50,989 nt of DNA, taken from NCBI GenBank assembly GCA_029932675.1, contig JAOZPP010000013.1:1-50989 (forward strand). The letters are read 5' to 3'. Under the pieces are notes generated by a model that worked only from the letters and a program-made list of their open reading frames with translations, searched no databases and was not told the DNA's origin. Origin of the DNA: a bacterium. GTDB taxonomy: Bacteria; SM23-81; DAOVCL01. Below, in pieces: positions 1 to 50,989 of this stretch. Within the stretch, counting starts at the first letter, position 1; every line of letters starts with the position of its first letter. Position numbers and translations under genes: made by a program.

Positions 1-1
1 A

Positions 2-38
2 GTTTCAATCCTTGTTTTAGTGGATGTTCCGCTCTCAC
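2..38 (-). CRISPR. First repeat of a CRISPR array leaving the window
   Basis: Read on the minus strand, this 37-nt unit begins GTGAGAGCGG and ends AAGGATTGAAAC, the 3' end typical of type I-B repeats. Only one copy is visible, so the array itself is inferred to continue left of base 1. The orientation makes this the leader-proximal repeat: transcription comes from the cas4 side. The exact repeat borders are a guess because there is no second copy to align. Confidence 0.75.
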
Positions 39-212
39 AGCTCTTTCGGGGTAACTTGTGAGAACATATATAGTTGATATGGTTTCTTCGGCAGTTTAAA
101 TGGCCATTTTCCTCGATCAAATGAGCCAGAAAATGCCCCTTTTCGACCTGCCTTTGCATAAATTTGGGTAATGTAACTGACGATAGTCCAAACGGTTAAC
201 ACTTCTATGCCC
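39..212 (-). promoter_or_regulatory. Probable CRISPR leader
   Basis: This AT-rich stretch of about 175 bases lies between the cas4 stop codon and the first repeat, the usual place of a leader that drives the array and guides spacer insertion. It also happens to be open for 70 codons on the minus strand, running through into the repeat. I treat that reading frame as chance because it would overlap both cas4 and the repeat. No clear -35/-10 pair stands out. Confidence 0.5.
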
Positions 213-797
213 TCAGACACAAATATTTTTGTAACAGCAATCCACACATTTCACCTTGCTTTTGGTCTTCTTCGGATAGTATCCGTTTTGCACAATTCTC
301 AATATCTCCTCAACTATCTTTGAGGCGTTTTCATAATCCGATTGTTTGAATAGAACTTCACGCAGGAAGTTTTTGGAGCGCACATAGACTAAGAACCCCC
401 TTTTTACAGGTTTTCCGTAATTCTCCTGAATGAGCAGTGCTTCCAAGGCCAATTGTGTCCTATGGGTTTTAAAAACATAGGGTCTATATTCAGCGAACTT
501 ATATTCTAAAGGTGCCATTGTACCATCAGCAAGGGAGAGGACCTCATCTACTATTCCCCTGATTTTATACTTAGGGCTGGAAAGATATACGGAGATTTCC
601 TTATCCACACACCCAATCTTCTTTCGCACATACTCTCGGTTAACCTTTGCCTTCCTCTCGTGGACCTCTCTACCCATTAACACCTTGTAACGCAGGTTCT
701 CATGCTGTGGAATTTTCAAGCACTCCATAAAGTAGATAAACCTTGGGCAGAAAAGGTATTCTATGACCTCAGTCGGGGTTATGGAAACGGTATTCAT
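213..797 (-). CDS. cas4: CRISPR-associated exonuclease Cas4
   Basis: This 194-residue RecB-type nuclease trims and orients pre-spacers with Cas1-Cas2. Visible marks are the first cluster cysteine in LFCPRF (C17), H46 in GREVHE, D84 in GIVDEV, E98 and K100 in LEYK, and the C-terminal cysteine cluster C184/C187/C188/C193, which should hold an iron-sulfur cluster. I start at the ATG at 797. The frame stays open to a TTG at 824, but that extension runs into an inverted repeat flanking the neighbouring gene. It is the last cas gene before the leader. Length and motifs are complete. Confidence 0.9.
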   Translation of the reverse strand: MNTVSITPTEVIEYLFCPRFIYFMECLKIPQHENLRYKVLMGREVHERKAKVNREYVRKKIGCVDKEISVYLSSPKYKIRGIVDEVLSLADGTMAPLEYKFAEYRPYVFKTHRTQLALEALLIQENYGKPVKRGFLVYVRSKNFLREVLFKQSDYENASKIVEEILRIVQNGYYPKKTKSKVKCVDCCYKNICV

Positions 798-804
798 TAG
801 AAAA

Positions 805-855
805 AAGTAATGAGCGAGGGGCAAGGAGCGAGGAGTAATGGGTGAGGAGTCGGAG
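805..855 (+). repeat. Left inverted repeat flanking the first four-helix-bundle gene
   Basis: The plus strand here is made of degenerate units such as GAGCAAGGAGTAATGAGC. The same units occur in inverted orientation at 1303-1352, where they encode the repetitive start (MSEEQ, MSEEQ, MSEGK) of the four-helix-bundle protein. The two arms enclose that gene and could pair into a long imperfect stem, the arrangement of 23S rRNA intervening sequences. Confidence 0.65.
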
Positions 856-896
856 CTAATTTAGGTTTCCCATAAATAACCACGTTAAGCCCCTTC

Positions 897-1352
897 TTAC
901 TCCCCATTTTTTATACCTCTCTTCCGAGATCGAATTAAACCAGAAAGCATTCGGCTGACCTCCGCTAAATCCCCATTGAGTTCCTCAAACTTCTTTTCAT
1001 CAAGATAACCAAGCCGGCGACAGATCTCAAATTGTGTGTCCAGCTCACTCACCGAACCTCTGGCAATAATCCAGAACTGCATCTTCTCCTTTGATGATCT
1101 TCGGGCACATCCCTCTGCGATATTACTTGGAATAGAAATTACTGCTCTTTGTATCTGTGAAATGAGGTTATACTGCTCACTCTTTGGAAAGGCCTTCAAG
1201 GTCTTGTAGACGCTTACAACCAGATCAACACTTCTTTGCCATATTACCAGTCTCCGATGCGGCCTTTCCTCTGCTATTTGCCTATCCACAATTCTTTTTC
1301 CTTCGCTCATTACTCCTTGCTCTTCGCTCATTACTACCTGTTCCTCGCTCAC
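897..1352 (-). CDS. Four-helix-bundle protein (23S rRNA intervening-sequence type), copy 1
   Basis: This 151-residue protein has the family's signature features: LVIWQRSVDLV, FPKSEQYNL, SIPSNIAEG and RGSVSELDTQ. The family (TIGR02436, also related in fold to the Avd protein of diversity-generating retroelements) is small and basic, with no agreed function. The GTG start at 1352 overlaps the cas2 stop codon (GTGA), so translation may be coupled. In-frame ATG codons at residues 8 and 15 are alternatives. Residues 1-18 come from the degenerate flanking repeat, three similar seven-residue units. The gene sits between cas2 and cas4, where no such gene normally occurs, and looks inserted. Confidence 0.85.
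   Translation of the reverse strand: MSEEQVVMSEEQGVMSEGKRIVDRQIAEERPHRRLVIWQRSVDLVVSVYKTLKAFPKSEQYNLISQIQRAVISIPSNIAEGCARRSSKEKMQFWIIARGSVSELDTQFEICRRLGYLDEKKFEELNGDLAEVSRMLSGLIRSRKRGIKNGE
1303..1352 (-). repeat. Right inverted repeat of the copy 1 element
   Basis: These are minus-strand units (GAGCAAGGAGTAATGAGC and variants) that mirror 805-855. They begin exactly at the cas2 stop codon and double as the first codons of the four-helix-bundle gene. Confidence 0.6.
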
Positions 1353-1639
1353 AGAAACAGCGCCTTTACCTCATCTGTCACCAGTTTTTTATCAAATGCC
1401 TGGCCAATGAGTTTGACCTTATTAAAATCATCTTTGCACATAGGGAAGATATAGACGGAATCCTTTTCCTCATTCACCAGGTTTTTTATCTTCAGGCTCA
1501 GTTCGTCAATCCGGTTAAGGTTGAGGTCACCGAGAAAAACCGATTTCTGAACCCGATAGATCCCGGTCCCCAGACAAGTTTTGGCTACTTTATTCCGGAC
1601 TTTATTGTCCTGTATATCGTAAATCACCCAAGTAAGCAT
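1349..1639 (-). CDS. cas2: CRISPR-associated Cas2
   Basis: This 96-residue, ferredoxin-like small protein is the structural partner of Cas1 in spacer integration. The start MLTWVIYDIQDNKVR carries the conserved aspartate (D8) after the first strand, and FPMCKDDF falls in the last strand region. I chose the ATG at 1639; a TTG two codons upstream is also open. No good ribosome-binding site precedes it, perhaps because the upstream DNA is the inverted repeat of a second inserted element. Its stop codon overlaps the next gene. Both neighbours are four-helix-bundle genes, so cas2 is isolated from cas1 and cas4. Confidence 0.9.
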   Translation of the reverse strand: MLTWVIYDIQDNKVRNKVAKTCLGTGIYRVQKSVFLGDLNLNRIDELSLKIKNLVNEEKDSVYIFPMCKDDFNKVKLIGQAFDKKLVTDEVKALFL

Positions 1640-1650
1640 TGGCAAGGAGA

Positions 1651-1690
1651 TTAAGAAATTAGAAAATGGAAAATAGAAAATAAGAAACGG
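1651..1690 (+). repeat. Left inverted repeat flanking the second four-helix-bundle gene
   Basis: The plus strand carries AAAATGGAAAATAGAAAATA-type units. The same units appear inverted at 2096-2178, beyond the other end of the gene at 1700-2095. The unit sequence differs completely from that of the copy 1 element, so the two elements arrived independently. Confidence 0.65.
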
Positions 1691-1699
1691 ATGAATAAA

Positions 1700-2095
1700 T
1701 CAGACAATCATGGTTTTCTTGTAATCCTGTTGTAGCTCTTCGGTTCGGGAGATGTAAGCGTTAAGCACTTTTAAAAGATGAAAAGCGTCATTACGATAAC
1801 TGAGATATTCCTCTTCGGAGATATAATGCTCGTCAAGGCAAACATTTAGATCGTCTAACAATTCATAAAGAGAACCTCGTGATTGTCGGCAGAACTGGAT
1901 ATTCTCTTGATAATGGTATCTCCCGTATCCCTCTGCGATGTTGTTTGTTAGAGAAACCGCCGCTCTTCTCATCTGTGAATTAAGATTGTATTGCTCATCC
2001 TTAGGCAGTTTGCTAGCTAGCTCATATATCCGCTTTCTGAATGCACGAGCAAGTTTATAAGCTTCCAGATCCTCGAAAGACTTAATTTCCCTCAA
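1700..2095 (-). CDS. Four-helix-bundle protein (23S rRNA intervening-sequence type), copy 2
   Basis: This 131-residue protein has the family's signature in LEAYKLARAF, LPKDEQYNL, RRAAVSLTNNIAEGYGR and RGSLYELLDDL. It is only distantly similar to copy 1, so it is not a tandem duplication. It lies between cas1 and cas2, with inverted repeats on both sides. The repeat on the cas1 side supplies the last cas1 codons. The function of the family is unknown; proteins of this type occur inside 23S rRNA genes as intervening-sequence ORFs and, more often, free in genomes next to such repeats. Confidence 0.85.
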   Translation of the reverse strand: MREIKSFEDLEAYKLARAFRKRIYELASKLPKDEQYNLNSQMRRAAVSLTNNIAEGYGRYHYQENIQFCRQSRGSLYELLDDLNVCLDEHYISEEEYLSYRNDAFHLLKVLNAYISRTEELQQDYKKTMIV

Positions 2096-2178
2096 TTCTT
2101 TCCCCTTGTCTTTATTTCCCCAATTTCCATTTTCTTAATTTCCGTCATTTTTTATTTTCTCATTTTCCATTTTCCCAA
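2096..2178 (-). repeat. Right inverted repeat of the copy 2 element
   Basis: On the minus strand this reads as tandem degenerate AAATTGGGAAAATGGAAAAT units, the mirror of 1651-1690. It overlaps the 3' end of cas1: the last residues NWENGK and the stop codon are read from the repeat, so the original cas1 C-terminus was probably replaced. Confidence 0.6.
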
Positions 2179-3155
2179 TTTCTCTCAGCCTTTATCAATT
2201 GGTTTGCCACTCTGTGGCACTCAAATTGGATTGTATCCCTTTGCTGGATGTTCCTTCCCCTGTAACGCACCTTCGTTTCTAATCTCTTGTTAAGGGCTGC
2301 GATGAGGAGCTTTTTTCCTTCCCGGTTAAGGGTGACCCCGTTTCTGATCTGGTCAAAATGCTCCCTTTTTGCTTCCCTTTTACTGAAGAGGTAAAAGGTT
2401 GTTTTCTCCCCTAAGATGCGGAAGGGCTCAATCAGGTCGAAGACAAGGGATTTCTTGTTGTAGTTGTCAGTATGGAGAAAGCCGATATAGGGATCCAGTC
2501 CAGCCAGAATGCAGGCTTTCTCCACCATTGAATAGAGAACTCCATAGCTATAGTTGAGCATTGCGTTGAAGCCATCCTTGGCTGGCTGACGACTGCGTCC
2601 CTCGAACCTCCAGGCCTTGGGGATGAGATATCCTAAGGCAGCAAAATAGCTGCGTCCTGCCCCTCCTTCGATGCCCATCAGGTTGCCCCGCTTCTCCTCT
2701 AAGGTTCCAGAGACCCCTTTGACCTTCTCCTTGGCATGCCTAAGGCTCTTCAGAAAGGTATCTATCTTTTCCGCCTTCGATTCGCGGTGGCGCTTGAGGT
2801 CCTCCAAAAATTGAATCTGGTTCTCTATCTTCTTCTTAATCCATCCAGTAACTAACTTTAATCCCTCCTCAGTTTCAGAGATCTCCAGTTGTCGCCTCCT
2901 GATTTTGGTGGTGGAGCCAAGTTTGGATTGCCAAACCCTTCCATAGGGATTGCCAAAGCGGTCTAAGAAGACTACGTCAATGTTGTGGTTCATAGCCAGT
3001 TCGATGGCATCAGAGGAGAAAGCGGCACAGGTGGTCACCAAAATGGACTGGACCTTGTGGACGGAGATCAGGTTGCGTTGCTCGCCAACCTTTATCTGGA
3101 AGCAATCACCAGACTTGGAGAGATAGGCTCCCGGTGTATTCAGGACAAGTTGCAT
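2160..3155 (-). CDS. cas1: CRISPR-associated endonuclease Cas1
   Basis: This is the integrase of spacer acquisition, 331 residues and the usual length. The metal-binding residues are in place: E163 in GIEGGAGRSYF, H228 in GFLHTD, and D240/E243 in FDLIEPFR. The start is MQLVLNTPGAYL, with an N-terminal beta domain followed by the helical domain. The C-terminal six residues come from an inverted repeat. No gene lies directly upstream on this strand, so adaptation is presumably transcribed from near 3160-3260 independently of the interference genes. Confidence 0.95.
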   Translation of the reverse strand: MQLVLNTPGAYLSKSGDCFQIKVGEQRNLISVHKVQSILVTTCAAFSSDAIELAMNHNIDVVFLDRFGNPYGRVWQSKLGSTTKIRRRQLEISETEEGLKLVTGWIKKKIENQIQFLEDLKRHRESKAEKIDTFLKSLRHAKEKVKGVSGTLEEKRGNLMGIEGGAGRSYFAALGYLIPKAWRFEGRSRQPAKDGFNAMLNYSYGVLYSMVEKACILAGLDPYIGFLHTDNYNKKSLVFDLIEPFRILGEKTTFYLFSKREAKREHFDQIRNGVTLNREGKKLLIAALNKRLETKVRYRGRNIQQRDTIQFECHRVANQLIKAERNWENGK

Positions 3156-3270
3156 TTTATTCCAGAATATGAATGAGTGGATCGTAGGTCGTTACTCGTG
3201 TGGTCTCGGAATTAGAGTTTTTCGTCATTAACTTCAAGCCCGCATTGAAGTGCGGTAGAAGTTGGTTACT

Positions 3271-3453
3271 TTAAGCAACCCAAAATACAATTGGAACATA
3301 GGACCGTTGGAAATTTATGAATAATAGGAAATGGTCCTTCCAGGAGGGGATCGATTTCCGCTTTGTTTTCCTGGGTAAAAGAGGGGTAAACTTCTTTGTG
3401 CCCCAAAAGTTCCAACGCACTAAGGTTTCAAAAAGTATCTCTTTCTCTATCAT
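3271..3453 (-). pseudogene. Possible N-terminal remnant of an AAA ATPase
   Basis: This open frame of 60 codons starts MIEKEILFETLVRWNFWG, which resembles the first residues of DUF4143-type AAA ATPases (COG1373). The family's next segment, the Walker A region, is absent and the reading frame ends in unrelated sequence. Those ATPases are about 400 residues, so if the match is right only about 10% is left. The assignment rests on one short motif. Three spaced direct repeats lie just upstream. Confidence 0.35.
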
Positions 3454-3475
3454 TTTGCCCTATTTTTTCAAAGAT

Positions 3476-3556
3476 AACAAGTGAGTTGGTAAAATTCAAG
3501 CATATTCTACCAGTATGTTGGTAATTTTGTAAACATTTTAACAAGTGTACTGGTTA
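3476..3556. promoter_or_regulatory. Three 17-bp direct repeats at an exact 32-bp period
   Basis: Copies start at 3476 (AACAAGTGAGTTGGTAA), 3508 (TACCAGTATGTTGGTAA) and 3540 (AACAAGTGTACTGGTTA). The 32-bp step is close to three helical turns, which would put a bound protein on the same face each time. Position upstream of the ATPase remnant suggests an operator array. With three copies and 15-bp gaps it is not a CRISPR. Confidence 0.5.
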
Positions 3557-3571
3557 TCCTTAAATTTGGGT

Positions 3572-4121
3572 TTATTCCTTAAGCACTTTCATCAGTCTAT
3601 TCCAGATGGCCATATCTTCAGCCTCATCCGATATTTTCTGTGCCCAAGACTCCAGATACTTTCTATCCAACCTTCCCTTATGTCTTAGGGCTATCCCTTC
3701 AGCATCAATCAAATCCCTAAGGCGATTGGGAATTATCTTGAGCAGCAGAAGATCTTCCTTGGAGGGGAGAAATACATCCTTACCAAAGATTTTTACTGAG
3801 ACCTTTCTTTTCAAGGCACTCCTTTCAAGTTCAGTGGAGGCAATCAAGAGGTCAAGATGAAGCTCCTCAAGAAAGAGTCTGAATACCCCTCTTTCTCTGG
3901 CCTCGGATAAGACCGTCTTTTTATCAAAATCAAATCCCTTCTCTTCTGCTCTGGCAAGAAATGATCTCAGTTCGGATTTCTTTGAAGATTATGATATCAA
4001 CATCCTGGGTGAATCTTGGTTCTCCAAAGACACCAACGGCGATTCCACCGATAATTAAATACTCAATCTTGGCTTCCTCTATCAATTCAATGCAGGTTCT
4101 AAAATAGTCCTTAAACTCCAT
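3572..4121 (-). pseudogene. Frameshifted nucleotidyltransferase of a toxin-antitoxin-like pair
   Basis: The first part (from the ATG at 4121) reads IEYLIIGGIAVGVFGEPRF followed by TQDVDIII, a minimal nucleotidyltransferase core with the GG motif (residues 25-26) and D40/D42. The frame breaks near 3960-3975. One frame over, the protein continues FLARAEEKGFDFDKKTVLSE and runs on to LMKVLKE at 3572. A single small indel explains the break. Its start overlaps the stop of the small gene at 4111-4293, which is intact. Either an inactivated toxin gene or an assembly error. Confidence 0.7.
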
Positions 4122-4293
4122 TCTTTGTAAACTCCTTCTTTATTCTCCTAAATTCCTTATCCAATCCTGAATTGAGAAGAAATTCCATTATCTTTATGCT
4201 TTCTTCTATCTTCAACCTCTGTAAATACTTTACCCTTTCCGCCTCCAGCTTCTCAAACCTGGTTTTATCCCACAAGCTAAAATCTTTTTTCAT
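4111..4293 (-). CDS. Small partner of the nucleotidyltransferase (putative antitoxin)
   Basis: This 60-residue protein, MKKDFSLWDKTRFEKLEA and onward, is mostly charged helix. Small helical genes of this sort are often found just before nucleotidyltransferase genes, and here the two overlap by 11 bases. I start at the second ATG (4293), since the first (4314) adds a stretch (MRDLGGE) that looks like leader DNA. The role as an antitoxin is inferred only from the gene arrangement. Confidence 0.5.
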   Translation of the reverse strand: MKKDFSLWDKTRFEKLEAERVKYLQRLKIEESIKIMEFLLNSGLDKEFRRIKKEFTKNGV

Positions 4294-4397
4294 CTCACCC
4301 CCCAAATCCCTCAACTGTATTACCCGAATTATTCACAAATTGGAAACGAATTGGCATAACCCTCTTAAATTTAAGGTATTATGTGTTTGTCTTGTAG

Positions 4398-4419
4398 GGA
4401 CAGACATTTATGTCTGTCC
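4398..4419. repeat. Perfect short palindrome
   Basis: GGACAGACAT followed by its near-exact complement, with a TTAT-like centre, forms a 22-nt hairpin in the 120-base gap between two TA pairs. Similar palindromes occur at 15796, 15821, 29355 and 39781. No T-tract follows, so it is not an obvious terminator. Confidence 0.6.
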
Positions 4420-4435
4420 GCCGTTTCTAAGCCGT

Positions 4436-5065
4436 TCAACCAGCTTGAGCCAATTTCTTAACTTCTTCTTGAAAGAAGGTTTTTACCTCCCTCCAACTTA
4501 CCTCAGAGAGCATCTCCGGCATTGGTTCTTCTTCGGCATCAGCGAAATAAACGAGGCTCTTCAGGATGTGATATTCGCTGTAGGACGGAGAATCATATTT
4601 TTCCGCTAAGAATTCAAACAATTCCTTTAAGGAAAAGGTTTTGCAGACAAAGAATAGATCGATAAAGTCCTTTTTGCTCCCCCGGCCCGAAATAGCTGTA
4701 AGCTTCATAGTAGTGGCTATATCCGGTATCTGGGCAATTTTCAATTTGCCTTTAAAGCTAATTGGCCGTCGTAAAAGAGGATAGTCATATCTGAAGAAAC
4801 TCAACTGCGTTCCTCCTATCTCAACGGTCAGAGTGTCCTCTGCCTCTCTGAGCAGGGAGACATCTCCAGCCTTTCCCATCTGTGGGAGAAGCTCTGGGGT
4901 GCGAAATTGGGTTTGAGTGAAGAAGGCGAAATCTAAGGATCTCCTGTGGCCAAGTTGTAGAGCCAGCCCTGTCCCCCCTGCTAAGTAGAATTGCTCGATA
5001 ATTGGTTGATCTTTCAGAATTTCCAGAATGGATTGCTGTTTTTCTGGGAGGATATTTTCGAACAT
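4436..5065 (-). CDS. AbiEii/AbiGii-type nucleotidyltransferase (putative toxin)
   Basis: This 209-residue protein has the DUF1814 core FYLAGGTGLALQLGHRRSLD (residues 26-45) and a later MKLTAISGRGSKKDFIDLFF block, both typical of the family. In type IV TA pairs these enzymes modify RNA with a nucleotide. Here the segment after HRRS is LDFAFF, where the family normally has two aspartates (DFDFF). One metal-binding aspartate is therefore alanine, which may disable the enzyme. The start ATG has a good GGAGGA site. It overlaps the upstream DUF6922 gene by 52 bases. Confidence 0.85.
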   Translation of the reverse strand: MFENILPEKQQSILEILKDQPIIEQFYLAGGTGLALQLGHRRSLDFAFFTQTQFRTPELLPQMGKAGDVSLLREAEDTLTVEIGGTQLSFFRYDYPLLRRPISFKGKLKIAQIPDIATTMKLTAISGRGSKKDFIDLFFVCKTFSLKELFEFLAEKYDSPSYSEYHILKSLVYFADAEEEPMPEMLSEVSWREVKTFFQEEVKKLAQAG

Positions 5066-5319
5066 TCCTCCTCCTCTATCCCTAAGATCAGTTCCCAGAA
5101 ATTAAGCGTTTTGGGAGAGAGCCTTTTCCAACCGCCGTTGATGATGAACTCCTTTAATTCCTCTTGGTCTATATGGCCAAGTAACCAACGGGTCGCCTCC
5201 AGAGAACCATATTCCAAAATCCTCAGGCTAATAAACTTCTTATCCTTCTTCCAGGAAAGTTTATCAAAATTAGTATCCCAAAAGAGGCTCCTATACTTCC
5301 TTGGTATCTTTACTTCCAT
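5014..5319 (-). CDS. DUF6922-type antitoxin
   Basis: This 101-residue protein contains SLFWDTNFDKLSWKKDKKFI, LEYGSLEATRWLLG and LSPKTLNFWELIL, the pattern of DUF6922 proteins that regularly precede AbiEii-type nucleotidyltransferases. The downstream gene overlaps its 3' end, which is usual for such pairs. It probably acts as antitoxin and autoregulator. Both members of this pair keep an open frame, unlike most TA pairs in this window. Confidence 0.75.
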   Translation of the reverse strand: MEVKIPRKYRSLFWDTNFDKLSWKKDKKFISLRILEYGSLEATRWLLGHIDQEELKEFIINGGWKRLSPKTLNFWELILGIEEEECSKISSQKNSNPFWKF

Positions 5320-5513
5320 CTTAGACGACCTGAGATCTTAGGAATTTCCATTTTGCGCCAGGATAAACAGAATAGATAAGACTTCTCCACCACGTAGGTT
5401 GCCCCTAAACCAATTGGAATAGGGGGGGGTACCTCCGTACATATAGAAGAGGGGTTGGGCTGTAGGGAGTCCAGTAGATCCTGTTTATCCTGTCAAAGAC
5501 CAACCGAAGGGTG

Positions 5514-5951
5514 CTAAGTTCGCTTATTTCTCTCCATCAGCTCGCGGGCAAGCCTTTCGGCTGCCTTGGCACTTGGAGAAGGTCGCATCTCCAAGAGACC
5601 ATAAACGAGCTTCAGCTCCTTTCCGCAAGCTCCACATTTGGCGAACAGGGCCATCCCAACCATCTGTTTGCTGTCCATCTTTCCACCGTAGGCTCCAAGC
5701 ATATATTCGGTAGGATCATATATCTCCAACGGTGGGGCCACCTTACCGCAGTGGGGGCAGGTTAGGATCTCCCAGGTTTCATCATCGTAGGCATATTCAA
5801 TCCCCTTCATTCTCAAGCTCATCTCACCTAACCTCAAAGCTAAATCCCTTTTTGGAACCCCCAGCTTTTTAGCCAACTTCGATAATTCCGGCCCCGCTTC
5901 CAGCATAGCCTCCCGTATTTCTTTGTCAGAATAATCATCTATCTTTTTCAT
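5514..5951 (-). CDS. Small HTH/zinc-ribbon protein encoded directly after cas6
   Basis: This 145-residue protein matches no Cas family I know. Residues 19-45 (ELSKLAKKLGVPKRDLALRL) look like a helix-turn-helix. Residues 65-68 (CPHC) and 106-109 (CGAC) form a zinc ribbon with a 37-residue insert. The gene starts 12 bases after the cas6 stop, with a strong site (AGGATAGGAAG) before its ATG, so it is the last gene of the interference operon. About 195 bases then separate it from the next TA pair. It could be an autoregulator, an accessory subunit or a passenger; the sequence does not decide. Confidence 0.75.
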   Translation of the reverse strand: MKKIDDYSDKEIREAMLEAGPELSKLAKKLGVPKRDLALRLGEMSLRMKGIEYAYDDETWEILTCPHCGKVAPPLEIYDPTEYMLGAYGGKMDSKQMVGMALFAKCGACGKELKLVYGLLEMRPSPSAKAAERLARELMERNKRT

Positions 5952-5963
5952 CTTCCTATCCTT

Positions 5964-6650
5964 TTATTTTGACCTTGTTTTTTGGTTTTCAACCTTCACC
6001 ACAGTCCCAAACCCCCGTGAGACAGACTTGCCAATGCCGAGGTAGTTAGGGATGTCAAAGTTCACCTGAAATGTGCCCTTAAATCCTAAAACAGGGATAT
6101 CATCCAGATTAAAGGTATACTCAAAAGCATTCATATCCCCTACAATAATTTCATCTGTAACGACCTCTCTGAGAGACTTGGAGAGCGATAAGAGGTTCCC
6201 AATGAGGATTCGCTTGAGCAACATTATCCTTTTGGTCCCTAAGTTTGTCCTGAGATACTTCTTATAATTATCTTGATTCAAAGCATACCAAGGAGATAGG
6301 AATCTATATTGAATCTGGTCCTCAGTTGTTCCAAAGCTTACCTCTTCAATCTTAATACTCTTTTGGAACACCTCATACTCTTTGTCATCTAACACGAGTT
6401 GCTGTATCTCTATAAATTTTTCCTTTAAGGCATCGACTCCTTCTGTTAATCCTATTATGTAAGGGATGCCTTTGATAATCTTGTACTGGATCCTTGGGTA
6501 ATGATAGATTAACCTTCTATCCTCTGTATGTTGATGAAATAAGGGATCGTTTTTATATAGATTTCCAAAGTATCCTCTTATCTTCTCAGCCATTCTGGGG
6601 CTAAAGTAACGATTTGATTCAATTTTGAAGATCAACAATTTAAGTTTCAT
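5964..6650 (-). CDS. cas6: CRISPR RNA endonuclease Cas6
   Basis: This 228-residue RAMP protein cuts the CRISPR transcript within the repeat. The C-terminal glycine-rich loop GIGKSVSRGFGTVVK identifies the family. The start MKLKLLIF is a first ferredoxin-like strand. The ATG at 6650 overlaps the cas3 stop as TGATG; the frame can also be read from a GTG at 6665. The N-terminal half has several histidines (FHQHTEDRRLIYHYP) that could include the catalytic one. Gene order cas3-cas6 at the operon's end differs from the common type I-B order with cas6 first. Confidence 0.88.
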   Translation of the reverse strand: MKLKLLIFKIESNRYFSPRMAEKIRGYFGNLYKNDPLFHQHTEDRRLIYHYPRIQYKIIKGIPYIIGLTEGVDALKEKFIEIQQLVLDDKEYEVFQKSIKIEEVSFGTTEDQIQYRFLSPWYALNQDNYKKYLRTNLGTKRIMLLKRILIGNLLSLSKSLREVVTDEIIVGDMNAFEYTFNLDDIPVLGFKGTFQVNFDIPNYLGIGKSVSRGFGTVVKVENQKTRSK

Positions 6651-9073
6651 CAGAATATTACACACCCTTCTTCTGTCCTTTTAAAACCAGTTTTATCATC
6701 ATAATTTTGATTCAATCTTTCTGCAGGGATGCGCCCCAGCCACTCATTTATGATATCAACTCCAATTGCCATCCTTCGGGGCACTGAAATGACATATGAA
6801 TTGAACTCCTTACGGATAGAGAGATAGTTTGTATTTCTCTTCTTAAAGTCCTTCTCATTTCTAACTTTTTCTTCATATTTTCTCCAAACATTCTTGGACC
6901 TTTCGTCCTTCTCAACAAAAACATCGATATAGCCACTTTTCTCTTCTATTAAAGAGAAATTAGAGATGCTTTTTTCTTCTATACTGGGGTGATGGAATCT
7001 AAACTCCCTTATAGCATTCCAGATATCATTGGATGGAGTTTGATCCTTTTTAGAAGCAACCAGGGAAAAGTATCGATCTATAAGATCGAAAAAATGAGAC
7101 TCTTCAATGGGTTCTGCATCAATTAGCTCTTTTGAGATACTTGTATGGACCGCCCCATAGATAAGCTTTGAAAGACTTCGCTGATTGTTCATTAGGTTAA
7201 ACACATAGACTTTCCCTTTTTCTTTTCTCAATACCCGATTACATCTACCTGCCACCTGGATTATTGAATCGAGCGGGCCGATGTCCCTTATGGCTACATC
7301 CAGATCCATATCAATCCCTGCCTCAACCACCTGGGTGGATATGACTATGATCTTTTCCTGATTGCTTAAAAGTTTTTTAATCTTCCGGATTCTATCTGCC
7401 CTATCCTTTGGGATGATGTTTGTGGAGAGATAAAAGAGTCTCTTCTCCTTTATGTAGCCTGCAAACTTACCATCCTCTCTTATCATATTATAGAATTTGA
7501 TCGACGAGGCGATTGTATTTAGCACTATAAGGTAAGACTCTCTTTTGTTATGGAGCTTTTTGAATTCAGAAAAAAGGTCAATAAGCTCCATCTCTTTGAT
7601 ATTTGGAATCAAGGTGACTCTATCCAAAGCTCCAAAATAGTCTTTATTCTCCTCCAATAACTCAATACTCTCCTCTTGTCTAAAGATCAATGGTTTTGTA
7701 GCAGTCAGTAGAATTATGTAGCAGTCAAGATACTTCACTAATAGTTTGAATACCTTATTTACCAGAGGCCAATATTTTATGGGGATATTCTGCACTTCAT
7801 CTAAAAGGATTATGGAACCTGCGATGTTATGATACTTCTTCAAGAACCTGTTTTTAAATCCAATTATTGAATGGAGAAGTTGAATGAAGGTAGTGATGAC
7901 TACCTCTGCCTCCCAGGCCTCAACAAGAGACAGAGACTCCTCTATTGACCTTTCTTCATTTCCTGCCTTATATTTAATATCTGTAAGATGATGGTGTTTT
8001 ACAAGATATACATTCTCCTCTGATTCAAAGTCGTTCAATTGCATCAATACCTCTCTTATCACTTCATAGTTCTGTTCAATAATGGATATGAAAGGGAGGG
8101 AATAGATTATCCTTGGGGTATAACCTTTCTCTTCCTTTACTCTATTCCGTAGCTTTAAGGCACAAGAAAAGGAAGTAAGTGTCTTCCCTGTTCCTGTAGG
8201 CGCGGTTAGGGTGAAGACATGATTATCCAGAGGGATATCTAAGATCTTTTGGGTTGCCTTTCTATATATTTCATTCCGGATGCCATTTATTCCAAAAGTT
8301 GCATTAGGATCGATTTTAAGACAAGTCTTTCTGTAGCTATCTACCAAATCTTCAGGAAGAGTTTTTCTTTTTGTTTCTATTACATTGGCTGCATCCCTTT
8401 TATCCGCATCGATCAGCAAGGAGTAGAGGAGGAGGGTGATTATAAATAGTTTAAATCGTATTTGGTCTTTTTCACATTCAAGTAGTTGATAAGATAGTTT
8501 ATCTATCCTTGAAAAAGTACCTCTCCAAGTATCTAAGAAACCATCTATCTTTAGTCCATCTATCAGTTCTCTATACTCTGATTCTATCAAAGAGAGGTTC
8601 CTCTTGATATCCTCAAGTTGGACGGATAATCTCTTCAGCCTACTTCTCCAGGGTTCATCTACTGACAAAAACCCTTTCTCATTTAATTTATTTGATGAGA
8701 CCAGGTCTAACTCTAAGGCATTTAGATCTCCGTGATGGTGGAGAACCACAAAATAAGCAAGTAGTTCCATATACTCATCTCTGTTCTTAAGAAAGGTTCT
8801 TATAAGATAGGAGGCAAATAAAGCGGAGATAAGGCCGTGGTAATGCTTACCTGATGAGTCCTCTGTTCCAAAGAGATGGTTTTGGAAGAATGTAGTATAC
8901 TTCCCAAAGTCATGAGCGATTCCGATAAGATAGCCAATCTCAGGGAGTAGGATATCATCAGTTGGTGGGGTATTCTTCTTTATTGCATTACCCACTTCTT
9001 TGAGATGTTCCTTAAGCAGTTTTGAACCTATCCTTTTTCCCTCTTTTTCAATAGAATGTGAGTAAAATACCAT
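6650..9073 (-). CDS. cas3: CRISPR-associated helicase-nuclease Cas3
   Basis: This 807-residue fusion of HD nuclease and SF2 helicase degrades DNA recruited by Cascade. The HD part has LIGIAHDFGKYTTFFQ (near residue 54) and FVVLHHHGDL. The helicase part has Walker A TAPTGTGKT (near 290), a DEVQ box in LLDEVQNIP (near 424), LLTATKP, STQVVEAGIDMD and QVAGRCNR. All expected motifs are present. The ATG at 9073 overlaps the cas5 stop as TAATG, and the stop overlaps cas6, so the three genes are translationally coupled. Confidence 0.95.
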   Translation of the reverse strand: MVFYSHSIEKEGKRIGSKLLKEHLKEVGNAIKKNTPPTDDILLPEIGYLIGIAHDFGKYTTFFQNHLFGTEDSSGKHYHGLISALFASYLIRTFLKNRDEYMELLAYFVVLHHHGDLNALELDLVSSNKLNEKGFLSVDEPWRSRLKRLSVQLEDIKRNLSLIESEYRELIDGLKIDGFLDTWRGTFSRIDKLSYQLLECEKDQIRFKLFIITLLLYSLLIDADKRDAANVIETKRKTLPEDLVDSYRKTCLKIDPNATFGINGIRNEIYRKATQKILDIPLDNHVFTLTAPTGTGKTLTSFSCALKLRNRVKEEKGYTPRIIYSLPFISIIEQNYEVIREVLMQLNDFESEENVYLVKHHHLTDIKYKAGNEERSIEESLSLVEAWEAEVVITTFIQLLHSIIGFKNRFLKKYHNIAGSIILLDEVQNIPIKYWPLVNKVFKLLVKYLDCYIILLTATKPLIFRQEESIELLEENKDYFGALDRVTLIPNIKEMELIDLFSEFKKLHNKRESYLIVLNTIASSIKFYNMIREDGKFAGYIKEKRLFYLSTNIIPKDRADRIRKIKKLLSNQEKIIVISTQVVEAGIDMDLDVAIRDIGPLDSIIQVAGRCNRVLRKEKGKVYVFNLMNNQRSLSKLIYGAVHTSISKELIDAEPIEESHFFDLIDRYFSLVASKKDQTPSNDIWNAIREFRFHHPSIEEKSISNFSLIEEKSGYIDVFVEKDERSKNVWRKYEEKVRNEKDFKKRNTNYLSIRKEFNSYVISVPRRMAIGVDIINEWLGRIPAERLNQNYDDKTGFKRTEEGCVIF

Positions 9074-9885
9074 TACCACTCCATAAAGGCTATATTCTCC
9101 TTGATGTTTGTCCCCCCCTTCTTCTCCTTATAGATGAGTTCCATATAGGGTATCTTCAGTCTTGCCTTTATTATTTTTTGGTTCTTCTCATAGATAAAAT
9201 CCTCATTCCTCTTTACACTTCTTCCGCTTCCAAACTCAACTGGCATCTTCTCAGAGATATACTGTAGTAGAGTGTCAGCTTCTTCAAACAGAAGCTCTTC
9301 AATGTAATCTTCGCGTAAGACGCTACAAATCTCTATGGGCTGTTTGGAAAAACTTTCTTTTATGGATGCCCCAGTGACTTCATCAATTAGCTCTGCATCA
9401 GCCAGAAATTCTGAACCTCCAAAATATATCGGATATATAGATTTCCTCTCTCTTAATTTTAAGCCCAATCCATTCATTACCCCATCCTCCTGATGCCAGA
9501 AGTAAATCCGATAGATTATCTCCTCTGTGAGGTCTTTTGGGATAACCAACTCGACAGGAGTGGGATACTTAGCTATTTTTCTTTCAATAAAGCGTTTAAT
9601 CACCCCTTTAGCTGTTGTATAACCGTCTTCCTCCTTAGTTCTTATATAATTGACCGTTTGGATCATCTTTCTGATCGAACTCTTGATGGAGATAGCTATC
9701 TTGCAAGAGTTGGCGTTAAACTCCTCATAGTATGTATCCCTCCCTCTCCCCAGGATACCTGCTATTATGCCTATAATTGTTGTTCTTGGAGGGAAGGCAT
9801 AACTGAGTGAGGAGGAACTCGTGTAGAATTTGCGAAAGTGGGCTATCTTGCCTTTTAGGTCAAAGATAAGCAGTCTACTTATCAC
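9073..9885 (-). CDS. cas5: Cascade subunit Cas5 (type I-B)
   Basis: This roughly 270-residue RAMP protein caps the 5' handle of the crRNA. LLIFDLKGKIAHFRKFYTSS and YAFPPRTTIIGIIAGILGRG are the classic Cas5 N-terminal strands and motif. The GTG at 9885 gives the natural start (ISRLLIFDL); a TTG at 9906 is also open. Either choice overlaps the end of cas7, as is normal here. The C-terminus runs into cas3 with a 3-base overlap. Confidence 0.9.
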   Translation of the reverse strand: MISRLLIFDLKGKIAHFRKFYTSSSSLSYAFPPRTTIIGIIAGILGRGRDTYYEEFNANSCKIAISIKSSIRKMIQTVNYIRTKEEDGYTTAKGVIKRFIERKIAKYPTPVELVIPKDLTEEIIYRIYFWHQEDGVMNGLGLKLRERKSIYPIYFGGSEFLADAELIDEVTGASIKESFSKQPIEICSVLREDYIEELLFEEADTLLQYISEKMPVEFGSGRSVKRNEDFIYEKNQKIIKARLKIPYMELIYKEKKGGTNIKENIAFMEW

Positions 9886-10906
9886 CTTTCTGGATAGCCT
9901 CCTCAAGTTTATTCTTCAAATCTGCCTCTTCCTCAATTAGTTTACTGAAATCAGGCCTTAGCTCCTTATCCTGCCAGTAGTAAATCTTGTCAATCTTATC
10001 CTTGTAGTCTTTTAGCTTTTTAACGAGGGTATCCATCTTCAACTGAAGTTCGCCTATATCCCGAAGCCCCTCTTTGGGGTCACACTCGAGATATCTTCGA
10101 AGGTCCCCGATAAAGGTCTCCTGGTCCTTATACTGAACCCGTATGAATAACCTTGGATACTGGCCAATCTTGCTCCGGGTCGCCTGAAGCGGTATTGCAT
10201 TTATTAGAGACTTTTGGAAGAGCCTTATATCATCGCCAGAAAGTCCTGTATGCCCAGCACGCTTTCCGCTTATTATCCCGTGAAAGGCAATGAGGGAGTA
10301 ATAAACTCTATAATCTTTACCAAATGTTCCGTACTCCTCCTCTTGCTCCCTCGTCCTTCCTGCGAATGTCGAGGATATGGTCGAGGACTCTACAAGAGAT
10401 ACCTTGTTCAGCGAGTATCCCCAGTTGAACTGGACAGGTCCTGTGAAGGTAAATGACTCTCCTCGTTCTCCCTTTATTGGCATAGTAGCCCCAAAGAGAC
10501 GCACGTCAATAAAGGCCTGCAACAGATCATTGCTCTCGATTAGCTCCACAATCTTAGACGCATCCGGGCTCCTGCCTTTGTCCAAAGCATCCTTAATCGC
10601 ATTAGCCTTTTTCTTTTTATCATCGGTTTCTTTAGGATCCTTAATGATTTTGTCGCTTACCCAATATGCCAACCTCTGGGTTGAGTCAACTGTTTTCTCA
10701 TCGACTTTGGCTACGAATATGAGATTATCCTTATCCTCAAGGTAATCCCTTATATATCTCTTCAGCCTCACATCACTCACAAGATTTGTCTCGGTCTCGT
10801 AATCCATACGAGGCTTGTTCTCATCGTCCGGGTCCCCATTTGGATTACACATCCTCGCATCATAAATAAAGAGGATGTCACTATTGTTGATCTTTTCATT
10901 AGCCAT
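9875..10906 (-). CDS. cas7: Cascade backbone subunit Cas7 (Csh2 type)
   Basis: At 343 residues it is the repeated backbone protein that lines the crRNA. The start ILFIYDARMCNPNGDPDDEN followed by PRMDYETETNLVSDVRLKRY is diagnostic for the Csh2/type I-B family (TIGR02590). Internal GSGKR-like and FTGPVQFNWGYSLNKV segments agree. The ATG at 10906 lies 25 bases after cas8b. Together with Csh1-type cas8b it fixes the system as subtype I-B. Confidence 0.95.
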   Translation of the reverse strand: MANEKINNSDILFIYDARMCNPNGDPDDENKPRMDYETETNLVSDVRLKRYIRDYLEDKDNLIFVAKVDEKTVDSTQRLAYWVSDKIIKDPKETDDKKKKANAIKDALDKGRSPDASKIVELIESNDLLQAFIDVRLFGATMPIKGERGESFTFTGPVQFNWGYSLNKVSLVESSTISSTFAGRTREQEEEYGTFGKDYRVYYSLIAFHGIISGKRAGHTGLSGDDIRLFQKSLINAIPLQATRSKIGQYPRLFIRVQYKDQETFIGDLRRYLECDPKEGLRDIGELQLKMDTLVKKLKDYKDKIDKIYYWQDKELRPDFSKLIEEEADLKNKLEEAIQKGDK

Positions 10907-10931
10907 CTGTTCTTACCTCCTCTTTTGCCTC

Positions 10932-12881
10932 TTACTTAGAGGCCTTGATCGCCTGATGAGTAGCATAGGCATATCCACTTAAGACATAAAATACATTCTC
11001 CTGATCCGAAAGGGGCTTGTCTATAGTTTTATCCATCAGCCTCTTACACTCGGCAAATATCCCTTCGTTATAGTGCAAGGTCTTATACTTCTTATTATAC
11101 TGGACAATTTTTTCAAATACCTCATTCAATAGCCTAATGAGCTTGTTCTTGTTCATCCCTTGATATGTGATCTTTCCAAGGACAGGCTTTGAATTTCCCT
11201 CTCTGTACTGGGCATTTCCAACTTCACCTATAAGGTATCCTAAAAGAAACATAGCTACTTTGGGTTCATTATAGCCCATCTCGTTTACGAAACTCTTGAT
11301 ACCTTCATCTAAATCAAGGCTATCATAATCCATGTTTCCTTTACCTCCTTTCAAAATTCCAAGCTTTTTCAGATATAAAAGCAGAAGATTTGCTTTAAGG
11401 CTGGCATAAATCAGTCCTATATCTGGGTTCTGCCTTCCAATATTATAGACATCAAATTTCTCAAACCTATAGACTTGGGCAAGTTCGATAAACTGTTGTA
11501 TAAGAAACCTGTAAGATATAGGATTTTCTGAAAAAATGGCATCATAAATTTCGAGAATCTTTCGATATTCTGTGATATCTGCTATTCTCTTTCTCATCGG
11601 TATCAGATAGTATATACCTCGCAGACTGATCTCCCACTTGTTTGGTTCGCCTAATAAATTTTCTCCTGTATCTTTTACTTCATTTGCAACCCTTGTAAGT
11701 ATCTCAAGCCTTGTAGGAGGAACATCCTTTATCAATTTTAATACCTTAAACTCGGCCTGTCTTGCCTTAAAGAAGAGGAAGTTTAGGAAAAAGTTGTTCT
11801 TGATATTTTCAAACTCCTTATATCTTTCAAGTCTCTCTTCAAACTCTTTAAGACCCGCCAGAGACTTGACGGAATTGAAACTATCCTTGATGTAGTCTGC
11901 CCATTTGTCCAGTTGATTTTGGCTAATCCCGGCAGAAAAGAGAAACTTTGGAATTATATAAAGGTTCAAGCCGCCAATATTTGAAGAGAGTCTATTCCTG
12001 ACAAACACTTCTCCAGAAAGCAAATCTCTATAACAGTCCTTGCACAGAGTGAAACTTTTTGTAAAATCACCAGAGAGCTTAGAGGAGAATCCTACCTTGT
12101 CTGTGATGTAGTATCCAAGAGCAGACCTTGCCCTAGCAAATTTAGGCCTATCTGTAATAGGTTTATTTTCACCACAAGACGAACATACTTTCTCCTTATC
12201 TCCAAACAAGGAGTCTATCTTTTCTTTGATTACCAAGCGTTGATATTCTTCATTTTCTGCCATTAGTTTATTGTTTATCTTTAATGTGTACAGACCGATA
12301 TCTCCTTTTTTTAGAGAAACTTTTGATTCTTGACTTATGAAGTTATCCATTTTAGCCCTGATGTCTTTCATAACCTCTTTGAAAATAGCGGATTCTTTAA
12401 TGTTCTCTCTTCTCCTTTTATCCACTTTTTTCTTCAGTTCTTCCATATATCCTTGCTCAACAATTCTACATTTTTCCAGGTTTAATACGAATTTTCTTCT
12501 ACCTTTCAGACCTATATCACAAAACATTGTATCAATCACTTGGTTTAACATCCTGGAAAATGTGCTTCCTTCGGGAGCTTTTTTAGTTAAATTCGGAATC
12601 ACTTGCGAGATAAGATAATCAAGATTAGAAGTAGTAGAGTAAATTTGGGGATTGTTACTAGGCAATTTACCCATCCACAAATATTTTTGGGCAGTATCCT
12701 CTTTGATATTTTCGAATTCTATATTTATCTTGCGCTCAAAAATGTTATAATTAAGAATAACGATCTGAAGTTCCCTGTTTTGTTTTTGAGGTAGATTCTC
12801 TAACAGGCTATCAAGGATTCCAAATTCTTCTTCTTTTCCACTTAATCTTATCTTTCCTATCTCCTTAATTCCCTCAATCAT
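10932..12881 (-). CDS. cas8b: Cascade large subunit Cas8b (Csh1 type)
   Basis: This 649-residue protein is the large subunit that recognises the PAM. It has the zinc-binding pair CSSC (in KVCSSCGENKP) and CKDC (in TLCKDCYRDL) separated by about 60 residues, as in the Csh1 family (TIGR02591). The C-terminal end is helical (IAECKRLMDKTIDKPLSDQE), consistent with a fused small-subunit region. The ATG at 12881 follows the MNT gene by 17 bases with an AGGGGAG site. It is the first cas gene of the operon but not its first gene. Confidence 0.92.
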   Translation of the reverse strand: MIEGIKEIGKIRLSGKEEEFGILDSLLENLPQKQNRELQIVILNYNIFERKINIEFENIKEDTAQKYLWMGKLPSNNPQIYSTTSNLDYLISQVIPNLTKKAPEGSTFSRMLNQVIDTMFCDIGLKGRRKFVLNLEKCRIVEQGYMEELKKKVDKRRRENIKESAIFKEVMKDIRAKMDNFISQESKVSLKKGDIGLYTLKINNKLMAENEEYQRLVIKEKIDSLFGDKEKVCSSCGENKPITDRPKFARARSALGYYITDKVGFSSKLSGDFTKSFTLCKDCYRDLLSGEVFVRNRLSSNIGGLNLYIIPKFLFSAGISQNQLDKWADYIKDSFNSVKSLAGLKEFEERLERYKEFENIKNNFFLNFLFFKARQAEFKVLKLIKDVPPTRLEILTRVANEVKDTGENLLGEPNKWEISLRGIYYLIPMRKRIADITEYRKILEIYDAIFSENPISYRFLIQQFIELAQVYRFEKFDVYNIGRQNPDIGLIYASLKANLLLLYLKKLGILKGGKGNMDYDSLDLDEGIKSFVNEMGYNEPKVAMFLLGYLIGEVGNAQYREGNSKPVLGKITYQGMNKNKLIRLLNEVFEKIVQYNKKYKTLHYNEGIFAECKRLMDKTIDKPLSDQENVFYVLSGYAYATHQAIKASK

Positions 12882-12898
12882 CGACTATTTCTCCCCTA

Positions 12899-13555
12899 TC
12901 AAGCACGAATCTTAATCACATCGTCCTCTGTTAACCACATATCCACTCTCTTATGCTGTATCTTAAATTCTTCTAATCTCTTTTCCAGGGCTTGAACATT
13001 TTTCTGAGGAACCACTATTGCACCGGCACCGATATGTTTTCCATCTAACTTGGAAACTAACCCTTTTTTCTCGTACTCATATACTTTTCCCTTAAATTTT
13101 TTCCGTGTTTTATGACCATATAGTAGTCTTTTTAATTTTGCCCTTTCTTTTTTGTCAGAATTCCTGAGGCTATATAACATTAGTGCATAGGGTTCTAACT
13201 TCAAACCCTTAACATTTATCTTAGGAGACTTTGCATACAATAAAATTCCTTCTCGCATAACCTCTTTTATGAAATAACTATCCAACCCGTAAAAATTTTT
13301 ATTGGTAAAGAGAACCTGAATATTCTTATCGTATTCTTTTTCCAAATACAAGGTAAGTTCGGATATTCTATCCTTTACCTCCAACTTATCGATGTCTTTA
13401 AGGTCCGTATCAAACGCCACTATCAGATCTACATCTGAGCGTCTATCAGTATCCCCTCTTGCCACTGATCCAAACAGGAAGATATAAGCTACCTCCTTTA
13501 AGGAGGCTTCCCTTGCAAATTTGAAGACCAGATCCTTGAATTCTTCCTCTATCAC
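12899..13555 (-). CDS. MNT-type nucleotidyltransferase (putative antitoxin of HEPN)
   Basis: This 218-residue protein has the minimal nucleotidyltransferase core FLFGSVARGDTDRRSDVDLI: GS at 29-30 and D41/D43. In HEPN-MNT modules the MNT protein adenylylates and silences the HEPN toxin. The core is followed by an unassigned region of about 100 residues (KLKRLLYGHKTRKKFKGKVY). The GTG start lies one base after the HEPN stop, and the stop lies 17 bases before cas8b. It should therefore be co-transcribed with both. All core residues are intact. Confidence 0.88.
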   Translation of the reverse strand: MIEEEFKDLVFKFAREASLKEVAYIFLFGSVARGDTDRRSDVDLIVAFDTDLKDIDKLEVKDRISELTLYLEKEYDKNIQVLFTNKNFYGLDSYFIKEVMREGILLYAKSPKINVKGLKLEPYALMLYSLRNSDKKERAKLKRLLYGHKTRKKFKGKVYEYEKKGLVSKLDGKHIGAGAIVVPQKNVQALEKRLEEFKIQHKRVDMWLTEDDVIKIRA

Positions 13556-13556
13556 T

Positions 13557-13913
13557 TTACAAACTCCCGCATAACTTTTCTATTTCCTCAAATAGTTCTT
13601 TTGTCCTTCGTAATTTCTTACCATCAATTGCTCCACCATATATCTGGCCAGGTCTTATCTGATTTTCTATCTCCTGAAATGCCCTCCAGACTCCTTCAGT
13701 TCTATCCTCAAAAATTTGCGGATTCTTTTCCAGCTTTTGTCTTACTTTTTGATGTTTATCTATATGGAGTCCCTTTTTGGCAGCCATTGCCTCTATTAGA
13801 TGGAAGCTGGCGTAAAAGTAAGCTTCTATCCTTATAGGATAGGAATTCGCCTTATACTCTGCATCCCGTTTGAACATCTCGTATTTCTTTTTGTGAGTAT
13901 CGAAGTTCGAGAT
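13557..13913 (-). CDS. HEPN-domain protein (putative toxin), start codon unusual
   Basis: The protein contains YFYASFHLIEAMAAKKGLHI and HQKVRQKL, a HEPN-like helical pair found next to MNT genes. After the promoter there is a strong AGAGGAGG site, and at the right spacing stands ATC (13913) in the frame ATC-TCG-AAC-TTC, where ATG would give MSNFDTHKKKYEMF. One base change would explain it. The first true ATG in frame is at 13877. The frame remains open up to 14126, but that part reads through the promoter. If translated poorly, the toxin is silenced while MNT remains. Confidence 0.7.
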   Translation of the reverse strand: MSNFDTHKKKYEMFKRDAEYKANSYPIRIEAYFYASFHLIEAMAAKKGLHIDKHQKVRQKLEKNPQIFEDRTEGVWRAFQEIENQIRPGQIYGGAIDGKKLRRTKELFEEIEKLCGSL

Positions 13914-13973
13914 AATTCCTCCTCTTTTTCGTCCCCCTGGGTTACGAATTTGGGGGTTTTGTAGTCTTTCGTA

Positions 13974-14002
13974 ATTATAGGTTACGAATCGGTGGTTGTA
14001 AA
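13974..14002 (-). promoter_or_regulatory. Promoter of the HEPN-MNT-cas operon
   Basis: On the minus strand TTTACA (14002-13997) is followed after exactly 17 bases by TATAAT (13979-13974), a near-consensus sigma-70 promoter. Transcription would begin near 13967, about 50 bases before the HEPN ribosome-binding site. No comparably good promoter was seen between here and cas6, so it may serve the whole interference operon. A close copy lies at 15559-15587. Confidence 0.75.
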
Positions 14003-14086
14003 GGGGAATTTGGTGGAAAGCCCAACAACGAAAAAGGCCTCCTTGGACGCACCAAAAGGGGGTATTAGTTCGCCTCTTGTCTGAAA

Positions 14087-14896
14087 TTAAGACCGTAGCC
14101 TCCGGGCTAAGGTGTTCCTTAACCACTTGGCAGTAGGGTATACTATATCTGCCTCTTTTCTACTCATAGGTCTATCCTGGCGACTTATCCGTAAAGCAAC
14201 CCGTAAACCAGGGATAAGGTTTTTCTTGCCAAACTTTCTAAAGCCTTTTAACACTTTGTCCTTTGTGGTAGGGACAAAACCATGGAGTTCTGAAAATAGT
14301 ATGGCAAAGTTTACAGTTGCCCTTGCCAGATAATCACCCACCTCACAGGTGCATCTTTTTTGACAGAACCTTTCGTGCCATCCTTTGTTTCTCCTAATGT
14401 CTCTCAGACCCATGCGGTAAAATCCTATCCAATGTTCAAACCATTTCCTCATCCATTCTCTCTCAGGCAATCTAATCTCTTGTTCCAGAAGTTTTGTAAT
14501 GAAATCCCCGTTCTTGTGAAGAATAATCCCATTCTTGATCGCATGGGCCATGGTAGTCGAATTTCTGAAATGTTCCTCAACTTGCCTTCTTGTAAACGGA
14601 ATGAGTTGGATCCGTTCACCCAGTTTATCTTTGAGCTCATATAGTTTCCTGAGCCTTAATTTCCTGCTCTTAATCCAAACAATATCAATATCCGAGTCCG
14701 ATTTAAAATTACCCTCGGCCACACTTCCAATCAGGACCAAACCCAAGGTATCGGGATATGCCTTTGGTATTTTTACCCTTGCTTCCTGAATTGCCGCTTG
14801 AAAAATCGGGGGAAGGGTTTTAAGATATAGAGAGGTAATCGCGTGGTAAAATTTAACATCCTTTATTATTGGAGTCCCAACACAATCATTTGCCAT
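14087..14896 (-). CDS. MNT-HEPN fusion nucleotidyltransferase
   Basis: This 269-residue protein has a nucleotidyltransferase core, LVLIGSVAEGNFKSDSDIDI (GS 57-58, D69, D71), followed by an all-helical C-terminal half (GDYLARATVNFAILFSELHG) that looks like HEPN. It may join toxin and antitoxin functions in one chain. The ATG at 14896 is clear. The gene stands apart from the HEPN-MNT operon, with the operon's promoter between them. It is the fourth nucleotidyltransferase gene within 11 kb around the cas genes. Confidence 0.8.
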   Translation of the reverse strand: MANDCVGTPIIKDVKFYHAITSLYLKTLPPIFQAAIQEARVKIPKAYPDTLGLVLIGSVAEGNFKSDSDIDIVWIKSRKLRLRKLYELKDKLGERIQLIPFTRRQVEEHFRNSTTMAHAIKNGIILHKNGDFITKLLEQEIRLPEREWMRKWFEHWIGFYRMGLRDIRRNKGWHERFCQKRCTCEVGDYLARATVNFAILFSELHGFVPTTKDKVLKGFRKFGKKNLIPGLRVALRISRQDRPMSRKEADIVYPTAKWLRNTLARRLRS

Positions 14897-15022
14897 TGCT
14901 CTCTTGCCTCATCTCCGGCGTGCAGTGCTCAAAGGGGCAAAACCCAGTGTTGCCCACTGGCGCGTTGCGTCTTGCAAGATAGATGGTTTTGCCTTCGCTC
15001 ATTGGAGGTTTTCCTAAAGACT

Positions 15023-15263
15023 TCATTTCCCTTTTTTGGCAAGCCAATCTAAAAACTCTTCCCTGCTAACTTCGGCATCATGAAGAATCTTGTTAGTAAT
15101 TCCCCTTCCTAAGTCTTCGCCTTTATGGTCTGGCACGGTTGCTGGTTCTTCCATCGGGGTGACGAAAAAAGATGTGACTTCCGTACTGCCTGCTCTTCTT
15201 AAAACCCAGGGACTTAAGGAAATTAATCAATATCCGAGAGGCCACCATCGGCAGTCGAGTCAT
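15023..15263 (-). pseudogene. hicA: Frameshifted hicA toxin
   Basis: From the ATG at 15263 the frame reads MTRLPMVASRILINFLKSLG and then RQYGSHIFFRHPDGRT, with the HicA catalytic GSH. After GRT it shifts by one base and continues ATVPDHKGEDLGRGITNKIL to the end at 15023. A single indel explains the break. HicA is a small mRNA interferase. The start overlaps the hicB stop (ATGA). The product as it stands would end about 15 residues after the histidine and lack its last strands. Confidence 0.8.
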
Positions 15264-15472
15264 AATACTACCTCGATCTGTTGAACTCCTTCAAAAACCA
15301 TTGGTATGGGTTCTTCTTCTTGCAGGCACAGTTCAATGACCTCCTTAATTCTAGGGATCAATTCTTCCATGGTTTTGGCCTGGGTATAGCAACTCTTCAA
15401 AGAAGGAACGGTAGCAACCAGATAACCGTCTTCGTCTCGTTCTACCAAAACAGACAATTTATATTTTTTCAT
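15260..15472 (-). CDS. hicB: HicB-type antitoxin
   Basis: This 70-residue protein reads YKLSVLVERDEDGYLVATVP followed by a CYTQAKTMEELIPRIKEVIE helix: the HicB partial RNase H-like fold, without the C-terminal DNA-binding domain of longer HicB proteins. I start at the ATG encoding MKKYK (15472), although the frame opens at 15484. It is intact while its hicA partner is broken. The promoter in front of it is a relic of a HEPN gene. Confidence 0.8.
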   Translation of the reverse strand: MKKYKLSVLVERDEDGYLVATVPSLKSCYTQAKTMEELIPRIKEVIELCLQEEEPIPMVFEGVQQIEVVL

Positions 15473-15493
15473 CTTGCCTCCCATACCTTCCTC

Positions 15494-15536
15494 TAAAAGC
15501 CCTCCAGAGCTTTCTCGGTTCTATCCTCGAAATTTT
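15494..15536 (-). pseudogene. Short remnant of a second HEPN gene
   Basis: The minus strand reads FEDRTEKALEGF and then stops, matching FEDRTEGVWRAF inside the HEPN gene at 13557-13913. About three quarters of the bases agree with 13680-13722. Together with the promoter copy beyond it, this is what remains of a duplicate HEPN gene after deletion of its first two thirds. Confidence 0.55.
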
Positions 15537-15558
15537 ATGTAGTTTTTGGTTCTTCGTA

Positions 15559-15587
15559 ATTATAGGTTACCAATCGGGATTTGTAAA
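15559..15587 (-). promoter_or_regulatory. Second copy of the HEPN promoter, now before hicBA
   Basis: TTTACA (15587-15582), 17 bases, TATAAT (15564-15559), with flanks (GTAACCTATAATTACGAA and CCCCTTTACAA) shared with 13974-14002. The gene that belonged to it is nearly gone, and the next gene downstream is hicB, so hicBA is probably driven from this relic. Confidence 0.65.
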
Positions 15588-15612
15588 GGGGAAAATGTTT
15601 CTGGTAAGCCCA

Positions 15613-16008
15613 CTTACTGTCAAGGTCACTAAATAGTTTACATTTTTGAACTTAGCTCCCTTCGGCGGAACTTTTCTGACAGGATTAACAGGATTCACAT
15701 GATTTTCTCTTTGTGCCGGTAGGGCTCCTGCCCTGAAGGAGTTGTGTAAGAAACCCTTGGCGATTCAAGCTGTTACTTAGCATTGCGATGGCAGCCGCAA
15801 CCTATGAGGTTGCGAAAGGACGCAGACTGAAGTCTGCGACTACCAGATCTTATGCTTGGACACCTTCCTCAAATATTAAAATCTTGACAATCTGTGTTTA
15901 TCTGCGTCCAAAAATGGAAATTCTTATGCTATGAATTTAGCTTCAAGAGCTGTCCGGAGATAACTCCTGACAGCACGCTCTTGAAATTTCTCGGAGATGC
16001 ACCCAAAC
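15613..16008. other. Intergenic stretch with palindromes and degenerate repeats
   Basis: No gene is visible in this ~400-base stretch. It holds a motif common in such gaps (CAGGATTAACAGGATT), two adjoining palindromes at 15796-15814 (CGCAACC/GGTTGCG) and 15821-15838 (CGCAGAC/GTCTGCG), and a larger imperfect hairpin at 15942-15985 (TTCAAGAGC/GCTCTTGAA arms). Confidence 0.5.
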
Positions 16009-16054
16009 AAAAAGGCCTCCTTAGCCACACCCGGAGGGGGTGGGAAAGGAGGCC
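16009..16054 (-). terminator. Intrinsic terminator of the DUF5683 genes
   Basis: On the minus strand a perfect 9-bp stem (GGCCTCCTT/AAGGAGGCC) with a 23-base loop is followed directly by TTTTT. It lies 25 bases after the stop of the gene at 16080-16817. Its right half recurs at about 14032 without the left arm. Confidence 0.8.
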
Positions 16055-16079
16055 AGGTTAATTTTGAAGAGGTTTCCAC

Positions 16080-16817
16080 CTAAAATCTAAGTTTCAGAGC
16101 GAGGCCGATCTCCTTATGCCTAAGGGAGGGATGAATCTCCATCTCCACCTGGGAGAAGTTAAACCTCCTCCCCTTGTTATAATTCCTTACCTGCCGTACG
16201 GCATCGATAGAGCTTACTATTCTGTTAAGAAGGGCTATACCAAGCATATAGACTGCCCTCTGGTAGGCGGTTTTGCTCCTATCCCTGATCGATTTATATT
16301 TTTTCCTGGCCTGGACGCTCTCCCACTCCCAATAATAACCTTCTCCATAGAGTTGGGCCTTTTCCCGTTCTCCCCAGAGTTGGTAGCGGTTATATTCCTC
16401 CCGGGAGGCGTAGAAGGCTAAGAGGCGGAAGAACTCGTCGTCCTTTCCCTTTATCTCTATCCCGGCATGCTCAGCGGCATAGAGTTTGTAATCGTCTTTT
16501 AGCCACCCCCCATATTCCCTCAGACCAAAGAAACCGGCCCAAACTGCGGCCTCCAAACCCAAGAAGAAGGTGGACCTACCCTTGGATTGAGCATAGGCCT
16601 GACCTGAGCCAGGGAGGAGGAAGGAGAGAAGGAAGCCGAGGTTGGTGGATTTGTATCCCTTCTCTTCCCCGCCCCATTGGGATAGTTTGGGATTGGAGAT
16701 CGCTCCTTTCCTCTGCCAGACCATCTTCTCCGGGGTCAAGAGGCTTTGGGGGCTCGCTGCTTGGAGGAGAATAGGGGAGAGGAGGAGGAATATGGTTGTG
16801 GTTACCTTTCTGAACAT
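16080..16817 (-). CDS. DUF5683-type envelope protein A
   Basis: This 245-residue protein has a signal peptide (MFRKVTTTIFLLLSPILLQA) and the DUF5683 hallmark LLSFLLPGSGQAYAQSKGRS followed by a hydrophobic segment FFLGLEAAVWAGFFGL. The C-terminus ends IGLALKLRF, an alternating pattern ending in F that is typical of outer-membrane proteins. The family is common in Bacteroidota and relatives; its function is not established. It overlaps nothing but starts two bases after the stop of the related gene upstream, so both form an operon, closed by the terminator at 16009. Confidence 0.75.
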   Translation of the reverse strand: MFRKVTTTIFLLLSPILLQAASPQSLLTPEKMVWQRKGAISNPKLSQWGGEEKGYKSTNLGFLLSFLLPGSGQAYAQSKGRSTFFLGLEAAVWAGFFGLREYGGWLKDDYKLYAAEHAGIEIKGKDDEFFRLLAFYASREEYNRYQLWGEREKAQLYGEGYYWEWESVQARKKYKSIRDRSKTAYQRAVYMLGIALLNRIVSSIDAVRQVRNYNKGRRFNFSQVEMEIHPSLRHKEIGLALKLRF

Positions 16818-16819
16818 CG

Positions 16820-17719
16820 TTAGAACCTTTTGGTTAGGATAAGGTGAGGTGTGGGTTCACCGCAATAGTCTATCACCGTAGCCCGTAAGCTGAACCCGGA
16901 GAACCTATCCGCCCTCTTGTTGTGTCTCCTCGCCAGGAGGGCAGCATCAAATGCACTGAGCACCCTGTTCACCAAGGCCGCCCCAATGCCCCACTTAGCT
17001 CTCTTTAAGAATTTGTTGCTTAAATCCCGCATGTCCTCGTAATCCTCCGCCCTTGGAGAATACCAGAAGCAGGCGGAGTCGCTGACCACCCTGTATTCAT
17101 TGTCGCTGTCATCCCAGCCCTCGCCAAACTGACGATCATAATATTTGCCAATCATCTCGTAATACTGCTGTCTGTCGTGCAACCAGGCATCCAATACATC
17201 ATGAATAAAACCATTGGGCAGATAGGTTGAAATGGAGTCCCAATCCTCAGGGTCATAAACATCAGGGTAGTATTTATTATACCACTTAGTGCCTTCCAGG
17301 AATGTCTCGTTTATAAAATCGAGGTAGTATCCCAATCTCCAGTGCTCGTTGGCAAAATCCCTGAATTCCTTCTCCTTTACCTTACCCTTGTGGTGGTAAG
17401 TGAGATAGCCCGTCCAGGATAAGACCTCAATTCCGCCAAAGATGAGCATCCTGGTCTTGGAGCCCATATAGTACTCCCCAGCTCCAGGGAGGATGGCGGA
17501 GAGGAGAAAAGCCTTCTGGATCGACTTCCTCCCCCCAGGTTGTTGACCAGTTAGAGAAGTTTCTACCCTCTGCTGAAGGGAAGGGTTGTTTTGGGCAAAA
17601 AAGGCGACCTCTATCTTGTCTGATCCGCCTAAGCCCTCCATAGTTCCCTCTGCCATCGCCAAACCTATCGGGCAGAGAAGCAAGCTCAAAAGGGATGCGA
17701 GGTAAATTGCTGGTTTCAT
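16820..17719 (-). CDS. DUF5683-type envelope protein B
   Basis: This 299-residue protein is a paralogue of the downstream gene: signal peptide MKPAIYLASLLSLLLCPIGL, then AFLLSAILPGAGEYYMGSKT and a hydrophobic stretch, a long charged region with many aromatic residues, and a C-terminus ending LILTKRF. I start at 17719 because a strong AAGGAGGGAAAG site precedes that ATG; an in-frame extension to 17785 runs into a repeat. It is probably exported to the periplasm or outer membrane. Its role is unknown. The pair resembles proteins found beside secretion and surface-layer genes in FCB bacteria. Confidence 0.75.
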   Translation of the reverse strand: MKPAIYLASLLSLLLCPIGLAMAEGTMEGLGGSDKIEVAFFAQNNPSLQQRVETSLTGQQPGGRKSIQKAFLLSAILPGAGEYYMGSKTRMLIFGGIEVLSWTGYLTYHHKGKVKEKEFRDFANEHWRLGYYLDFINETFLEGTKWYNKYYPDVYDPEDWDSISTYLPNGFIHDVLDAWLHDRQQYYEMIGKYYDRQFGEGWDDSDNEYRVVSDSACFWYSPRAEDYEDMRDLSNKFLKRAKWGIGAALVNRVLSAFDAALLARRHNKRADRFSGFSLRATVIDYCGEPTPHLILTKRF

Positions 17720-17750
17720 CTTTCCCTCCTTTTTAAATTTTGTTAACAGT

Positions 17751-17887
17751 TCACCACGGAAACCTATACAATAGTCAATTAGCAATTAACAATTAGCAAG
17801 TTAAAATAAGATAAAAACGGAAAATCCTGAGATGCCGTTTTCCATTGATAATTGATCATTGACCATTTCTTTGCCAGTCCGTGGTTC
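17751..17887. repeat. Foldback repeat, copy 1 of 2
   Basis: The ends are CACCACGGA and its complement TCCGTGGT. Inside, CAATTAGCAATTAACAATT pairs imperfectly with CATTGATAATTGATCATTGA. A second copy with the same order of blocks lies at 34347-34496. It fills nearly all of the gap between two genes and could fold into one long hairpin. Confidence 0.7.
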
Positions 17888-20863
17888 TTAAATAAACCCA
17901 AAGAGTATATGAAAGTAGAACCTCCACCTCTCCTTTGGCTCTGGGTGGTCCATTCCATAAGCGGCCTGAAAGTTTACTCTTGTTGGGTAGGAATAGAAGG
18001 AGAATCCCTCCAGTCTCAGCTCCGCCCCCACATCTTTCCCAGAGGAGAGCACTGAATTTTCGCCTTTGTGCCAGGTCTTTCCATATTCGGCAAATATCCC
18101 CCCATAAAGTCTGTTGAGGAAAACCTGACCGATCTGGCGATTAATCTTCTTGAAGATGGGGAACCTGTAGGTGAGGCTACCCAAAAGCATATCCCTCCCC
18201 TCTATGTAATAGTAAGTGTAGCCCCTTAGCCCCTCCTGGCTTCCCAGTTGGAAGTAGAAGAAATCGTCCACTTTTCTGTCTATTACCCCCCCTTTTAACC
18301 TTAAGGCCAGGGAGTGTCGTCCCCAGGGGAGAGCCCTGTATTCGGTCCAGTCTAACAGCAACTGGTTGTAGTAGTTCCGATTATACTTTGGAACCCAAAT
18401 ACCCTCTACATTCTCCATCTGCCCGGAAGATAGCTTATTCCACATTCGATCATAGCGAAAGAGCATCTCCCTCCCTCCGCGCGGGTTTATCTCTCCATCT
18501 ACGGCGGGTGGGATATTCTTGTAATAATAGGAGACCATAAGGTCCTTTCCCCGGTAGTAAGTCCAACTGGTTTTTCCATAGAGTGCTCTTGTGCTATCCT
18601 CGTAGGCTTTAAGGCCAATCCCATACTTGCTATAGATAAGGCTCAGGGTTAACCGTTTCTGGTAGAAAGGGGAAAGGGGGTTGCAGAAATCAAACCTTGC
18701 TCCCACATCTGCTTCTAAGAGATCATATTTCAGGTCAAAGTCAAAGAGTCCGTAGTAACCGTCCTCCTTTAGCAGGAGCTGATCCTGATCCTGGGTGTGT
18801 CTTCTTAAGGCGTAGACCTCGACGAATAGGGTGGGGAAGAGCTGTCTGTTCTCATAGCTGGTGTAGAGGTCGTAGTCAAAATCCTTGCTCACCAACCCTC
18901 CAAAGAATAGGGACTGTTTGTCCAAGACCTCATTGGAGGCAAGGTAAAGGCCCAATTTAAGCTTCCCCTCGTCCATCGCCAACCGGGGGTAGATGAACAT
19001 CTGGGAGAAGGTTAACCTATATGGTCTGGAGGGAGGGGAGTCATTTAGGGAGGGTTGGTCATGGTTCTTTTCCTCGATTTTGGTGAACTCATTTTTCCCC
19101 ACATTTTCCCCCTCCTCTTTAGGGAGTAAATAAATCGAATAACCCTTTGAGTCATAGGAGGAGTAGGCTATGGACCCTCCATCCGGGGAGATGGAGGGTT
19201 GGAAACCACCCCCCAAGAGGTTGGTTAGCCTGCTGAGGCTTCCATCATCCAAGGAGAGGTGGTAGAGGTTGAATATGCCCGTGCGGTCCGAGGAGAAGAT
19301 GATCCCCCTCCCATCAGGTGTCCAACAGGGGTCCCTATCATCAGAGGAGGAACGAACCAAGTATTTGAATCCAGTCCCTTCGGTGGAGATGACCCCAATA
19401 TTTCTGTTTGCTCCCTGGCTACTCTGTCCTCGAAAGATGCCGAAGAGGATCTTATCCCCATAAGGGGAGAACCTAGGCCGGTAAAGTTGGGTAAAGTCGG
19501 CGTTGTGGGTTAGGTATCTTATCCCGCTCCCATCGGAATTCGCTATTGCCAAGTTGTTTGTCCCATCTTTGTTTACTATAAAGCAAAGGCTTTCGCCATC
19601 AGGAGACCAGGAAGGATCCCTGGCCCGGAGGCCATGGGTGACCTGTTTTTCCTTTTTCTTCTCCAGGTCATAGATGTAGATATCCCAGAAGCGAGAGCCA
19701 TATTTGTTCGATTTCTTCCTTTTTGCGTAAGCGATCTTTGTCCCGTCAGGGGACCAGGAGAAGGAAGAGCTTACCCCTCCAGTTATGGCCTCCGGTTCCC
19801 TCTTCGAGATATCCATAGTATAGAGGGTCAACTGATAGTAATCCTTGCCCTTGTTGGAGAGGTAGGCAAGTTTCTTTCCATCGGGGGACCAGCTTGGATA
19901 GAGGTTTAAAAACCCCCCCTGGGTGAGCTTCTCTCCCTGCACCAGGTTTTCCCTAATCCCCGCAGTCTCGGCTGAGTAATGCTTCTGCAGATGATCCTTC
20001 CACTCCCGGTAAAGCTCCCCGCCAGATAGGTGGAGGACACTTTTCAATGCGGAGCTGAAGCTTATCCTCCAGGGCTTTTTCATCGCCTGCATCAGCCTCT
20101 CTAAGGTATCGCCTCCATACCGTTCGGCGATGTATCTCACCAAGGAGAACCCTTGGTTATAGGCCATCTCAGCCTTCAGGGTGTTCTGTCCAAAAACCCC
20201 CATCTCGGAAAGGGTGAGTAAGTTATCCTCCAGAGTTGCCATCCGCAACACCATATCCCGATGGGTATCCCAGCTCTCATATCCCAGGCCTGGGGCCTGA
20301 AACTGGGCTGTTCCCTCGGCAAACCACATAGGAATAACGCTCCCAGGAAAGGGATAGGAGATGAGCACATTTGGATAGCCAGAGAGGACATCGGGCCTCT
20401 TCTCCTTTTCATGCCCTATGCATTGAAAGTAGAGGGCAGGAACCCGCCTGGTGAACTTGAAAGATGTGCCCAGGGAGATGATATGGGTAAATTCATGGGT
20501 TACTACATTGTTCAGCCAGGTATGGGTTCCGCGTAGTTCAAAGTCTAAATTGGTCGCCCAGACCTCGATCTTGTTGTCATAATAGTAGGCAGCGCCATTG
20601 GAGAAATCCTCGTAATCTTTGACCAAGATCTGGATCTTGCCCTTTGGCCAATAGTTATAGAGGGAGGTGATGGGATCGTAGATCTCTTCCGCTATCTGGG
20701 CGGCCATCCCCGCCGTTCTCTCCTCACCCCGGTGGAACCGAACTGAAAAGTGGGGGGTCTCTATTGACCTCCACTTAAGCTCTGGATGGTTGTAAGCCAA
20801 AGCAGCGGTAGAGAAGAGAAGAAATACAAGGGATGTGAGAAAAAGTGTAGTTTTTTTCAGCAT
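17888..20863 (-). CDS. Gluzincin metallopeptidase / beta-propeller / outer-membrane barrel fusion
   Basis: The protein is 991 residues long. A signal peptide (MLKKTTLFLTSLVFLLFSTA) is followed by a metallopeptidase domain with HEFTH at 123-127 and a downstream WFAEGTAQF, the third-ligand pattern of gluzincins. Residues from about 320 to 600 hold six TolB-type PD40 blades (YPSWSPDGKKLAYLS, DPCWTPDGRGIIFSS and others). The last 330 residues look like a BamA/D15-type barrel, with GLRGYTYYYIEGRDM resembling its conserved loop and a C-terminal HILFGFI. The peptidase would thus be anchored at the outer membrane. The target is unknown. The gene stands alone between a repeat and a palindrome-rich gap. 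Confidence 0.8.
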   Translation of the reverse strand: MLKKTTLFLTSLVFLLFSTAALAYNHPELKWRSIETPHFSVRFHRGEERTAGMAAQIAEEIYDPITSLYNYWPKGKIQILVKDYEDFSNGAAYYYDNKIEVWATNLDFELRGTHTWLNNVVTHEFTHIISLGTSFKFTRRVPALYFQCIGHEKEKRPDVLSGYPNVLISYPFPGSVIPMWFAEGTAQFQAPGLGYESWDTHRDMVLRMATLEDNLLTLSEMGVFGQNTLKAEMAYNQGFSLVRYIAERYGGDTLERLMQAMKKPWRISFSSALKSVLHLSGGELYREWKDHLQKHYSAETAGIRENLVQGEKLTQGGFLNLYPSWSPDGKKLAYLSNKGKDYYQLTLYTMDISKREPEAITGGVSSSFSWSPDGTKIAYAKRKKSNKYGSRFWDIYIYDLEKKKEKQVTHGLRARDPSWSPDGESLCFIVNKDGTNNLAIANSDGSGIRYLTHNADFTQLYRPRFSPYGDKILFGIFRGQSSQGANRNIGVISTEGTGFKYLVRSSSDDRDPCWTPDGRGIIFSSDRTGIFNLYHLSLDDGSLSRLTNLLGGGFQPSISPDGGSIAYSSYDSKGYSIYLLPKEEGENVGKNEFTKIEEKNHDQPSLNDSPPSRPYRLTFSQMFIYPRLAMDEGKLKLGLYLASNEVLDKQSLFFGGLVSKDFDYDLYTSYENRQLFPTLFVEVYALRRHTQDQDQLLLKEDGYYGLFDFDLKYDLLEADVGARFDFCNPLSPFYQKRLTLSLIYSKYGIGLKAYEDSTRALYGKTSWTYYRGKDLMVSYYYKNIPPAVDGEINPRGGREMLFRYDRMWNKLSSGQMENVEGIWVPKYNRNYYNQLLLDWTEYRALPWGRHSLALRLKGGVIDRKVDDFFYFQLGSQEGLRGYTYYYIEGRDMLLGSLTYRFPIFKKINRQIGQVFLNRLYGGIFAEYGKTWHKGENSVLSSGKDVGAELRLEGFSFYSYPTRVNFQAAYGMDHPEPKERWRFYFHILFGFI

Positions 20864-20938
20864 AAAATTTACCTTAAAGGGTTGAAAATAGAAATTGGAA
20901 AACGGAAAATCCTCAGCGGTCTGATCCCCTCATCCACC

Positions 20939-21004
20939 GAGCCGTCAGAACCCCGATTCTGACGGCAAAATGTGGCGGTGGCAGAATCGGGGTTCTGCCA
21001 CCTC
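20939..21004. repeat. Two-hairpin element, copy 1
   Basis: Hairpin 1 (20941-20966) has a perfect 10-bp stem GCCGTCAGAA/TTCTGACGGC. Hairpin 2 (20977-21002) centres on GGCAGAATCGGGGTTCTGCC. In this copy the centre of hairpin 1 (CAGAACCCCGATTCTG) is the complement of hairpin 2. With copy 2 it occupies most of the 350-base gap between genes, which holds nothing else recognisable. Confidence 0.85.
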
Positions 21005-21092
21005 AGAATCTATTCGAGGAAGGAACCCTAACTGCACAGAAATCGAGTGCTTTAGGTCCTTACCTTAAGGGGACGACCTCTCAGCTCACCCC

Positions 21093-21153
21093 GAGCCGTC
21101 AGATGCCCACATCTGACGGCGGAAGGTGGCAGAATCGGGGTTCTGCCACCTCA
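21093..21153. repeat. Two-hairpin element, copy 2
   Basis: Hairpin 1 is GCCGTCAGAT/ATCTGACGGC (21095-21120), and hairpin 2 (21125-21150) is identical to that of copy 1. It lies about 60 bases after the stop of the gene at 21215, so it could also act as a 3' processing or termination structure. Confidence 0.85.
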
Positions 21154-21214
21154 GAACCCTCAGCTAAAGCTGGGTAGAAGAACACTTTACGCGCCATTTC
21201 TCCATCTTCACTTA

Positions 21215-24200
21215 TCACCTTACCAGAGCCATCTTCACAAAGGCCACCTTCTTCTGCCCTCCTCTTCTGGCCTCTATCCTACAGAGGTAAACCCCACTGG
21301 CCACATCCTTGCCATTGCTATTCTTGCCGCACCAGAGGGTTTCATTCTCCGTCTTGGGCTCACCGGGCCCAGGGAATTGGTCAATTAAATTGCCTGTTAA
21401 GTCGAAGATCTTTATCATCACTTCAGCCCTCTCGCCCAGCCGATACCTGATATGGGCGCAGTCGGAAAAGGGGTTGGGCCAGTTATAGGCCAAATCAGGG
21501 GAGAAGAATGGCTCTGTTGGTTCCGGAATCTGGGGATAAACCCCTTGATAGCAGCCCGTATGGGCTACATCGTAGTCCTCCATCGGCCAAGGGATCTTGT
21601 CCAGGTCATACTCTATGGGTAGCCGCCAGATATACAACCAACCATCCTCAGCCCCCACCATCACCTCTAAGCTATCGTCGTTGTCCACATCTAAGAAGGC
21701 TGGAGAGGAGCTCACCGGCCCGCCGCAGGAGAGGGGCCAGCCATTGACCTTGCTCCCATCGGCGTGAAAGGCCAGAAGCTCGCCTTCTGGGGAACCGACC
21801 ACTATCTCTATCCTCCCATCCCCATCAACATCGGCGAGGGTAGGGGAGGAGCTCAAAGGGCCGACGGGATGGGACCTGCTTATGGTGATGGGGAAGTTGG
21901 TCACCAGGGTGCCATTGTAGTTGAAGGCATAGACCTTGTTGGCTCCGGAGAGGACAATCTCCAAGTAGCCATCCCCGTCGATATCCCCTAAGGCGGGGGA
22001 GGAGAGGTGTGGATCACCAGTGGGGTAGAACCAATAGGCCGCTGAGTCCCCCAGGGCCCTTCCCGCAAAGACCCCACCATCAGATGTTGTCCCCACAATG
22101 TCTATTGTGCCATCCCTGTTTAGGTCACCGGCGGCAAGGTGGAGGATGTGGCTCCTGCTGGGGAGGGTTATCCCGCCTATGCTCTCTTTCTTGTAACCAT
22201 AGATGGTCACACAGCTCTGAGCCTGGGGATAAACCCCAATGGCCCCTGTGCAGATATCCATCCAACCGTCATTGTCCACATCGCCTAGGATCACATTCGA
22301 GTGGAAACCAGCACCTATAGGGGGGCCAGTAGGGGTGAGGATCTCCCCATTTGCTGCCAATATAGCTGGGGACTCTACGAAAGTTTTTATCACCATTTCA
22401 GGACCATCATAATCGCTAGTTAAATCACCGAGGGAGATGTCCACCACTCTTTCGCTCCAGAGTGAGTCTAAATGCACGGGGAAACCGTTTAAGGGTTCGG
22501 CTACGCCGTTAGAATTAACTCGCCAAGCGTATACCCATGGCCTGTTGGTTCCCGCTATTACCTCCAGGTTCCCATCCCCATCCAAATCGGCCAAAGCGGG
22601 AGGGCAGGTGAGTGAATCCATTACATCCACAAAAAGTGCAGTAGAATCGGAGGATAGAGGAGTGCCATCTGCTTTCCAGACATAGATCTTCCCCTCCGGA
22701 GTAGCGGCTAAAACCTCTATGTTTCCATCACCATTTAAATCCCCAAATGTAGAAAAAAACTCTCCTGGAGAGGTTCCCACTTGCTCTGGCCAACCGGGTT
22801 GGCTATAGTCAAGGTGCACGTTGAAGCTCATCACCGAATCTCGCGGGCTGAAGTGGGTGATATAGATGTGGCTGCAGGCTCCGGAGTTGGCGTTGGTGTT
22901 GGGTCTGGTTGAGGGGGTAAAGGCATTCCGATAGTTCTTTGACCTATTCCCTTGGTAGAAGGCATCCTCCGGCATCCCATAGGTGATGTAGTAGCCTTCG
23001 ATTATATGCCCAATGTCCTGAAAGCCATCTGCCTCCTCTAAGTCCACCCCTCTATGGAGGGGATCTGAGTTCACCAAGTTGTCGGCGAGTTTGGCCTCGA
23101 TGACATTCTCGTCGATGTGCCAGATGAGGATTCCCGAACCGGGGATCCCCCAATCGTATTCGTCAACCGAAGTCAAGACCCCATTTTCCCATACACAAAC
23201 CGTATCATCGCCGTATACATCCCGTTGGCGGTTTTCGATGAGGAAGTATTCCTGGGAGTTTATGGGCACTTTCACCGCCTTGGCTATGCCACTTTTCAGG
23301 GCAGAGGCGGCCACCTTTACGCTCTCCTGGTTAGAGACTACCAGGGGTTCTACCCATCCTAAGAAGACCTTGGACCAGGCACAAGGCTGTGCCGGAATAA
23401 GGCCGTTTACATTCCAGCATCCCTGGTCCATCAGCCCCCATTGGCCTATACCTGAGCTGCCATCTAAGCTGTTATAGAGGTTGGGAAGGCCCAACTGATG
23501 GCCGAAGAGCTTGGCGAAGATTCCGGTTAAGCCAATTTCGTACCCCTCTTGGTTTTCCGTCTCCGGAAGCCAGAGCCCCTCTTGGACATAGGTTGCCTCC
23601 CCAAAGGGAGAAATGTCCACGGCGATCCCTTGATAGTCTGGATCACCTTCTCCCAAGTATTTCCGCAGATCCCTTAGGTTGAAGAAGGCAGAGGGAATGT
23701 CCTTAGGAGTTGGATCGTAATAAAAGCTTATATCCCCACCCACTCCGGCATGAAAGATGACGAAAGCATCGTAATCGGCGAAGTGAATGGTAGTATCTGA
23801 AGTATCGGCCACTTTGATGGCATCCCGGAAGAACTCGGCCAACATCTTATTGGTGGCCTCCTCAGAGGATAAGGGGTTATAGTGGGCCATTGGGTAGGGG
23901 AGGAGGTAGCTTGAATCTTCCTCTTGGGGGAAGAGATCGTAGGTGAGGAGAAGGTTACCGTTGGAAACGGTTTTGTAGTAGTTGGCTAAGGCCTTGAGCT
24001 GTCGCGCAAAATAGGAACGGTTATGGGGAGCAGGGTTTATCCTCTCCCCCTTTGAGTTGTTGCTCAGGTCAAACCAACCGTCCCCAGTGGTGTTTGGGTC
24101 ATCAGGTTTTTCCCGTTGAAATTTCACCCGGAGGGCCAAAATATGCATTTCCGTTTGGACTAGGGCCTCCTCTACTCTTGAGGCAACTCCCCCGGGCCAA

Positions 24201-24277
24201 AACCTAAACTTCATTGCCCCCAATGGTGAGGCAATCGAGAGGAGAAGGAGGAGGGCGAGGGTAAATTTTTTCAGCAC
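21215..24277 (-). CDS. Secreted M6-like protein with FG-GAP repeats and sorting tail; active site degenerate
   Basis: The protein is about 1020 residues. A signal peptide (MLKKFTLALLLLLSIA) starts at the GTG at 24277, which has a GGGGAG site; an upstream GTG at 24292 is also open. The first half follows M6 (immune-inhibitor-A-like) proteases, but where they have HEFGHxLGLPDLYD this reads KLFGHQLGLPNLYN (about residue 250): the first histidine and the glutamate are gone, so hydrolysis is unlikely. Eight FG-GAP/VCBS-like repeats follow (LADLDGDGNLEVIAG and others). The end (YNWPNPFSDCAHIRYRL to VAFVKMALVR) is a FlgD-like/type IX sorting tail. It starts just after the PorV-like gene's stop, so the two form an operon. 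Confidence 0.85.
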   Translation of the reverse strand: MLKKFTLALLLLLSIASPLGAMKFRFWPGGVASRVEEALVQTEMHILALRVKFQREKPDDPNTTGDGWFDLSNNSKGERINPAPHNRSYFARQLKALANYYKTVSNGNLLLTYDLFPQEEDSSYLLPYPMAHYNPLSSEEATNKMLAEFFRDAIKVADTSDTTIHFADYDAFVIFHAGVGGDISFYYDPTPKDIPSAFFNLRDLRKYLGEGDPDYQGIAVDISPFGEATYVQEGLWLPETENQEGYEIGLTGIFAKLFGHQLGLPNLYNSLDGSSGIGQWGLMDQGCWNVNGLIPAQPCAWSKVFLGWVEPLVVSNQESVKVAASALKSGIAKAVKVPINSQEYFLIENRQRDVYGDDTVCVWENGVLTSVDEYDWGIPGSGILIWHIDENVIEAKLADNLVNSDPLHRGVDLEEADGFQDIGHIIEGYYITYGMPEDAFYQGNRSKNYRNAFTPSTRPNTNANSGACSHIYITHFSPRDSVMSFNVHLDYSQPGWPEQVGTSPGEFFSTFGDLNGDGNIEVLAATPEGKIYVWKADGTPLSSDSTALFVDVMDSLTCPPALADLDGDGNLEVIAGTNRPWVYAWRVNSNGVAEPLNGFPVHLDSLWSERVVDISLGDLTSDYDGPEMVIKTFVESPAILAANGEILTPTGPPIGAGFHSNVILGDVDNDGWMDICTGAIGVYPQAQSCVTIYGYKKESIGGITLPSRSHILHLAAGDLNRDGTIDIVGTTSDGGVFAGRALGDSAAYWFYPTGDPHLSSPALGDIDGDGYLEIVLSGANKVYAFNYNGTLVTNFPITISRSHPVGPLSSSPTLADVDGDGRIEIVVGSPEGELLAFHADGSKVNGWPLSCGGPVSSSPAFLDVDNDDSLEVMVGAEDGWLYIWRLPIEYDLDKIPWPMEDYDVAHTGCYQGVYPQIPEPTEPFFSPDLAYNWPNPFSDCAHIRYRLGERAEVMIKIFDLTGNLIDQFPGPGEPKTENETLWCGKNSNGKDVASGVYLCRIEARRGGQKKVAFVKMALVR

Positions 24278-24292
24278 TGGCTTTCTCCCCAC

Positions 24293-26560
24293 TTAGAATT
24301 TTACGGTAAGGGAAAATCTCATCTGATCGGAGAGGGGATGGCCTTCCTTGGCCGCTACATATCCGAAGTCAAACCTGTAGTTGCTGTATTGGAGCCCAGC
24401 CCCAAATGTAGGTGCCTTTATGTCTCCCTCTCGATCGTAGAGATAACCAGCCCGCAGGGCAACGTAAGTTCCATACCAATACTCCATTCCAGCATTGCCA
24501 ATAACCTCCCTCAACTCCTGCCGCAGGCCATCATAAGATCCCACGAGATCTTTATTCAGATCCAAGGTAAAGAGGAGGTGGTTGTAGTCATCCTCTATGG
24601 CCTTGAGGCTTGTTCCTACCTTAAGATTTAAGGGGATAGGGTCCGCCTGGGCAGCGTCAATATAGGTCATCTTTGGGCCTAAGTTCTGGAGGCAAGCTCC
24701 TATGTTGAGGAAGTTATAAGGTTTATAAAGGAGGCCTCCATCTACGGCGAAGGTGGTGCCAATCCCCTTTCCCCTCTCCCTGGCCGCTCCCACATCGGAG
24801 AGACGGGAATGGATCACCTTCAGGTTGAGGCCAACCCCTAAGTTATCCCTGATCTTCGTTCCATAGGAGAGGGCTAAGGCGACCTCAAAAGGGTTTATCT
24901 CACCGGTAATATTCCCCAACTCATCAGTTGTAGGTATGGTGCCATAGGAGAGGAAGGTGATGTTCCCCCCTACTGTCCCCCATCCAGGGGTGTGTTGGAC
25001 ATAGGAGGCAAAGTCATAATACATATCGTTTAAGCCCAAACCGGGAAGCCAATTGGCATGCATACCAGTGACCTCTCTCTTGGTATGGGCCCTGACTAAA
25101 ACCTGATTTCCACTGGCAAACCACAGATCTTTATCCTTTTGGATGATGATGCTGGAGGATTTATTCTCTAAATTCTGGTAGTAATAGTCGCCCCACTTGT
25201 ATCCATCATACCAGATCGTTCCCTCATCTGTTCCCACATATACCTTATCCCCCTGGGTGGCGATGGAGCTTACTTTGGCTGCTGCAGGATTTACGGGAAT
25301 ATATATCTTCTTCCCGGTGGGAAGCTTTGGGTTGCCAAAGCCGTTATGTTCCACTATCCTCTCTTCCAGCCTCTGGATGGCAGAGTCATCCTTGTGGCGA
25401 GAATACTCTGCAGCGATCTGTTGGAGGGTCTCTCCCTCCTTTACCAGATGGGGGCGATGGCCAAAGAGCATCCACTGTTTGTTCCCATAGACCAAGACCC
25501 CGTATTGCGTCCCTGTCCAGAGGTTGCCACTGCCATCTAAGGCCAGAGCGGTATATTCAACCTCCTGGTTGTTATTGAACATCTCTTGGTTGGGAACCTG
25601 ATTCCATTTCTTGCCATCATAGTGAGCAAGCTTCCCCTCCATTCCCACCCAAACCTCCCTTCTCTTGCCAAAGGCCAGACTGGTGATGGGACCTTTTAAA
25701 AGGTCACCAGATTCTTCTATTGTCCACCCTCCGCTTTTCTGCCTACTAAGGCCCTTGGCTGTTCCTACCCAAAGGGTTCCGTAGTCGTCAACCCCCAGGC
25801 AGATGATGGTGTCTGAGGCAAGTCCATCCTCTCTGGTGTATCCCTTCCAGTTGAGGCCGTTATAGAGGTAGAGGCCCTGATCTGTCCCCACCCAAAGGTT
25901 ATCACCATCTGCCTTAAGTGCGGTGATCTCCCCTTTGAGCCTAAGGGTATAGGGGATGCACAGGGGAACTACACTGGAGGTATCAGTGCCCGATAGGTTA
26001 TAGTCAACCCATTCTTTACCGTTATATCTCTTTACTTCTCCAGTGAGGGGATCGAGGGCGAAATGGTTAAATTGGGCAATTCTTTTCGCTAATTCCTTTA
26101 GCTGATCCTCATCGGTGATCCCCGTGTACTTGGAGGCGATCTGCTCCAGGGTCTTTCCACCCCTTGGGTAGTAGACCTCATGATCCTGCCACCTTTTCCC
26201 GTCCCATCTGTAGAGGTCTTTGCCCGTTGCCACCCAGATGTCGTATCTCTTGTAGTTGAACTCTGGGAGCCCATTGTCCTGCAGGGTCATAGCGATTATC
26301 TTCTCCTCCGGGGGCAACTTTATCTCGTGCTTCATCCATTTTATGCTCAGGGGGTAGAAGCCCAACCCTCCAGGGTTCCAATAGGTGGCTGTAGCATCGT
26401 CTGCCACTGCAGCGAAGGATTCCCCCATACCCGCGGCCCTGGCCCCCGGGGATATCCTCAGGAATAGGCAAGTGGCCGCGCTGACATCGGCCTTTGAAAC
26501 TCCGGCAAAGACCATTATTACAAAGGCCAAACCAATGAGTGAGATTATTAACCTTTTCAT
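24293..26560 (-). CDS. PorV-like outer-membrane protein with an inserted propeller
   Basis: The protein is 755 residues, while PorV/PorQ proteins usually have 350-400. After the signal peptide comes the family start PGARAAGMGESFAAVADDAT and TYWNPGGLG (residues 34-66). The barrel is then interrupted by about 430 residues of two-component-regulator-type propeller blades (NLWVGTDQGLYLYNGLNW, TLWVGTAKGLS) and two LysM-like segments (HLVKEGETLQQIAAEY, GKTLEQIASKY). The barrel resumes near residue 500 (MHANWLPGLGLNDMYYDFAS) and ends LRMRFSLTVKF-like (QMRFSLTVKF). In type IX secretion PorV carries cargo across the outer membrane. The propeller would sit in an external or periplasmic loop. The next gene encodes a cargo-like protein. 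Confidence 0.8.
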   Translation of the reverse strand: MKRLIISLIGLAFVIMVFAGVSKADVSAATCLFLRISPGARAAGMGESFAAVADDATATYWNPGGLGFYPLSIKWMKHEIKLPPEEKIIAMTLQDNGLPEFNYKRYDIWVATGKDLYRWDGKRWQDHEVYYPRGGKTLEQIASKYTGITDEDQLKELAKRIAQFNHFALDPLTGEVKRYNGKEWVDYNLSGTDTSSVVPLCIPYTLRLKGEITALKADGDNLWVGTDQGLYLYNGLNWKGYTREDGLASDTIICLGVDDYGTLWVGTAKGLSRQKSGGWTIEESGDLLKGPITSLAFGKRREVWVGMEGKLAHYDGKKWNQVPNQEMFNNNQEVEYTALALDGSGNLWTGTQYGVLVYGNKQWMLFGHRPHLVKEGETLQQIAAEYSRHKDDSAIQRLEERIVEHNGFGNPKLPTGKKIYIPVNPAAAKVSSIATQGDKVYVGTDEGTIWYDGYKWGDYYYQNLENKSSSIIIQKDKDLWFASGNQVLVRAHTKREVTGMHANWLPGLGLNDMYYDFASYVQHTPGWGTVGGNITFLSYGTIPTTDELGNITGEINPFEVALALSYGTKIRDNLGVGLNLKVIHSRLSDVGAARERGKGIGTTFAVDGGLLYKPYNFLNIGACLQNLGPKMTYIDAAQADPIPLNLKVGTSLKAIEDDYNHLLFTLDLNKDLVGSYDGLRQELREVIGNAGMEYWYGTYVALRAGYLYDREGDIKAPTFGAGLQYSNYRFDFGYVAAKEGHPLSDQMRFSLTVKF

Positions 26561-26600
26561 CTCTCCCTCCTGTTTGCTATGGTTTAGTTAGTCCTTACGT

Positions 26601-26629
26601 TGATAAAACAAATCCTAAAGCAATATCAA
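26601..26629 (-). promoter_or_regulatory. Possible promoter of the PorV-like gene
   Basis: TTGATA (26629-26624), 17 bases, then TTATCA (26606-26601) on the minus strand, about 40 bases before the ATG at 26560, which has an AGGAGGGAGAG site. The -10 box is weak. Confidence 0.35.
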
Positions 26630-26648
26630 GGAATTCAACTTGCATTAG

Positions 26649-26774
26649 CTACTTTTGCCCATCGATGCCTTGAAATACTTGCTGTGCAGACTTGGCTGTA
26701 AGTTCCCCTTGCTCGAATGCGTCAATACGATCTTCGACTTCTTCTGCTCACAATGAATCAACTTCTTTACGCAC
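26649..26774 (-). pseudogene. Remnant of a RelB-like addiction-module antitoxin
   Basis: The frame RKEVDSL, stop, AEEVEDRIDAFEQGELTAKS then AQQVFQGIDGQK matches the C-terminal half of TIGR02574-type antitoxins, in which the residue at the stop is tryptophan (TGG to TGA). The N-terminal half is out of frame or lost. No toxin gene remains beside it. Apart from this, the 500-base gap 26561-27063 shows only a GCGAAGCTTCG motif occurring twice and one repeat element. Confidence 0.6.
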
Positions 26775-27011
26775 TGGAAAGTTGAACTACTTAGAAGTTG
26801 CTTAATTAACTCTGCACGCTAGCGAAGCTTCGTCTCAAACCGTCGAGCTATGGCAGCATAAACTGGGCGAAGCTTCGAATGAGTCTAAGCTCATTGTCCA
26901 TCCTTTTCTCTCTGCCCCAAAAACTTGACACAAATTCCTGAACTCCTGGGCCAGCCAAGGGGCAGGCCTGTCAGGAACAGGTTTTAAGAAGTTGCCTTAT
27001 GAAGGAGGATA

Positions 27012-27039
27012 GAGTGGCAGAATCGGGGTTCTGCCCCTC
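27012..27039. repeat. Two-hairpin element, copy 3 (hairpin 2 only)
   Basis: This copy contains the GGCAGAATCGGGGTTCTGCC core and a following CTCGCTTTGGGAA shared with copies 4 and 5. Hairpin 1 is absent. It lies 25 bases after the stop of the PIN-domain pseudogene. Confidence 0.7.
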
Positions 27040-27063
27040 GCTTTGGGAAACGGTTGCAGTCTC

Positions 27064-27464
27064 TCATTTTTTACTTATCCCAATCTTTAACTCTTTAATT
27101 CTATCAAAATGGCTGATGTTATTAGTCATCAGTATAAGGTCATAATATAGGCATGTAGAAGCGATTAAAAGGTCAAAGTTATCAATTAATCTGCCTTCTC
27201 TTCTTAATATTGCTCTCTGTTTACCAAATATTTTAGCAATTTCATCATCAATTCCCAAAACATCTACAAATGTTAGGAAATTATGTAACCCCTTCATCTG
27301 CCTGTCTGAATTATCAGAAGTATAAATCCCTTCATACAACTCCGCTAAAGAAATTATGCTGATAGCCAGACCTTCACCTACCAAAGAAGTCAACTTGTCT
27401 ACTACTTCTCTTCTGCCTTTGAGAAGTCAATTATCCAGTCTGTATCGATAAGATAGGAAATCAT
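27064..27464 (-). pseudogene. vapC: Frameshifted VapC-type PIN toxin
   Basis: The ATG at 27464 begins MISYLIDTDWIIDF, the PIN start with its first acidic residue (D7). The frame then fails; one base over, it continues KGRREVVDKLTSLVGEGLAI and on to LAELYEGIY, NFDLLIASTCLYYDLILMTNN and the end at 27064. A missing T near 27425 (TTC-TC for TTT-CTC) explains the break. All PIN acidic positions would otherwise be present. The start overlaps the antitoxin stop (ATGA). Confidence 0.8.
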
Positions 27465-27691
27465 AGTTCAACCTTTTCTCGGGCAGAAATTCTTCTGCTT
27501 TCGTATATCTGCTTCTTTAATGCTTCGGTATCTACATCCTTCCAGGAACCAGCAGCGGAGAGGAAAGCAGACTTCTTCTCTTTTGCAGAATCTAAAAAGG
27601 TAATTATGACCTCCGTCTTGCCTTTAACCTTTATTTTCTCTAAGGGTTTTATTACCCCGTCTTCATATATCCCTTTAATTGTGGTTAACAT
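27461..27691 (-). CDS. VapB-like antitoxin (AF2212-type N-terminus)
   Basis: This 76-residue protein starts MLTTIKGIYEDGVIKPLEKI, the beta-strand DNA-binding type seen in AF2212-like antitoxins, and ends with a charged helix (TEALKKQIYESRRISAREKV) suited to wrapping a PIN toxin. It is intact and overlaps the broken vapC by four bases. Confidence 0.7.
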   Translation of the reverse strand: MLTTIKGIYEDGVIKPLEKIKVKGKTEVIITFLDSAKEKKSAFLSAAGSWKDVDTEALKKQIYESRRISAREKVEL

Positions 27692-27794
27692 TTTCCCATC
27701 TCCTAAATGAAAAATTCACCATAGACCTTTTATCCCGAATTATTCATAAGTTCCCTACTCAGATTCTCCAACCCGCCAATCACCGCCCTCCACT

Positions 27795-27864
27795 GAGCCG
27801 TCAGGTGCCCTCATAGCAAGAGAGGAGAGTGGCAGAATCGGGGTTCTGCCCCCTCGCTTTGGGA
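27795..27864. repeat. Two-hairpin element, copy 4
   Basis: GAGCCGTCAGGTGCCCTCAT is followed by a changed right arm (AGCAAGAGAGGAG instead of CTGACGGC), so hairpin 1 can no longer form, while hairpin 2 is kept. Copy 5 (28697) shares exactly this change, which shows that the two are recent relatives. Confidence 0.8.
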
Positions 27865-27871
27865 ATTATGA

Positions 27872-27908
27872 ACACCGAATGACACCGAAACCACCGAAGT
27901 ATCAGGGA
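27872..27908 (+). repeat. Dispersed repeat, copy 1 of 2
   Basis: ACACCGAATGACACCGAAAC continues through ACCGAAGTATCAGGGA. The inverted counterpart lies at 36831-36869. Both are next to a two-hairpin element. Confidence 0.6.
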
Positions 27909-27912
27909 TTTA

Positions 27913-27962
27913 CAAAAATAACGGGAATTGAAAAGATTTTCCCTTCCACTCCTTTCAATTCC
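27913..27962 (-). terminator. Possible terminator of the parE-like operon
   Basis: A 10-bp stem GGAATTGAAA/TTTCAATTCC encloses a 19-base loop. On the minus strand it is followed by CGTTATTTTT. It lies about 170 bases after the stop of the toxin pseudogene at 28130. Confidence 0.4.
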
Positions 27963-28018
27963 TTGTAACTCCTCTTAGCTCTCCCTCTCTTCATTGTAAT
28001 CCGTGGCTGCTGTTTGTT

Positions 28019-28118
28019 GCGGCTAACACGTCGATACAGAATAAGACTACGAAAGCAGCAAGCGCCGCGGATTTTTGTGCACTGGAAGCGCAGTCAAGTG
28101 CAGTGGGAGTTAGGCCGC
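28019..28118. other. Imperfect palindrome resembling an integron attC site
   Basis: The ends GCGGCTAAC and GTTAGGCCGC are inverted copies with one bulged base and have the AAC...GTT spacing of attC outer boxes. An inner hairpin TGCACT/AGTGCA lies in the right half. The inner L boxes of attC are not clear and no integrase is seen, so the match is only suggestive. It adjoins a TA pair, a common type of integron cassette. Confidence 0.25.
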
Positions 28119-28129
28119 CCTTACTTTTC

Positions 28130-28395
28130 TCACGAGAAAAAATGCTCATAGTCGTCGTGACTGCCAATCCAGAACCAGGTAAATGAATCTCCTTCGAGAA
28201 TACCAAGCGCACGATAGCCCCGGCTTATCCGTGTGCAGACCAGATGTTCTCTTCCCGGTTGATGCACTTGAAGTGCAACGAGGGATGAAAGGGGTTTTGT
28301 GACCACAAGCGGAAAGTTTTTCTCGCTCTGCGCTTGATGTTCTCATCCAGGGAGGCGTAAGTTTCCCAGAAAGAGGGCAAGGTGGCCGAGTTCAT
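28130..28395 (-). pseudogene. Frameshifted ParE/RelE-like toxin
   Basis: The ATG at 28395 gives MNSATLPSFWETYASLDENI and then FRLWSQNPFHPSLHFKCINR and EENIWSA. One base over, the chain continues RISRGYRALGILEGDSFTWF and ends GSHDDYEHFFS at 28130. These are the typical last strands of RelE-superfamily toxins (RxxYR, DxxxWxWIGxHxxY). One indel near 28225 separates the halves. It overlaps the antitoxin gene by four bases. Confidence 0.8.
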
Positions 28396-28622
28396 AATCG
28401 CTCATAATCCATAGGCTCGGCTTTTCCCTCGGCAATTTTCTCTTTGGCACGTCGAGCAGCCGCAATCAGTTGGGGTTGTGTTTTCTCAAATAGCATATCC
28501 CACCGGAGTTCATCCTCGAGATCTGCGATATACTCTCGCAAGTGTTCTACCACTTGCCTCTGTAGGCTTTCAGGTAGAGCCTCCAGCATCTTTATTGCTG
28601 TTACAATAGAGGTAGATGACAT
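28392..28622 (-). CDS. Antitoxin partner of the ParE/RelE-like toxin
   Basis: This 76-residue protein starts MSSTSIVTAIKMLEALPESL, followed by VVEHLREYIADLEDELRWDM and a charged C-terminal helix (AARRAKEKIAEGKAEPMD). The LPExLQxxVxxHLRxYI pattern is common in small antitoxins beside RelE-type toxins. It is intact although its partner is frameshifted. Confidence 0.7.
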   Translation of the reverse strand: MSSTSIVTAIKMLEALPESLQRQVVEHLREYIADLEDELRWDMLFEKTQPQLIAAARRAKEKIAEGKAEPMDYERL

Positions 28623-28696
28623 ACTCTGCCCTCCTTCATTTACTACTATTCATCCCTCTGCTCCAAAAGGTTGAAAATAGGAAAATTGAACTCCCT

Positions 28697-28762
28697 GAGC
28701 CGTCAGGTGCCCTCATAGCAAGAGAGGAGAGTGGCAGAATCGGGGTTCTGCTCCCTCGCTTT
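28697..28762. repeat. Two-hairpin element, copy 5
   Basis: Nearly identical to copy 4, including the altered right arm of hairpin 1. It lies in a 240-base gap between two TA pairs. Confidence 0.8.
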
Positions 28763-28859
28763 GAAAAAAGACTGAACACGAATTCCACGAATATATAAAT
28801 GAAACGAATCCTCTCAAAAATTTGCCATATTTCCTTCCAGAAGTATATTCGCTTTTTGT

Positions 28860-29059
28860 TTACTTGGTAGCTTCTATAATTTTGAACATTTGTTTAATTA
28901 TCTTGGGATGCAGTACCTTGCCAGTATGAAAAGGGATGACGACTCTTTTATCTCCTTTCCTGTATATTCTATGGCTACCCTTGCTTCTAATTCTTTAAAA
29001 CCGGCTTTCAGTAATATTGTTTCCGCCTCTTATGGTGTTATTCTTGATAGTTTAGACAA
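28860..29059 (-). pseudogene. hicA: Broken hicA toxin (stop codon and frameshift)
   Basis: The minus strand reads MSKLSRITP, stop, EAETILLKAGFKEL; one base over it continues RSKGSHRIYRKGDKRVVIPF and HTGKVLHPKIIKQMFKIIEA. That is a whole HicA sequence with the catalytic GSH. It has one nonsense codon near residue 10 (TAA where AAA is likely) and one indel near residue 24. The TTG used as start is uncertain. It follows an intact hicB-like gene. Confidence 0.8.
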
Positions 29060-29282
29060 CTTGAACCTCTAAGGCAGTGGTTAAGATTTCTTTGCTTAGG
29101 CACTGCTTTATCTCATCTTCTGACAAGGTTTCTAAATAAAGTTCAATTGCTTCCTTTACATTAGCAATGACCTCCTCCAAGGAATCACCTTGAGTTTGGC
29201 ACCCTTCAAGTTCCGGACAGTATGCATAATACCCATATTCGTCTTTCTCAATTATGACACTAACTTTGAAGTCATAAGTCAC
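29052..29282 (-). CDS. hicB: HicB-type antitoxin
   Basis: This 76-residue protein reads YDFKVSVIIEKDEYGYYAYC followed by PELEGCQTQGDSLEEVIANV, the HicB fold. The GTG at 29282 gives a start like other HicB proteins; the frame is open to a TTG at 29330, which would add 16 atypical residues. It is intact and overlaps the broken hicA. Confidence 0.75.
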   Translation of the reverse strand: MTYDFKVSVIIEKDEYGYYAYCPELEGCQTQGDSLEEVIANVKEAIELYLETLSEDEIKQCLSKEILTTALEVQVV

Positions 29283-29354
29283 CTCGCCTTTATTTTTGAT
29301 TAAATAGCCATAATCTAATATTTGGCTCAACTGGAGAAACCCTTCGATCGGTGG

Positions 29355-29372
29355 CGCAGGCTTTAGCCTGCG
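29355..29372. repeat. Short perfect palindrome
   Basis: CGCAGGCTTTAGCCTGCG is a 7-bp stem with a TTTA loop. It is of the same design as the palindromes at 15821 and 39781 and lies between hicB and the lipoprotein gene. Confidence 0.6.
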
Positions 29373-29476
29373 GAAAAGTCATAGAACAACTGCTTACGCA
29401 ATCTGAAGGTTTCGACTACTTTTCGACCTTTTTGCAGTGGAGTCATAGATAGAACTCCTATGCTTTGTCCAGCGAT

Positions 29477-30088
29477 TCAGGGTAAAATAATGTTCTTCTT
29501 CTTACAGAAGCCAAAGTTGGTGAAAGTGTATGTGTTTTTACATTCCATTACAATGCCTCGTTCGCCGCTTTCCCTCCAGGGTTCCGTTGACCTGCTCCAA
29601 CTGGAATCTGGGGGAAGGGAGATAGAATCCCCCATAAATGTAAAGAAGACATTTCCCTTTTCGTCCATATCCTTTATGGTGAAGGAATCGTTTACCCCAG
29701 GGGGACCCAGGGAAAGATCGTATGTATATGGGAAATCATTAACGCTACATACCCCACCACCTCCACCTGCCCAGTCACCACTCATCCGAGAAGTTCTACC
29801 CACTACTAATTTAAAGGGCTCTGCAATAGAATCGGAAAGGGAGAAGAAATGAACCCTTAGAATCTTAGAATCCCTGAAGAACTGATATCCGGGAGAGTCA
29901 ACGAAAACTCCAATAATGGTGTCACCCACACATTTTCGGTAAGCATTACATCCACATTGGAACATCACATACTCCTCGTCAAACCTGCTGTAAACAGGGT
30001 TCTTGCCCTTTCCGCAGCCCAAAAAGAGGGCAGGGGTTATTATGGATATTGCTGTGATGAAGGAAAAGATATGTTTGATTTTACGCAT
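29477..30088 (-). CDS. Putative lipoprotein of unknown function
   Basis: This 203-residue protein has a signal peptide with a lipobox (PALFLGCGKG; the cysteine is near residue 25). The mature part contains a CGCNAYRKC cluster, a glycine run (AGGGGGVCS) and further cysteines, with no recognisable domain. It is probably attached to a membrane by lipid. It stands alone between a TA patch and the porU gene on the same strand, with repeats on both sides, so no functional link can be drawn from context. Confidence 0.65.
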   Translation of the reverse strand: MRKIKHIFSFITAISIITPALFLGCGKGKNPVYSRFDEEYVMFQCGCNAYRKCVGDTIIGVFVDSPGYQFFRDSKILRVHFFSLSDSIAEPFKLVVGRTSRMSGDWAGGGGGVCSVNDFPYTYDLSLGPPGVNDSFTIKDMDEKGNVFFTFMGDSISLPPDSSWSRSTEPWRESGERGIVMECKNTYTFTNFGFCKKKNIILP

Positions 30089-30399
30089 TTTTAGTAATAG
30101 TCACCACAGAGAACCACGGAAAATGTAACCGCAGATGAACGCGGATTGACGCAGATACCCCCCAATTCGATTCTTCTTCCATTAGGGCTCCTGCCTTGAC
30201 GGAAGAAATTCCTTCTTAATTCTCAATTCATAATTGTTTTTTTCCGTGATATTCCGTGGTAATTTCACCACGGATAACCACGGAGCAGCACAGAAAGAGA
30301 GGGATCAGCCCTGAGCCAAAGGTGGCGGTGGCAGAATCGGGGTTCTGCCACCTCGTGGTTGGGATTTTTTACTGACAACTGACCTCTGATAACTGTCCT
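30089..30399. other. Intergenic stretch with degenerate repeats
   Basis: No gene is visible. It contains CACCACGGATAACCACGGA-type units, CCGCAGATGAACGCGGATTG (also inverted near 36793) and, at 30312-30355, a partial copy of the two-hairpin element. Confidence 0.5.
30312..30355. repeat. Two-hairpin element, copy 6
   Basis: Hairpin 2 is complete (30327-30352, core GGCAGAATCGGGGTTCTGCC); of hairpin 1 only GAGCC is left. It lies 45 bases after the porU stop codon. Confidence 0.75.
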
Positions 30400-33300
30400 T
30401 TATTTCATTACCACTGCCTTGCCGTAGGCATCGGCCTTCAGGCCGTTGCTTCTGGCTATTACTTTGTAAATATAAACCCCGTTGGCTATCCTGTCTCCGT
30501 CTCCGTCTAATCCATTCCAGGGTTGGAGATTGTAACCTGCCTTGCCAGAGGCGTTCTTAATCGTTTTAATTAGCCTTCCAGCTAAAGTGAATATCTCGAT
30601 CTCTACCTGAGAGGGGAGACTTAGTTGATAGGAGAAGTAAGTCTTTTTCTTAAAGGGATTGGGGTAGTTCATAAGATCTGTAATTAGCAACCGATCGGAG
30701 GAGACTACGGTAAATTCCACCCTCTTCTGAGAGGGGTTGTTGTAACTGTCCCAAGCAGTTAAGGTTATGGTATGTTTCCCAGCGCTGAGAGGGGGAAGGG
30801 TATATTCTAAGGAGCCACCTTTTGGGCTATTTAGGTCATATTGGAAGTAATCGGTGAGGTCAATGAGATCCTGACTTTTGTCTACTTGCAGGCTTATCCC
30901 ATGTCCGACCACTTTTGTGAGGTTAATTCCATGCTCATCATAGATGTGGGCTTTGAGGGTTGGCTGGCTCACCACCAAGTCCCCACTCTGAAAGGTTTGA
31001 CCAGCAAATTCAATCTCTATAGTTGGTCCAGTGGTATCATCCTCTACACCTGTAGCCGTCCCCGCCACTTTGATGTTATCCAAGGCTCCAGCACCATCAA
31101 TCTGATCATTGTAAACATAAGCGCTTATCCTGGCCATATCTCCCTGATAGCTTATATCTTTGGGGACGAAGAAACTCATCTTAAACTCCCCCGCCTTCAC
31201 CTCTGCCTTTCCCCGAAAAATGGCTCGACCAGGGAGGAGATATGATACAACCTCGTCGGGCCTGTTTCCCCCCTTTATAACTGTATGGCTGCCCCAATAT
31301 TTGGAGTCATAAACTGTTAGATGAACGATGCCATCAAAATCATTTTTAAAGTTGTCTCCTCTATCAAAGACCTTCCCCTTGATTATCATCTCTGAGAGGG
31401 CACAGAGGGAGTCGGGGGAGGCAGTGAGGCTATCTACCTTGAGTTGAGGTCCCAACCTCATTGCTGGATCGCCGAGAATCAGATAGAGGCTGCTATTGTG
31501 ACCAAAATCCTGATACTCTACTTTAGCTGCCCAAAGTGCCTGCCCTATAGTATTCATTGAGGAACTAAGCAAATGCATAAAAAATTTCCAATTCAAAGTA
31601 AAATTTTGATCCCCATAACTGGCTCTGGTAGCGGAGATAGCAGCGATAGCGCCTTTGCCTTCTGCTCTAACCAATTTCTCTGATATACACTCATTGGTAA
31701 TATGGTCAAAAAGCCCCACTTGACAGGAGGCCGAATATACCAAAGGGAGTTTAACCCCATTATGTAGCTTGGGAATGTCCCTATATGAGTCAAATATCGA
31801 CTCGTGTGTCCAGACCCGGTAATTACCATGCCCAATAAAGTCAATGATGATAGCCCCCTGGTTATAGACATCAATCAGGGCTTCTTGTGCTTCAGGGACA
31901 CTACGACCTACTCTTTTGTAATTCATCAGATAGATTTTCTTGGTATCGAATATTTCTTGAGGGACATAATTTTCTATTAAGCTATCCATATTTCTTGTGT
32001 GCTCAGACTCCTCTGAGGAGCTGGGGTCCCCAAACTCATCATCTGCCACGCCTACTATCACCTTCCTCCAGGGGCCAAAGGTGGATGAGTTTTCATAATT
32101 TATGATTTTGTTCATCACAATTTCCGTTTCCCTCTGGGAACGAACTGGCAGTCTCCCAATGGCCATATTCAAGTTGTTAGAGGTTAAACAGACATAAAAA
32201 TCATCGGAACATTTATTTGGATTGGAGTCCTCCCAAGGAGGAATATACTCCGGGGGGGCAGACCGGGTGTTGTTCTTGTAGTCATAGTTTCCATCACCCA
32301 CAAGAAGAACATATTGCGGAGCGTGAGATTGATCCCAATGCAAGAGTGCGTATTTCAAAAAGTTCCTTATGGCTGTGGGATCAAAGAGTCCCCAGGAGAA
32401 TTCATTGTAGACTTGGGATACCTTCACAATCTTGACATTTAAACTATTCTTTTCTTTTCTTAAGGTTTTCAAAGAGTCCAACGGTATTTCAAATCGAGTT
32501 GTGTCGTAGAAATCATCGTAGGTGATAATAATGTAATCGGCAGAGTTTGTATTGTTTCGAAGTCCAGGTATTTCTACCTTCTCTACCTTCTTTACTTTTT
32601 TTAGATTTCCCTCTGAAGCAAGGTAGTATAACCCTCTGGAGGTGTCTGAAGAAGTGGTCTCAAAGGTCAATGTGTTAGCAGAAAATAGGGAGTTGATTAT
32701 CCTTTTTCCCCTAAAGGGGTTGGAGATGTCAAAAATATGAGGGATCTGAGAGAAACCAGAGACAGAATATTTGACTGATTCGGTTGTATTAGGGGCGGGG
32801 AATTTCAATATTCCATCTTTGGCTTCAAACCTGCGGTTATATTCAACCTCATACCAGTCTACATATTTGGTGCTTCCAAAATAGAACTCAAGGTGGTTTA
32901 GGCCCTCCTTCAAGCTGTCGGTTTTAAAGATTAAGTTATTTGGGGATGCATACTTCCCGTTAACCTTAACCGAGCTACTTGTGGGGTTTGATTTAATATC
33001 TGCCGTATCCCCCGTTACTACCCCACTGAGGTTGATATAGTCCTCAAGGTAGGAATCCTTCTTCCAATACCAGGAGTAGAGATTGTCGTCGAAGATGTTG
33101 ATGCTTTTATTGATTTTGTCCATCTCCCGGTGGATCCTATCCCGGAAGCTCTTGGGTTCATAGGGGTTGGACGTCTCTGGTGAGCCATCAATAGTTTCCA
33201 TTCGGAGGGGAGGGTCAGAAAAATTTCCTCCATAGGTGAGCCAGTAGACGTTTTCGTCCGTAAAAAGGTTAGTGTAGTAACTAAATTCTCCGGTGTGCCT

Positions 33301-34317
33301 GTCAAATCTCCATCCGGTGGTTGGCTGGGCATAGAAGAGGATATAGTCGGAATCATCGAACTTACCATCAATTTCACCCTCGATATAGATAGCTACCTCT
33401 TCCAAAATGGGAGGAGTTGCAGATAATCCTCGAGGAAGCATCTTTCCACAACTACTGGAGGTGAATATGCGGATGGTGCTGGGGTCAACCCCATCGAGGC
33501 CGACCTTGCGTAGGGTTGATTTGTCAATCTTATAGATTCCCTCTTCCTTTATCTCCATCTTATACCAATCCGAAGAAAGGTAAAATGGGTTCTCGGTGGT
33601 TAATTTGGGAGAGACTTTAAACAGGGGATTTCCTCTCCAATTCTTGGCTTGTTGGTAATTGAGGATAACTGCTTTGTAGGCAGATTCAAAGCCATCTCTA
33701 TAATTGAACCTGGTAAATTGGCCTTTTGCCTTGGGGAAAGAGATACTAACCTTCACCTCTTTGTTAAATATGACCTCCCTTCTCTGAGGATTGAATTGGA
33801 AGGGATATATGTAGACCCTCACCGTCTTTTGATGTCGCAGAAATCCTGGATCATCCCATTTCACGGGTTGAGAAGGGAAGAGGATGGCTTTTCCATAGAC
33901 CTCTTTTAGAGGCTCATAACTCAGCCTATAACCAACCTCTGAATCCTTGTCCTTTATGATCTTAGGGACAGGGGCTATGCGGACATCTTTTACAATAGAG
34001 CTTTGCAGAATCTGGGTTTGGACTCTTACCCCAGCATCCAAGGGTATGCCTATCAGTATGACTTTCACGGGCAAACTTGGTTTCCCGGTCTCCTCGGTAA
34101 CCCCACATTGGGGAAGGGTGACCCGGTCAAATACTCCGTTTTCCGTGTGCATCTTCTCCCAGCTTGGCTCTGGAGCCCGATAGACGAAGCTAATGCCCTT
34201 CGAGTTTGAGGTTACAACCTCTATATTGGGATAGCTATTATGGGCAGATGCGCTGGAGAAGAGGAGTAGAGATAAGGTCAACCCCAGCAGTAAATGCAAT
34301 TTTATTTCTGATAACAT
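30400..34317 (-). CDS. porU: PorU-like C25 sortase of type IX secretion
   Basis: The protein is 1305 residues: signal peptide (KLHLLLGLTLSLLLFSSASA), a gingipain-type propeptide region, then the C25 peptidase domain. The catalytic pair is visible as histidine about 830 in FIGHGNYRVW and cysteine about 865 in YSASCQVGLFD, with the LVGDGNYDYKN and AIGRLPVRS segments of the family. The end, YPNPFKKKTYFSYQL through DGDGDRIANGVYIYKVIARS, is a FlgD/type IX-like tail. In Bacteroidota PorU cleaves sorting tails of cargo at the cell surface. The gene is monocistronic here. It could instead be a secreted C25 protease; its tail and size do not exclude that. Confidence 0.8.
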   Translation of the reverse strand: MLSEIKLHLLLGLTLSLLLFSSASAHNSYPNIEVVTSNSKGISFVYRAPEPSWEKMHTENGVFDRVTLPQCGVTEETGKPSLPVKVILIGIPLDAGVRVQTQILQSSIVKDVRIAPVPKIIKDKDSEVGYRLSYEPLKEVYGKAILFPSQPVKWDDPGFLRHQKTVRVYIYPFQFNPQRREVIFNKEVKVSISFPKAKGQFTRFNYRDGFESAYKAVILNYQQAKNWRGNPLFKVSPKLTTENPFYLSSDWYKMEIKEEGIYKIDKSTLRKVGLDGVDPSTIRIFTSSSCGKMLPRGLSATPPILEEVAIYIEGEIDGKFDDSDYILFYAQPTTGWRFDRHTGEFSYYTNLFTDENVYWLTYGGNFSDPPLRMETIDGSPETSNPYEPKSFRDRIHREMDKINKSINIFDDNLYSWYWKKDSYLEDYINLSGVVTGDTADIKSNPTSSSVKVNGKYASPNNLIFKTDSLKEGLNHLEFYFGSTKYVDWYEVEYNRRFEAKDGILKFPAPNTTESVKYSVSGFSQIPHIFDISNPFRGKRIINSLFSANTLTFETTSSDTSRGLYYLASEGNLKKVKKVEKVEIPGLRNNTNSADYIIITYDDFYDTTRFEIPLDSLKTLRKEKNSLNVKIVKVSQVYNEFSWGLFDPTAIRNFLKYALLHWDQSHAPQYVLLVGDGNYDYKNNTRSAPPEYIPPWEDSNPNKCSDDFYVCLTSNNLNMAIGRLPVRSQRETEIVMNKIINYENSSTFGPWRKVIVGVADDEFGDPSSSEESEHTRNMDSLIENYVPQEIFDTKKIYLMNYKRVGRSVPEAQEALIDVYNQGAIIIDFIGHGNYRVWTHESIFDSYRDIPKLHNGVKLPLVYSASCQVGLFDHITNECISEKLVRAEGKGAIAAISATRASYGDQNFTLNWKFFMHLLSSSMNTIGQALWAAKVEYQDFGHNSSLYLILGDPAMRLGPQLKVDSLTASPDSLCALSEMIIKGKVFDRGDNFKNDFDGIVHLTVYDSKYWGSHTVIKGGNRPDEVVSYLLPGRAIFRGKAEVKAGEFKMSFFVPKDISYQGDMARISAYVYNDQIDGAGALDNIKVAGTATGVEDDTTGPTIEIEFAGQTFQSGDLVVSQPTLKAHIYDEHGINLTKVVGHGISLQVDKSQDLIDLTDYFQYDLNSPKGGSLEYTLPPLSAGKHTITLTAWDSYNNPSQKRVEFTVVSSDRLLITDLMNYPNPFKKKTYFSYQLSLPSQVEIEIFTLAGRLIKTIKNASGKAGYNLQPWNGLDGDGDRIANGVYIYKVIARSNGLKADAYGKAVVMK

Positions 34318-34346
34318 TACATTTCCCCCTCAAAAAACATAATATC

Positions 34347-34496
34347 TCACCATAGAACCGGAGAATGAAAAATTATACAATGATCAATTAACAATTAGCA
34401 AGTTAAAATAGAATTAAGGCAGAAAATCCTGAGATACCATTTTCTATTGATAATTGCTCATTAAATAATTGACCATTTTCTTGTCGGTCCGTGGTT
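34347..34496. repeat. Foldback repeat, copy 2 of 2
   Basis: Same blocks as 17751-17887: CACCATAGAACCGG at one end, GGTCCGTGGTT at the other, and shared AACAATTAGCAAGTTAAAAT and GAAAATCCTGAGAT inside. It lies directly upstream of porU, as copy 1 lies directly upstream of the DUF5683 pair. Confidence 0.7.
34372..34401 (-). promoter_or_regulatory. Possible porU promoter inside the foldback repeat
   Basis: TTGCTA (34401-34396), 18 bases, then TATAAT (34377-34372) on the minus strand, about 55 bases before the porU ATG. Copy 1 of the repeat has TATAGG at the equivalent -10. Confidence 0.4.
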
Positions 34497-34503
34497 ATCC
34501 CTC

Positions 34504-34541
34504 ACAAAAAAACTGGGTTATAGTTGTCCCTTAACCCAGTT
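34504..34541 (-). terminator. Intrinsic terminator upstream of porU, orphan
   Basis: On the minus strand a perfect 10-bp stem (AACTGGGTTA/TAACCCAGTT) with an 11-base loop is followed by TTTTTTT. No gene on this strand precedes it for several hundred bases, so it may end an unrecognised small RNA or serve as an attenuator or insulator. Confidence 0.65.
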
Positions 34542-34584
34542 AGTGATTTCTCGCCAATCTCTGATTAAAAATTTAGAGTGCTGA

Positions 34585-34669
34585 GGAACTGTCCGTTAAA
34601 AGGCAAGGAACAACATATTTATAAATCTGTCAAATTTCTAAAAATTTCCTCGTCCTTTTTAACAGTTCC
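34585..34669. repeat. Inverted-repeat element (MITE-like)
   Basis: The left arm GGAACTGTCCGTTAAAAGG and the right arm, which reads GGAACTGTTAAAAAGGACGA on the minus strand, pair imperfectly around 35 central bases. Arms of this kind are known from REP and IS200-type small elements. The remaining part of the 640-base gap (34318-34959) shows no gene. Confidence 0.5.
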
Positions 34670-34921
34670 CTATATGCACTCCTCCTTAGTTTTTGTAAAA
34701 ATAAGAAAAGAAAGGAACCTTGTCAAGGTTTTTTTTACCAATTGGCCCAAAAAGTTTACGACCCGAATTATTCATAAACTAATGACGAGCCTTTTATCCA
34801 GGGGTTGTTCGGTCATCTGTAGCTTCTTTCTTAACCCCGGATAATTCAGGTGAATGGATCGGAACAATTACTTTATATGGGTTCACTCCCCCTTTACAAT
34901 GCCGGACACGACAAAAAATAA

Positions 34922-34950
34922 TTGATTTAAAGGGTGATTTTTGTTATTAT
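34922..34950 (+). promoter_or_regulatory. Promoter of the lpxH-like gene
   Basis: TTGATT, 17 bases, TATTAT ending at 34950. Transcription would start near 34957 and the ATG is at 34960, which implies a leaderless or nearly leaderless mRNA. No ribosome-binding site is visible. Confidence 0.5.
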
Positions 34951-34959
34951 GCTCCAGCA

Positions 34960-35706
34960 ATGGCTATCTATTTTATATCCGATGCCCATTTGAATGATGA
35001 GAGGGAAAGGGAAAGGGTACTACTTTCCTTTCTCGATAGGATAAGAGGGTGTGAGGCGCTCTACATTTTGGGAGATCTTTTCGATTTCTGGTTCGAATAC
35101 CGCACTGTAATTCCAAATCATAATATCAAGATTGTATGCAAGCTTCTGAAACTGGTTGAGGAAGGCACAAAGGTCATATTTTTGGTGGGAAATCATGACT
35201 ATTGGTTAAGGGATTTCCTCAGCTCTCAGGTAGGAGTTCAGATAGAGTTTGGTTCCCTCCAAGTGGAGCATCAGGGTTTGAGGATATACCTCTCCCATGG
35301 AGATGGTCTTTCTAAGGGGGAAATAAGCTACCGAATTGTAAAGAGGATATTGAGGAATCCCTTTAATGTTGCTCTCTTTCGCCTCATCCACCCTGATTTG
35401 GCCATCTCCTTGGCGAGAAGGATTTCCAAGCTAAGCCGTGGTTCAACTCAGGGCAGGGGAGAGATGCTTCTCAAGGATTATGAGAAGTTTGCCTCTGGGT
35501 TGATTCGGGAGGGAATGGATGCCGTGATTTTAGCTCACATCCATAGGCCAGTCTATAAAAAGATGGAGGGGGGAATCTATATAAACTTAGGCGACTGGAT
35601 CAACCACTATACATTTGGGAAGCTGGAGAACGGGATTTTGACTTTGGAAAAGTGGGGAGTTCCTGGATCCAACCATTCTCCAAGCCCTCTTTTTCCAGGG
35701 CCTTAA
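34960..35706 (+). CDS. lpxH: UDP-2,3-diacylglucosamine pyrophosphatase-like (LpxH family)
   Basis: This 248-residue metallophosphoesterase has D8/H10 (SDAHL), D39 (LGDLFDFW), N78-D80 (VGNHDYW), a later LSHGDG, and AHIHRP near residue 195. The LGDLFDFWFEY segment is typical for LpxH, which removes UMP in lipid A synthesis at the inner membrane. This points to an outer membrane with lipopolysaccharide. The last 107 bases overlap the 3' end of the gene on the other strand. It is the first plus-strand gene in the window. Confidence 0.82.
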   Translation: MAIYFISDAHLNDERERERVLLSFLDRIRGCEALYILGDLFDFWFEYRTVIPNHNIKIVCKLLKLVEEGTKVIFLVGNHDYWLRDFLSSQVGVQIEFGSLQVEHQGLRIYLSHGDGLSKGEISYRIVKRILRNPFNVALFRLIHPDLAISLARRISKLSRGSTQGRGEMLLKDYEKFASGLIREGMDAVILAHIHRPVYKKMEGGIYINLGDWINHYTFGKLENGILTLEKWGVPGSNHSPSPLFPGP

Positions 35707-36568
35707 AGGCCCTCTCCAGTTCCTTTGGGGTAATTCTCTTCCCCAGCAGTGGATGAGATTTAGCTTCCCAAATTGGGAGATACTGTGCCATTAAGCTTAT
35801 GAAGACGGATGGTGAAAGTTCCTGAGAGATGAAAGCAAAGATCTCCTTGGCTGTAGAGTAGTTACCAGGGAGAAGGAGATGGCGGATGATGAGTCCGCGT
35901 TTGGCAATGCCATCTTGATCGGTTAAGAGATTCCCAACCTGGTGATACATCTCCTTTATGGCCTCCTTGGCCACCTGAGGGTAGTCAAGGACATGGGAGT
36001 ATTTCATTCCCTCCTCTGCCTTGACGTATTTGAAGTCCGAGAGGTAGATGTCCACTATTCCATCGAGAAGCCTTAAGGTTTGCGGGCTTTCATAACCGCT
36101 GGTGTTGTAAACTATTGGTAAGTGGAAACCATTTCTTACAGCATGGGAGAGGGCGAAGAGGATCTGTGGTAAGAAATGAGTAGGGGTGACCAGGTTTAGG
36201 TTATGGCAGCCCATAGCCTGGAGATAGAGCATTATCTTTGCCAATAGCTGGGGGGAGATCTCCCTCCCCTTTCCCTGATGGCTGAAGGGGTAATTTTGAC
36301 AGTAGATACACCTAAGCGTGCAGTTAGAAAAGAAGATTACCCCTGAGCCTTTCCATCCGCTAATGGGTGGCTCCTCCCCGAAGTGAGTCTTAAACTTATA
36401 GACTTTTGCTCTTTCCCCTCCCCCGCAAAAGCCCTTTTCCCCTTGCAGCCTGTTTACTCCACACTTTCTGGGACAAAGGGAACAGCTTCGGAGTATCTCA
36501 TAGGCCTCATCTGCTCTCTCTTTAAGTTCACCTTTTTGGGCAAGTTCTAAATAAGATGGATAACTCAT
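35600..36568 (-). CDS. Radical SAM protein, PflX/COG1313 type
   Basis: This 322-residue protein has the radical SAM cluster NCTLRCIYCQNY (C83, C87, C90), preceded by a four-cysteine N-terminal block CSLCPRKCGVNR and CGGG (C29, C32, C36, C48). That layout is typical of COG1313 proteins related to pyruvate formate-lyase activases. Its substrate is not established. The C-terminus (GLENGWIQELPTFPK) overlaps the lpxH-like coding end by 107 bases in opposite orientation. The family motif falls inside the overlap, so both ends appear real. Confidence 0.8.
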   Translation of the reverse strand: MSYPSYLELAQKGELKERADEAYEILRSCSLCPRKCGVNRLQGEKGFCGGGERAKVYKFKTHFGEEPPISGWKGSGVIFFSNCTLRCIYCQNYPFSHQGKGREISPQLLAKIMLYLQAMGCHNLNLVTPTHFLPQILFALSHAVRNGFHLPIVYNTSGYESPQTLRLLDGIVDIYLSDFKYVKAEEGMKYSHVLDYPQVAKEAIKEMYHQVGNLLTDQDGIAKRGLIIRHLLLPGNYSTAKEIFAFISQELSPSVFISLMAQYLPIWEAKSHPLLGKRITPKELERAFKALEKEGLENGWIQELPTFPKSKSRSPASQMYSG

Positions 36569-36658
36569 ATCAGATTATGTATTAAACACAGGAAATCACC
36601 GAAATAACAAGAAATCCGAAAAAAATTTCACCTAAAAAATCTCCTGATATTTCACTCT

Positions 36659-36723
36659 GAGCCGTCAGGTGCCCTCATCTGACGGCCAGGAGGCGGTGGC
36701 AGAATCGGGGTTCTGCCACCTCA
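36659..36723. repeat. Two-hairpin element, copy 7
   Basis: Complete form: GCCGTCAGGTGCCCTCATCT then GACGGC, followed by hairpin 2 with the GGCAGAATCGGGGTTCTGCC core. Hairpin 1 keeps its pairing arms (GCCGTCAG/CTGACGGC). Confidence 0.85.
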
Positions 36724-36830
36724 ACAAGAGAGCTCGTGGTGAATAAGTATGTTTTCTTATTGCGGCTTGCGGCTTTGCTGCGCTGTGTCTATCCGCGTTC
36801 ATCTGCGGATGTACATATTTTGGGATAATT

Positions 36831-36869
36831 CTCTGATATTTCGGTAGTTTCAGTGTCACTCGGTGTTTC
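36831..36869 (-). repeat. Dispersed repeat, copy 2 of 2
   Basis: On the minus strand this reads ACACCGAGTGACACTGAAAC and continues TACCGAAATATCAGAGA, the same as 27872-27908 with a few changes. Confidence 0.6.
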
Positions 36870-36885
36870 GACGCATTATTTGGGC

Positions 36886-37548
36886 TTATCTCTGCCCTCT
36901 CAAGGAGTCTATAGCCTCCTTATAATCCGCGGATTTGAATATGGAAGTTCCTGCAGCTAATATGGTTGCTCCGGCCTCGATGATTTGGGCAGCATTCTGG
37001 GGCCCTACTCCTCCGTCAACGGCAATCTCCAACCAAATTTTTCGCTGGCTCACCCATTGAGCGGCTTCCTTGATTTTCTCCAATACCGATGGTATAAACT
37101 TCTGGCCGCCGAACCCTGGGTTTACAGACATCAAAAGGAGCAGGTCGATTGCCTCTAAAAAGGGGATTATGGAGTTAAAGGGGGTCTGGGGATTTAGGGC
37201 TACCCCCGCCTTGGCCTTGAGATCCCTTATCTGCCTAATCACCTCCGCCAGGTGCGGACAGGTCTCCAGGTGCACAGTGAGGTAGTCGGCTCCACTATCT
37301 CTGAAAGCCTTAAGATACCTCTCAGGCCTCTTTATCATCAGATGGACATCCAGGGGAAGTTGAGTAAACCGATTAATGGTCTTTACTATCGGGGGGCCAA
37401 ACGAAATGTTGGGGACAAAGTGGCCATCCATTACATCCAGATGGAGTAGATCCGCCCCTGCTTCCTCCACCTTTCTTATCTCCTCTCTCAGGCAGGAGAA
37501 GTCCGCTGCCAGTATGGAGGGGGCAATTTTTATTTTTTGTTTATTCAA
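36886..37548 (-). CDS. rpe: Ribulose-phosphate 3-epimerase
   Basis: A TIM-barrel enzyme of 220 residues that interconverts ribulose-5-phosphate and xylulose-5-phosphate. IKIAPSILAADFS, LHLDVMDGHFVPNISFG, VHLMIKRPERY, MSVNPGFGGQKF and VDGGVGPQNA are all family signatures, with the catalytic aspartates in place. I choose the TTG at 37548, which has an AAGGA site and gives a normal-length N-terminus. The open frame to 37617 adds a hydrophobic stretch that family members lack. It is the last gene of a minus-strand row: yugP-like, rsmB, PASTA, rpe. Confidence 0.9.
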   Translation of the reverse strand: MNKQKIKIAPSILAADFSCLREEIRKVEEAGADLLHLDVMDGHFVPNISFGPPIVKTINRFTQLPLDVHLMIKRPERYLKAFRDSGADYLTVHLETCPHLAEVIRQIRDLKAKAGVALNPQTPFNSIIPFLEAIDLLLLMSVNPGFGGQKFIPSVLEKIKEAAQWVSQRKIWLEIAVDGGVGPQNAAQIIEAGATILAAGTSIFKSADYKEAIDSLRGQR

Positions 37549-37678
37549 TTGGTCCTTGTAGTTTACAGGGATCAGACCCACCATTAGAATAAGAGCCCAC
37601 CAGCAGATGGAGAACAAGAGTGCAAAGATGATTTTGCATTGCTAATTGATCAGTTGTTAATTGTTATCTTCCCGGTTT

Positions 37679-38422
37679 CTACTCCACCTTACTCACTACC
37701 AGATCAATCCTGGCCCCCCGGGGGACTCTTTCCCCCGTTTTCAGGGACTGTTCGATCACCGTCTCTGGTAGAACGCTTTCGTCGGCTCGATACCTAAATT
37801 TTCCCACTACTAATCCGGAGGTTTGGGCCAATACCTTGGCCTCCTCTAAGTTCTTTCCCAAGAAGCTGGGGACGATCACTGTCTCAGACTCGAGGCCACT
37901 ACTTACAATTAGGTCAACGAGGGATTCCCTAAGGACGGGTGTTTTCGCTGGGGGATCAGACTTTATGATCACTTCCGGGGGGATCTGATTTGAAGTTTTC
38001 CAGTTTATGTTACCAACCATCAGATGGGATCTGTGGAGGATAATCTCCGCCTGTCGGATAGAAAACCCTCTCAGTTCAGGAACCAAAACCTTTTCGCTTC
38101 CCTTGCTGACAGTTACTTTGATCCCCCTACCCTTCTTTACCTCTGTCCCTGGAGAGGGTTCCTGTTGAAGGATGAAGTCCTCCGGGACCAGATCATCGAA
38201 CTCCTGGGAGGCTTCCACCAACCTCAACCCCTGCTTTTTCAATAACTTTTGGGCCTCATCCCTATTGAGGTAGGTTACATTGGGAACTTTGACCACCCTT
38301 TTTGAGCCAACGACCAAAGGCATAATTAGCTTATTCAAGATGAGAATACCCAAGATGAGGATAAAAAGGGAGGTAACAAGAAAAGTGAGTAATTTAGAGA
38401 AGAATCTTGCTATCTTTTTCAT
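37679..38422 (-). CDS. Membrane-anchored PASTA-domain protein
   Basis: This 247-residue protein has one transmembrane segment near residues 10-32 (LLTFLVTSLFILILGILILN), then three PASTA repeats: VVKVPNVTYLNRDEAQKLLK, VLVPELRGFSIRQAEIIL and VIVPSFLGKNLEEAKVLA. Each ends with a PxGxxVxxG-type turn. PASTA domains bind peptidoglycan or muropeptides. There is no kinase or penicillin-binding domain. It sits between rsmB (4 bases away) and rpe, an arrangement known in many bacteria. Confidence 0.85.
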   Translation of the reverse strand: MKKIARFFSKLLTFLVTSLFILILGILILNKLIMPLVVGSKRVVKVPNVTYLNRDEAQKLLKKQGLRLVEASQEFDDLVPEDFILQQEPSPGTEVKKGRGIKVTVSKGSEKVLVPELRGFSIRQAEIILHRSHLMVGNINWKTSNQIPPEVIIKSDPPAKTPVLRESLVDLIVSSGLESETVIVPSFLGKNLEEAKVLAQTSGLVVGKFRYRADESVLPETVIEQSLKTGERVPRGARIDLVVSKVE

Positions 38423-38426
38423 CTGA

Positions 38427-39761
38427 TTAACCCTTCTTCCTTAGCCCCGCGGAAAAGGAACCGTCGATGTGGTGGATATGGGGAAGGGTGAGGAGAAACC
38501 CATCCCGGTCCACAAAATCTCTGGATATGGAATCAGCTACATTTTCTCGTTCAAATTCTTTATTTTCATTGAGGAAGGCCTCGACCATAAGCTGGTTCTC
38601 CTCCGGTTCTATTGTGCAAGTGCTGTAGACCAAAAGACCTCCTCTCTTTAAGAGGGTAGCGCCGTTCTGGAGCAGTTCCCTTTGGAGAGCCACCAGCCTC
38701 TCCAGCCTCTGTGGGGTCATCTTCCATCTCAGGTCCGCCTTTTTGCTCAAGACCCCTAAACCACTACAGGGGGCATCAACCAGAACTTTATCCACTGGTT
38801 TGGTATGGAAATATCGGCCGTCCCCTCTAATGAGAGAAAACGATTTGATCCCCAAACTTAGGCAGTTCTCCCTCACCAAATTCAGCCTTTTGCCGTTTAT
38901 ATCTACTCCCACAATTTTCCCTTTATCCTCTGAAAGTTGGGCGATATAACAGAGTTTCCCTCCCGGAGCCGCACAGAGGTCAACTATCCTCTCACCGGGT
39001 TTTGGCCTCAAAAGCAAACAGGCGAGGCCAGCGCTTTGATCCTGGACTTGAAATAGCCCTTCTAAGAAGGCCTTGGTCTGGAGGGGATTTCCTTCCTCTA
39101 TCACATAGAAATCCCTTAGATACCTTCCCCTTTCAAATCTTATCCCCTCAATTTGTAGCTTCTCCTCTAAGCTTCCCCTATTCGCCTTGAAGCTGTTTAA
39201 CCTTATGGTGATTTTGGGCCTCTTATTATTCCACTGACAGAGGGAGAGGGTTTCCTTTAACCCATACCTTTTTAGCCATCTCTCCACTATCCACTTGGGA
39301 TGAGAATAATAGATGGAGATGTGGGAGAGGGGGTCCTCTTCTAAGGGGGGATAGGGGAGACCTTTCCTGTCTCTGGCTATGTTTCTTAGCACTCCGTTAA
39401 CCAGGTTTGCCCATTTTTGGCTTAGATAGACCTTGGCTAACCTAACCGTCTGATCGACAGCGGCAAAGTCAGGTATCCTCTCCGAAAAGGTTATCTGATA
39501 GGTTCCCAGGCGAAGAAGGGAAAGGAGCTGAGGATTGAGATTGCCCACCCCCTTGGTGAGATAGAGGCTCAGTATCCAATCCAGTCTTTTTCTGAACTTT
39601 ACTGTGCCATTGACCAAATCTGTGACCAGAGCTTTATCCAATGATGAGAGGCCTGAAGAGCTAAGAAGCCCAGCGAGGAGGGGATCGAGAAGCACATCTC
39701 CCCTTTCCCACTCCCAAAGGGCCCTAAAGGCCAGATCACGACTCGGGGTTACATCCTGCAT
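38427..39761 (-). CDS. rsmB: 16S rRNA m5C967 methyltransferase RsmB
   Basis: This 444-residue enzyme methylates C967 of 16S rRNA with S-adenosylmethionine. Residues 1-130 form a NusB-like RNA-binding domain. The catalytic domain contains the SAM motif VDLCAAPGGKLCYIAQL, VDAPCSGLGVLSKKADLRW and YSTCTIEPEEN, with both catalytic cysteines. The ATG at 39761 lies just before a large palindrome. Length is normal. Confidence 0.93.
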   Translation of the reverse strand: MQDVTPSRDLAFRALWEWERGDVLLDPLLAGLLSSSGLSSLDKALVTDLVNGTVKFRKRLDWILSLYLTKGVGNLNPQLLSLLRLGTYQITFSERIPDFAAVDQTVRLAKVYLSQKWANLVNGVLRNIARDRKGLPYPPLEEDPLSHISIYYSHPKWIVERWLKRYGLKETLSLCQWNNKRPKITIRLNSFKANRGSLEEKLQIEGIRFERGRYLRDFYVIEEGNPLQTKAFLEGLFQVQDQSAGLACLLLRPKPGERIVDLCAAPGGKLCYIAQLSEDKGKIVGVDINGKRLNLVRENCLSLGIKSFSLIRGDGRYFHTKPVDKVLVDAPCSGLGVLSKKADLRWKMTPQRLERLVALQRELLQNGATLLKRGGLLVYSTCTIEPEENQLMVEAFLNENKEFERENVADSISRDFVDRDGFLLTLPHIHHIDGSFSAGLRKKG

Positions 39762-39780
39762 TCGCTGATGACATCTCGCC

Positions 39781-39816
39781 CACCAGGGGATAGGACTTTA
39801 GCCCTATCCCCTGGTG
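39781..39816. repeat. 36-nt near-perfect palindrome
   Basis: The 14-bp arms CACCAGGGGATAGG/CCTATCCCCTGGTG surround an ACTTTAGC centre. It lies 20 bases upstream of the rsmB start, so in RNA it could influence rsmB translation or end transcription from the gene upstream, although no T-tract follows. The rest of the gap (39817-39938) has a TTATGAATAATCTGGGTT unit seen elsewhere. Confidence 0.7.
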
Positions 39817-39938
39817 AATGGACCTGAGGGCCGTCCCTACAGGATAAATACACAGCCCTCTCCCTGAAAAGGTTTAGCCGATTTGTTAACCAGTTTATGA
39901 ATAATCTGGGTTGACTATAAACACCATCCAAACAGATC

Positions 39939-40625
39939 CTATTCCCTGCTTCCCCTTAGCAAGAGGAGCCTGACCAATTGCATGATAGCCATAGTGGCAG
40001 CGGCCACGTAGGTCCAGGCAGCGGCATTGAGCATAGACCTGGCTGAGGATACCTCCTGGTGGCTGAGATAGCCTCCCTGACTAAGGAGGGCCAATGCCCT
40101 TTGGCTGGCGTTGAATTCAACTGGCAAGGTCACTATGTGAAATAAGACGGCTAAGGAGAAGAAGAGTATCCCTACATCCATTAGGGTGGGGAAGCGAAAG
40201 AGGAAGCCGATGAGAAAGAGCGGCAACGCTAAGCTGGAGCCGAAATTGGCCACGGGCACAAAGCTGGAACGGAGCTTGAGGGGAAGATAGCCAAGCTTAT
40301 GTTGAATGGCATGGCCAGTTTCATGGGCAGCGACCCCCACCGCTGCTATGGAATCAGACCTGTAGACCCCTGAGGAGAGCCGCAAAACCCTCTTTAGGGG
40401 GTCATAGTGATCGGAGAGGGTTCCCGGTCTCTCCTCGATCTTTACCCCTTGCAGGCCGTGGGCATCCAAAAGGGATCTGGCCACTTGGGCCCCAGTGAGC
40501 CCGCGCATACTTCTTACCCTGCTGAACTTAGCATAGGCTCCCCTTACCTTGCTTTGGGCGTAGATGGCCAAGATCAAGGCGGGGATAAGCAAGACAATTG
40601 TGCGATCAAAGAAGAAAGGAAACAT
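39939..40625 (-). CDS. YugP-type membrane zinc metallopeptidase
   Basis: This 228-residue protein has an N-terminal hydrophobic segment (RTIVLLIPALILAIYAQS), then AAVGVAAHETGHAIQHKLGY with HETGH at 101-105, and two more membrane segments (SLALPLFLIGFLF; VGILFFSLAVLFHIV). The third ligand is probably in VEFNASQRAL. Length and layout fit the YugP family (DUF/PF04298), whose substrates are unknown. Its position before rsmB is conserved in many genomes. Confidence 0.88.
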   Translation of the reverse strand: MFPFFFDRTIVLLIPALILAIYAQSKVRGAYAKFSRVRSMRGLTGAQVARSLLDAHGLQGVKIEERPGTLSDHYDPLKRVLRLSSGVYRSDSIAAVGVAAHETGHAIQHKLGYLPLKLRSSFVPVANFGSSLALPLFLIGFLFRFPTLMDVGILFFSLAVLFHIVTLPVEFNASQRALALLSQGGYLSHQEVSSARSMLNAAAWTYVAAATMAIMQLVRLLLLRGSRE

Positions 40626-40640
40626 CCCCTAATCACCTCC

Positions 40641-42194
40641 TTATAGGTTGGAGAATTCCTCAAGCAACGCCCGGCGGCGAGGATTTGTCCTTCGGATTGA
40701 ATCGATGAACTTCTGCCATTCCTTGAGCCCTCCAGGGGTTTGGCCCATCAGTTCCTTCAGCATTTTGGCGTAGTGGGCAGCTAAGCGATATGCCTTACGG
40801 TTACCCCCCATAATCGATCTCTGAATCAAGGTCTGGTAAACCTCAGTGATCTCAGCCGGATGATGCTTGGCGGTTTCCTTCGCCAGCCAATCATCCGCCG
40901 ATGTCCAACCCCAAGAGTGCCAAGATTCGGCTTGGTGGCGAAGGTATTCGAGAATAGGCTGATATTCTTTACGGAAAAGTCTGATCTTCATTATCTCCGC
41001 TCCCTTCCATCGCTTGGTATCTAAGGCTTTTACCAACCGCCTTTCTACTGAGGGCCAAGTTTCTTTACCGCTTTCCTTCTTGATCTTTTTGTATTGGTTT
41101 AGGGTGGGTGACTCCTCAAAAGCTTGTAGCTCCAACTCGAAAGCATCCTCTCTTCTTCCCGCCTTTCTGTATTCATCGATGAGAAACCAACGCAGTTCAG
41201 TCACCGTGCCTTTTCCATCTTTCATACCCCTTTCAGCGACCTCAATGGCCTTGGCTACCTTACCCTTGCCCCTCCAGAATTGAGCTAATTCCAAGTAGTC
41301 TTTACCATAGACAAGGGATTCCCGACGCTGGCGTAGATAGGTCTCTTCATCCCCTAACTCTTCTAAGTAGATGCGATTGATGACATTACGATAGTAGCCA
41401 GAATCCCTTTGGCGAGCTAAAGGTTCCAGGCCAGCGATGATCTGCTGCCAATGGGCCGGTTCATTGGCCGCGGCAAAGCAGAGACCTAATAGTGAATCGT
41501 TGAAGCCGGAATTGCCCGATTGGAGATACTTACAGCACTCCTCTATGATCATCCCCCGATCATCTGAGGGCACAGGCTTTTTCTTCAGGATCTCTTCCAG
41601 CTCGTAAAACAGATCATAGGCCTGGTTCTCCATATCCTCTGGACCGCCGCCATAACGGTCGAAATCGGAGACGATGATCTCCAGCTCTGTCCAGAGACAG
41701 GAAGCCTGCTCTCCCGCCAAATCCGATGCAGCCTGGGGAGAGTCAGCCGCACCCCTCTCCTCAGCAAGGGAGAGTAGTTTGACGGTGATCTCCGGATGTT
41801 GCCGCGCCACCCCCAGTATTATCTCCAACAATTGGTCCTTAGAGAGCCCTGAAAGCAGACTGGCTAACGATCTCTGGCTGCTTTCCCTTAGCCCCACTGC
41901 CTTGGTAATTGTAGGGGCATCCTCACAGAGCATCAACAGCACAGCAACTATGTGCTTACATATATAACCTTCATAGGGACAATTACAGGATGCACGGACA
42001 ATCCGCTTCTCTCCCCACACTATCTCGACCCTGTAGATGGCTTGGTTACCCAATACTTCGGCGGTGAGGCAATTGTGGACAAAATCGACCGGGGTGACGC
42101 GGCCTGATTGGAAATAGTCTACCCCCCGTTGGTAGATAACTAAACTATCCGCTAGGCCCTGGATTTCTGCTCGGGTGATAGTTGGTAGTTTCAT
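40641..42194 (-). CDS. SWIM zinc-finger protein
   Basis: This 517-residue protein has an N-terminal SWIM motif CNCPYEGYICKH (C70, C72, C79, H81; CxCx6CxH) preceded by the usual GRVTPVDF region. The rest is helical and repeat-like (AHWQQIIAGLEPLARQRDSG, KAIEVAERGMKDGKGTVTEL), in the manner of TPR-type helical hairpins. SWIM proteins of this kind bind DNA or proteins, sometimes near SNF2 helicases; no helicase is near here. Stop and start are 15 bases from the protease gene downstream. Confidence 0.82.
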   Translation of the reverse strand: MKLPTITRAEIQGLADSLVIYQRGVDYFQSGRVTPVDFVHNCLTAEVLGNQAIYRVEIVWGEKRIVRASCNCPYEGYICKHIVAVLLMLCEDAPTITKAVGLRESSQRSLASLLSGLSKDQLLEIILGVARQHPEITVKLLSLAEERGAADSPQAASDLAGEQASCLWTELEIIVSDFDRYGGGPEDMENQAYDLFYELEEILKKKPVPSDDRGMIIEECCKYLQSGNSGFNDSLLGLCFAAANEPAHWQQIIAGLEPLARQRDSGYYRNVINRIYLEELGDEETYLRQRRESLVYGKDYLELAQFWRGKGKVAKAIEVAERGMKDGKGTVTELRWFLIDEYRKAGRREDAFELELQAFEESPTLNQYKKIKKESGKETWPSVERRLVKALDTKRWKGAEIMKIRLFRKEYQPILEYLRHQAESWHSWGWTSADDWLAKETAKHHPAEITEVYQTLIQRSIMGGNRKAYRLAAHYAKMLKELMGQTPGGLKEWQKFIDSIRRTNPRRRALLEEFSNL

Positions 42195-42295
42195 CTATTG
42201 CCTACTATACTCCTTAAATTGAGTTTAGTCCAGTTGTGGTCACTCCGGAAGCGGGTCGGGTGAATCCGCCCCCTACAAAGATGGGGACCCGTAGT

Positions 42296-43270
42296 CTAAA
42301 TAATTCCGAAATCTCCAGAGGGGGATTGACTTCTGGCAATCTCCTGTAGGGGGTATGTATATCCACCTTTTATGCTCTCCCTTTCCCTTAGATAATTTGT
42401 TATATGTTGTCCACAGTTGCTACCGATGTAGTTTTCCTCCAATTCTCCAATGCTAAGGATAACATTATAACCAACCTCTCTTAACCTATCGATTACATCG
42501 TAATTTTTCTTGTCCGATAGGATAGTAGAGGACATCTTGTTTACGGTTGCTTGATAGGTAGGATTTATAGGGGTTATTTTGATTAAAAACTTCTTTGGGT
42601 TGAAGTAGTGTAAAAGAATATCTGGATCAATAGGCATCCCTTTACCTAAAGCAAAGTTAAGCGTTATTTTTCTTCCTCCTTTTTCGTAAAATACGTTACC
42701 ATATTCGGCTATCCTCTTAAAGTTCCATTTTTTAATGGGGATAACCCAATCCCTTTTTCCCATATCTGTTGTATGGATAGAAAACTGAAGTTGGAATCTT
42801 CTTCTATAGGTTTTCTCTTTTATCTCCAATAATTTATCGAAGAATCCATCGGTTCCGGCTGGTGCTACTGTAGATAGAGCGGGCAGAAGCCCGGGAGCGT
42901 CATAAATCTTAGGAAGTTCTTCAAGCACATCGAGTACATTTTGATTAAAGGCTGGTTCCCCCATTCGGGCAAATTGGATCTTGAATTTTTGGACAGGGAC
43001 CCTTCTGTTTGGAAAACGGTTGATTATCATATAGTCTATTTGGGAAATTATATCCTCAGCGGAGAGTTTTCCCGAGTAATAGCTTCCGGCGTCGCAGAAC
43101 CTACAGCCTACTGGACACCCATACAAAGTGGATACGATCAGAACCCACTTTTCCTCTCGCGGAAGCGGGGGTTGCACCGATTCGACGAACTCTATTAGCT
43201 TTTTATTTTCCATTGCTGCGATATAGACCACAGCGATGCTCTCTTTTCCTGTCTTAGCAATCACCTTCAT
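42296..43270 (-). CDS. RlmN-like radical SAM protein lacking one catalytic cysteine
   Basis: This 324-residue protein carries CPVGCRFC (C52, C56, C59) in the VSxxxGCxxGCxFC setting of RlmN/Cfr methyltransferases, and near the end GSNCGQHITNYL, which matches the methyl-carrying cysteine region (C355 in E. coli RlmN). At the place of the second catalytic cysteine (seven residues before the first cluster cysteine) it has isoleucine (I45), and the N-terminal RNA-binding part is short. It is therefore probably not a normal rRNA methylase. It overlaps the flavoprotein gene upstream by four bases (ATGA), so the two likely act together. Confidence 0.75.
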   Translation of the reverse strand: MKVIAKTGKESIAVVYIAAMENKKLIEFVESVQPPLPREEKWVLIVSTLYGCPVGCRFCDAGSYYSGKLSAEDIISQIDYMIINRFPNRRVPVQKFKIQFARMGEPAFNQNVLDVLEELPKIYDAPGLLPALSTVAPAGTDGFFDKLLEIKEKTYRRRFQLQFSIHTTDMGKRDWVIPIKKWNFKRIAEYGNVFYEKGGRKITLNFALGKGMPIDPDILLHYFNPKKFLIKITPINPTYQATVNKMSSTILSDKKNYDVIDRLREVGYNVILSIGELEENYIGSNCGQHITNYLRERESIKGGYTYPLQEIARSQSPSGDFGII

Positions 43271-44148
43271 AGGGCAACCATCTTCCTCCTTCTATAGATT
43301 TCCATGGCTGCTTTGATCCCATCCCCAACACAGATAGCAGTTTGCCTATAGATCCCATTTTTAACATCTCCAACCATCCAAAACCTATCTTCATTTGCTA
43401 AAATATCTAATTTTTTCCTTAACTCACTGTCTAAGAAGTCAAGATGGGGTTCTCTCCCTATTGCCACTATCACATAGTCTGCCCAGATCTGGTAACCATC
43501 TTCAGAGCAAGTCAGCAGTAGTTTATCACTTGGGTGGTCTATTCTTTTTACGCTTACTTTAGGTAGATAGGAAACATTCTTGGATCTCATACATTTTGCC
43601 TTAAGCGTGGGTATACACTTAACCCGATCGTTCCTATTTAAGATGGTAACCTTATTCGTTTGAGAGAGGCTAAGGGCGTAGTCAAAGGCTGCATCGCCTG
43701 CTCCTATGATGGCAATGCTCTTATTCTTGGTCCCCATAATTGGGTAGATTTCATGGAATACCCTTTCTTTAGCGGCATCGGGGATGTCCAGATTAGGGAT
43801 TTCTTTAGGTTTAGTGCCAGTGGCGCATACAACAATGTGGGAGGTTATTACCCTTTGATCAGTCTTGATGAAAAATAGCTCATCCCTGTATTCTAATCCC
43901 CAAGCCCTCTCGAAGCTTACATTAACTCCAGCATTTTTTAGCTGCCTTTTGAAAAGTTCTACTAAGTCCAGTCCCCTTATCCCGTGAGGGAATCCTGGAT
44001 AGTTCTCTATTAGGTTGGCATTTCTTAAAAGGCCACCAATTTCCCTATATTCCAAGAGAACAAAATCTATATTATAACGTCTTAGCTGAATCGCTGTAGC
44101 TATCCCTGCTGGCCCTGCTCCGATTATCACCACATCTTCAATCTTCAC
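43267..44148 (-). CDS. Thioredoxin-reductase-like flavoprotein without the CxxC pair
   Basis: This 293-residue protein has an FAD site IIGAGPAGIATA (residues 9-20), an NAD(P) site IAIIGAGDAAFDYALSL, ATGTKPKEIPN, and a C-terminal FWMVGDVKN with AICVGDGIKAAMEI. The overall plan is that of thioredoxin reductase, but the redox CxxC expected before the second nucleotide site is absent (VFHEIYPIMG there). Ferredoxin-NADP reductases of the TrxR-like type have this layout. An electron donor for the adjoining radical SAM protein is a natural guess, not shown by the sequence. Confidence 0.8.
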   Translation of the reverse strand: MKIEDVVIIGAGPAGIATAIQLRRYNIDFVLLEYREIGGLLRNANLIENYPGFPHGIRGLDLVELFKRQLKNAGVNVSFERAWGLEYRDELFFIKTDQRVITSHIVVCATGTKPKEIPNLDIPDAAKERVFHEIYPIMGTKNKSIAIIGAGDAAFDYALSLSQTNKVTILNRNDRVKCIPTLKAKCMRSKNVSYLPKVSVKRIDHPSDKLLLTCSEDGYQIWADYVIVAIGREPHLDFLDSELRKKLDILANEDRFWMVGDVKNGIYRQTAICVGDGIKAAMEIYRRRKMVAL

Positions 44149-44438
44149 CCTCGTAGGCCTCCCTATGGTTCTTCAGTCTCCCACAATTGCCTGCACTGCA
44201 AGAAGGTAGCCACAATCTTTAGCTTGTATAATTGGTTGATTTTATGCGGATCCCCAGAGCCATTCATGGCACGAAGGGATCAAGCCCCCTAAATATACCC
44301 TTTCGGGGTTTTAAAAAAATTCCGAAAGGCAAGGAGGCCTTTGTATGGGGATGGCCCCAGGGAGAACTTGCCGCGCGGAGCGAGCTAAGTTTTGATAGTC
44401 TATGAAGGCGGCAGTGTCATCCCTTATAGATCGTTGGC
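44149..44438. other. Intergenic stretch with a hairpin
   Basis: No convincing gene. A minus-strand frame of 34 codons (44164-44268) is too short to support. CCTTTCGG/CCGAAAGG (44299-44329) forms an 8-bp hairpin, and AATTCCGAAAGG plus CAAGGAGGC recur near 48602-48637. Confidence 0.4.
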
Positions 44439-46010
44439 TTAAATTATTTGGATGGTATGATAGCAATTTTCAACGACTTCCTCAAAGTTCTCCCGATAGG
44501 TCTTGAGCGTCAATGGGAGCCAATTCATTAAATCCTCGGCGGTAATTCCGTCTTCACCCTTGGCCTTAGCGGCCAAGTCCCCGGAAAGTCCATGGATAAA
44601 GACCCCCGTTCTCACTGCTTCTTCCAAGGGTAACCCCAAGCCAAACATGGCGGCGATCGTTCCGGTCAAGACATCGCCCGATCCGGCTGTGGCCATCCCT
44701 GAATTACCACTAAGGTTTATGAAGACCCTCTCGTTTGGGAGGCCGATGAGTGAATGGGCTCCCTTTAAGCAGATGATGGCCTTCAATTCCTTGGCCGTCT
44801 CCTGTAGGATCTCTATTTTATTCTTAGATATCTGGCCAATGCTCTTCTTGGTAATTCGGGCCATCTCCCCCAAGTGAGGGGTGAGGATCGTCTCCGCTTT
44901 TCTCTTCCTTATTATTCCCAAATCCTTTGAGATAGCCGTAATCCCATCTCCGTCAATGAGCAGCGGTTTCTTTATCTTTGCGGCCAGTTTCCTCACCAAT
45001 CCCTGGGTGGCCTCATTTAGGGAAAGGCCAGGGCCGAGCACGACCATATCCACCCCTTCGGAGGCCTCCAATAGGTTGTCCTCGTTCTCTGAAGAGATAC
45101 TGCCAGAGGGTGTCTCCTTTAGAGGAAGGAGGACTAATTCACTCCCCCTATTGGCTAAGAATGATGAAACGGATCTTGGGGTAGCCAACCGGGAGTATCC
45201 CCCTCCTGCCTTTAGGAAGGAGAGTGCCGAGAAGTATGGTGCACCCAGATAGCTTGAGGCGCCAGCGATGAAGAGAACCTCGCCGAAATCCCCTTTATGC
45301 CCAGCCGGGGCCCTTAGGGGGAGCCTACAGGGATCGTTTGTCTCCACCTTTATGGGGGCCGAATTATAAAGTGATGGAGGGAAGGATATATATGAAACCC
45401 ACAATCTCCCGCCCATTTCGTATCCCGGGTAGAGAAGATTCCCTATCTTGGGAAGGCCGAAAGTTATGGTATGATCCGCCTTCACAGCTATGCCCATTAC
45501 CTCGCCGGTGTTACCGTTTATTCCTGAAGGGATGTCGATGCTGAACACCTTCTTTCCACTCTCATTTATCAACTGGATAATGGACTTATATCTGCCGGTA
45601 ACCTCCCTTTCCAAGCCCGTGCCCAGGATAGCATCCACTACAGCAGTGGTTTGGAGCAGGTCGGATCTAACCGATTCCAAGGATTCGACCAATTGTACTT
45701 CTATGCCAAGCTTAGATATAATCTCAAAATTTTTCCTCGCTGCCCCCTTAAACTTAGTTCCCTCACCTAAAAGGAGTACCTTTACTCTACCCCCATTGGA
45801 ATGGAGCTTCCTGGCCACAACTAATCCGTCTCCCCCGTTGTTGCCTGGGCCGCAGAATATAAGAAAACTCCCCCCTATTCCGTGTTCTTGTAAGATAACG
45901 AAATAGACGGCTTGACCTGCATTCTCCATCAATGTCTCATCGGGGATGCCAAATTCCCTTATGGCGCGCTCATCTAAGCTTTTCATCTGAAGTACATCAC
46001 TTATCTTCAT
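44439..46010 (-). CDS. nnr: Bifunctional NAD(P)H-hydrate repair enzyme (epimerase + dehydratase)
   Basis: This 523-residue enzyme repairs hydrated NAD(P)H. The N-terminal half is the epimerase (YjeF_N): IFCGPGNNGGDGLVVARKLH, ILGTGLEREVTG and IDIPSGINGNTGEV. The C-terminal half is the ADP-dependent dehydratase of the ribokinase-like fold: APAGHKGDFGEVLFIAG, TPHLGEMARIT and GNSGMATAGSGDVLTGTIAA. The motifs are complete. It is a single gene with a small inverted-repeat element just upstream. Confidence 0.93.
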   Translation of the reverse strand: MKISDVLQMKSLDERAIREFGIPDETLMENAGQAVYFVILQEHGIGGSFLIFCGPGNNGGDGLVVARKLHSNGGRVKVLLLGEGTKFKGAARKNFEIISKLGIEVQLVESLESVRSDLLQTTAVVDAILGTGLEREVTGRYKSIIQLINESGKKVFSIDIPSGINGNTGEVMGIAVKADHTITFGLPKIGNLLYPGYEMGGRLWVSYISFPPSLYNSAPIKVETNDPCRLPLRAPAGHKGDFGEVLFIAGASSYLGAPYFSALSFLKAGGGYSRLATPRSVSSFLANRGSELVLLPLKETPSGSISSENEDNLLEASEGVDMVVLGPGLSLNEATQGLVRKLAAKIKKPLLIDGDGITAISKDLGIIRKRKAETILTPHLGEMARITKKSIGQISKNKIEILQETAKELKAIICLKGAHSLIGLPNERVFINLSGNSGMATAGSGDVLTGTIAAMFGLGLPLEEAVRTGVFIHGLSGDLAAKAKGEDGITAEDLMNWLPLTLKTYRENFEEVVENCYHTIQII

Positions 46011-46028
46011 CCTTAACCCCTTCCATTA

Positions 46029-46123
46029 TCCCAGATTATGCGTCAAGAAAGCGGAAGATTTCACAAGAGCATCACCTAAAAGATGAGGGTTCATACTCAT
46101 GAAGGTGCTTATATAATCTGGGA
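46029..46123. repeat. 95-bp element with 11-bp terminal inverted repeats
   Basis: The ends TCCCAGATTAT and ATAATCTGGGA are exact complements, and a smaller hairpin lies inside (GGTTCATACTCATGAA). Related ends (CCCGAATTATTCATAA) occur at about 4321, 27739, 34761 and, inverted, 39895. Probably a non-autonomous mobile element family; no transposase is present. Confidence 0.5.
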
Positions 46124-46182
46124 AAACCTGTATTCATCTCTGTAGTTTCCACACATTTGGGGATTTACTTTCCCACGGCACC

Positions 46183-47301
46183 TTACAGCTTGATTTCATA
46201 AATGCGGTATTTTTTGTAGATCTTCGCTCCCAGATCCTCCAAAGCCCTGTTCATCAGGAGGTTATCTTCTAAGATCCAGGAGAGTTCCCCTCTCTTATAC
46301 CCCTTCTTCACCCCTCTGTTAAATGTCTCCAAGTAGAAGATGAGGTCAATCCCCCTTTTTTGGTACTTATGTACTACCCCCATGGTGAGAACTCTGATGC
46401 TGTCAATCCTCTTGACATACCAGAGGAGCTTAAAAAGCCCCCAGGGGAAAAGCCTTCCATTTACCTTTTTCAACGCTTGATTGTAATCGGGAAGGGCCAT
46501 AGAGAAACCCGCTGGTTCATCATCGACCTCGGCAATAAGCACCAATTCAGGGACAACCAGTTTCTTCAATTCCTTGGCTAAGTGATCAAACTCTTCATCA
46601 GTCATGGGGACAAATCCCCAATTATTGCTCCACGCCTGGTTGTAAATCTGTTTTATTAACCTGACTTCATCCTCAAACCTCTTCAGATTGACCTGACGGA
46701 TATGGAGACCTTCCTTTTCTTTTACCCTTTCTGCCACCTTTATCATCCTCTCTGGAGGTTGTTGGCTATGGTCTATGAGGTAGGCATATAGATCTTTGGC
46801 CTTTTCCAAACCATATTTTTCCATATATTCCTGGTAATAAGGGGGATTATAAGGCATCATAATTGTGGGGCTGGAGTCAAACCCCTCGATTAAGAGACCA
46901 CACTCATCATTTGTGGAGAAGTTCATTGGCCCCCTCATTACTTTCATCCCCTTTTCCCTTAACCAGCAACAAGCTTGATCCAAAAGCCTTTGGGCTATAG
47001 GATATTGAGGAGGAACTTCAAAGAAGCCAAAGAAACCGGTCTTCTCCTGATGAAAACGGTTATGATTGTGGTTAACTAAAGCGGCTATCCTCCCTATTGG
47101 TTTGGTGCCATCAACGGCCAGAAAAAGCTCGATTTGAGAGTGACGATAAAAGGGGTTCTTTTGGGGGTTAAAGAAGTTCTTTCTCTCCCTGATTAAGGGG
47201 GGGACCCAATGGGGATCATCTCTATATATTTTCCAAGGGAGTTTGATGAAATTCATCAACGCCCTTTTCCCTTCCACCTTCTGGATTTGAATGTTATTCA
47301 T
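46183..47301 (-). CDS. GNAT-fold N-acetyltransferase-like protein
   Basis: This 372-residue protein starts with IQIQKVEGKRALMNFIKLPW and DPHWVPPLIRERKNFFNPQK, the pattern of a large uncharacterised family annotated as GNAT acetyltransferases. AVDGTKPIGRIAALVNHNHN and FGFFEVPPQYPIAQRLLDQA form the first acetyl-CoA-type segment. TMGVVHKYQKRGIDLIFYLE lies where the second GNAT domain binds acetyl-CoA. The substrate is unknown. It stands alone, with the divergent epimerase gene 220 bases away. Confidence 0.75.
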   Translation of the reverse strand: MNNIQIQKVEGKRALMNFIKLPWKIYRDDPHWVPPLIRERKNFFNPQKNPFYRHSQIELFLAVDGTKPIGRIAALVNHNHNRFHQEKTGFFGFFEVPPQYPIAQRLLDQACCWLREKGMKVMRGPMNFSTNDECGLLIEGFDSSPTIMMPYNPPYYQEYMEKYGLEKAKDLYAYLIDHSQQPPERMIKVAERVKEKEGLHIRQVNLKRFEDEVRLIKQIYNQAWSNNWGFVPMTDEEFDHLAKELKKLVVPELVLIAEVDDEPAGFSMALPDYNQALKKVNGRLFPWGLFKLLWYVKRIDSIRVLTMGVVHKYQKRGIDLIFYLETFNRGVKKGYKRGELSWILEDNLLMNRALEDLGAKIYKKYRIYEIKL

Positions 47302-47470
47302 AAGTTTTGTGCTATGGTTTAGTTGGAAATCAAATTTTCAACTTGGAAATGGCGAGGGATTAGGAGGATGATCGAGCATCTTTCTCTCCCCCTCTGCCCT
47401 GCCGGAGTGTGGTCTCTGGAAAAAAGATTAAGAGTTCTTTCCCTCTCAGAGCCACAGCTTTAAATTTCCC

Positions 47471-47499
47471 TTGAATTCGGTAGATTTTGGTAGTATTAT
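47471..47499 (+). promoter_or_regulatory. Promoter of the epimerase gene
   Basis: TTGAAT, 17 bases, TATTAT ending at 47499; the start codon is at 47523. The box spacing and the TATTATG form equal those before lpxH (34922-34950). Confidence 0.55.
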
Positions 47500-47522
47500 G
47501 AGCGCAGATCATAAATTATGCA

Positions 47523-48539
47523 ATGGTTTTATCTATGTCAACCAATTTTTCTTCAAATGGTTCCCCTCCCAAGGTCTTAGTTACTGGGGGAAATGGCTTT
47601 TTAGGAAGCCATCTGGTAGATGCTCTGATCCGGAGAGGGTATCGAGTTAGGTGTTTGGTAAGGAGGACAAGCGACCTAAGGTGGATCCAGGGGCTAAGGG
47701 TGGAGTATGTCCTTGGTAATTTAGCGGACCTTACCTCCCTCAGCAGGGCAGTTCAGGGGGTGGACTATGTTTATCATTCAGCCGGGGTGATCAAAGCGCT
47801 AAAGCCTGAGACCTATTATCGGGTAAATCGAGATGGCACAAGGAACCTTTTACAGGTTTGCTCTGATAGCAGGGAGAATTTTAAGAAGTTTATTTATGTC
47901 AGCTCTTTAGCGGCCGTTGGCTCAAGCCCCAATGGGAGGCCCCTTAAGGAGGAGAGCTGTCCCAGGCCAGTTAGTGACTATGGGAGGAGTAAGTTGGAGG
48001 GTGAACAGGAAGTTTGGAAATACAAGGATATTCTGCCAGTAACAATAGTCCGCCCTCCGGTCATCTACGGACCAAGAGATAGAGCACTCTTGGGATTTTT
48101 TAAGATAATTCAGAAAGGGGTTATCCCCATTTTGAAGATGAAACTTAGTTTGGCCTATGTGAGGGATGTGGTGCAAGGGTTGCTCCTCGCTGGGGAGAGG
48201 GAAGAGTCTAAAGGGAAGGCCTATTTTCTCATCAGCCCGGGGATTGCTTCATGGGAGGAGATGGGGGTGATAGCAGGTGAGATTTTGGGGGTGAAGGGTG
48301 TAAGGTTGCCCCTTCCCCTCATTTTCTCCTATCCGGCAGCGGCTTTCTCCCAGGCTATCTCCTTTCTCTCCGGTAGAGCTACAGTCTTTAACCTCCAGAA
48401 GGCAAGGGAGATTAGCCAAAGGTATTGGATCTGTGATTCTTCAAAAGCTAAGGAAGAGCTGGGCTTTCATCCCCTATATTCCCTGAGGAGAGGGTTAGAG
48501 GAAACGATTCAATGGTACAAGGGGCAGGGCTGGCTGTGA
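47523..48539 (+). CDS. NAD-dependent epimerase/dehydratase (extended SDR)
   Basis: This 338-residue protein has a Rossmann start KVLVTGGNGFLGSHLVDALI with GxxGxxG, then VDYVYHSAGVIKALKPETYY, YVSSLAAVG and the catalytic YGRSK tyrosine-lysine pair, followed by RPPVIYGPRDRALLGFF. It is related to sterol or dihydroflavonol-type reductases and sugar epimerases; the substrate cannot be read from the sequence. The first 15 residues precede the fold, so an ATG at 47535 is possible. The ICMT-like gene follows at 115 bases. Confidence 0.88.
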   Translation: MVLSMSTNFSSNGSPPKVLVTGGNGFLGSHLVDALIRRGYRVRCLVRRTSDLRWIQGLRVEYVLGNLADLTSLSRAVQGVDYVYHSAGVIKALKPETYYRVNRDGTRNLLQVCSDSRENFKKFIYVSSLAAVGSSPNGRPLKEESCPRPVSDYGRSKLEGEQEVWKYKDILPVTIVRPPVIYGPRDRALLGFFKIIQKGVIPILKMKLSLAYVRDVVQGLLLAGEREESKGKAYFLISPGIASWEEMGVIAGEILGVKGVRLPLPLIFSYPAAAFSQAISFLSGRATVFNLQKAREISQRYWICDSSKAKEELGFHPLYSLRRGLEETIQWYKGQGWL

Positions 48540-48653
48540 TTCGTTCACAGAAAACCCTTTTCTTGTTAGGCTGGGTAACCAGTCGTTTCGCAATTACTAA
48601 GGAATTCCGAAAGGTGAAGTTATTGATCGCAAGGAGGCTAAGTTCTGAATAGA

Positions 48654-49277
48654 TTGGCTAAGTGGGGTAATTTTACGTTGAATAAGGTGGCGATAGGACA
48701 AAAGCTCTTTCGGCACAGATATATGATCTGGCCTCTATTGGGGTTTTTTGCCCTCTTTTGTGGATGGGGAGGGTGGGAGGGTGGACCTCTCCCTTGGATA
48801 TGGGGATTTGCTCTTTTGGTGGTGGGAACTTGGCTGAGAATCTGGTCTATTCGATATATTGGGGGGGCAGCACGCACTAAGGGGAAAAAGGCTAAAAGGC
48901 TGATAGTCTCCGGACCTTTTGCTTATGTCCGTAATCCAATATATATTGCTAATTTCTTTGTCTTTTCAGGATTTATCCTCCTCTGTGGCCTCCCTTGGTT
49001 TCTTCCCCTGGCCTTGGGATTCCTCTTCATCCAATATTCCCTTATCGTCACCTTTGAGGAGGACCTACTTAAGGAAAAGTTTGGACAGCCCTATCTTGAT
49101 TATCTTAAGGAAGTGCCTCGTTGGATTCCCAAACTAAGGAGAAGGTCTGGTCCATCTCCTCAGTCCCCTTACCCCTTGGGCAGGGTGCTCAGGTGGGAGA
49201 GGGGAGGGATCTTGAATTTGGTATTGATGGTAGGTTTGGCCATACTTAAAGAAATAACCGGCCTTCATCTGTTTTAG
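48654..49277 (+). CDS. Isoprenylcysteine-carboxyl-methyltransferase-like membrane protein
   Basis: This 207-residue protein has four or five membrane segments (YMIWPLLGFFALFCGWG, FALLVVGTWLRIW, FFVFSGFILLCGLPWFLPLA). It carries the PEMT/ICMT signature SGPFAYVRNPIYIANFFVFS and the later EEDLLKEKFGQPYLDYLKEV followed by PRW, which together bind S-adenosylmethionine and substrate. The start is uncertain: a TTG at 48654 is used, with an AAGGAGG site 17 bases upstream, rather far. Likely substrates are lipids or quinones. No further clue is given by the neighbours. Confidence 0.82.
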   Translation: MAKWGNFTLNKVAIGQKLFRHRYMIWPLLGFFALFCGWGGWEGGPLPWIWGFALLVVGTWLRIWSIRYIGGAARTKGKKAKRLIVSGPFAYVRNPIYIANFFVFSGFILLCGLPWFLPLALGFLFIQYSLIVTFEEDLLKEKFGQPYLDYLKEVPRWIPKLRRRSGPSPQSPYPLGRVLRWERGGILNLVLMVGLAILKEITGLHLF

Positions 49278-49362
49278 CAGCCGATGATCACAGTATCCCG
49301 AGGCCCTGAGACTTAATCCCTTGGTACTGTTCTGGATTCATCTGGAGACTATCCTTTGTTAA

Positions 49363-49450
49363 GGAAGAGGATAAAAACCTTATTGCATACTGTGGTCTCT
49401 ACTGTGGAGACTGCCATGACTATACTGGCAAGGTTCCAAGGCGTCTTCAG
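49363..49450 (+). pseudogene. N-terminal fragment of a DUF3795 protein
   Basis: The frame KEEDKNLIAYCGLYCGDCHD followed by YTGK matches the conserved start of DUF3795 proteins, with its three cysteines. No start codon is visible and the sequence then runs in frame into the ATG of the next gene. About 25 of the usual ~120 residues remain, so this is a gene fragment fused to its neighbour. Confidence 0.6.
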
Positions 49451-49830
49451 ATGAATGAAAAGTTGTTTTACAGGATGAATATAATTGGTATCATCTGCGG
49501 GTTAACAGGATTGCTGGCATCAATTGGCTGGCCGGATGTCATTCTACTGAATCATTACTTTGAACTGATTCTGCTACCACCTCTGATCTTGTATGTTTAT
49601 TTTGGAATAATTACGAAGGTTCAGAAGAGGAATGATGTCTATGATGAAAGGCAGAATTATCACATGACACGAGCTGCTGCAATATCGTTACCCTATTCAA
49701 TTGGGGCGATGTTTTTATTGTACGCTATGTATAAAAGAAAACATCTTTTATGGAGTGGTTCCCAATTTATATTTTCTTCACATTGACAATTTATTCTGTG
49801 AAAGCACTAATTTATTTCAAGAGAGGTTAA
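49451..49830 (+). pseudogene. Small membrane protein, frameshifted near its end
   Basis: MNIIGIICGLTGLLASIGWP, YFELILLPPLILYVYFGIIT and ISLPYSIGAMFLLYAMYKR form three membrane segments, with a DVYDERQNYHMTRAAAI loop. The frame ends at 49786 in LLWSGSQFIFSSH. One base over, it would read FMEWFPIYIFFTLTIYSVKA and LIYFKRG to 49830, a plausible fourth membrane segment. I therefore regard the true gene as 49451-49830 with one indel near 49745. The family is unknown to me. Confidence 0.5.
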
Positions 49831-49879
49831 TAAGTTAGCCATCTGATAATATTATTTTTTTTTCAAGGAGGGAAGTTTC

Positions 49880-50629
49880 ATGCTCGACATCCTACCTTAC
49901 ATCGTATACTTTCTCGGTCCATTCTTCTTAGTATTCTTATTGGGGAGAAAACTTCTCAAAGCAACATATAGCGCTTTTGCTATTGGTCTACTTGCATTTT
50001 TTATGGCATGGGTTTGTATTTTGCTCGCAACCCAGATCACGGCTTCCTTGAGTGATTCACTAAGAGAAGGAACGATATTATATTCGCTGATAATAGCATC
50101 ATCTGCCGGACTGTTTGAGGAGTCCAGTCGGTTTTTTGCCTTTCGGGTCTTTAAAAAGCTACGAGAAGAAAGGAACTGGAGAACCGGCATTATGTATGCC
50201 ATTGGACACAGCGGCATGGAATCAATCATCGTTGGTGGTGGCCTTCTTCTAACCGTCCTTATGGTCAAGTATGCACCAGAAAATTTATCGCCAGAGCTTT
50301 TGAGTCGGAGTAAAGCAGTTTTAGAATTAGGCTTCTGGCAGAGCTTATATAATTCATTCGAACGGCTCTTGGTAGGACTTCTAATTCATGGCTGTTTTAC
50401 GTTTGTGGTCTTGCTCAGCCTTATAAAATCTCAGAGGAGATATTTGTTGTTTGCCATGCTATGGCATTTCGGCCATGATATGGTTGGCCAAAATTTTCAT
50501 CACATATCTGAGCATTGGATGGCAGAAAAACTGTGGATAGTGTTTATTGTGGTTGTTTATACTTGGATTCTTTTCAGACTGAAAAAGACAATCACCAACA
50601 GAACCTCTGAGAATAATGGCGTCGGCTAA
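49880..50629 (+). CDS. YhfC-type glutamic intramembrane protease
   Basis: This 249-residue protein has about seven membrane segments. The glutamate pair AGLFEESSRFFAF (E80-E81), histidine in AIGHSGMESIIVGG (H110), LIHGCF and WHFGHDM follow the pattern of the YhfC/PF10086 family, relatives of CAAX-type proteases. An AAGGAGG site precedes the ATG by eight bases. Its substrate is unknown. The gene looks intact, in contrast to the fragments on both sides. Confidence 0.85.
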   Translation: MLDILPYIVYFLGPFFLVFLLGRKLLKATYSAFAIGLLAFFMAWVCILLATQITASLSDSLREGTILYSLIIASSAGLFEESSRFFAFRVFKKLREERNWRTGIMYAIGHSGMESIIVGGGLLLTVLMVKYAPENLSPELLSRSKAVLELGFWQSLYNSFERLLVGLLIHGCFTFVVLLSLIKSQRRYLLFAMLWHFGHDMVGQNFHHISEHWMAEKLWIVFIVVVYTWILFRLKKTITNRTSENNGVG

Positions 50630-50787
50630 GAGTATAGGTCTGGTTCGGACTTTGCCAGCACTCGAGTTCATTTGCTTGCATACAACTTCAGATATGCTTA
50701 AAACGGATGTATATTGCTACACGAAGCAGTAAAGCCAGAGGAAAAAGGCGGCTCACAGGTCGCTGGAGCTGACCGAAAGGGAACTTC

Positions 50788-50958
50788 ATGAAGGCATTTG
50801 AAGCACTGAGCTCCCGGGGTCAAGTGCGAAGATTGAGAAGGCTAGCCCAATCAGCACTTGATGATTACGGACTTGCTGGAGCACAGTTGAAGTTCATCGC
50901 ACACGGCGAGAACACCACCTTCCGTGTCGATGCACTTATTACTCAGGTCATAAAGTAG
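50788..50958 (+). pseudogene. N-terminal fragment of an aminoglycoside-phosphotransferase-like kinase
   Basis: The 56-codon frame holds VRRLRRLAQSALDDYGL and LKFIAHGENTTFRVD, the start of an APH/choline-kinase-type fold (nucleotide-binding strands). It then ends at a TAG where the protein should continue for about 250 residues. The catalytic part is not in the remaining 30 bases of the window. It is a truncated remnant rather than a partial gene at the edge. The stretch 50630-50787 before it shows nothing. Confidence 0.6.
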
Positions 50959-50989
50959 TTTGCATTTTGATCTTTGATATGATATATTG

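What the first reader, a model, noticed from the sequence alone, without database searches (positions are those of the whole stretch)
805..2178. Two intervening-sequence-type four-helix-bundle elements inserted into the CRISPR adaptation module
Seen: the order is cas1, four-helix gene, cas2, four-helix gene, cas4. Each four-helix gene has its own inverted repeats, of unrelated sequence (GAGCAAGGAGTAATGAGC units for one, AAAATGGAAAATAGAAAATA units for the other). Each element touches the 3' end of a cas gene: one repeat encodes the last six cas1 residues and its stop, the other starts on the cas2 stop codon (GTGA overlap). Known: the family is found as ORFs in 23S rRNA intervening sequences that fold into RNase III-cut stems, and Avd of diversity-generating retroelements shares the fold. 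Inference: two independent arrivals at the same kind of site suggest targeting of gene ends or a role linked to Cas1-Cas2, for example binding the fragmented transcript.
Basis: partly seen in the sequence, partly recalled or inferred. Interest (0 to 1): 0.75.

Follow-up and report, generated by a model that had tools for sequence, protein, structure and literature searches.

The report
Hairpin-flanked gene cassettes in CRISPR operon
Two small genes, each wrapped in its own pair of mirror-image 7-letter repeats, sit between the genes that let a bacterium record new viruses; they look like mobile cassettes that occur across bacteria and have settled repeatedly, and independently, in exactly this operon.

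Summary
On the minus strand the order is cas1 - IVP2 - cas2 - IVP1 - cas4 (type I-B), and both extra genes match PF05635/TIGR02436 (23S rRNA intervening-sequence protein, IVP). Each is bounded by its own inverted repeats. The repeats are not special to cas. They are degenerate tandem arrays of about 7 nt: 5 of 6 IVP genes in this genome have them, as do 64% of 98 IVP loci from many genomes (6.5% of mismatched flank pairs, 9.5% of control genes). The 5' arm is G-rich in 50 of 54. IVP2 was exchanged recently as a unit: dS 0.056 against a same-genus genome, versus about 1.0 and 1.3 for cas1 and cas2, with the low-divergence tract ending at the arms. IVPs are enriched in adaptation modules (9 of 222 cas1/cas2/cas4 junctions against 2 of about 533 other junctions in the same loci, p=4e-4), with at least five independent arrivals on a tree. 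The IVP-adaptation association has been listed before (Zhang 2014; Altae-Tran 2023); I found no description of the heptad-armed element. Best reading: mobile, hairpin-bounded IVS-like cassettes at gene junctions, the cas adaptation module being a favoured site. Transcript excision and IVP-heptad binding are inferred.

The parts
2..38 (-). CRISPR direct repeat at the contig edge, next to cas4
   Evidence: Rfam RF01320 CRISPR-DR7, 46 bits
213..797 (-). cas4 (ATG at 797; the mechanical ORF runs to 824)
   Evidence: TIGR00372 6.3e-41; homologous start in L008
805..853 (-). IVP1 element, 3' arm: ~7-nt imperfect repeats (GAGCGAG GGGCAAG GAGCGAG GAGTAAT on + strand)
   Evidence: inverted repeats I2-I4; paired in the predicted RNA fold
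897..1352 (-). IVP1, four-helix-bundle protein; domain 939-1253; GTG start at 1352 overlaps the cas2 stop, ATG alternatives inside the repeats
   Evidence: PF05635 1.3e-38, TIGR02436 3.7e-38
1301..1354 (-). IVP1 element, 5' arm, beginning on the cas2 stop codon and encoding MSEEQVV MSEEQGV
1349..1639 (-). cas2 (ATG at 1639)
   Evidence: PF09827 2.6e-22
1646..1687 (-). IVP2 element, 3' arm (AAAATGG AAAATAG AAAATAA on + strand)
   Evidence: inverted repeats I1, I5; 1646-1699 is 54/54 identical in the G001 copy
1700..2095 (-). IVP2, four-helix-bundle protein
   Evidence: PF05635 2.6e-32; 97.5% nt identity to the G001 copy, dS 0.056
2105..2187 (-). IVP2 element, 5' arm, running into the 3' end of cas1
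   Evidence: inverted repeats I1, I5; the last ~9 Cas1 codons are element-derived
2160..3155 (-). cas1; codons at 2160-2189 (AERNWENGK*) lie beyond the conserved Cas1 end
   Evidence: PF01867 1.3e-82; alignments A1, A2

Best explanation
Each of the two units is a hairpin-bounded mobile cassette of the IVS kind: an IVP (S23/Avd-like four-helix pentamer) gene between two complementary arrays of ~7-nt repeats, placed in the junction between two co-transcribed genes. Shown here: the cassette anatomy, its breadth across bacteria, the fixed polarity (G/purine-rich 5' arm), exchange or replacement of cassettes independently of the surrounding cas genes, ORF-less derivatives, purifying selection on the protein, and enrichment in cas adaptation modules. 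Inferred: the cassette is co-transcribed, its arms pair into a stem that a double-strand RNase such as RNase III cuts, which keeps the flanking cas messages usable; the IVP pentamer binds the heptad hairpin (RNA or single-stranded DNA) and promotes spread, probably with host enzymes. Adaptation modules are a favoured site, perhaps because they move often between genomes and tolerate cargo at their junctions.
For: 5 of 6 IVP genes in the genome carry inverted short-period arms, each of different sequence. 64% of 98 IVP loci score >=16 for matching arms, versus 6.5% of cross-locus pairings and 9.5% of control ORFs; dominant period 7, then 8; G>C in the 5' arm in 50/54, p=4e-11. Window versus G001: IVP2 dS 0.056, cas1 1.0, cas2 1.3, with the tract ending at the arms. 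Nitro177 versus Nitro178: Cas1 91%, Cas2 96%, but IVP 60% with other heptads; G089 versus Desant180: Cas1 93%, IVP 51%, other junction. ORF-less hairpins with the same heptads in the other junction of the same operon in L124 and L180. Empty site: G041 has cas1-cas2-cas4 without IVP. Near-identical copies at two loci in G264. Period-7/8 arrays elsewhere: 37 in 0.8 Mb of IVP-rich genomes, 8 in 0.8 Mb of IVP-free ones. dN/dS 0.05-0.11 in diverged pairs.
Against: No transposase, reverse transcriptase or target-site duplication was identified, so the mobilising chemistry is unknown. RNA folding of the whole elements is only modestly better than shuffled sequence (z -1.76 and -1.47). About a third of IVP loci, including L003 in this genome, show no arms above threshold. 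G050 has seven heptad arrays but no detectable IVP. One IVP clade is found only in cas modules, which fits domestication better than pure selfishness. Orientation with neighbours is no different from ordinary operon genes.
Confidence: 0.6

Rival explanations
1. The IVP proteins are accessory factors of CRISPR adaptation, recruited repeatedly because they help Cas4-Cas1-Cas2 (for instance by holding prespacer DNA, or by setting Cas1:Cas2 stoichiometry through processing at the hairpins).
For: 9 of 222 adaptation junctions versus 2 of about 533 others in the same loci, p=4e-4; at least five independent arrivals; one clade seen only in cas modules; always the same strand as cas in the loci examined. 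Altae-Tran 2023 (PMC10910872) lists 23S rRNA IVP among associations of adaptation modules.
Against: Most relatives with the same Cas1 family lack IVP (73 of 80 loci). IVPs are replaced by distant ones between closely related modules. Most IVPs lie outside cas loci in the same armed cassettes.
Confidence: 0.25
2. The arms are a regulatory device of ordinary IVP genes (translation or autoregulation through the repeats) and the genes spread by ordinary recombination; there is no dedicated mobile element.
For: G/purine-rich 5' arm; heptad arrays near start codons were proposed as translational regulators in Beggiatoaceae (PMC4679880).
Against: ORF-less hairpins at other junctions, element-limited low divergence, and matching arms on both sides.
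Confidence: 0.1
3. Chance: IVP genes are common and two happen to lie in this operon.
For: IVP genes occur in 160 of 386 sampled genomes.
Against: In the same 386 genomes, 4 of the 150 listed IVPs lie in cas adaptation modules; my rough expectation is about 0.1. Same-locus control p=4e-4.
Confidence: 0.02

Closest known systems
23S rRNA intervening sequences (IVS) encoding S23p, e.g. Coxiella burnetii (PMC4990558)
   Same: A few hundred nt, an S23/IVP ORF, complementary ends that form a stem around the ORF.
   Different: Located between protein-coding genes, not in 23S rRNA; arms are short-period arrays whose sequence differs from element to element; RNase III cleavage not shown here.
IVP genes in cas loci (Zhang, Doak and Ye 2014, PMC3936711; Altae-Tran et al. 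2023, PMC10910872)
   Same: 23S_rRNA_IVP genes in cas loci, including I-B, and with adaptation modules.
   Different: The passages I read of these papers do not describe the inverted heptad arms, cassette mobility, ORF-less derivatives, or Cas1 C-termini encoded by the arm.
Heptamer arrays: TAACTGA in Beggiatoaceae, Cyanobacteria and Bacteroidetes (PMC4679880); GGGAATC in Xanthomonas (PMC4692102); STRR of cyanobacteria
   Same: Intergenic ~7-nt tandem repeats; Xanthomonas arrays often in inverted pairs. IVP genes on five cyanobacterial plasmids all have such arms.
   Different: Not tied to an IVP gene in the text searched; S23 and IVP are not mentioned in PMC4679880.
Avd of diversity-generating retroelements
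   Same: Same four-helix fold family (NF033474 3.5e-10 for IVP1).
   Different: Below the Avd cut-off (40.1 versus 80 bits); PF22296 bAvd 33 versus 40 bits.

Membership tests
23S rRNA IVS element | ORF of the S23/IVP family | tested here: met
   PF05635 1.3e-38 and 2.6e-32
23S rRNA IVS element | complementary ends that can form a stem around the ORF | tested here: met
   MFE folds pair the arms
23S rRNA IVS element | located inside 23S rRNA | tested here: not met
   lies between cas genes; no rRNA match in the window
23S rRNA IVS element | excised from the transcript by RNase III | not testable with these tools
   needs RNA-end mapping
Diversity-generating retroelement (Avd) | accessory protein passes the Avd model | tested here: not met
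   NF033474 40.1 bits, cut-off 80
Diversity-generating retroelement (Avd) | reverse transcriptase and template/variable repeats nearby | not tested
   no systematic RT search was run
Heptamer (STRR-type) repeat arrays | tandem ~7-nt repeats in non-coding DNA | tested here: met
   elsewhere in IVP-rich genomes
CRISPR adaptation accessory gene | recurrent, non-random linkage to cas1-cas2 | tested here: met
CRISPR adaptation accessory gene | affects spacer acquisition | not testable with these tools
   needs a genetic assay
DNA transposon | own transposase and target-site duplication | tested here: inconclusive
   only the IVP ORF lies between the arms; no pair of occupied and empty sites close enough to read a duplication

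The most novel reading that the evidence does not exclude
IVP cassettes and their ORF-less derivatives form one unrecognised class of mobile genetic element, and the orphan heptamer arrays known from cyanobacteria, Beggiatoaceae and Xanthomonas are its footprints, with the IVP pentamer as the trans-acting protein. CRISPR adaptation operons are one of its preferred homes.
Probability: 0.4. Interest if true: 0.85.

Novelty: new variant of a known kind. Interest (0 to 1): 0.63.

Why it matters
It gives a protein partner and an element anatomy to two loose ends: the widespread IVP/S23 proteins of unknown function, and heptamer repeat arrays for which no mechanism was evident. It also suggests why IVP genes keep turning up beside CRISPR adaptation genes and makes the question testable: passenger hot spot or recruited cofactor.

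Tried and rejected
Same repeat spread elsewhere in the genome: the IVP1 heptad pattern occurs only at IVP1. Arms as a cas-specific signal: rejected, they flank IVPs elsewhere too. Phage origin: no IVP1 relative in 50,697 phage records. Co-orientation as proof of targeting: rejected, control genes are as often co-oriented (81/98 versus 69/84). Laying the whole genome out for scripts was not available. Two phylum searches around G089 and G119 reached only 4 and 3 genomes. Checking XCC0516 of Xanthomonas for GGGAATC arms was not done: the single named-genome scan went to Cas1. A Poisson estimate rests on lists cut at 150 rows, so I use it only as support.

Full report
Observation. The window's minus strand reads cas1 (3155-2160), IVP2 (2095-1700), cas2 (1639-1349), IVP1 (1352-897), cas4 (797-213), ending at a CRISPR repeat (2-38). 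Families were assigned by Pfam, NCBIfam and Rfam; type I-B effector genes lie at 5964-12881. They are better described as imperfect tandem arrays with a period near seven.

Arms belong to the class, not to cas. The genome holds six PF05635 genes. Five have such arms, each of a different sequence: GAGCGAG/GAGTAAT, AAAATGG/AAAATAG, GGTGATA/GGTGTTA, AATTAAG/AATTGAG and AACGCCT/AAGTGCCT; L003 has none. I fetched IVP loci from a spread of bacterial genomes. Matching arms (score >=16 in 200-nt flanks) occur in 64% of 98 loci, against 6.5% when left and right flanks of different loci are paired and 9.5% for other ORFs in the same loci. Of 54 elements with strong arms, 34 have period 7, seven period 8, two period 9; the 5' arm has more G than C in 50 (p=4e-11), so the arms have a fixed polarity relative to the ORF. 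Five IVP genes on named cyanobacterial plasmids all show heptad arms.

Insertion and exchange. In the same-genus genome G001 (matching L169, Candidatus Zixiibacteriota CSMAG_1030) IVP2 sits in the same junction with dS 0.056, while cas1 and cas2 have dS 1.0 and 1.3; 54 of 54 nt on the 3' arm side are identical and divergence resumes at the arm ends, apart from a 40-nt deletion in one arm. The element was therefore exchanged or re-acquired after the modules separated. Homing and gene conversion cannot be told apart with these data.

Adaptation modules are a hot spot. In the 386-genome sample, cas1-IVP-cas2 occurs in G109, G119 and G089 besides the window's genus. A scan with this Cas1 family returned 80 loci; seven carry IVP in the module: between cas1 and cas2 in Zixiibacteriota, two Nitrospirota, Brocadiaceae, Kuenenia and a MAG labelled Euryarchaeota, between cas2 and cas4 in a Desantisbacteria, and additionally upstream of cas1 in the two Brocadiaceae. 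Nine of 222 adaptation junctions hold an IVP, against two of about 533 other junctions in the same loci (odds ratio 11, p=4e-4); the loci are related, so this p-value is optimistic. On a tree of 106 IVPs the 13 cas-module proteins need six changes, at least five forced by well-supported branches; IVP1 and IVP2 of the window lie far apart. One clade of six is found only in cas modules.

Turnover at the junctions. L177 and L178 share 91% Cas1 and 96% Cas2, yet their IVPs are 60% identical and have different heptads. G089 and L180 share 93% Cas1; G089 has the IVP in cas1-cas2 and an ORF-less hairpin of the same heptads in cas2-cas4, L180 has the mirror arrangement with other heptads. L197 also has an ORF-less heptad hairpin in cas2-cas4. 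In diverged pairs IVP dN/dS is 0.05-0.11, so the protein is kept functional.

Arrays without IVP. In random 20-kb regions, period-7/8 arrays number 37 in 0.8 Mb from ten IVP-rich genomes (eight of ten genomes) and 8 in 0.8 Mb from ten IVP-free genomes (two of ten, seven of the eight in G050); periods 10, 11 and 13 give 0-1. Five of the IVP-rich regions contain an IVP ORF themselves, so a minority of these arrays may be arms rather than solo arrays. G050 has no TIGR02436 match, an unexplained exception.

Mechanism. The anatomy is that of the 23S rRNA IVS, whose terminal repeats form a stem cut by RNase III in Coxiella (PMC4990558), moved to gene junctions. Folding pairs the arms of both window elements, but z-scores are modest (-1.76, -1.47). 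Excision from the cas transcript, binding of heptads by the IVP pentamer (solved relative XCC0516, PDB 2gsc), and the enzyme that moves the cassette are inference.

Known and new. IVP genes in cas loci were reported in 2014 (PMC3936711), and 23S rRNA IVP appears in a figure legend on novel associations of adaptation modules in 2023 (PMC10910872). Heptamer arrays are described without a protein partner (PMC4679880, PMC4692102). In eight literature searches I found no description of the armed cassette; subscription journals are mostly not held. STRR heptamers of cyanobacteria are from my own knowledge and the citation in PMC4692102.

Noticed in passing
L005 (G000:C109) 1-55 and 468-522: A 55-nt exact repeat 467 nt apart around an armed IVP at a contig end, as left by an assembly-graph cycle; may mean tandem copies or a circular form of the element.
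   Followed up: no
L055 and L068 (G264): Two near-identical IVP copies at different loci differ mainly in the variable positions of the heptad arms, and both lie beside CRISPR-like repeats.
   Followed up: partly
L109 (G171:C39) 100-170 and around 880: ORF-less hairpins with the heptads of a neighbouring IVP element, one right after a stop codon.
   Followed up: partly
L187, L206, L207 cas1-cas2 junction: Archaeal (Methanophagales/ANME-1) relatives carry a different insert between cas1 and cas2, with a PIN-like reading frame (my reading, not searched); the junction may accept cargo in general.
   Followed up: no
L093 and L116; L051 and L052: IVP genes at the same non-cas junctions in different genomes, by my reading of the proteins cysD-cysN and rfbC-rfbB.
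   Followed up: no
L009 / L066 (G001): cas1 of the same-genus genome is frameshifted, and a truncated IVP with a repeat arm lies after a nucleotidyltransferase-like gene.
   Followed up: no
window 3572-4314: Nucleotidyltransferase-like gene pair beside cas1 is 92-94% identical in G001 while cas1 is 84%, so this stretch may also have been exchanged.
   Followed up: no
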